From a virus, in the IMG/VR virus record IMGVR_UViG_3300010885_024450, positions 1-23,452 of that record: a stretch of 23,452 nucleotides of DNA. One strand, 5' to 3'. Shown here one piece after another: positions 1-23,452 of this stretch. The first letter of the stretch is position 1, and every line of letters starts with the position of its first letter. A program made the translations under genes and the position numbers. The notes under the pieces were generated by a model. The model was not told where the DNA came from. It saw only the letters and a program-made list of their open reading frames with translations, and did not search any database.

Positions 1-368
1 ACTTCAATACCTACATGTATCACGTGTCGGGAAGCACTTGGCAAATGCAGTTTAGCACCGGTCCCAATAGTCCATGGGCAGGCCCAATATCTTCATCTTT
101 CACAGTGACAGATAATCAGTGGATAGTAGTGGCTGTAACGCAAACCACTGGTGGAGTAGTGACTTATTACGTCAACGGACAACAGATAGGCACCCCAGCA
201 ACCGGCATAACATTTACTCAATTTATAAACAGTGGAATAGAAGCAGTGGCTCGATCAGACAACTACTGGCGTGGTGACATGGGTATATGTGCTGTGTATG
301 GACGAGCATTGAATGCCAGTGAAATACAACAGAATTACAACGCACTACGAGCTAGATACGGACTATAA
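1..368 (+). CDS. LamG / concanavalin A-like phage adhesin, C-terminal part (5' partial)
   Basis: The reading frame is open from base 3 through the window edge, so this is the C-terminal end of a longer protein; the ATG at 15 is probably internal. The visible 120 or so residues have the beta-sandwich pattern of LamG/concanavalin A-like domains: a segment YYVNGQQIG typical of the strand pair carrying the ligand face, and a closing stretch with VYGRALNASEI followed by an ending in RARYGL. In tailed phages such domains sit on fibres or virion surface proteins and bind glycans. The next gene ends with a similar stretch (LMYNRTLTAEE and RSRFGL), so the two look like tandem paralogues. The domain family is fairly sure. 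Which virion part it belongs to is inferred from the adjoining fibre and structural genes. Confidence 0.7.
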   Translation, partial: FNTYMYHVSGSTWQMQFSTGPNSPWAGPISSSFTVTDNQWIVVAVTQTTGGVVTYYVNGQQIGTPATGITFTQFINSGIEAVARSDNYWRGDMGICAVYGRALNASEIQQNYNALRARYGL

Positions 369-369
369 T

Positions 370-1062
370 ATGGCAATAACAATAGGATCAGGAATAACCG
401 TTGGAGCTGGTGTAGCCATTACAACAATTTCATCAATAGTCACTGATGGTCTGGTATTACATTACGATTTTAGTAATCCTGCCAGTTACCCAGGAACTGG
501 CACCACCATCACTGACTTGTCAGTATCAAACAACACAGGAACTGTGTCAAATGAATATGGATATATATCCTATGTCAGCGATGGACAAACCAGTTATTTT
601 AATTGGGCGTCTAATCAAGGAGCCAACGGGTTTGGAAGTTGCATACTCACAGCTGAACAAAATACCTATAAAGATTTTACCATGGTGTTCCAACCAAACT
701 TTGGCCCAGGCTTTGGTGGACTATTTGCCATGACTGCTGACCAAAGTCTAAGAGTTTACAACGGCACCACTTGGGAATTTCCAAATCCAGGCAACGGAAA
801 CGACTGGGCTTATCCGTCAGCAACAACTTTCTACATAAATGGACAGGTAGCAAATCAGGCTGTTGCAGGTTGGAACATCATGGGCGGAGCAAAGACCAGC
901 CCTAATTTTCCAGAACCTAGTAATTTATATATAGGTACAAGTGGGTATGACAATCGCCACATGCAGGGCGGGATTGCTGTGGTGCTGATGTACAACCGAA
1001 CATTAACAGCCGAAGAACAACTGCAAAATTTCAACTTCTATAGATCACGTTTTGGGTTATAA
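370..1062 (+). CDS. LamG-like phage surface / fibre protein
   Basis: This protein has 230 residues, taking the ATG at 370, one base after the preceding stop; an in-frame ATG at 313 would lie deep in the upstream gene and is rejected. Residues 1-25 are a glycine/isoleucine/threonine-rich lead (MAITIGSGITVGAG), a common N-terminus among phage fibre-associated proteins. Then comes a LamG-like domain with the usual opening GLVLHYDFSNPASYPGTG and a closing LMYNRTLTAEEQ and RSRFGL. The likely role is carbohydrate binding on the virion surface. It resembles the upstream partial protein at its C-terminus, which suggests tandem duplication of receptor-binding or decoration genes. No enzyme motif is visible. 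The domain call is good; function and position in the virion are inference. Confidence 0.72.
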   Translation: MAITIGSGITVGAGVAITTISSIVTDGLVLHYDFSNPASYPGTGTTITDLSVSNNTGTVSNEYGYISYVSDGQTSYFNWASNQGANGFGSCILTAEQNTYKDFTMVFQPNFGPGFGGLFAMTADQSLRVYNGTTWEFPNPGNGNDWAYPSATTFYINGQVANQAVAGWNIMGGAKTSPNFPEPSNLYIGTSGYDNRHMQGGIAVVLMYNRTLTAEEQLQNFNFYRSRFGL

Positions 1063-1079
1063 AGTTAATAATAACCGCC

Positions 1080-1086
1080 ATAAATA
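1080..1086 (+). promoter_or_regulatory. Putative T4-type late promoter (ATAAATA)
   Basis: The motif CATAAATATT lies 18 bases before the ATG at 1105, in the short gap after the LamG gene. T4-like phages use TATAAATA or NATAAATA as a late -10 element read by the phage sigma factor. The placement and the repetition upstream of other unit starts (13337, 20652) support the call. It is a short AT-rich motif and could occur by chance. Confidence 0.45.
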
Positions 1087-1104
1087 TTGTAAACAAGGAT
1101 TAGC

Positions 1105-1365
1105 ATGTCAAGAGAAATTATCAACGTAGGAACCTCGCCAAACGACGGGACTGGTGACCCGTTACGTACAGCATACACAAAATGTAACAGTAATTTTGCT
1201 GAATTATATAGTCGTATACAAGATATTCCTCCCGGAACGTCTGTGGGCACAACCGGTGATCTTGCCGGAATGATTGCCTACGATGATCAATATTTTTATT
1301 ACTGCTACCAGGACTACGATGGCAGCAGTAATATTTGGAAAAGAGTAGCCGGATCAACTTTCTAA
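1105..1365 (+). CDS. T4-like phage fibre / baseplate-associated module protein
   Basis: This small protein has 86 residues. Residues 4-37 carry a stretch frequent at the N-termini of T4-like phage structural proteins: INVGTSPNDGTGDPLRTAY, then a helix ending NSNFAELYSRI. In relatives this module is usually followed by fibre or baseplate sequence and probably mediates attachment or trimerisation. Here a short tail rich in Tyr and Asp follows, and the protein ends at AGSTF. An AAGGA-type ribosome binding site precedes the ATG, and a putative late promoter lies at 1080. The gene abuts the 1047-residue virion protein (one base between stop and next ATG). Structural function is inferred from this motif and the neighbours; no enzyme motif is present. 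Confidence 0.65.
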   Translation: MSREIINVGTSPNDGTGDPLRTAYTKCNSNFAELYSRIQDIPPGTSVGTTGDLAGMIAYDDQYFYYCYQDYDGSSNIWKRVAGSTF

Positions 1366-1366
1366 T

Positions 1367-4300
1367 ATGTCAGCCCAACCAACTTGGATCACAGCGGCCG
1401 GTAGCTTAGGTACTATACCCGAAGGTATATTTTACCAAGTTCCAATTTTGGCTGAAACATACGGAGAAGACGTTTATTATCGAATGATTGCTGGGCAACT
1501 GCCCGATGGAATTCAATGTCGTAAAACTGGCATTATCGAAGGTGTTCCAAAAGCAATTGCAAGTTTGCAAGGTGTTCCTTCGGAAGTTTCTAGAGACGTT
1601 ACCTATAGATTTGCAGTACGAGCATACACTGAAAAAGTAGTCAACGGCAAAGAAGTTGTAGACCGTGTCACTGACAGAACCTTTGAGTTAACAGTTACCG
1701 GGCAAGATGCTCCTGACTTTATTACCCCACCGGGTAACATCGGCACATACTACGATGGCACAGAAGTGCATATTCAAATTGAATACATAGACACCGACCC
1801 CGGGGATACTGTAAAAGTCAGTTATTTGTCAGGTACACTTCCTCCCGGATTGATTGTTACTTCGTCGGGGTTGATAACTGGAATTATTAAACCATTAACT
1901 GGTGTGCCGGGCACAGCCGAGCCTGGCTATGATATGACGCAGTATGAACAATACCCTTTTGATTTTTCAACACGTAGCACCAGTAAAAACTATCAATTTA
2001 GTCTAGAACTCAGTGATGGCAAAGACAGTAACATACGCACATTTGAAATATTTGTATACAGCAAAGATTCAATGAGTGCCGACACAACAGATTTTACAGC
2101 AGACAACACATTTATCACAGCCGACGTTGTTCCTATACGCACTCCAGTGATGATTACACCACCAGGTGATCTGGGCAGGATCCGTGCTGACAATTTCTTT
2201 GCATTCAAGTTTGACGCCATAGACTTTGATGGAGACCCAATTGAGTACAGTTTAACTGTGGGCGCTGGCATTGGATTTGACAGCACAGTATATGACGAAG
2301 ATGGTGTTGGATTTGACCGTGGAACATTTAGTCTTCCTCCGGGCCTTGCACTAAATCCAACAACTGGGTGGTTTTATGGATATATTCCAGCAATTGGTGC
2401 AACAGAAAATACCTACAAGTTTGCTATCCGTGTATTAAAAGTCAACGACCCTACAATCATTTCAGAGTTTTACTATTATACAATGACCATCATTGGCAAT
2501 GTAGAAACAGATGTCATCTGGCTAACTGATCCAGATTTAGGCATTATAGATAATGGTTCTATTAGTCTCTACTCAGTGGAAGCATACAACACTGGGGGTC
2601 GCCCTTTAGAATATCAACTTGTGTCAGGTTCCAACAGCAAACTTCCGCAGGGTCTTAAATTATTGCCTTCGGGAAATATAGTAGGTAAAGTTAGTTTTAA
2701 TACATTTGCCCTAGATAACGGAACAACCACGTTTGATACCGCTCCTAGTACTCGAGTTGTTGCTGATCCAACTACATTTGACTTAAAGTTTGATTTTACT
2801 GTCAATGCATATAGTCCTCAAACAGCAGTTTCGGGTTATAAAGTTTCGGCAATTCAAATTGTCAACGGTGGATCAGGGTATGTAACCGCCCCTACTGTGA
2901 CTATTTCCGCTCCTCCAAGCACTTCAAATTCAGAACGTGCGACTGCCGGAGCAGTGACCATAGTTGGTGGGGTTATTACTAGTATTGCTCTGGGCAACGG
3001 AGGGTTCGGATATGTAACACCGCCAACTGTTACCATCACCGGTGGCGGTGGAGTTGGAGCAACAGCCACAGTACAAGTTGAAGATACATCAAATGCAAAT
3101 CTTGTATCTGTATTCCGTAGATTTTCTATCACAGTGAATCGTGCATACAACGAGCCGTACGAAAGATTATATATCAAGGCTATGCCACCGCTTAATGACC
3201 GCGCAATTATTGGGCAATTGGTACAAAATCAGGACATTATTCCTGCAGATTTAATATATCGTTCTGATGATGCTAATTTTGGTATATCACAAAATGTGGT
3301 GTACGATCACGCATACGGATTAACTGCATCAAGTTTAGAAAAATACATTTCTAGCTTAGACATTAATCACTATTGGAAAAATTTAACACTTGGCGATATT
3401 AAAACTGCACAAGCACTTGATAACAATGGCAAGGTCATCTATGAAATTGTCTACAGTGAAATCATTGACAACTTAGTCAACAACGAAGGGCAAAGCGTTG
3501 GTAAGGCCGTGACTCTTGCTTATCCTGTTAATGCCGGGGATTCAACTGAAGTATCAGTGGTGTATCCAAATAGCCTGGTTGATATGCGAAATCAAGTTAT
3601 TGACGTTGTTGGACAAATTAGTCCAGTATTACCATTGTGGATGACATCAAAACAATCAAATGGACAAATTTTGGGATTTACGCCTGCCTGGGTAATTGCT
3701 TATGTTAAGCCAGGAAGTTCTGGCAGAATTGCCTACAACATCAAAGAACAGTTTGGACAAGAGCTTAATATCATTGACTTTGAAGTTGATAGATATGAAC
3801 TAGACCGTTCATTGACTTATAACTGGTTTCCTTATGAAGATAGTGTGTTTGGTGGCAAATGGATTCCATACCCACCAGCAGCCACCACATTTGATACTGT
3901 AGAACGCCCGCTGGGATTAAGATACATTGGACAGGTTGATTATGCTACTACACTAGCTTATTCACAAATTAATAATCAAACATTAGATTACATTAGAACT
4001 CTAGGCGGTATAGATGGAGCGTCAGGACGTTACTTAAATGGCGAAACTCTTATTTTAAAGAAGCAAGAAAACTTTGGTGGAATGACAATAGATGAAGCAT
4101 TTAGTAATTATCTCGGAGGTTACGATCCTACACAACCGGCTATAGTTCCCTACGATGATGGCACATTTGACGAATCGGTGGTAATTCCTCCACTTGAACG
4201 TTTAGGCGTTTATAGAATTTCCATCACTGCTGAAAATGTAGTATTTTTAACAGAAGTTCTGCAAGTGGTTCCCGACGACTATGTTAAAATTGTACATGGG

Positions 4301-4510
4301 AATACTTACAGAGGGCAAGAGTTGTATGTTCCTTACGCGGCACCGCCCGGATTAACCTATCGAGCCTGGACTTATATTCCAGAAAGACCAACAACTCCTA
4401 CCATCTTTGATGGTAACAGTACTAGATTTATATCACCAGTTAATATATTGACAAACACCGATGTGTACGATAAATATCTGGTATTTCCAAAGAGGACAAT
4501 TTTAGGATAA
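1367..4510 (+). CDS. Large virion structural protein with Ig-like (He_PIG-type) domains
   Basis: This protein has 1047 residues. The N-terminal half holds about four tandem Ig-like repeats of the putative-Ig/cadherin type, recognisable by LPDG, LPPGL or LPQGL followed by a G(I/W/N)xxG turn: roughly residues 1-115, 116-235, 258-380 and 382-490. Residues 490-573 are a glycine-rich insert with two copies of a GGSGYVTAPTVTI-like repeat, after which Ig-type sequence resumes (RRFSITVNR). Residues 590 to the end are a long conserved-looking region without a motif I can name. Such proteins are annotated as virion structural proteins in T4-like phages of aquatic bacteria and probably form a fibre or neck/tail decoration. 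No signal peptide or membrane segment is seen. The gene fits tightly between two fibre-module genes, which supports a tail role. The exact structure it forms is unknown. Confidence 0.75.
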   Translation: MSAQPTWITAAGSLGTIPEGIFYQVPILAETYGEDVYYRMIAGQLPDGIQCRKTGIIEGVPKAIASLQGVPSEVSRDVTYRFAVRAYTEKVVNGKEVVDRVTDRTFELTVTGQDAPDFITPPGNIGTYYDGTEVHIQIEYIDTDPGDTVKVSYLSGTLPPGLIVTSSGLITGIIKPLTGVPGTAEPGYDMTQYEQYPFDFSTRSTSKNYQFSLELSDGKDSNIRTFEIFVYSKDSMSADTTDFTADNTFITADVVPIRTPVMITPPGDLGRIRADNFFAFKFDAIDFDGDPIEYSLTVGAGIGFDSTVYDEDGVGFDRGTFSLPPGLALNPTTGWFYGYIPAIGATENTYKFAIRVLKVNDPTIISEFYYYTMTIIGNVETDVIWLTDPDLGIIDNGSISLYSVEAYNTGGRPLEYQLVSGSNSKLPQGLKLLPSGNIVGKVSFNTFALDNGTTTFDTAPSTRVVADPTTFDLKFDFTVNAYSPQTAVSGYKVSAIQIVNGGSGYVTAPTVTISAPPSTSNSERATAGAVTIVGGVITSIALGNGGFGYVTPPTVTITGGGGVGATATVQVEDTSNANLVSVFRRFSITVNRAYNEPYERLYIKAMPPLNDRAIIGQLVQNQDIIPADLIYRSDDANFGISQNVVYDHAYGLTASSLEKYISSLDINHYWKNLTLGDIKTAQALDNNGKVIYEIVYSEIIDNLVNNEGQSVGKAVTLAYPVNAGDSTEVSVVYPNSLVDMRNQVIDVVGQISPVLPLWMTSKQSNGQILGFTPAWVIAYVKPGSSGRIAYNIKEQFGQELNIIDFEVDRYELDRSLTYNWFPYEDSVFGGKWIPYPPAATTFDTVERPLGLRYIGQVDYATTLAYSQINNQTLDYIRTLGGIDGASGRYLNGETLILKKQENFGGMTIDEAFSNYLGGYDPTQPAIVPYDDGTFDESVVIPPLERLGVYRISITAENVVFLTEVLQVVPDDYVKIVHGNTYRGQELYVPYAAPPGLTYRAWTYIPERPTTPTIFDGNSTRFISPVNILTNTDVYDKYLVFPKRTILG

Positions 4511-4513
4511 AAT

Positions 4514-5395
4514 ATGGCAAGTAATATTAACCCAAACAACATTGACGGCACCTACCCAGTTGCTGGTCAAGACAACGATAGTCAAGGATTTCGTGACAAC
4601 TTTACCAACACGAAAACTAACTTTGCTTATGCGTCAGCTGAAATCAGCGACCTTCAAAGTAAAGTAATTTTAAAAGCGGCATTAACTGGATCAACTCTGG
4701 ATAATAACATGGGCGGTAGTTTACTACAAAATGCCCAGTTACAAGACATGAGCGAAACTCGTGTTGCACTAGGAACAGTCACTGGATCACAGACAATTAA
4801 CTATGCTGCCGGACCGTACTACACACTAACAACATCCGGTGCTATTACTCTTTCCTTTACTAACTTTCCAGCCGCGGGATCAGTAGCACGTTTGCGCCTA
4901 CAGATCACCGTTGCCAGCACCAGCCATACATTGACATTGCCTGCTGCCGTTAGCTTAGGAACTAGTAACATTCAGGGTCTTGCCAGCAATATTATTACAT
5001 TTAATAAAACAGGTACATATGAATTTGAATTTGAAACTGGCGATGGTGGAAGTACAATTACCATTATTGATCAAAACAGAAACTTAGATCCAATTTACCT
5101 GCCAAGCTCTGAAGATTTAGCATCTGGCGGCGCCGCAAACATATCATTGACTACATCATATTTTAGCACTTCGGCAGCCGAAACTGCTACGCTGGCAGCC
5201 GGTTATGCTGGGCAGGTCAAGGTATTTGCCATGTATGCCGACACCGGGGATATGGTTATCACTGTGACCAACGCAGGATGGAAGTCATCCGGCACAGGCA
5301 CAATTACATTCAATGATATTGGAGATGCATGTACACTAATGTACATTAACTCAAAATGGTTTGCAATTGGTGCAAACGGTGTGACTTTTGCTTAA
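4514..5395 (+). CDS. T4-like virion / tail fibre-type structural protein
   Basis: This protein has 293 residues. The N-terminus (INPNNIDGTYPVAGQDNDSQ, then FRDNFTNTKTNFAYA) is a well-known opening of T4-like phage virion proteins, followed by a short helix (residues 37-60). The remaining 230 residues are Thr/Ser/Gly/Ala-rich beta-type sequence, as expected of a fibre or tail spike shaft and tip. The opening resembles that of the 86-residue protein at 1105: a DGT(G/Y)P turn and a helix with NFA. The start ATG lies three bases after the preceding stop. It is the last gene of the structural block; a strong terminator follows at 5415. Structural role is well supported; whether it is a long tail fibre, short fibre or baseplate component cannot be read from the sequence. 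Confidence 0.72.
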   Translation: MASNINPNNIDGTYPVAGQDNDSQGFRDNFTNTKTNFAYASAEISDLQSKVILKAALTGSTLDNNMGGSLLQNAQLQDMSETRVALGTVTGSQTINYAAGPYYTLTTSGAITLSFTNFPAAGSVARLRLQITVASTSHTLTLPAAVSLGTSNIQGLASNIITFNKTGTYEFEFETGDGGSTITIIDQNRNLDPIYLPSSEDLASGGAANISLTTSYFSTSAAETATLAAGYAGQVKVFAMYADTGDMVITVTNAGWKSSGTGTITFNDIGDACTLMYINSKWFAIGANGVTFA

Positions 5396-5414
5396 CCAAA
5401 ACACTTGACCTCAC

Positions 5415-5451
5415 AGGCCCTTATTGCTATAATAGCATCAAGGGCTTTTTT
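5415..5451 (+). terminator. Intrinsic terminator after the virion gene block
   Basis: The 5' arm GCCCTT (5417-5422) pairs with AAGGGC (5440-5445). A 2x2 internal loop and an upper stem TGCTA/TAGCA with a TAA loop follow, then six T's (5446-5451). This is a canonical rho-independent terminator 20 bases after the stop of the last structural gene. The 3' arm also contains AAGGG, the only Shine-Dalgarno-like run before the ATG at 5456, so the stem could also mask that ribosome binding site. Confidence 0.85.
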
Positions 5452-5455
5452 ATTC

Positions 5456-5695
5456 ATGGAACATCCACTAATAAACAACATCGACGGACTGAGCTTAGAA
5501 GAATTACAATCTAAGATATCTGACTTGAACAAAAAATTAAGTTTTGCACATCGGACAGGGAATGCATTTTTGTCTGGTCAAATAAGAATGGCCATAGAAA
5601 CATACACTAACAAATATCGAGAAAAAACACAGAAAATGTATGACGAAAGTAAAAAATCGGGTACCGACTTTTCGGACAAGATAGATATATCATGA
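5456..5695 (+). CDS. Small conserved-type phage protein, unknown function
   Basis: This protein has 79 residues, taking the ATG at 5456. A TTG at 5405 opens the same frame but would put the start before the terminator hairpin, so it is unlikely. The sequence is hydrophilic and mostly helical: a segment with LSLEELQSKISDLNKKL suggests a short coiled coil (residues 11-30), followed by a Lys/Glu-rich helix. No catalytic or binding motif is recognised. The last four bases overlap the next ATG (ATGA), so the two genes are probably translated together. The Shine-Dalgarno candidate AAGGG lies inside the 3' arm of the terminator stem. It is the first gene of the 5.4-9.8 kb operon. Function cannot be assigned. 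Confidence 0.6.
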   Translation: MEHPLINNIDGLSLEELQSKISDLNKKLSFAHRTGNAFLSGQIRMAIETYTNKYREKTQKMYDESKKSGTDFSDKIDIS

Positions 5696-6303
5696 ACGTT
5701 AAACTACGAAAATCGTTTGACTTTGCCGCTGGCATGGTCTATCAAAAGAAGTTTTTAATTAACTTGTATTCCATAGAATTAAAAATGGTTACTGCAACCA
5801 GTGATCCTGCTGAGCAAAACATTGCTTACGAAAGAATACATTACTGGATTGATTCAGTATTGAATGATGGTGTGTTGATTGCTGATGACAGCGAATTAAT
5901 CTCAGCTTATAGAGAAACAGGACAACGATTAATTACTTTGCCTACCGAACCTGTTGACCAGGTAATTGGATTTATATTATTTTCAAAATTTAATGCTATT
6001 GCAGAGTCTAGACTAGTTATTACAGATATAGAAATATCAAGCATACATGGTGACAGTATGGTTTACGTACACAACGAAAATGAATCTATTAGTGGATTTG
6101 ATTACACCGGTTGGTGGGACGATTCTAAACCTTGCTGGGCAAATAATACCAAAAAGAAACGAGGAAATAGCAAAGTCATTACATTAGACCGAATGCCCGA
6201 ATGGAAAGAGTTAGATCTAGACTGGGAAAATACCGAGTTGACAGACAACAAAGATCATAGTACTGTGTTATTTGCAGATTTTTTAAAAGATGAAAAAAAG
6301 TAA
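5692..6303 (+). CDS. Conserved-type phage protein, unknown function
   Basis: This protein has 203 residues, with the ATG overlapping the previous stop (ATGA). The N-terminal half is helical, with FINLYSIELKM-like amphipathic segments. The middle has a beta region around the motif ITDIEISSIHGDSM (about residues 110-123). The C-terminal part is unusually rich in Trp and acidic residues (YTGWWDDSKPCW; EWKELDLDWENTEL). No membrane segment, signal peptide or nucleotide-binding loop is seen. The 3' end overlaps the next gene by 14 bases. Its place beside replication-type genes suggests a cytoplasmic role in phage DNA or RNA metabolism, but this is only context; I do not recognise the family. Confidence 0.6.
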   Translation: MNVKLRKSFDFAAGMVYQKKFLINLYSIELKMVTATSDPAEQNIAYERIHYWIDSVLNDGVLIADDSELISAYRETGQRLITLPTEPVDQVIGFILFSKFNAIAESRLVITDIEISSIHGDSMVYVHNENESISGFDYTGWWDDSKPCWANNTKKKRGNSKVITLDRMPEWKELDLDWENTELTDNKDHSTVLFADFLKDEKK

Positions 6304-6814
6304 ATTTGGAGAATTAATATTCTCAGAAGATGATCTATGTGACCTTACCATGCAAGGGTACAATGTTTGCTCAATGACTGGAATCATAGTTGACGAGTCA
6401 GTACAAATTGAACAATTGGTATCGATCTTAGAAGAAGCACCCGAATCGTTGATTACCTGGACTTTTCCAGATAACAATGATGTTTCTATACCCGATTGGG
6501 ACAGATTCAAACAAGACACTTGGTACATACCCGACGCTTATAAAAATTTAGATATAGCCGAGCATGTGCTAACTCTTTGTAAAACCAATGAAGAACTACA
6601 AAGAGTTGGACAAGAATTATTGTTATTTCAGGAACGTAATCTATTTGGATTACTGCGTTATTTGAAATACTTAGTAGATGTAATGAAAGAAAATCGTGTA
6701 ATTTGGGGAGTGGGTCGAGGATCCAGCGTAGCTAGCTATGTGCTGTATTTGTTAGAAGTACACCAAGTAGATAGTCTGCACTATGATTTAGACCCTACCG
6801 AGTTTTTACGTTAA
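6290..6814 (+). CDS. DNA polymerase III alpha (DnaE)-like fragment protein without catalytic aspartates
   Basis: This protein has 174 residues. Residues 92-174 align by eye with the start of the palm of bacterial DnaE: an amphipathic helix with ELLLFQERNLFGLLRYL, then WGVGRGSSVASYVLYLLEV and DSLHYDLDPTEFL, matching the DnaE pattern GPGRGS-AGSLVAYxLxIT followed by DPLxxxLLFERFL. In DnaE the next stretch holds the PDxDxDF catalytic aspartates; here the protein stops at FLR, so they are absent. Neither of the other two forward frames continues the domain before the next gene at 6838. Residues 1-90 have no clear match. It sits two genes upstream of a GroES-like gene and near the clamp loader. It cannot polymerise by itself; a structural, regulatory or host-polymerase-binding role is possible. 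Homology is fairly sure, function is unknown. Confidence 0.68.
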   Translation: MKKSKFGELIFSEDDLCDLTMQGYNVCSMTGIIVDESVQIEQLVSILEEAPESLITWTFPDNNDVSIPDWDRFKQDTWYIPDAYKNLDIAEHVLTLCKTNEELQRVGQELLLFQERNLFGLLRYLKYLVDVMKENRVIWGVGRGSSVASYVLYLLEVHQVDSLHYDLDPTEFLR

Positions 6815-6837
6815 ATAAAATTTTAAGAGGATATACA

Positions 6838-7272
6838 ATGACACGCAAAATTTATAAAACTGCCAACGGAAAAACCGTTGACCTTGGGGCACTACAACTT
6901 CAAAATGAAGAAGTACGTGCCGTGGGTAACATGGGCGTAAATGCTCGCGGTGATTTAATTGACAGTATGAATCGTCCCATTGATACTCGCAACAATCGAG
7001 TAAACAAACAATATGGGCGCCAGACAAATGTACAAGATACAAAGGTTTATTCCAGTGCTAAATCAGCAGAAGCATCAACTCCTGTGGTAGATGTGGTAGA
7101 CATTCCTGACGCTCCGGAAGATTTCAACGATAATTTTGTTAAACCAATTGAAGTGCCCGAACCACAGGAAACTGTTGGGTTGGCCGCAGCCATTGCCAGA
7201 GCAAGACAGGTCAAACAAGAACCATTAAAAACAGCACGTCAGATGGCACAGGAAGAAAACAGGAAGATTTAA
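6838..7272 (+). CDS. Conserved T4-like phage protein (KIYKTANGKxVDLGALQLQNE type), unknown function
   Basis: This protein has 144 residues, with a good ribosome binding site (AAGAGGA) about eight bases before the ATG. The N-terminal 55 residues carry a segment that recurs in T4-like phages of aquatic bacteria: TANGKTVDLGALQLQNE, then VRAVGNMGVNARGDLIDS. The rest is low-complexity and hydrophilic: an acidic, proline-containing linker (residues 80-118) and a helix rich in Ala and Arg (AAAIARARQ). This looks like a largely disordered protein with one short conserved head. The function is not known to me; a virion-associated or assembly role is possible. It is followed after one base by the GroES-like gene, which would fit a head or tail folding context. 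Confidence 0.62.
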   Translation: MTRKIYKTANGKTVDLGALQLQNEEVRAVGNMGVNARGDLIDSMNRPIDTRNNRVNKQYGRQTNVQDTKVYSSAKSAEASTPVVDVVDIPDAPEDFNDNFVKPIEVPEPQETVGLAAAIARARQVKQEPLKTARQMAQEENRKI

Positions 7273-7273
7273 T

Positions 7274-7648
7274 ATGAAATTAGCTTTTGCACCGCATAAA
7301 ATTTCCAAACTACGACCATTAGGTGACACGGTAATTGTTTCTGAAATGGAGTTTTCAGGCCGCAAACTACAAAGCGGTATTTTATTGTTAAACGACAATG
7401 GTACCACAGCAGGTATCAGACCACGTTGGGGAGAAGTTTATGCCGTTGGCCCTGAACAAAAAGATGTCACTGTTGGGCAATGGATTTGCGTAGCACATGG
7501 CCGTTGGACACGTGGAGTTGAAATCCAAGATGATGTTGGAACAAAAACAATACGAAAAGTTGATCCAAAAGACATTCTATTAATATCTCAAACACAGCCG
7601 TCAGATGATACTCTGTCAGACGCTATTCAAGCATCCTCACGTCGTTAA
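7274..7648 (+). CDS. GroES-like co-chaperonin (gp31-type function)
   Basis: This protein has 124 residues; GroES itself is about 97. The GroES fold signature is clear: LRPLGDTVIVSE at residues 13-24, a short segment where the mobile loop should lie (about residues 27-50, containing SGILLL), then RWGEVYAVGP, VTVGQWICVAHG, and a final strand VDPKDILLI at 97-105. The C-terminal 19 residues are an added polar tail. Such a protein would cap host GroEL and adapt the chamber for phage proteins, as T4 gp31 does for the major capsid protein. The loop differs from GroES, as is usual for phage versions. It sits in an operon with small phage proteins, and its stop overlaps the next start by one base (TAATG). 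GroES homology is good; substrate choice is inference. Confidence 0.75.
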   Translation: MKLAFAPHKISKLRPLGDTVIVSEMEFSGRKLQSGILLLNDNGTTAGIRPRWGEVYAVGPEQKDVTVGQWICVAHGRWTRGVEIQDDVGTKTIRKVDPKDILLISQTQPSDDTLSDAIQASSRR

Positions 7649-7890
7649 TGAGCATCAAACAAGATTGGGACGTTGCTGATATCTATCGGCAACTGCGTTC
7701 TATTGCCAATCAAGTTCGATCTCCTTACAACGACGGTTTTACCTCTTCCTGTTGCAAACAAGACTTATATCGTGTAAAATGCTTTATAGAAGATTTATAT
7801 GCTGACCTGCCCAAGTTTACTGGTGAAGATCAGTGGGAACAAGATAGGATAATTGAGGTATTAAAAAGAAATGAAAACAATCGTAATTAG
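7648..7890 (+). CDS. Small phage protein, unknown function
   Basis: This protein has 80 residues, starting at an ATG that overlaps the stop of the GroES-like gene by one base. The sequence is helical and charged (DVADIYRQLRSIANQVRS) with a vicinal cysteine pair (SSCCKQD) and a third cysteine in RVKCFIEDLY. Three cysteines in 80 residues could bind a metal, but no standard zinc-ribbon spacing is present. It overlaps the next gene by 20 bases. No family recognised. Confidence 0.55.
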   Translation: MSIKQDWDVADIYRQLRSIANQVRSPYNDGFTSSCCKQDLYRVKCFIEDLYADLPKFTGEDQWEQDRIIEVLKRNENNRN

Positions 7891-8053
7891 TAAAAATCAA
7901 TTTGAAAAACTTAAAGAAGTTTTCGAAATGTACGATTTAGACAGAGTAACATGGTCAGAAGAATCTACCAGCGGCATTGGGCCTAATGTTACCATTGAGT
8001 TTGATCCAAAATCAAGTATTAAATTAGATATCACAGATGTGGAGAGTTGGTAA
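7871..8053 (+). CDS. Small phage protein, unknown function
   Basis: This protein has 60 residues, with the start overlapping the previous gene by 20 bases and preceded by an AAAAGAAA run as a weak ribosome binding site. Predicted as one helix (residues 8-20) followed by two beta strands (VTWSEEST; PNVTIEFDP) and a short end. The protein is acidic. It ends one base before the ATG of the clamp loader gene. No motif is recognised; it is kept because the frame is closed exactly between two real genes in the same operon and the codon use looks similar. Confidence 0.5.
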   Translation: MKTIVISKNQFEKLKEVFEMYDLDRVTWSEESTSGIGPNVTIEFDPKSSIKLDITDVESW

Positions 8054-8054
8054 T

Positions 8055-8975
8055 ATGAAAGAACTTTGGACAGAAAAATATCGCCCAGTGGACTTAGATG
8101 GGTATGTATTTAGAGATGACGCACAAAAAGAGCAGGTGGCTGGATGGGTTAAATCTGGTTCAATTCCTCATTTATTGTTTAGTGGTGCGCCAGGAGTAGG
8201 CAAAACCACACTGGCTAAAATACTAATACATCAATTGGGCATTGACGAATATGATTTGTTAGAAATTAATGCATCGAGAGAAAACTCTGTGGACACAATC
8301 AGAGACAAGATCACCGGCTTTGTACAAACAATGCCATTTGGTGAATTTAAAGTTGTGCTCTTAGACGAAGCAGACTACATTACTCCAAACGGACAGGCCG
8401 CATTGCGTGGTGTTATGGAAACTTATCATGCCAGTGCTCGTTTCATTCTTACTTGTAATTACCCTAATCGTATTATCCCTGCACTACATTCCAGATGTCA
8501 GGGCTTCCACATTGAGCGTGTGGATGTTACTGAGTTCACTGCTCGAATGGCCACTGTATTGGTCACAGAAGGTGTAGAGTTTGACTTGGATACCTTAGAC
8601 ACATACGTAAAGGCAACGTATCCTGATCTGCGTAAATGTCTTAACATGTGTCAGATGAATTCCACTAGCGGTCAGCTCATATCCCCCAAAGGTGACGAGG
8701 GCGGCGCAGTCAAGGACTGGAAATTAGATGTAGTTAATTTGTTCAAAGCTGGTCGAGTTAAAGAAGCACGTATCTTATTATGTTCAAGTGTGCGTCCTGA
8801 AGAGATGGAAGAAGTATATCGATGGATGTACGATAATCTTGATTTATGGAGTGACGACACAATGAAGCAAGATCAAGCTATTGTTATTATTAGACAAGGA
8901 ATTGTAAACATTCCAATGATGGCAGATCAAGAAATTAATTTATCAGCAACACTAGTGGAGTTAAGTCAGCTATGA
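8055..8975 (+). CDS. Sliding clamp loader ATPase subunit (T4 gp44 / RFC small-subunit type)
   Basis: This protein has 306 residues, starting at the ATG at 8055; the in-frame ATG at 8037 adds six residues inside the previous gene and is less likely. AAA+ clamp loader landmarks are present in order: the LWTEKYRP opening (4-11), Walker A GAPGVGKT (44-51), Walker B VVLLDEADYI (100-109), sensor-1 region TCNYPNRI (133-140) and the SRC motif SRCQGF (146-151), whose arginine reaches the neighbouring subunit. Length matches T4 gp44 and archaeal or eukaryotic RFC small subunits rather than bacterial DnaX. It uses ATP to open the sliding clamp and load it on primed DNA for the phage replicase. The gp62-type partner is not recognised next to it: the following gene is too short and does not resemble gp62 by eye. 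Confidence 0.9.
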   Translation: MKELWTEKYRPVDLDGYVFRDDAQKEQVAGWVKSGSIPHLLFSGAPGVGKTTLAKILIHQLGIDEYDLLEINASRENSVDTIRDKITGFVQTMPFGEFKVVLLDEADYITPNGQAALRGVMETYHASARFILTCNYPNRIIPALHSRCQGFHIERVDVTEFTARMATVLVTEGVEFDLDTLDTYVKATYPDLRKCLNMCQMNSTSGQLISPKGDEGGAVKDWKLDVVNLFKAGRVKEARILLCSSVRPEEMEEVYRWMYDNLDLWSDDTMKQDQAIVIIRQGIVNIPMMADQEINLSATLVELSQL

Positions 8976-9280
8976 GATACATGCTTATTACATATTTTAA
9001 AAAAGCTGATGGCAAGATCGACGAGGTTATGGCTGTGTCTAAAAATGTTAGAACCAAAGACCTTCAAACCTGTAATGTTATCTTGGACTTTAAAAAATTA
9101 CAAGTAGCAAAGTGTACCATGGAAGGTCAGAATTTACCCAAAGATTGGGATAAAATTATGACATATTTTTATCAATATTACGAGTCAACTATTACTCGGC
9201 TTTTAAAAGAAAATGGATATGAAATTACCAAGCAAGAACAGATCCCCCAATTGGCTGAACAGTCAAGTGATCCTAGTTGA
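8972..9280 (+). CDS. Small conserved-type phage protein downstream of the clamp loader
   Basis: This protein has 102 residues, with the ATG overlapping the clamp loader stop (ATGA). It starts with a beta strand (MLITYFKK) and shows a pattern of strand, strand, then a long helix near DWDKIMTYFYQYYESTITRLL (residues 60-80), ending in a polar tail. In T4 the clamp loader gene is followed by gene 62 and regA; by length and sequence this is neither. The tight coupling with the clamp loader suggests a part in replication or its control, which is only context. No catalytic motif is seen. Confidence 0.55.
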   Translation: MRYMLITYFKKADGKIDEVMAVSKNVRTKDLQTCNVILDFKKLQVAKCTMEGQNLPKDWDKIMTYFYQYYESTITRLLKENGYEITKQEQIPQLAEQSSDPS

Positions 9281-9839
9281 CTGCGACGGCGTACTACTTA
9301 ATTGGGAGTATGCCTTTGCTATCTGGATGGATGAACACGGATTTATCAAGGTCCCCGGGGGAGATTTAAACTATGACATTGGGGAACGATATAACATTTC
9401 ACATGATCAGGGTCGTAAACTGATCAAGATGTTTAATGAATCGGCAGCAATTGGATTCCTACCACCCTTACGTGACGCCATGTACTATGTTAAACGACTG
9501 CACGAAGAACACGGCTATGTGTTTCATTGTATTACTAGTCTTAGCACAGACCCAAATGCACAAAAATTGCGCAGGATGAATCTTGACAAATTGTTTGGCG
9601 ATACAGTATTTGAGGAAATTGTTTGTTTACCCACAGGTGCTGATAAACATGAAGCACTTGAACCTTACAGAGATTCGGGATTTTGGTGGGTAGAAGACAA
9701 GCCCGAAAATGCCGAGGTTGGACTTGATGCCGGGTTAAAATCAATTCTCATGGAACATGGACATAACATGCACCACTATCATGAATCAATTCCAGTGGTA
9801 AAAAACTGGAAAGAAATCTATAATATCATTGTTGGCTAA
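9267..9839 (+). CDS. HAD-superfamily phosphatase / 5'-nucleotidase-like
   Basis: This protein has 190 residues from the GTG at 9267. ATGs at 9219 and 9213 give up to 18 more residues but would overlap the upstream gene by more than 60 bases, so the GTG just before the first strand is preferred; this is uncertain. HAD motifs are in order: motif I VDCDGVLLNW (Asp5 nucleophile, Asp7), motif II in CITSLS, motif III lysine in GADKHEAL, motif IV in WWVEDKPENAEVG. The helical cap between motifs I and II is of the size seen in deoxyribonucleotidase-like or polynucleotide-phosphatase-like HADs. A nucleotide or nucleic-acid 5'-phosphatase role in phage nucleotide metabolism is plausible. The superfamily is secure, the substrate is not. 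It is the last gene of the operon. Confidence 0.75.
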   Translation: MILVDCDGVLLNWEYAFAIWMDEHGFIKVPGGDLNYDIGERYNISHDQGRKLIKMFNESAAIGFLPPLRDAMYYVKRLHEEHGYVFHCITSLSTDPNAQKLRRMNLDKLFGDTVFEEIVCLPTGADKHEALEPYRDSGFWWVEDKPENAEVGLDAGLKSILMEHGHNMHHYHESIPVVKNWKEIYNIIVG

Positions 9840-9841
9840 AA

Positions 9842-9866
9842 ATAAACCCTGATTATCAGGGTTTAT
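9842..9866 (-). terminator. Perfect 11-bp hairpin, terminator for phoH (minus strand)
   Basis: Bases 9842-9852 (ATAAACCCTGA) pair perfectly with 9856-9866 around a TTA loop. On the minus strand the stem is followed by TTTTTAG-type T-rich sequence, so it best serves transcripts leaving phoH leftward. On the plus strand the tail is only TTTATCTTG and would be a weak terminator for the HAD gene operon. Confidence 0.7.
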
Positions 9867-9883
9867 CTTGCTTTGCAAAGGTC

Positions 9884-9918
9884 TGGGGTCAATGGACTAG
9901 GCCCATTTTTTATTTTTG
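9884..9918 (+). terminator. Probable plus-strand terminator between convergent operons
   Basis: TGGG plus GTC (9884-9890) can pair with GAC (9895-9897) and CCCA (9902-9905) with a four-base bulge, followed by TTTTTTATTTTT (9906-9917). The T-run overlaps the phoH stop codon region. The stem is imperfect, so the call rests mainly on the T-run and its place after the last gene of the plus operon. Confidence 0.5.
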
Positions 9919-10674
9919 ATTGTCTGAATAAAGTTCCAGTATACCATCAATAATTGAGTGGCGTTGAATGTCACGAGATCCAAGTTCGCAAATGGTTAAA
10001 CCATTTACTCCTTGAGTTTTTAGTCTTTTGGCAAGATCTAATAGTCCATTGTTATGGGTGGCTCGATCTGTTTGTTCAACATCTCCTGTGATCACTATTC
10101 GACTTTTTGTACCAATCCTAGTTAGTAACATTTTCATTTGACTAGGGGTAGCATTTTGCATTTCGTCTGCAATGACCCAGGCATTTTTAAAAGTTCTGCC
10201 TCTCATGAATGCCAGCGGGCTAATTTCTATAACTTGATCCTCCATCATTCGTAGAATATCTCTTGGATGGTAGTATTCCTTTAGCACATCCAATAACGGT
10301 CTGGTCCAGGGCTCCATTTTACTAATTAAATCCCCGGGCAAAAACCCGTGCTTTTCGTCGTCAACGCCGACTGCTGGTCGAGTTAAAATAATGCGTTGAC
10401 ATGTGCCTTCTTTAAATGCTTTAATCGCAGACTGCATAGCCAGATATGTTTTTCCTGTACCTGCAGGACCCACTGCAACTGTAATGTGGTTGCTGGGATC
10501 CATTAGACTTAGTACTAAACGTTCTTGACCTCTGGTTTTGGGGATTATTTCAACCTGACGTGGTTGATGCTTTACTGCTTGATTAAAATTGATGGTGTTT
10601 TCTTCCATCGCCTGTATGCGTTTTTGCGCCTTGGCGCCTCTAGCTCTACTCAAATCTGATTCTCCTCTGAACAT
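9910..10674 (-). CDS. phoH: PhoH-family ATPase
   Basis: This protein has 254 residues. The PhoH core is clear: Walker A GPAGTGKT (69-76), the conserved ILTRPAVGVDDEKHGFLPGD region (96-115), MEPWTRPLLD (120-129), Walker B WVIADEMQN (166-174) and ITGDVEQTD further on. PhoH is an ATP-binding, RNA- or nuclease-linked protein, very common in T4-like aquatic phages; in bacteria it was first seen in the phosphate-starvation regulon, but its phage role is unsettled. The N-terminal 35 residues are a basic, poorly conserved lead. It is encoded alone on the minus strand between two plus-strand operons. A CTAAATA motif at 10701-10707 on the minus strand lies 26 bases ahead of the start, and a perfect hairpin lies after its stop. 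Confidence 0.93.
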   Translation of the reverse strand: MFRGESDLSRARGAKAQKRIQAMEENTINFNQAVKHQPRQVEIIPKTRGQERLVLSLMDPSNHITVAVGPAGTGKTYLAMQSAIKAFKEGTCQRIILTRPAVGVDDEKHGFLPGDLISKMEPWTRPLLDVLKEYYHPRDILRMMEDQVIEISPLAFMRGRTFKNAWVIADEMQNATPSQMKMLLTRIGTKSRIVITGDVEQTDRATHNNGLLDLAKRLKTQGVNGLTICELGSRDIQRHSIIDGILELYSDNQK

Positions 10675-10829
10675 ATCTGATTACCTTTGCTGGGCATACG
10701 TATTTAGGCAATATAAAAATAAGTTTAGTGTATCTGTATTTCGATAAATTATGTCATAAGTATTAGGCTGTCCGGATCCTGACAATAAAGCAAAAACCAA
10801 CTAGTTTCTTAATAACAATAAATAATGAT
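10675..10829. other. Divergent intergenic region with promoters
   Basis: This 155-base gap separates phoH (minus) from the 10830 gene (plus) and must hold both promoters. On the minus strand CTAAATA (10701-10707) fits a late-type -10 for phoH. On the plus strand GATAAATT (10743-10750) is the best late-type candidate for the 10830 gene. It also contains TCCGGATCC near 10770. No tRNA cloverleaf, ORF with a ribosome binding site, or terminator is seen. Confidence 0.5.
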
Positions 10830-11435
10830 ATGAGTAATAAACTTGATAAAGATATCTTTAAAGACCACAGTGATTACTGGTTGGTAGCCGATAATATTAA
10901 AAACATCTACATGTCCGAAGGCAGTCTGTTGAGCCTGTTGGACTTTGAGCGTGTGTTAGATGAATTAGATATCTACGCATTTAAAAATTGGATTTTGGGC
11001 GAGTTAGTACAAGGGCCAACTATTGGAAAATACAAAGTTGGCTGTATTTTTATGTGGCCTGAAAAACTCATGCCCGATCCACGTGGTGCCCGTCGTTTGC
11101 TTCCGTTTGACTGCGAAGTGAAATACATGAAAAAAAACATGAAGATTCCAATTAAAATTGAGGATCCTGATGATTTTATTCCCGGCACACACAAAGCACG
11201 ATTAATTGATAAAAAAGTATGGCTTGTTGAAATAGTCATGCCCAAGACACTAATGAGCGATATTCGCACAGGTTCCATTGAAATGGAGGGCGAGCAAATT
11301 GACCTTGAAGACCTAGACAGCGCCTACGAAGAGGATCTGGATCAAGATGAATTCCGTCAAGAAGACACACAACAACAATCTGCAGAACAACCAGCAGTTG
11401 GAGGACAAAATGAACAACAACCAGCCGCTGTTTGA
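10830..11435 (+). CDS. Conserved T4-like aquatic phage protein, unknown function
   Basis: This protein has 201 residues. The N-terminal 150 residues look like a globular domain with the stretch HSDYWLVADNIKNIYMSEG, then LLDFERVLDELDIYAFKNW, and a beta region with CIFMWPEKLMPDPRGARR. To my memory, similar proteins are conserved, without a known role, in T4-like phages of cyanobacteria and SAR11. The C-terminal 45 residues are low-complexity: an acidic run (DLEDLDSAYEEDLDQDE), then Gln/Ala-rich sequence with repeated QQ and PA. The next gene starts inside its last 26 bases, preceded by a strong GGAGGA site that lies within this Gln-rich tail. Position suggests co-expression with the next gene. 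Function unknown. Confidence 0.62.
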   Translation: MSNKLDKDIFKDHSDYWLVADNIKNIYMSEGSLLSLLDFERVLDELDIYAFKNWILGELVQGPTIGKYKVGCIFMWPEKLMPDPRGARRLLPFDCEVKYMKKNMKIPIKIEDPDDFIPGTHKARLIDKKVWLVEIVMPKTLMSDIRTGSIEMEGEQIDLEDLDSAYEEDLDQDEFRQEDTQQQSAEQPAVGGQNEQQPAAV

Positions 11436-11952
11436 AGGCCTTGAGTACAAGGACCTAGAGGGCATGATGAAGCCCACTATCCACGTTGATGAATTTGCCA
11501 GTAAAATGGGCGACGACGACGAAATCATTGTACTAAGCTTTTTTGTTCGCAGTAAACAGGCAGCAAAAGATCTTGTCAATTGGTTTGAAAAAGGCTATGA
11601 CTTTGTGTTGGATTCAGACACTAGCCCGGGCGAAATCAAAGCTGGTCGTTATCTTGTTTATGTAGAAATGCGTAGACGCAGTACTTCGGGCAAACACACA
11701 GCAGAATTAATTGATGATCTGGGTACTCTTACTGAGTTTGGTCCAGACGAATGGACCATGCGTTACGAAGGCAAAGAGCATCCTTTTACTGAGGAAATCT
11801 TTGACAGTTTAGTTCCGCTGAGTCCTAAACTGTATCGCAAAGAAAAAGAGTCTGAACTAAACGAAATGCGCACAGCCGCTGGCATACAACCAAAACAAAT
11901 TTTTGAACGCGAAAAAGATATTCGCAGTCTACAGGCCGCCGCTGGTATATAA
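11410..11952 (+). CDS. Conserved T4-like aquatic phage protein with C-terminal AAGI repeats
   Basis: This protein has 180 residues, taking the ATG at 11410 because a near-perfect Shine-Dalgarno GGAGGA (11400-11405) sits just before it; an in-frame ATG at 11347 has none. The body is alpha/beta with a segment EIIVLSFFVRSKQAAKDLVNWF and later YLVYVEMRRRST. At the end two copies of an EM/SLxxAAGI motif occur (AAGI at 156-159 and 177-180), a short repeat that I recall from T4-like phage proteins and may be a binding peptide. No catalytic motif. It overlaps the preceding gene by 26 bases and is followed by the SGNH gene after eight bases. Function unknown. Confidence 0.62.
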   Translation: MNNNQPLFEGLEYKDLEGMMKPTIHVDEFASKMGDDDEIIVLSFFVRSKQAAKDLVNWFEKGYDFVLDSDTSPGEIKAGRYLVYVEMRRRSTSGKHTAELIDDLGTLTEFGPDEWTMRYEGKEHPFTEEIFDSLVPLSPKLYRKEKESELNEMRTAAGIQPKQIFEREKDIRSLQAAAGI

Positions 11953-11960
11953 CTATACCT

Positions 11961-12602
11961 ATGAAACTCAAAAGCTTTGGGTGCAGTTTCATTTTTGGAA
12001 CAGATTTATCTGACGACGGAAATGGCGCTGCCTGGGCCACACCCAGTAAACTAACTTGGCCCGCACATCTTGCTAATCATTTAGATTACCAATATGTTTG
12101 TTATGCTCGTCCGGGCATAGGCAATCTCAGCATACTTGACCGTGTGTTAAATCAAGCAGGTTGCAATGATCATAGTTTGTTTGTTATTGGGTGGACTTGG
12201 ATTGATCGATTTGACCACACTGATCACAAAGATGATTGGCTAACACTACGTCCTGTAGAAAAAGATAGTAATGCTAAATTTTACTTTAAAAATCTACACT
12301 CTGAGTACAGAGATAAACTCAATACTCTAATGTGTATGCGTATAGCTATAGACACGCTTAAAGAAAAAAACTGTCCATTTATAATGACCTACATGGACGA
12401 CTTGACTTTTGACAGCAAGTATCATGCGCCACCGGGAATCATGGACCTACAAAACTATGTACGTCCTTACATGACCAAGTTTGAAAATAAGAATTTCTTA
12501 GAGTGGAGTCAGTTTAAAAGGTATCCTATCAGTGATACCTTGCACCCTTTAGAGCAAGCTCATTTAGCCGCCTTTGATTTAATCAAAGACATCAAGATTT
12601 AG
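11961..12602 (+). CDS. SGNH/GDSL-type hydrolase-like protein
   Basis: This protein has 213 residues. The fold signature is an N-terminal strand followed by GCSFIFG with Ser9 as the putative nucleophile, a block II glycine in RPGIGNL, and a C-terminal DTLHP with Asp192 and His195 completing the triad. SGNH proteins hydrolyse or transfer acyl groups (acetyl esters on glycans, lipid esters). There is no signal peptide, so it would act in the cytoplasm or on the virion. It ends 11 bases into the convergent minus-strand methyltransferase gene. Together with the second SGNH protein at 18637 it brackets the accessory cluster. The family call is fairly good; the substrate is unknown. Confidence 0.65.
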   Translation: MKLKSFGCSFIFGTDLSDDGNGAAWATPSKLTWPAHLANHLDYQYVCYARPGIGNLSILDRVLNQAGCNDHSLFVIGWTWIDRFDHTDHKDDWLTLRPVEKDSNAKFYFKNLHSEYRDKLNTLMCMRIAIDTLKEKNCPFIMTYMDDLTFDSKYHAPPGIMDLQNYVRPYMTKFENKNFLEWSQFKRYPISDTLHPLEQAHLAAFDLIKDIKI

Positions 12603-13317
12603 AATACACAAAGTACAGTCTATCGTTGTTGTCCTTTTTAAATTCCAACAACTTTAACTTGTACTTGTCAGCAAACTCTTTGACTATTTCAAAACTCCAG
12701 GGAAATATATCAACATATGGACCTGTTTTGTGCGGAATACCAGGGTTGGCACGTAGGTAAAATTTACCGCCTGTATCCAATAGATTTACACATTTAGCAA
12801 AGCGTGATTCAATCTCATCACGACTATTAAAGTTAATTGATCCTAACGCAATAATAACGTCGTGACTGCCAACATAGTCCAGAATGTCAACCATGTAATC
12901 GGCGCAGTTGTTATAGGGATCAATACCAACAACATTGTCGATGCGGCCTTTGAATGGATGATATCCACAACCAACATCTAGTACACTACGTGGGTTGAGT
13001 TGATTGATTTCTTCAGCCAACTGCCAGCCTGTGTAGTCATAGTCGCCAGTTCTAGGTTTCCAGATTTCGCCAAAAAAGCGATTGATATAACGTTCGCTGA
13101 GATCAGCAGTTATGTTCTTTAATGTACCAACATAATCACAGGGTAACTGTAATTCGGCATCCACAGCGTCTTTGAATTTACGATATCTAGCCGGAGTCCA
13201 CGGAAGTTTATCAACTTCTATGTCTGGCCCGATTGAATCAAGAACTCGTTGGTACTTGGGTAAATTAAAGGCGGTCTGCAAATTTTTAGTTAATAAGTTA
13301 AAAATTTTGATGTTCAT
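12592..13317 (-). CDS. Class I SAM-dependent methyltransferase-like protein
   Basis: This protein has 241 residues. A Rossmann methyltransferase core is visible: motif I VLDVGCGYHPF (SAM-binding glycine loop), the acidic end of strand 2 VVGIDPYNN, motif post-I with VIIALGSINF, and LLDTGGKFYLRANPG as the strand 4-5 region. The N-terminal 85 residues are helical and may recognise the substrate. The C-terminus ends in a beta strand (DRLYFVYS). No DNA-methyltransferase catalytic motif (DPPY or PCQ) is seen, so a small-molecule, glycan or protein target is more likely than DNA. The gene is alone on the minus strand and overlaps the plus-strand SGNH gene tail to tail. Its ribosome binding site is AAAGG, about 12 bases before the start. 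Reaction class is secure, target unknown. Confidence 0.75.
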   Translation of the reverse strand: MNIKIFNLLTKNLQTAFNLPKYQRVLDSIGPDIEVDKLPWTPARYRKFKDAVDAELQLPCDYVGTLKNITADLSERYINRFFGEIWKPRTGDYDYTGWQLAEEINQLNPRSVLDVGCGYHPFKGRIDNVVGIDPYNNCADYMVDILDYVGSHDVIIALGSINFNSRDEIESRFAKCVNLLDTGGKFYLRANPGIPHKTGPYVDIFPWSFEIVKEFADKYKLKLLEFKKDNNDRLYFVYSKS

Positions 13318-13335
13318 ATAAAATTTTACCTTTGG

Positions 13336-13343
13336 GATAAATA
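13336..13343 (+). promoter_or_regulatory. Putative T4-type late promoter (GATAAATA)
   Basis: The motif GATAAATA lies just upstream of a hairpin (13350-13378) and 70 bases before the ATG at 13413. It matches the NATAAATA late promoter shape seen at 1080 and 20652. A transcript from it would begin at or within a few bases of the hairpin. A short AT-rich motif can occur by chance. Confidence 0.4.
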
Positions 13344-13349
13344 ATTTTA

Positions 13350-13385
13350 CAAGACCTGTAAAAATTTTCCTGGTCTTGTTTTTTT
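13350..13385 (+). terminator. Terminator-like hairpin in the leader of the diiron protein gene
   Basis: CAAGACC (13350-13356) pairs with GGTCTTG (13372-13378), followed by seven T's (13379-13385). It could end read-through transcription from the 10.8-12.6 kb operon, or act as an attenuator or 5'-end stabilising stem for the gene at 13413. A rival stem, TTTTAC (13345-13350) with GTAAAA (13358-13363), would trap the 5' arm in its loop. Confidence 0.75.
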
Positions 13386-13412
13386 AATTAAGTATATATC
13401 CAAGGAGACAAC

Positions 13413-14111
13413 ATGCTTACAGGAAAACAGTTCGTAGAAAAATTGGTTTTGGACAACCAAGCCCTTTTCAAAGCCAGCCAACACAACGTCAAGGCCTACT
13501 TTGATTCAAAGCCTGCTCAAGAAGAGTTGGTAGAACACTTCATTGGCCGCATGGTCAATGAGCGTATGAACATGGTTGAAATCAGCCGTGCCATTGCTGA
13601 CATGCCAGCAGATACAGATCCAGTTGAATTGCAACTGTTGACACAACAAGCACACGATGAAGCAGTTCACTTCCGTTTGGTCAAGGAAGTTATTGAGCAC
13701 ATTCAAGGTAGCCCTGTTGATGTTGAAGCCGCAATTGCTCGTGAAGCCGCAAAGCCCACAGCAAAAGGCGCTGGCCTGTTGGCCAAGTATGATGCACAGG
13801 ACGACGCTGCCGCATTGGCTGCATATCAATTGGTTGCTGAAGGCCGTGCAGAAGCTGTTTGGAATACCATGGCTGATTGCATTGAAGATAGTTTCATCTC
13901 CGGCGCATATCGTAAAATTGCCAAAGACGAAGGTTTCCACAGCAACATTGGTGCTCGTAGCCTGGCCAAGTTAGTTGAGTCTGCTGAAGAGCAAGCTCGT
14001 ATTGAATCTTTGGTAGTTGCAATGCGCCGAGACTTGTATGAAATTTCATGCAAGAATACTGTTGCTGCCGATTCTGGCAAGCAATTGGTTGCTGACGCTT
14101 ACGGATGGTAA
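13413..14111 (+). CDS. Ferritin-like diiron protein (putative oxygenase/oxidase)
   Basis: This protein has 232 residues and is nearly all alpha-helical. The metal-ligand pattern of ferritin-like diiron enzymes is present: Glu50 in VNERMN, ExxH in DEAVHF (Glu83, His86), a helix with EGRAEAVW (Glu143 or Glu147), and ExxH in DEGFHS (Glu173, His176). Two ExxH motifs with single Glu ligands between suit O2-activating enzymes (PaaA, AurF, MiaE or R2-like) more than storage ferritin, whose ligand set differs. A strong ribosome binding site (AAGGAGA) and an evenly high-quality codon use (many GCC, GTT, CGT, AAG) suggest high expression. It opens the accessory operon, with a terminator-like leader upstream. 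The substrate cannot be told; the closest family cannot be decided by eye. Confidence 0.7.
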   Translation: MLTGKQFVEKLVLDNQALFKASQHNVKAYFDSKPAQEELVEHFIGRMVNERMNMVEISRAIADMPADTDPVELQLLTQQAHDEAVHFRLVKEVIEHIQGSPVDVEAAIAREAAKPTAKGAGLLAKYDAQDDAAALAAYQLVAEGRAEAVWNTMADCIEDSFISGAYRKIAKDEGFHSNIGARSLAKLVESAEEQARIESLVVAMRRDLYEISCKNTVAADSGKQLVADAYGW

Positions 14112-14112
14112 T

Positions 14113-14658
14113 TTGGTAATAGGACTCAGTCAACGAATCCTATACCATCGAGGTAGGGCGTATGATTCTATTGAGCACGGGTGGTACTCGTTCTTGGCAG
14201 GGCATACGCTCTTTTATCTACCAAACACACTAAACGTAGATTTTGATTCAATTGCAGACCATTTAGATTCATTTGTAATAACAGGCGGTGATGACAGTAC
14301 ATTGCGCAGAACTGTAGAAACTCGATTGTCTTCGGCAATGATGCAACGTAATAAACCTGTAGTAGGCATCTGTCACGGTGCATTTTTACTCACAGATCTA
14401 TTAGGTGGCACCATTGAGGACATAGATGCACATCGTGATACCAACCACCCTGTAATGTATTTTGGGGAAATCAAAATTGTTAACAGTTTTCACAGTCAGG
14501 GTATTACAAAATTGCACAGTACAGGAACAGCACTCTGTACAGACGAACTGGGACAAATAGAAGCCTGGATTGATGGTAAATTAGCAGGGGTGGTCTGGCA
14601 TCCTGAACGCATGGATAGGCCATGGTTACCAGATGAAATAGAAACATTACTTTTTTAA
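14113..14658 (+). CDS. Class I glutamine amidotransferase-like hydrolase (peptidase C26 type)
   Basis: This protein has 181 residues from the TTG at 14113, one base after the preceding stop, with GGATGG just upstream; longer starts would run into the diiron gene. The GATase class I pattern is complete: opening VIGLSQR, oxyanion region VITGGDD (55-61), nucleophile elbow GICHG with Cys87, a VNSFHSQGI segment (123-131), and the catalytic HPE (His163, Glu165). The layout resembles stand-alone gamma-glutamyl hydrolases (PuuD-like, and the Campylobacter enzyme acting on gamma-glutamyl-CDP-amidate), not synthetase-fused subunits. It would cleave a gamma-glutamyl amide or release ammonia. The same coupled run encodes an APS-kinase-like enzyme, which makes a surface-modification role attractive; that is inference. 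TTG start is uncertain. Confidence 0.72.
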   Translation: MVIGLSQRILYHRGRAYDSIEHGWYSFLAGHTLFYLPNTLNVDFDSIADHLDSFVITGGDDSTLRRTVETRLSSAMMQRNKPVVGICHGAFLLTDLLGGTIEDIDAHRDTNHPVMYFGEIKIVNSFHSQGITKLHSTGTALCTDELGQIEAWIDGKLAGVVWHPERMDRPWLPDEIETLLF

Positions 14659-14667
14659 GGAAACAAA

Positions 14668-15648
14668 ATGAAACGTATTTTAGCCTTGTTGCTTGTTACC
14701 GCAAGCACACTAGTCCACGCATGGGAGCCCACAAAGCCCGTTACTGTGTTTGTGGGTAATACACCTGGAGCAGGCAACGAAATTGCCTTTAGAAAATTAG
14801 CAGAAATTGTACAAAAACAAAATCCTAAATTTGTTTATGTTGTGCAAAATATTCCTGGAGCAGATTCAACAATTGCAAACAATAGATTTCTAGATGTACA
14901 CAACGATGGGTACACTATTAACTTGCCTAGTCACATGAGTTCTTATGTGACAAATGATATTTGGGAAAAGAAAATTAAAAAATACAACTACGACACATTT
15001 GTTGATGTATTGACCATAGGTAAAAGTCCACTAGTGCTGGTAGCTGGGTCCAAAAGCACAGTTGAAACCCCAATTGATTTTGTTAGATATATCCACACTT
15101 CCACAAAACCAATTAATATTGCCGTGGGAGGTGGCGCACATCGCACAGCATATGAATACCTGATTGAATCAGCTCACGGTGATCGCAATCTTATCAAACC
15201 AATTAGATTCAATGGCCCGGCGCCTGCGGTACAAAGTGTAGCCAGTTATGATCCCAAGCTGGGAGGTACAGAGTTTGGTATTATGCCTATTGCTGTTGCC
15301 CGTCCTCTAGTAGAAGCAGGCAAGGTAAAAGCAATTGGGTTTACTGGCACACGCACAATGCCTCAATATCCCAACGTGCCACTGTTAAATTCCATTGCAC
15401 CTGGGATTAATGTATACGCCGCTTGGGCAATTCAATTACCCCCAAACACTCCACAGGAAATTGTAGACTGGTATCAAAAAACATTCAGCACCGCAGTTCG
15501 CAGTAAAGAATACAAAGAGTGGCGTGATCTTAATGTGGTGTTTTATGTAGAGGAAGAGTTAACACCCGCGGGCCTTAAGAAACAAATGGATAATTTGCGA
15601 GACAACTTTTTACCAGTACTCAGTAAAATTGATTTAAGTAAAGAATGA
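14668..15648 (+). CDS. TctC/Bug-type periplasmic solute-binding protein
   Basis: This protein has 326 residues, normal for the family. The N-terminus is a clear signal peptide (MKRILALLLVTASTLVHA, cleavage near residue 18). Family landmarks follow: FVGNTPGAGNEIAFRKLA (lobe 1 ligand loop), VVQNIPGADSTIANN, DGYTI, INIAVGGGAHRTAYEYL (the GSGS-like pocket loop) and a C-terminal lobe with LPPNTPQEIVDWY. In bacteria these proteins deliver tricarboxylates or other organic acids to TctAB or act as sensors. Here no TctA or TctB gene is seen, so the phage supplies only the binding protein. A good AAGGAAA site precedes the start. The family is very common in betaproteobacteria, which points to the host. 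The role in infection (uptake, receptor masking, sensing) is inference. Confidence 0.85.
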   Translation: MKRILALLLVTASTLVHAWEPTKPVTVFVGNTPGAGNEIAFRKLAEIVQKQNPKFVYVVQNIPGADSTIANNRFLDVHNDGYTINLPSHMSSYVTNDIWEKKIKKYNYDTFVDVLTIGKSPLVLVAGSKSTVETPIDFVRYIHTSTKPINIAVGGGAHRTAYEYLIESAHGDRNLIKPIRFNGPAPAVQSVASYDPKLGGTEFGIMPIAVARPLVEAGKVKAIGFTGTRTMPQYPNVPLLNSIAPGINVYAAWAIQLPPNTPQEIVDWYQKTFSTAVRSKEYKEWRDLNVVFYVEEELTPAGLKKQMDNLRDNFLPVLSKIDLSKE

Positions 15649-16280
15649 AATATATCTTTGTAGCCGGTGCTCCTGGCTCAAAATGGAGTAGCGTGGTTAA
15701 AAACATTTACTATAGTCCCAACATTGACCGTAGTGATTACAGAGACGAGTGGACTTATTACCATGACGCTGGCGATACTGGAGTTAAAGAACTAATGCAC
15801 TTGGGTGCATACTTTGACCCTGGCATGATCAGTCCGTTGCCTAAAGATTTAACTACATTAACACGTGACCAATTAGAATCTATATTTGAACAACCATTTC
15901 AAAATAAAAAATCTAAAGGCATACGTATTATTAAAAGTCATGTGTTTAGTAATCATATTGAATATCTGCGTAAATTATTTCCTGAAACACCTATTGTGAT
16001 TGTACATCGTAATAATGATAGTTGTTTAGGATGGTGGGTCAAGTGTGGGCATTTTGACATTACATACCCTGACTATCACGAGTATTTCAAAGACTTAACA
16101 ACAATGGCAAAGATCATTAAAAGTCAAAATGCTGATATTTTATCTGCTTGGTGGAAGTATACCAACGGTAAAGTAGTTACAGATAATCTACAGTTAGCTA
16201 AAGCATTAAATATTGAACTTCCGCCGGCGGAGTATTCTCAGGACTATGCAACATCAGACATAAGGGTAAAAGTAATATGA
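15645..16280 (+). CDS. Sulfotransferase-like P-loop protein
   Basis: This protein has 211 residues, with the ATG overlapping the upstream stop (ATGA). The N-terminal strand and loop VAGAPGSKWSSVVKNI (residues 6-21) match the 5'-phosphosulfate binding loop of sulfotransferases. IRIIKSHVFSNHIEYL (93-108) resembles the region after the catalytic base, and VIVHRNNDSCLGWW (118-131) matches the 3'-phosphate binding element, with Arg122 and Ser126. No signal peptide. A PAPS-dependent group transfer to a sugar, lipid or protein is the natural reading; use of another 3'-phosphonucleotide donor is possible. Two further P-loop proteins of this type and an APS-kinase-like enzyme lie nearby. Fold fairly sure, acceptor unknown. 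Confidence 0.65.
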   Translation: MKYIFVAGAPGSKWSSVVKNIYYSPNIDRSDYRDEWTYYHDAGDTGVKELMHLGAYFDPGMISPLPKDLTTLTRDQLESIFEQPFQNKKSKGIRIIKSHVFSNHIEYLRKLFPETPIVIVHRNNDSCLGWWVKCGHFDITYPDYHEYFKDLTTMAKIIKSQNADILSAWWKYTNGKVVTDNLQLAKALNIELPPAEYSQDYATSDIRVKVI

Positions 16281-16936
16281 TAACAGAAGAATTCAAAAGC
16301 AGTTGGGATTTTACTAAAAGTAAAAGTACTTATCACTTTGACCCCACAAGACTGGATCGCTTTGAAGATGTGATTGCACATCTAGGGCACATTGAACCTA
16401 CCTGGTCAGAGGATGTGGCAGACATTGTTGCCAACAGCAAACCAGCAACCTGGGAAACACGTGGCTACAAAGGCGAAGGAGTATTGCCCCCAAGAGAGGA
16501 TCTTGTTGCAGAAGAATATGACCTAGAGCGTGTGGGTGCTGATCCCAAAATGATTATCACTCATTTAAATTGGGCTATTCCCGAATCACTAAACCGGATC
16601 ACCGCGGCATTTGGTCTAGACGATTGCATGGAACGCATACACGTACAACGCCCTGGGGAAGTTTGGAACCTACACATGGACAAGCTAAACAAGTGGGCAC
16701 CTGAAGACCCCACACGAGTGGGTCGTTATTTTATACAATTGACAGACTGGCAACCAGGACAGTTCTGGGAGTATGGCAACTATCACTGGAACCAATGGCG
16801 TGCCGGAGATGTTTCAACATTTGACTGGGCCAACATACCACACTCCACAGCCAATGCAGGTCACCACCCTAGAGTGACATTTCAGTTGACTGGTGTAATT
16901 ACTGACCAAACTCGAGCATTTTTAGCCACACTATGA
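16277..16936 (+). CDS. 2OG-Fe(II) dioxygenase, aspartyl/asparaginyl hydroxylase-like
   Basis: This protein has 219 residues, with an ATGA overlap at both ends of the gene. The C-terminal double-stranded beta-helix has the facial triad: HMD in WNLHMDKLNKW (His133, Asp135) and His189 in NIPHSTANAG, with Arg199 in HHPRVTFQLTGV as the 2-oxoglutarate carboxylate ligand. Spacing and the RxF(I/V)QLTxWQPG strand (about 150-161) are those of aspartyl/asparaginyl beta-hydroxylase-like cupins. The N-terminal 90 residues are a helical, Trp-containing extension. It would hydroxylate a protein side chain, sugar or small molecule using O2 and 2-oxoglutarate. 2OG oxygenases are common in aquatic T4-like phages without known targets. 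Reaction class is likely; the target is open. Confidence 0.75.
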   Translation: MITEEFKSSWDFTKSKSTYHFDPTRLDRFEDVIAHLGHIEPTWSEDVADIVANSKPATWETRGYKGEGVLPPREDLVAEEYDLERVGADPKMIITHLNWAIPESLNRITAAFGLDDCMERIHVQRPGEVWNLHMDKLNKWAPEDPTRVGRYFIQLTDWQPGQFWEYGNYHWNQWRAGDVSTFDWANIPHSTANAGHHPRVTFQLTGVITDQTRAFLATL

Positions 16937-17559
16937 AAACTCTGTTGATCATTACAGGCCCACAAGGGTCAGGAAATCATTTATGGTCAAAGATATTTGC
17001 CTTACATCCTGACGTTTGGGCCTGGCATGCCTTATTACATGAATACTGGATTGGGCACGATCAAGAACCCTTTGCTGAGTACTGGGAAGACCCGGACCGG
17101 TTAAAAGACTTTGTGTGGGGCGAGTGCGAGTATTTTGTTACTAGCATAAGCACACCCTACATTCTCAACGGTGAACGTACCATACCCAACATTGTGCGCT
17201 TTGCTGCCACAGCTATGGGTCTGGGCATACGTGTAAAGATTGCTATTATAGGACGGGATCGTAATATATTACACTATCAAGAGACTCGTGTGCGAGGCGA
17301 ACCCACATATGATATAGCACTGGCAGAATATGAAAAATTAACAACATGGGATCCTGTATTCCTAAGTTACGAGTTACTGCATCTTTATAAAGAAAATTAT
17401 CTACGTCAAATTTCAAAGCAATTGGAATTCCCCATTGATTTAGATCACCCAAGATTGAATAATATACTAGTAGATGATACTAACCGTAAATACTTTCAAC
17501 CTGTGGACTATCACTCCACAGATGATCTAGCACAACACACTTCAAGGAAATGGAAATGA
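16933..17559 (+). CDS. Second P-loop sulfotransferase-like protein
   Basis: This protein has 208 residues, coupled by ATGA overlaps to both neighbours. The loop LLIITGPQGSGNHLWSKIF (4-22) is a nucleotide or PAPS-binding P-loop with the SGNH variation often seen in phage sulfotransferase-like proteins (GSGxHL rather than GKT/S). IAIIGRDRNILHYQETRVRG (104-122) resembles the 3'-phosphate binding segment. The loop lacks the Walker A lysine, so an ATPase or kinase is unlikely. The protein is soluble and Trp/His-rich near residues 29-52 (WAWHALLHEYW). It may use the activated donor made by the enzyme encoded directly downstream. The sulfotransferase assignment is less certain than for the 15645 protein. 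Confidence 0.55.
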   Translation: MKTLLIITGPQGSGNHLWSKIFALHPDVWAWHALLHEYWIGHDQEPFAEYWEDPDRLKDFVWGECEYFVTSISTPYILNGERTIPNIVRFAATAMGLGIRVKIAIIGRDRNILHYQETRVRGEPTYDIALAEYEKLTTWDPVFLSYELLHLYKENYLRQISKQLEFPIDLDHPRLNNILVDDTNRKYFQPVDYHSTDDLAQHTSRKWK

Positions 17560-18416
17560 CACAACGTATATTAATAATGGGATTACCTGGCGCTGGAAAA
17601 ACATACCTGGCACAGGCACTAAAAAAGTATCTTGAAACTAATGGGGATTTAATGAAAATTAATCCCAGTCGAGTAATGAATTATGAAGGAATACCCGGTC
17701 CCAACTTTATGAATGTAGGTGTTGATTGGTTCAATGCCGACGACATTCGTAAAAAGTATAACGATTGGGATTTTTCTGATGCTGGACGTATTCGTCAAAG
17801 TTTGCGTATGTTCCAATTTGCCATAGAGTGCTCAGGAGAATATGTGATCTGTGACTTTGTTGCACCCCTGGTAGAGATGCGCAACAATTTCAAAGCTGAT
17901 TGGACCATCTGGGTTGACACCATTGATAAAGGCCGTTACGAAGATACCAACAAGGCCTTTGTTCCGCCTGAAGTATATGATTTTAGAATTACAGAACAAA
18001 ATGCTGAAAAATGGGCTGAGTTTATTGGATCGCATATATTAGAAAATCGCCGTCGGCCAGTGTTTGATTGGCAAAAAGAAACTGTGCAAATGTTAGGCCG
18101 TTGGCAACCTTGGCATGCCGGGCACCGTGCGTTATTTGAACGAGCTATAGCCAAAACTGGGCAAGTGGTAATTCAAATACGTGACTGTCAAGGATGGCAA
18201 GGCTCTAACCCATTTGAAATTGAAAAAGTCAAATCTTTCATTCGACGTGACTTAGATACTTTATATCAAGGTCAATACGAAATACAAGTTGTGCCCAATA
18301 TTGTAAACATCACTTATGGCAGGGATGTTGGCTATAAAATTGAACAGGAAACTTTTGACTCTTCAGTGACTGATATCAGCGCAACTAAAATTCGTAAGAG
18401 CATGGGTCTTGAGTGA
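17556..18416 (+). CDS. APS kinase-like domain fused to an HxGH nucleotidyltransferase domain
   Basis: This protein has 286 residues. The start is the ATG at 17556: it overlaps the upstream stop (ATGA) and has AAGGA at a proper distance, whereas the ATG at 17550 abuts that site. Residues 1-160 resemble APS kinase (CysC): Walker A GLPGAGKT (9-16), VDWFNADDIRKKY (56-68; CysC has DGDNVR), WDFSDAGRIRQSLR (71-84) and CDFVAPLVEMRNNF (99-112). About 20 extra residues lie between the P-loop and the DxD-type segment. Residues 178-286 are a nucleotidyltransferase of the HxGH type: GRWQPWHAGHRALF with H187-A-G-H190, and a closing ISATKIR (274-280), as in NMN adenylyl- or cytidylyltransferases. It may build an activated 3'-phosphonucleotide donor. 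Substrates are unproven; ATP sulfurylase identity is not supported. Confidence 0.75.
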   Translation: MTQRILIMGLPGAGKTYLAQALKKYLETNGDLMKINPSRVMNYEGIPGPNFMNVGVDWFNADDIRKKYNDWDFSDAGRIRQSLRMFQFAIECSGEYVICDFVAPLVEMRNNFKADWTIWVDTIDKGRYEDTNKAFVPPEVYDFRITEQNAEKWAEFIGSHILENRRRPVFDWQKETVQMLGRWQPWHAGHRALFERAIAKTGQVVIQIRDCQGWQGSNPFEIEKVKSFIRRDLDTLYQGQYEIQVVPNIVNITYGRDVGYKIEQETFDSSVTDISATKIRKSMGLE

Positions 18417-18637
18417 ACAAGTATCATGTTAGGTTTAACACTAAACACAACAGTAGTCCGTTGGTTTGGCGTATCTTTGAAAATGGGGTAGAGCATCTGG
18501 CCACAGATGTTCGCATCGTTGGAGAAACTTTCACTGAGTGTACACACGAACACGGTGAAACAAAATGGAACATTGCCTGCCAGGGACGATTAGTTTGGGT
18601 AGACAAAGTTGCTGTTATAGTCACAGGAAAAGATTAA
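18413..18637 (+). CDS. Small conserved-type phage protein, unknown function
   Basis: This protein has 74 residues, starting at a GTG that overlaps the upstream stop (GTGA) and ending in a TAATG overlap with the SGNH gene. The sequence reads as a small beta-rich domain: YHVRFNTKH, LVWRIFENGVEHLATDVRI, ETKWNIACQGRLVWV, with two cysteines. Short proteins of this look (a strand, an ENG turn, then the TDV-type strand) occur in T4-like aquatic phages, by my recollection, without known function. No enzyme motif. Its position inside the accessory operon suggests co-expression with the kinase-nucleotidyltransferase and hydrolase. Confidence 0.6.
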   Translation: MNKYHVRFNTKHNSSPLVWRIFENGVEHLATDVRIVGETFTECTHEHGETKWNIACQGRLVWVDKVAVIVTGKD

Positions 18638-19494
18638 TGATTCTACCTGATTTTATTTTACCCAGCCAGATAAATCTGCGGTCAGATTACAATGGAATGG
18701 ATGACCTTTATGATATCAATTGGGCATTGGATCAGGATCAGTTTGCTCGCTATAAATTTTCAGTAGACTACAAGTATAATAGTCGCGGATTTAGAGACTC
18801 AGAATGGCCTGTGGATTTAAAAAAATCAATTTGGTGTATTGGGGATAGTTTTACTGTGGGCATAGGAAGCCCACTATCCCATACATGGCCAAACATATTA
18901 CAGTCACAATTAAAACACCGAACTATCAACGTAAGCATGGATGGCGGCAGTAATCAATGGATGACAAGAAAAGCTCTAAGAATTATTCAGGAAATTGCTC
19001 CCGAAACTATAATCATACACTGGAGTTTTCTACATCGTAGAGAAAATAATCATCAAGTAGTATTGAATAAAAAATGGAGTGATTTTTATGGTAATGTAAA
19101 GGATCCTTCTTGGCCCACATGTCCTAACATCAACAACATGGATACCCTACCTAGATTTATATCTGATGAATTAAAAAAATATGATCAATCATGGACAAAT
19201 GTCAGTGATGAAGATTTAAAACTGCATTTTATCAAAAGCACAGACGATGCAGACATAGCATTTACCATTGATTGTATCAACAAAATTGAAGAACACAAAG
19301 GCAACTGTAATGTAATTTATAGCGTTATTCCTAATTTTTGTGCCAACGAACATAACGTGAAATTTTTTAATAAATTGCCAGCAACCATAAAATTTATTCC
19401 TGAATTTGAACAATTAGATTTTGCTAGAGATGCGTATCATTATGACATTAAAACTGCTGCCAGCTTTGTGGATCAAATCACAAAGTTACTTTAA
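18637..19494 (+). CDS. SGNH/GDSL hydrolase family protein
   Basis: This protein has 285 residues from the ATG at 18637 (TAATG overlap); a longer frame opening at 18565 lies inside the previous gene. The pattern is that of SGNH esterases: NSRGFRDSEWP (48-58), a segment often found ahead of the catalytic strand in this group, then IWCIGDSFTVGIG (65-77) with Ser71, a glycine in MDGGSNQWM, and a C-terminal DAYHYD with Asp265 and His268. It probably removes or transfers acyl groups on a glycan or lipid. No signal peptide, so action is cytoplasmic or on the virion. It is the last gene of the coupled run that starts at 13413, and its end overlaps the convergent minus-strand gene by nine bases. Family good, substrate unknown. 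Confidence 0.75.
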   Translation: MILPDFILPSQINLRSDYNGMDDLYDINWALDQDQFARYKFSVDYKYNSRGFRDSEWPVDLKKSIWCIGDSFTVGIGSPLSHTWPNILQSQLKHRTINVSMDGGSNQWMTRKALRIIQEIAPETIIIHWSFLHRRENNHQVVLNKKWSDFYGNVKDPSWPTCPNINNMDTLPRFISDELKKYDQSWTNVSDEDLKLHFIKSTDDADIAFTIDCINKIEEHKGNCNVIYSVIPNFCANEHNVKFFNKLPATIKFIPEFEQLDFARDAYHYDIKTAASFVDQITKLL

Positions 19495-20622
19495 CAATGC
19501 AGTGGCATGCCAAGTTTTAATTTCTTCTTTCATTGATGACTGAAGGTCTTCTTCGGTATATTGAACACCCATACCTTTTTTCTCAGACCATTCATTGTAT
19601 ACATCAACACATTGTGAAAAGTTTTTAACCAATAACTTTTTTTCTAGCATAGTCTGAAGCTTTATTGGTACTGGAGTTACTAATACTTTGTTTTCCACCA
19701 ATTCATTAATAGCTGTGTGAGCTCGTTGATATTTAGGCCCGTTTTCTTTAAGAAATGTTTGATCAACCAGAGATAGTGACCTAGGTATCTCTGTTCTTGA
19801 CAAGCTTTGTAATTGCATGTTTTTAACATCAATATCTTTGCCATCGTAGGTCAATTTTGGTTGTTCAATAGAAGAGGTCAACTGCGGGCCAATCCCACTC
19901 AGATCACTGATTAAATAGTGACACTTGTTCCAGTCAGAAAATTCCAATTCAAATATATCTTTCCAGGATTTTTTACTTGGCTGATTACTAAAAATAGACA
20001 ATCCTAGTATGTACTCTTCAAGCCTGGACATATCTTTGTCGTATTTAAAATACGAATTAACATCAAAGTGATTGTCTACCCAGGCCAGGTAATCAACATA
20101 CTGATCAAGATATTTTGTTAGTGCTAATGGATCAACAGTGATTTTGTTTTTATAAATGCCGGCAAACGCATCGACTTTTTCCTGATGTGTGTAAACATTT
20201 AATTTCTTAGATTCATTTACTATACACCAACTGAGTCCGTGCTCAAACAAGTTATCTCTTTGAGCACTAATAATGTAAAAATTTTGATTTAGGTATTCAT
20301 AAAAAGGAACTTGACTGGCAATAGTGTCCTGTCGTTTTTTAATATGATAATGTGCTAGTCTAGTAGTTTTATAGTGTGGCACTGATTGAAGATGTTCTGT
20401 AATTTCTTCCAGCGTTTGATAATATCCCCACTTAGTTCTATCTTCGAACTTGCCCAACACTTCTTGGTTAAATGTAGGGCTATAATACTTCATGATACCA
20501 TTGGTTAATTCGTGTAAATTAATCACGGGCTGATCGAATGTGTGTGCATTCATGTAAACTGTGATCAGCCTCTGCAATAAAGTACTGCCAACACGGTCAG
20601 GAGTGAGGATTAAAACATTCAT
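19486..20622 (-). CDS. Large sulfotransferase-like P-loop protein
   Basis: This protein has 378 residues. The N-terminus ILTPDRVGSTLLQRLITVY (5-23) is a sulfotransferase-type 5'-phosphosulfate loop (compare PRSGSTLL). FYIISAQRDNLFEHGLSWC (115-133) matches the 3'-phosphate element with Arg122 and Ser131. The C-terminal 200 residues are helical with no motif I recognise, and may bind the acceptor. It is the third P-loop protein of this kind in 5 kb and the only one on the minus strand. It overlaps the SGNH gene tail to tail, and a divergent gap with the lysis operon lies upstream. TATAAGTA on the minus strand (20630-20637) is a weak promoter candidate. Fold likely, donor and acceptor unknown. 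Confidence 0.65.
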   Translation of the reverse strand: MNVLILTPDRVGSTLLQRLITVYMNAHTFDQPVINLHELTNGIMKYYSPTFNQEVLGKFEDRTKWGYYQTLEEITEHLQSVPHYKTTRLAHYHIKKRQDTIASQVPFYEYLNQNFYIISAQRDNLFEHGLSWCIVNESKKLNVYTHQEKVDAFAGIYKNKITVDPLALTKYLDQYVDYLAWVDNHFDVNSYFKYDKDMSRLEEYILGLSIFSNQPSKKSWKDIFELEFSDWNKCHYLISDLSGIGPQLTSSIEQPKLTYDGKDIDVKNMQLQSLSRTEIPRSLSLVDQTFLKENGPKYQRAHTAINELVENKVLVTPVPIKLQTMLEKKLLVKNFSQCVDVYNEWSEKKGMGVQYTEEDLQSSMKEEIKTWHATALLK

Positions 20623-20650
20623 TATAATATACTTATAAAATTCTTAATTC

Positions 20651-20658
20651 CATAAATA
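20651..20658 (+). promoter_or_regulatory. Putative T4-type late promoter for the lysis operon (CATAAATA)
   Basis: CATAAATAC lies 21 bases upstream of the endolysin ATG in a 57-base divergent gap. It has the same core and similar distance to the start as the motif at 1080. Lysis genes are expected to be expressed late, which agrees. Confidence 0.5.
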
Positions 20659-20679
20659 CTTTTCAAATAGGACAATATT

Positions 20680-21315
20680 ATGAGCTTTGACTTTGAATTT
20701 ACACAGCAACAACTAAATCAAATGGTTCCTGGAAATCCTTATATAGATCACTGGTTCGAAGCAATAGCAGAAATACTTCCTGACTACGATATCAATACTA
20801 AATCTCGTGTAGCAATGTTTATTGCACAATGCGCACACGAATCAGGCGGGTTCCGAGCCATTAAAGAAAATTTAAATTACAAGGCAGCAAGTTTACGCAA
20901 GATATTTCCAAAATATTTCCCTAATGATGCAATAGCCAATCAATATGCTGGTTTACCCAACAAACAAGAAGCAATTGCCAATAGAATATATGCTAATAGA
21001 ATGGGCAATGGTCCGGAAGAATCAGGCGATGGCTATCGTTATTGTGGGCGTGGTCTTATACAGTTAACTGGCAAATCAAACTACGAAAATTTTGCTGCCA
21101 GTATTGAAGCCGCAGTAGAGGATGTTCCTGAATATCTAGCAACCTTTGAGGGTGCAGTACAATCAGCCTGTTGGTTCTGGGAAACCAACAATTTAAATCG
21201 CTGGGCTGATCAAGGCGATGTGCTTACCGTTACTAAAAAGATTAATGGCGGTACAATTGGCCTGGAAGATCGCATTAAACATTATAATCATGCCTTGCAA
21301 ATATTAGGAGATTAA
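20680..21315 (+). CDS. Endolysin, GH19 chitinase/lysozyme-like
   Basis: This protein has 211 residues, the size of single-domain phage GH19 lysins. Typical pattern: FIAQCAHESGGFRAIKENLNY (47-67) with the two catalytic glutamates Glu54 and Glu63, YANRMGNG, GYRYCGRGLIQLTGKSNY (the conserved substrate-cleft segment), and a C-terminal INGGTIGLEDRIKHY. It would cleave peptidoglycan glycan strands. There is no signal peptide or SAR anchor, so it needs a holin to reach the wall. An AGGA site precedes the start, and a late-promoter-like motif is at 20651. It is the first gene of the lysis operon and is followed after one base by the spanin candidate. Confidence 0.9.
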   Translation: MSFDFEFTQQQLNQMVPGNPYIDHWFEAIAEILPDYDINTKSRVAMFIAQCAHESGGFRAIKENLNYKAASLRKIFPKYFPNDAIANQYAGLPNKQEAIANRIYANRMGNGPEESGDGYRYCGRGLIQLTGKSNYENFAASIEAAVEDVPEYLATFEGAVQSACWFWETNNLNRWADQGDVLTVTKKINGGTIGLEDRIKHYNHALQILGD

Positions 21316-21316
21316 T

Positions 21317-21790
21317 ATGTGGCAATTTCAATGGATGTTAAATTTTATACCCGATGCAATGTTAAACTGGGCGTGTTGGGCAGTTATTGCAGTTGGTGTA
21401 TCTGGCATTGTTGCAGGTTGGTTAGGTAAATTTATTCCATTTTATGGAAGCTATGCACACATATTAAAACCAATAGGTGTTGTTATTTTATTGTTAGGCG
21501 TCTGGTTACGTGGCGGATATGATACTGAAATGGCTTGGCGTGTCAAGGTCAACGAAGCACAGGCAAAAGTAGCAAAAGCAGAACAAGAATCCAAAGAAGC
21601 CAATGAGGTATTGGCTAAAAAAGTTGAGGATAAAGTCAAATATATCAAGGGTCGCACTGAATATATTACACGTTACATAGACAAAGAAATTATAAAATAC
21701 GATACTAAGTTTATGCCCGGAGGTGAGTGTGAAATCCCAAAAGAATTTATTCGAGCACACAATGATTCAGCAGAGGCACCTAGTAAATGA
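21317..21790 (+). CDS. Inner-membrane spanin-like protein with two membrane spans (possible holin function)
   Basis: This protein has 157 residues, with AGGAG six bases before the ATG. Two hydrophobic spans are seen: about residues 15-36 and 52-66, joined by a short loop with Lys38, His48 and Lys51. Residues 74-125 are a charged, Ala/Lys/Glu-rich coiled coil, as in Rz-type i-spanins, and a single cysteine lies near the C-terminus (GGECEI). Positive residues in the loop favour N-out, loop-in, C-out topology, which would place the coiled coil in the periplasm as a spanin needs. Rz usually has one span. The stop overlaps the o-spanin ATG (ATGA), the usual spanin arrangement. No separate holin gene is visible, so this protein may also contribute that role; that is speculation. 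Confidence 0.65.
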   Translation: MWQFQWMLNFIPDAMLNWACWAVIAVGVSGIVAGWLGKFIPFYGSYAHILKPIGVVILLLGVWLRGGYDTEMAWRVKVNEAQAKVAKAEQESKEANEVLAKKVEDKVKYIKGRTEYITRYIDKEIIKYDTKFMPGGECEIPKEFIRAHNDSAEAPSK

Positions 21791-22050
21791 AATATATTAT
21801 TATCTCACTAGTTGTGTTGTTGTCGGCTTGTACGGCTGTGCCTGTTGTGCCTAATTTTCCCGACACACCGGGCAAAAACACATTAGAACGTTGCCCTAAT
21901 TTAAAAAAGTTAAAAGAAGATCCTGCACTCAGCGATGTATCTAAAACTGTAGCTGAAAATTACGGAACATATTACGAATGTGCTGTAAAGGTCGACGTGT
22001 GGATTGAATGGTATCATATCCAAAAGAAAATATACGAGGACATAAAATGA
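21787..22050 (+). CDS. Outer-membrane lipoprotein spanin (Rz1-like)
   Basis: This protein has 87 residues. The signal peptide ends in a lipobox LLSAC with Cys15 as the lipidated residue (MKYIIISLVVLLSAC). A proline-containing stretch follows (VPVVPNFPDTPG), then a helical C-terminal domain with two cysteines. Size, lipobox, Pro-rich linker and the direct overlap with the coiled-coil inner-membrane gene fit an o-spanin, which pairs with the i-spanin across the periplasm to fuse inner and outer membranes at lysis. It is longer than the classical Rz1. Its stop overlaps the next ATG (ATGA). A different lipoprotein role cannot be excluded. Confidence 0.7.
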   Translation: MKYIIISLVVLLSACTAVPVVPNFPDTPGKNTLERCPNLKKLKEDPALSDVSKTVAENYGTYYECAVKVDVWIEWYHIQKKIYEDIK

Positions 22051-22400
22051 AAAGTGTTCTATTATTAGTTGCAGTTGTTACATTAACAGGATGCAGTACC
22101 ATCAAAGAATATTGGCCCAGAGCACACGATCCAGAAATGTTTGGACTATTAGTTGACACGGATATTGCCATTGAGCGTGTTAATTGTGAGTTGCCAGATT
22201 GGTCTAAAGCTGTTGATTCATCAACTCGCCTGGCACGATTTAGTGACTGGCGCAGTGATCCTCAAGCCATAAACCTCAAAGGGCTACAAACACATACAGA
22301 ACGTATGAGTCAAGGCGGTAGCAAAATGTTCTGTGAACTTGGAAAGAAAACTGCCGCACAACGTATACAAGCTGCCAAGTCAGCCTGGGAAGGAAGATAA
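22047..22400 (+). CDS. Second phage lipoprotein, unknown function
   Basis: This protein has 117 residues from the ATG at 22047 (ATGA overlap); a longer in-frame start at 22008 would bury the signal peptide. MKSVLLLVAVVTLTGC has a lipobox LTGC with Cys16. The mature part is hydrophilic and helical, with a WSKAVDSSTRLARFSDW segment and two more cysteines. Lipoproteins made late by phages can be spanins, superinfection-exclusion proteins or receptor blockers; which applies is not visible. Position right after the o-spanin suggests an envelope role at lysis or exclusion. No family recognised. Confidence 0.65.
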   Translation: MKSVLLLVAVVTLTGCSTIKEYWPRAHDPEMFGLLVDTDIAIERVNCELPDWSKAVDSSTRLARFSDWRSDPQAINLKGLQTHTERMSQGGSKMFCELGKKTAAQRIQAAKSAWEGR

Positions 22401-22588
22401 TGCATACACTAGAACAAGAAATTCAGGCCATTGTTGAACAATGCCAGATGGGCAACATCTCAGAAGATGAACACAATTATCTTCTTACCGAGATACGTGA
22501 CATTCGTGCCGCTCAAGAATGCGCTGGCAACGAAGAATTATTCCGCTATGTTGTGCAAGCTTGCAACATAGCAATGAAATTAGTATAA
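22400..22588 (+). CDS. Small phage protein, unknown function
   Basis: This protein has 62 residues, with the ATG overlapping the previous stop by one base (TAATG). It is acidic and predicted all-helical: LEQEIQAIVEQCQMGNISEDE, then LLTEIRDIRAAQEC. Two short helices separated by a GNISEDE turn look like a small helical hairpin, with three cysteines. No membrane span or signal. It ends ten bases before the exported protein gene. The call rests on coupling, frame closure and similar codon use; function unknown. Confidence 0.5.
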   Translation: MHTLEQEIQAIVEQCQMGNISEDEHNYLLTEIRDIRAAQECAGNEELFRYVVQACNIAMKLV

Positions 22589-22598
22589 AAGGAAACAA

Positions 22599-23210
22599 AT
22601 GAAAAAACTATTAACAATCCTGGCATTCTTAATGCTATCAACCTCGGTATTTGCTCAACCATCTCCAGCTGGCATTACGACTTGTACAGGAGAATATGCA
22701 CTATGTGCCGCAAGTACTTGTAAACCAGTCCTGAACAAAGATGGAACATCAAAAATGATCACTGGTAACAATGGCGTACCTTACCCTGAAGTAGAATGTC
22801 GTTGTCCTATTCTTAATGGTGTTTCTATTGCTGATACTAGTGCTGGTAATATGAAGGGAAGCTGTGCCGCAACAGATAGCAATCATGTCTGGAGTTTGTT
22901 TGCACCTAAAATCTTTTATCCACAGGAAGCCAACAACTTTAGCCCATTGCCTTGGAAACAAAAGGCCACAGTACAAAAGTGTGATGCTAGTTTAAATCTT
23001 GGCGCACAATCAAGCAACTGTTTTAGTTGGAATTGTGTCAAAGGTGCTGACGGTATAGCAGTATGTTCATGTCCTACAGGTCAAGTACCACCAGCAACAT
23101 CATTTTTGACCGAAGCCGGTCAGGGTGATCCTGATGCATGTGCTAAATATCCTGTGAGTCTTCCAATTAAGGCGCAAGACAAAGCAGAATACAAAACAAA
23201 AGGAAAATAA
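22599..23210 (+). CDS. Exported cysteine-rich protein with an internal duplication
   Basis: This protein has 203 residues, with AAGGAAA before the ATG. Signal peptide MKKLLTILAFLMLSTSVFA is cleaved near residue 19. The mature part has 12 cysteines in two similar sets of six: C-x6-C-x4-C, then CxC (VECRCP), then a final C; and C-x12-C-x4-C, then CxC (VCSCP), then a final C. The two sets are followed by GVSIADTSAGN and TSFLTEAGQGD loops. This pattern suggests an ancient duplication of a disulfide-rich domain that folds in the periplasm or on the virion. No catalytic motif is seen. Phage-encoded secreted proteins of this sort are unusual. Function unknown. Confidence 0.7.
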   Translation: MKKLLTILAFLMLSTSVFAQPSPAGITTCTGEYALCAASTCKPVLNKDGTSKMITGNNGVPYPEVECRCPILNGVSIADTSAGNMKGSCAATDSNHVWSLFAPKIFYPQEANNFSPLPWKQKATVQKCDASLNLGAQSSNCFSWNCVKGADGIAVCSCPTGQVPPATSFLTEAGQGDPDACAKYPVSLPIKAQDKAEYKTKGK

Positions 23211-23211
23211 A

Positions 23212-23452
23212 ATGAAATATATTAGAATATTAACTACAATTTTTATTCTTGGATTAACCTCATTGCAGGTCAATTCTCAGAGCCAAACACCAGTAAACAT
23301 CACAGCAACTACTCCACAAGGTAGCCCAGCCCAGTTTACCAGTTACAGTGGGTTAAATGCCACATTTACTTTTGCAACTCAAAACACACTAAATTCCGCA
23401 TTTTGCAACAGTGGCGCAGGTGATGTGTGTACTTTACCCACAGCATCTGCTG
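23212..23452 (+). CDS. Exported protein, 3' truncated by the window end
   Basis: The frame is open from the ATG at 23212, one base after the previous stop, to the window end (80 codons seen). An AAAGGAAAA site precedes it. The N-terminus MKYIRILTTIFILGLTSLQV is a signal peptide, with cleavage probably near residue 22. The mature part is Thr/Ser/Ala-rich with predicted beta character and two cysteines (FCNSGAGDVC, loop of eight between them). It may be the next member of the set of exported proteins after the spanins. Function cannot be told from the visible part. Confidence 0.65.
   Translation, partial: MKYIRILTTIFILGLTSLQVNSQSQTPVNITATTPQGSPAQFTSYSGLNATFTFATQNTLNSAFCNSGAGDVCTLPTASA

What the first reader, a model, noticed from the sequence alone, without database searches (positions are those of the whole stretch)
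13413..14111. Ferritin-like diiron enzyme candidate with signs of high expression
Two ExxH motifs (83-86, 173-176) with Glu50 and Glu143/147 give a full diiron site of the O2-activating type. The gene has the strongest Shine-Dalgarno in the accessory region and codon use that looks richer in GC-ending codons than neighbours. A highly made phage oxygenase beside a GATase is not something I can match to a known pathway; N-oxygenation or hydroxylation of an amine is one possibility.
Basis: partly seen in the sequence, partly recalled or inferred. Interest (0 to 1): 0.58.

Follow-up and report, generated by a model that had tools for sequence, protein, structure and literature searches.

The report
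Phage oxygenase paired with amide hydrolase
Hundreds of uncultured aquatic phage sequences carry a strongly expressed gene for an oxygen-using two-metal enzyme, almost always beside a gene for an enzyme that cuts glutamate-type amide bonds, which suggests that these viruses chemically modify a nitrogen compound inside their host.

Summary
The gene at 13413-14111 encodes a 232-residue helical protein (AlphaFold mean pLDDT 94.8). In 129 distinct relatives (minimum pairwise identity 30%) only 25 positions are invariant, and these include all six expected ligands: E50, E83, H86, E143, E173, H176. E147 varies, so it is not a ligand. The ligand pattern is ferritin-like; the nearest profiles are ribonucleotide reductase R2 and AurF, but the protein lacks AurF's third histidine and is below every Pfam cut-off. 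It is a separate, essentially viral family: at least 320 IMG/VR stretches, none in 50,697 phage records, two chromosomal copies nested inside the viral tree. High expression is supported (strongest Shine-Dalgarno and lowest ENC of 31 window genes, late-promoter-like leader). The neighbour GATase is not incidental: within 8 kb on the same strand in 107 of 113 viral loci; 52 of 54 GATase loci hold the oxygenase. Its model matches gamma-glutamyl hydrolases SpuA and PuuD best. Published diiron + GATase pairs exist (DnfA/DnfC, TsnB7/TsnB9). Best reading: an O2-activating hydroxylase acting on a gamma-glutamyl amide, with the GATase cleaving the product. Substrate and chemistry are inferred; metal geometry was not seen.

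The parts
13338..13343 (+). TAAATA, T4-late-promoter-like element (context GGATAAATAATT)
   Evidence: TAAATA within 130 nt upstream in 80 of 92 distinct diiron leaders against 304 of 1292 control ORFs of the same loci. That T4 late promoters read TATAAATA is recalled.
13349..13379 (+). Leader hairpin, 8-bp stem ACAAGACC/GGTCTTGT, loop of 15
   Evidence: RNAfold; window leader z -4.49; 28 of 55 leaders have p<=0.05 against dinucleotide shuffles, mean z -1.97. Covariation not shown: the alignment gave no consensus structure.
13402..13407 (+). Shine-Dalgarno AAGGAG
   Evidence: Strongest anti-SD pairing of 31 window genes, -8.5 kcal/mol
13413..14111 (+). Ferritin-like dimetal-carboxylate protein, 232 aa, ligands E50, E83, H86, E143, E173, H176
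14113..14658 (+). GATase / Peptidase_C26, gamma-glutamyl-hydrolase-like, 181 aa, start TTG 14113; C87, H163, E165
   Evidence: Peptidase_C26 50.5 bits over cut-off 20.5; C87/H163/E165 invariant in 25; model best matches SpuA Z 20.7 and PuuD Z 20.0
14668..15648 (+). TctC/Bug-type periplasmic solute receptor
   Evidence: PF03401 65.3 bits over cut-off 27. TctC or TctA genes within 8 kb in 55 of 113 viral loci.
12592..13317 (-). Divergent SAM-methyltransferase-like gene
   Evidence: Weak Pfam only; family within 8 kb in 93 of 113 viral loci
15645..16280 (+). P-loop sulfotransferase-like gene
   Evidence: Sulfotransfer_3 26.1 bits, just below cut-off 27; merged cluster 1 in 103 of 113 viral loci
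16277..16936 (+). Possible 2OG/Fe(II) hydroxylase (HxD...H read by eye)
   Evidence: No Pfam hit at E<=1; label is my reading; clusters with the previous gene through a fused ORF
16933..17559 (+). Second P-loop gene (cluster 4)
   Evidence: In 75 of 113 viral loci; also in the Massilia and Janthinobacterium clusters
17550..18416 (+). APS-kinase-like plus nucleotidyltransferase-like gene (cluster 13)
   Evidence: APS_kinase 25.8 bits over 21.1; CTP_transf_like 17.0 below 21; 28 of 113 loci

Best explanation
The gene encodes an O2-activating dimetal-carboxylate (Fe/Fe or Mn/Fe) oxygenase of the ferritin-like superfamily that works as one half of a two-enzyme pair with the GATase downstream. The oxygenase hydroxylates a compound carrying a gamma-glutamyl amide: the amide nitrogen of glutamine, as proposed for DnfA and TsnB7, or the alkyl group of a gamma-glutamyl amine, as in the Ipu pathway. 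The PuuD/SpuA-like GATase then cleaves the gamma-glutamyl bond and releases the oxidised amine. In about half of the loci a TctC-type receptor, sometimes with TctA, would feed the pathway. The pair is made late and in quantity from its own promoter and leader. Shown: conserved six-residue site, predicted fold, pairing, expression signals in the sequence. Inferred: metal loading, electron donor from the host, substrate, product, timing, benefit to the phage.
For: Six ligands invariant in 129 distinct proteins, with D82, D172, N53 and Y138 also invariant, placed on successive helices of a confident model. Profile alignment nearest R2 and AurF; a weak alignment to R2lox 6qrz (E 0.65) puts all six on its ligands. 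GATase within 8 kb same strand in 107 of 113 viral loci, directly next in 74; reciprocally the diiron gene in 52 of 54 GATase loci, including GATases only 35-42% identical. Triad C/H/E intact; the fold matches stand-alone gamma-glutamyl hydrolases best. TctC-diiron-TctC-diiron-GATase order in L272, L281, L282. Precedents DnfA/DnfC, TsnB7/TsnB9, Ipu and aniline routes. Expression.
Against: No substrate evidence. AurF's third His is absent (I in 124, V in 5 of 129 at position 169), so this is not the DnfA/TsnB7 family. No DnfB-like 2Fe-2S partner: Fer2 above cut-off in 0 of 30 large records; no glutamine-synthetase-like ligase in 0 of 30; records may be fragments. Six viral loci and both chromosomal clusters have the oxygenase without a nearby GATase, and in L062, L078 and the two chromosomes a cupin sits beside it. 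The GATase fold ranks SpuA/PuuD above DnfC (rank 49). TctC/TctA absent within 8 kb in 58 of 113 loci.
Confidence: 0.42

Rival explanations
1. The enzyme is a tailoring oxygenase for a small molecule, glycan or virion component made by the whole cassette (methyltransferase, sulfotransferase-like P-loop genes, possible 2OG hydroxylase, cupin); the GATase supplies ammonia or trims an intermediate.
For: Cassette genes recur: merged P-loop/2OG cluster in 103, methyltransferase in 93, second P-loop in 75 of 113 viral loci; L051 and L065 carry arrays of these genes near a tail-fibre-like gene. Massilia and Janthinobacterium chromosomes hold a cluster with the same genes plus sulfatase, PaaK-like and transporter genes.
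Against: The tandem-diiron loci (L180-L182, L184-L186, L196-L198) mostly keep diiron + GATase + Tct genes with fewer of the other genes. The GATase resembles stand-alone hydrolases more than ammonia-channelling domains.
Confidence: 0.27
2. The protein is a ferroxidase, iron store or peroxide scavenger protecting the infected cell.
For: Ferritin-like fold and six ligands; BFVD best match is a rubrerythrin-like Acidovorax phage protein at E 3e-3; high expression.
Against: No sequence match above cut-off to ferritin, Dps or rubrerythrin models. Near-obligate GATase partner and tandem paralogues are not expected of a store.
Confidence: 0.1
3. The protein is an R2lox/R2-like dimetal oxidase that makes a radical or self-cross-link rather than turning over a small amide.
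For: Best profile match is R2. Y138 lies 5 before E143 and N53 lies 3 after E50, the offsets of the cross-linked Y162 and V72 in R2lox (PMC6060897 passages); both invariant in 129 of 129.
Against: N53 replaces the valine, so the ether link is not expected. PF00268 score 14.7 against cut-off 33.6. The GATase link is unexplained.
Confidence: 0.12
4. A helical structural or host-binding protein that has kept the fold but not the chemistry.
For: Strong conservation and expression; invariant C-terminal AYGW in 32 close relatives.
Against: All six ligands kept in 129 of 129, also in both copies of 14 tandem pairs 41-49% identical.
Confidence: 0.04

Closest known systems
DnfA/DnfC of direct ammonia oxidation (Alcaligenes)
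   Same: Diiron oxygenase paired with a class-I GATase; ligand spacing similar (DnfA E88, E123, H126, E182, E213, H216; PMC9478400 passages)
   Different: DnfA has a third His (H209) that is I or V here; DnfB reductase not found; GATase fold closer to SpuA/PuuD than to DnfC
TsnB7/TsnB9 of trichostatin A biosynthesis
   Same: AurF-type oxygenase making glutamic acid monohydroxamate plus hydroxyamidotransferase (described in PMC11160463 passages)
   Different: AurF family with a third His; no trichostatin genes looked for; sequences not compared directly
[quoted passage not shown]
   Same: Four Glu and two His; first ligand Glu; Tyr 5 before the third-helix Glu; identical 33-residue first spacing (E69-E102, here E50-E83)
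   Different: Asn instead of Val at E+3; 232 aa; position 147 (A171 in R2lox, which opens the ligand channel) is E, A or S
Ipu (isopropylamine) and aniline pathways
   Same: Oxygenase plus GATase acting around gamma-glutamyl amides (PMC6776027, PMC4539516 passages)
   Different: Oxygenase is P450 or dioxygenase; both start with a glutamine-synthetase-like ligase, absent here in 30 records
Cyanobacterial ADO, MiaE, CADD/TenA/PqqC
   Same: Helical fold, VIA Z 16-17
   Different: No sequence match to MiaE (probability 0.5). The HO-like diiron ligand set (recalled HxxxDxxH) is not met. Z ties do not separate families of helical bundles.

Membership tests
Ferritin-like dimetal-carboxylate superfamily | Glu, ExxH, Glu, ExxH on four successive core helices | tested here: met
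   Residues 50; 83/86; 143; 173/176 on helices 36-62, 70-98, 132-156, 160-187; each 129/129
Ferritin-like dimetal-carboxylate superfamily | Six side chains converge on two metals | not testable with these tools
AurF / N-oxygenase (PF11583) | Third His ligand four residues before the last Glu (DnfA H209/E213) | tested here: not met
   Position 169 is I in 124, V in 5 of 129
AurF / N-oxygenase (PF11583) | Pfam cut-off | tested here: not met
   P0001 no hit at E<=1; 13 of 37 members hit, best E 0.0017
R2 / R2lox (PF00268) | Pfam cut-off | tested here: not met
   14.7 bits against 33.6
R2lox | Val (or Ile) at E+3 and Tyr at E-5 forming the ether link | tested here: not met
   Tyr present 129/129, but Asn at E+3 129/129; offsets
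PaaA_PaaC (PF05138) | Pfam cut-off | tested here: not met
   P0001 15.4 bits; best of ten members scanned singly, L187, 24.6 against 28.5
MiaE (PF06175) | Profile similarity | tested here: not met
   HHalign probability 0.5, E 0.11 with 12 MiaE sequences
HO-like diiron oxidases (CADD, UndA) | HxxxDxxH plus ExxxxxxH ligand set (recalled) | tested here: not met
   Corresponding residues are I/V169, E173, H176, and E83xxH86 replaces ExxxxxxH. The fold itself ties.
PuuD/SpuA-type gamma-glutamyl hydrolase (for the GATase) | Cys-His-Glu triad and Peptidase_C26 profile | tested here: met
   C87, H163, E165 invariant in 25; 50.5 bits over 20.5; SpuA Z 20.7, rmsd 2.6, 181 aligned
PuuD/SpuA-type gamma-glutamyl hydrolase (for the GATase) | Hydrolysis of gamma-glutamyl amides | not testable with these tools
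   Needs an assay
Gamma-glutamyl-CDP-amidate hydrolase (NF045546) | NCBIfam equivalog cut-off | tested here: not met
   59.7 bits against 250
Direct ammonia oxidation (dnfABC) | DnfB-type FNR/2Fe-2S reductase partner | tested here: inconclusive
   Fer2 above cut-off in 0 of 30 large records, which may be fragments

The most novel reading that the evidence does not exclude
Large aquatic phages carry their own version of the glutamine N-hydroxylation chemistry known from DnfA/DnfC and TsnB7/TsnB9: they turn glutamine (or an imported gamma-glutamyl amide) into a hydroxamate and release hydroxylamine or a hydroxylated amine during late infection, with a dimetal enzyme outside the AurF family. That would be virus-run oxidation of organic nitrogen in natural waters.
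Probability: 0.14. Interest if true: 0.86.

Novelty: new variant of a known kind. Interest (0 to 1): 0.68.

Why it matters
A dimetal oxygenase family that is almost only viral, common in uncultured phage contigs, absent from 50,697 phage records, and locked to one partner enzyme is a concrete, assayable case of virus-encoded oxidative metabolism. If the pair acts on glutamine or gamma-glutamyl amides, phages redirect host nitrogen in a way not counted in nitrogen budgets. For enzymology it would add an oxygenase with an R2-like ligand set, an invariant Asn/Tyr pair at the R2lox cross-link positions, and a natural E/A/S switch at the residue that lines the R2lox substrate channel.

Tried and rejected
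Sequence searches that gave nothing: PHROGs, PDB phmmer with P0001, phage and plasmid tblastn, phage blastn of 11900-16900, Rfam and tRNA scans. A match of L189 to a fused tobacco-mosaic coat protein at E 2e-4 was set aside as chance: two weak repeats of one stretch. The Campylobacter phosphoramidate idea from NF045546 was dropped because the score is far below cut-off. I first read the leader inverted repeat as a terminator; the tool scan did not list it, and its place just after TAAATA in many relatives fits a leader hairpin better. Consensus folding failed because the loops misaligned, so covariation is unproved. R2/R2lox, MiaE, HO-like, AurF and PaaA readings were tested as families (membership table); ADO and TenA/PqqC were seen only as fold matches. 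Rows left out: 2 truncated proteins and partial L192; identical or contained proteins; the AurF comparison used 3 sequences, R2 11 of 12, PaaA/C 11. Many IMG/VR contigs are near copies from related samples, so locus counts are not independent events. Literature: searches (auxiliary metabolic gene, diiron, ferritin-like, tricarboxylate, amidotransferase terms) listed no paper on this phage pair by title or abstract; only the PMC library was searched, and passages of PMC12195039 and PMC7674155 held none of the terms for it. tctA as a phage-carried gene is already in print (PMC6359870 passage).

Full report
What is there. The window is a 23,452-base virus record. The clamp loader at 8037-8975 is closest to Pseudomonas jumbo phages of the PA5oct kind at 55% identity, and a PhoH gene lies at 9910-10674, so this is a fragment of a tailed phage. 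The gene in question reads 13413-14111, 232 aa.

Is the site real? Two ExxH motifs by themselves are weak (1,782 of 20,000 shuffles). Relatives settle it. IMG/VR scans returned 229 of 233 matched stretches as relatives with P0001 and 320 of 373 with the alignment A1, of which 80 are kept per scan; a scan with the Janthinobacterium homologue added 36 new loci, mostly divergent, a scan with a divergent member added further copies, and loci fetched through the GATase added more. In 129 distinct proteins, minimum pairwise identity 30%, 25 positions are invariant; they include E50, E83, H86, E143, E173, H176, the Asp before each ExxH (D82, D172), N53 and Y138. Position 147 is E 88, A 28, S 13. All six sit on successive helices of a model with mean pLDDT 94.8 and pTM 0.91.

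Which kind? P0001 reaches no Pfam cut-off. Across 37 members weak matches go to DUF455 (22), PaaA_PaaC (20), R2 (17), Ferritin_2 (15) and AurF (13). HHalign of the 129-protein alignment against sequences drawn from Pseudomonadota genomes gave R2 93.3, AurF 87.7, PaaA/C 49.8, DUF455 6.4, MiaE 0.5. The one PDB hit of the wider profile, at a non-significant E of 0.65, was 6qrz, R2lox of Sulfolobus acidocaldarius (identity of 6QRZ from PMC8377027 passages), and its alignment sets all six ligands on the R2lox-type ligands. In R2lox the ligands are E69, E102, H105, E167, E202, H205, and the ether link joins V72 and Y162 (PMC6060897 passages); the phage family has invariant Asn and Tyr at these two offsets. 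R2lox A171, which opens the ligand channel (PMC4118035 passages), corresponds by offset to the variable position 147. AurF's third His is missing: I 124, V 5 at position 169. Structure searches do not decide between families, and BFVD holds no match with E<=0.001. The protein is therefore best treated as a separate family within the ferritin-like superfamily.

Where it occurs. No match in 50,697 phage records or 72,556 plasmids. Among 84,980 species genomes the pattern scan gave four contigs: two MAG contigs with phage-type neighbours (L082, L083) and two chromosomes, Massilia atriviolacea and a Janthinobacterium. HMM searches of 392 genomes of that family and 398 of its phylum added none. The two chromosomal copies form one clade (100/98) nested in viral sequences (94/81 with L062 and L078; 99/89 for seven rows; 99/90 for eleven) in a midpoint-rooted tree of 108 rows, which points to transfer from viruses to bacteria, though the root is not fixed. 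Both chromosomes share a cluster with a second ferritin-like DUF455-type protein, a nucleotidyltransferase, a PaaK-like protein, an NMT1-type transporter, methyltransferase, P-loop genes, sulfatase and cupin.

Its partner. In 113 viral loci with at least 1.5 kb downstream, the GATase family lies within 8 kb on the same strand in 107 and directly next in 74; the six without are L022, L038, L062, L078, L178, L193. In the other direction, 54 loci found with the window GATase include 52 with a diiron homologue; of the two without, L251 begins 1.2 kb from its contig end and L288 has a 66-base match at a contig end. Fourteen divergent loci hold two tandem diiron genes, 41-49% identical, all with six ligands; L272, L281 and L282 read TctC-diiron-TctC-diiron-GATase. 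TctC/TctA occur within 8 kb in 55 and a cupin in 19 of 113. The GATase starts at TTG 14113, right after the diiron stop, has an intact triad, exceeds the Peptidase_C26 and GATase cut-offs, and its model (pLDDT 92.1) matches SpuA (Z 20.7) and PuuD (20.0) over all 181 residues, ahead of glutaminase domains at 18.7 and below.

Expression. SD strongest and ENC lowest of 31 window genes; lowest ENC in 50 and strongest SD in 41 of 92 loci, highest GC3 only in 4. TAAATA occurs upstream in 80 of 92 leaders against 304 of 1,292 control ORFs, followed in many by a hairpin; 28 of 55 leaders fold better than shuffles at p<=0.05. Twelve leaders lack the element, eight of them in the divergent group L164-L177. 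Late, strong transcription is the likely reading; it is not shown.

How it may work. A published logic fits a diiron oxygenase plus a stand-alone GATase: DnfAB is reported to hydroxylate the glutamine amide and DnfC to hydrolyse the hydroxamate, though one group found no direct evidence that DnfA oxidises glutamine; TsnB7/TsnB9 are described as doing this in trichostatin biosynthesis (PMC11440038, PMC9478400, PMC11160463 passages). A second logic is oxidation of a gamma-glutamyl amine followed by GATase release, as in isopropylamine use (PMC6776027 passages), or with the GATase as detoxifier in aniline use (PMC4539516 passages). I favour this class of reaction at 0.42 for the whole statement. 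Against it: no reductase or ligase in 30 large records, loci without GATase, and a GATase fold nearer to PuuD than to DnfC. The main rival is a tailoring role inside the wider cassette.

Verdict. A real, widespread, well-conserved viral dimetal enzyme with a near-obligate GATase partner; new family, precedented kind of pairing, substrate unknown.

Noticed in passing
L347:13673-14857 (-) and L348:8165-9244: The bacterial cluster holds a second ferritin-like protein (DUF455 type, two DExxH), 62.5% identical between Janthinobacterium and Massilia, next to nucleotidyltransferase and PaaK-like genes.
   Followed up: partly
L003:6119-7564, L051:9249-10697, L065:9249-10697: Phage contigs encode TctA-type membrane subunits (PF01970, 294 bits in L003) with a TctC-like receptor and, in L051 and L065, a small membrane protein, i.e. 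a near-complete TTT transporter.
   Followed up: partly
L051 and L065, downstream of 12 kb: Arrays of repeated 2OG-like, P-loop and methyltransferase genes follow the cassette near a tail-fibre-like gene.
   Followed up: no
L078/L231 and L204 (one 138-kb contig): One phage contig carries two diiron loci about 100 kb apart, of different subfamilies.
   Followed up: no
L266-L270, L275, L276, L286: In these viruses the GATase is divergent from the diiron gene instead of co-directional, with methyltransferase and, in L266, L267, L269 and L276, TctA and TctC-like genes nearby.
   Followed up: no
window 7274-7648: By eye a GroES-like co-chaperonin; not tested.
   Followed up: no
window 20680-22400: By eye a lysis region: chitinase/lysozyme-like gene, membrane protein and small lipoproteins resembling spanins; not tested.
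   Followed up: no
window 9910-10674 (-): PhoH-like gene on the opposite strand (phrog_170, E 1.4e-70), a recurrent neighbour upstream of the cassette in 41 loci including the window.
   Followed up: no
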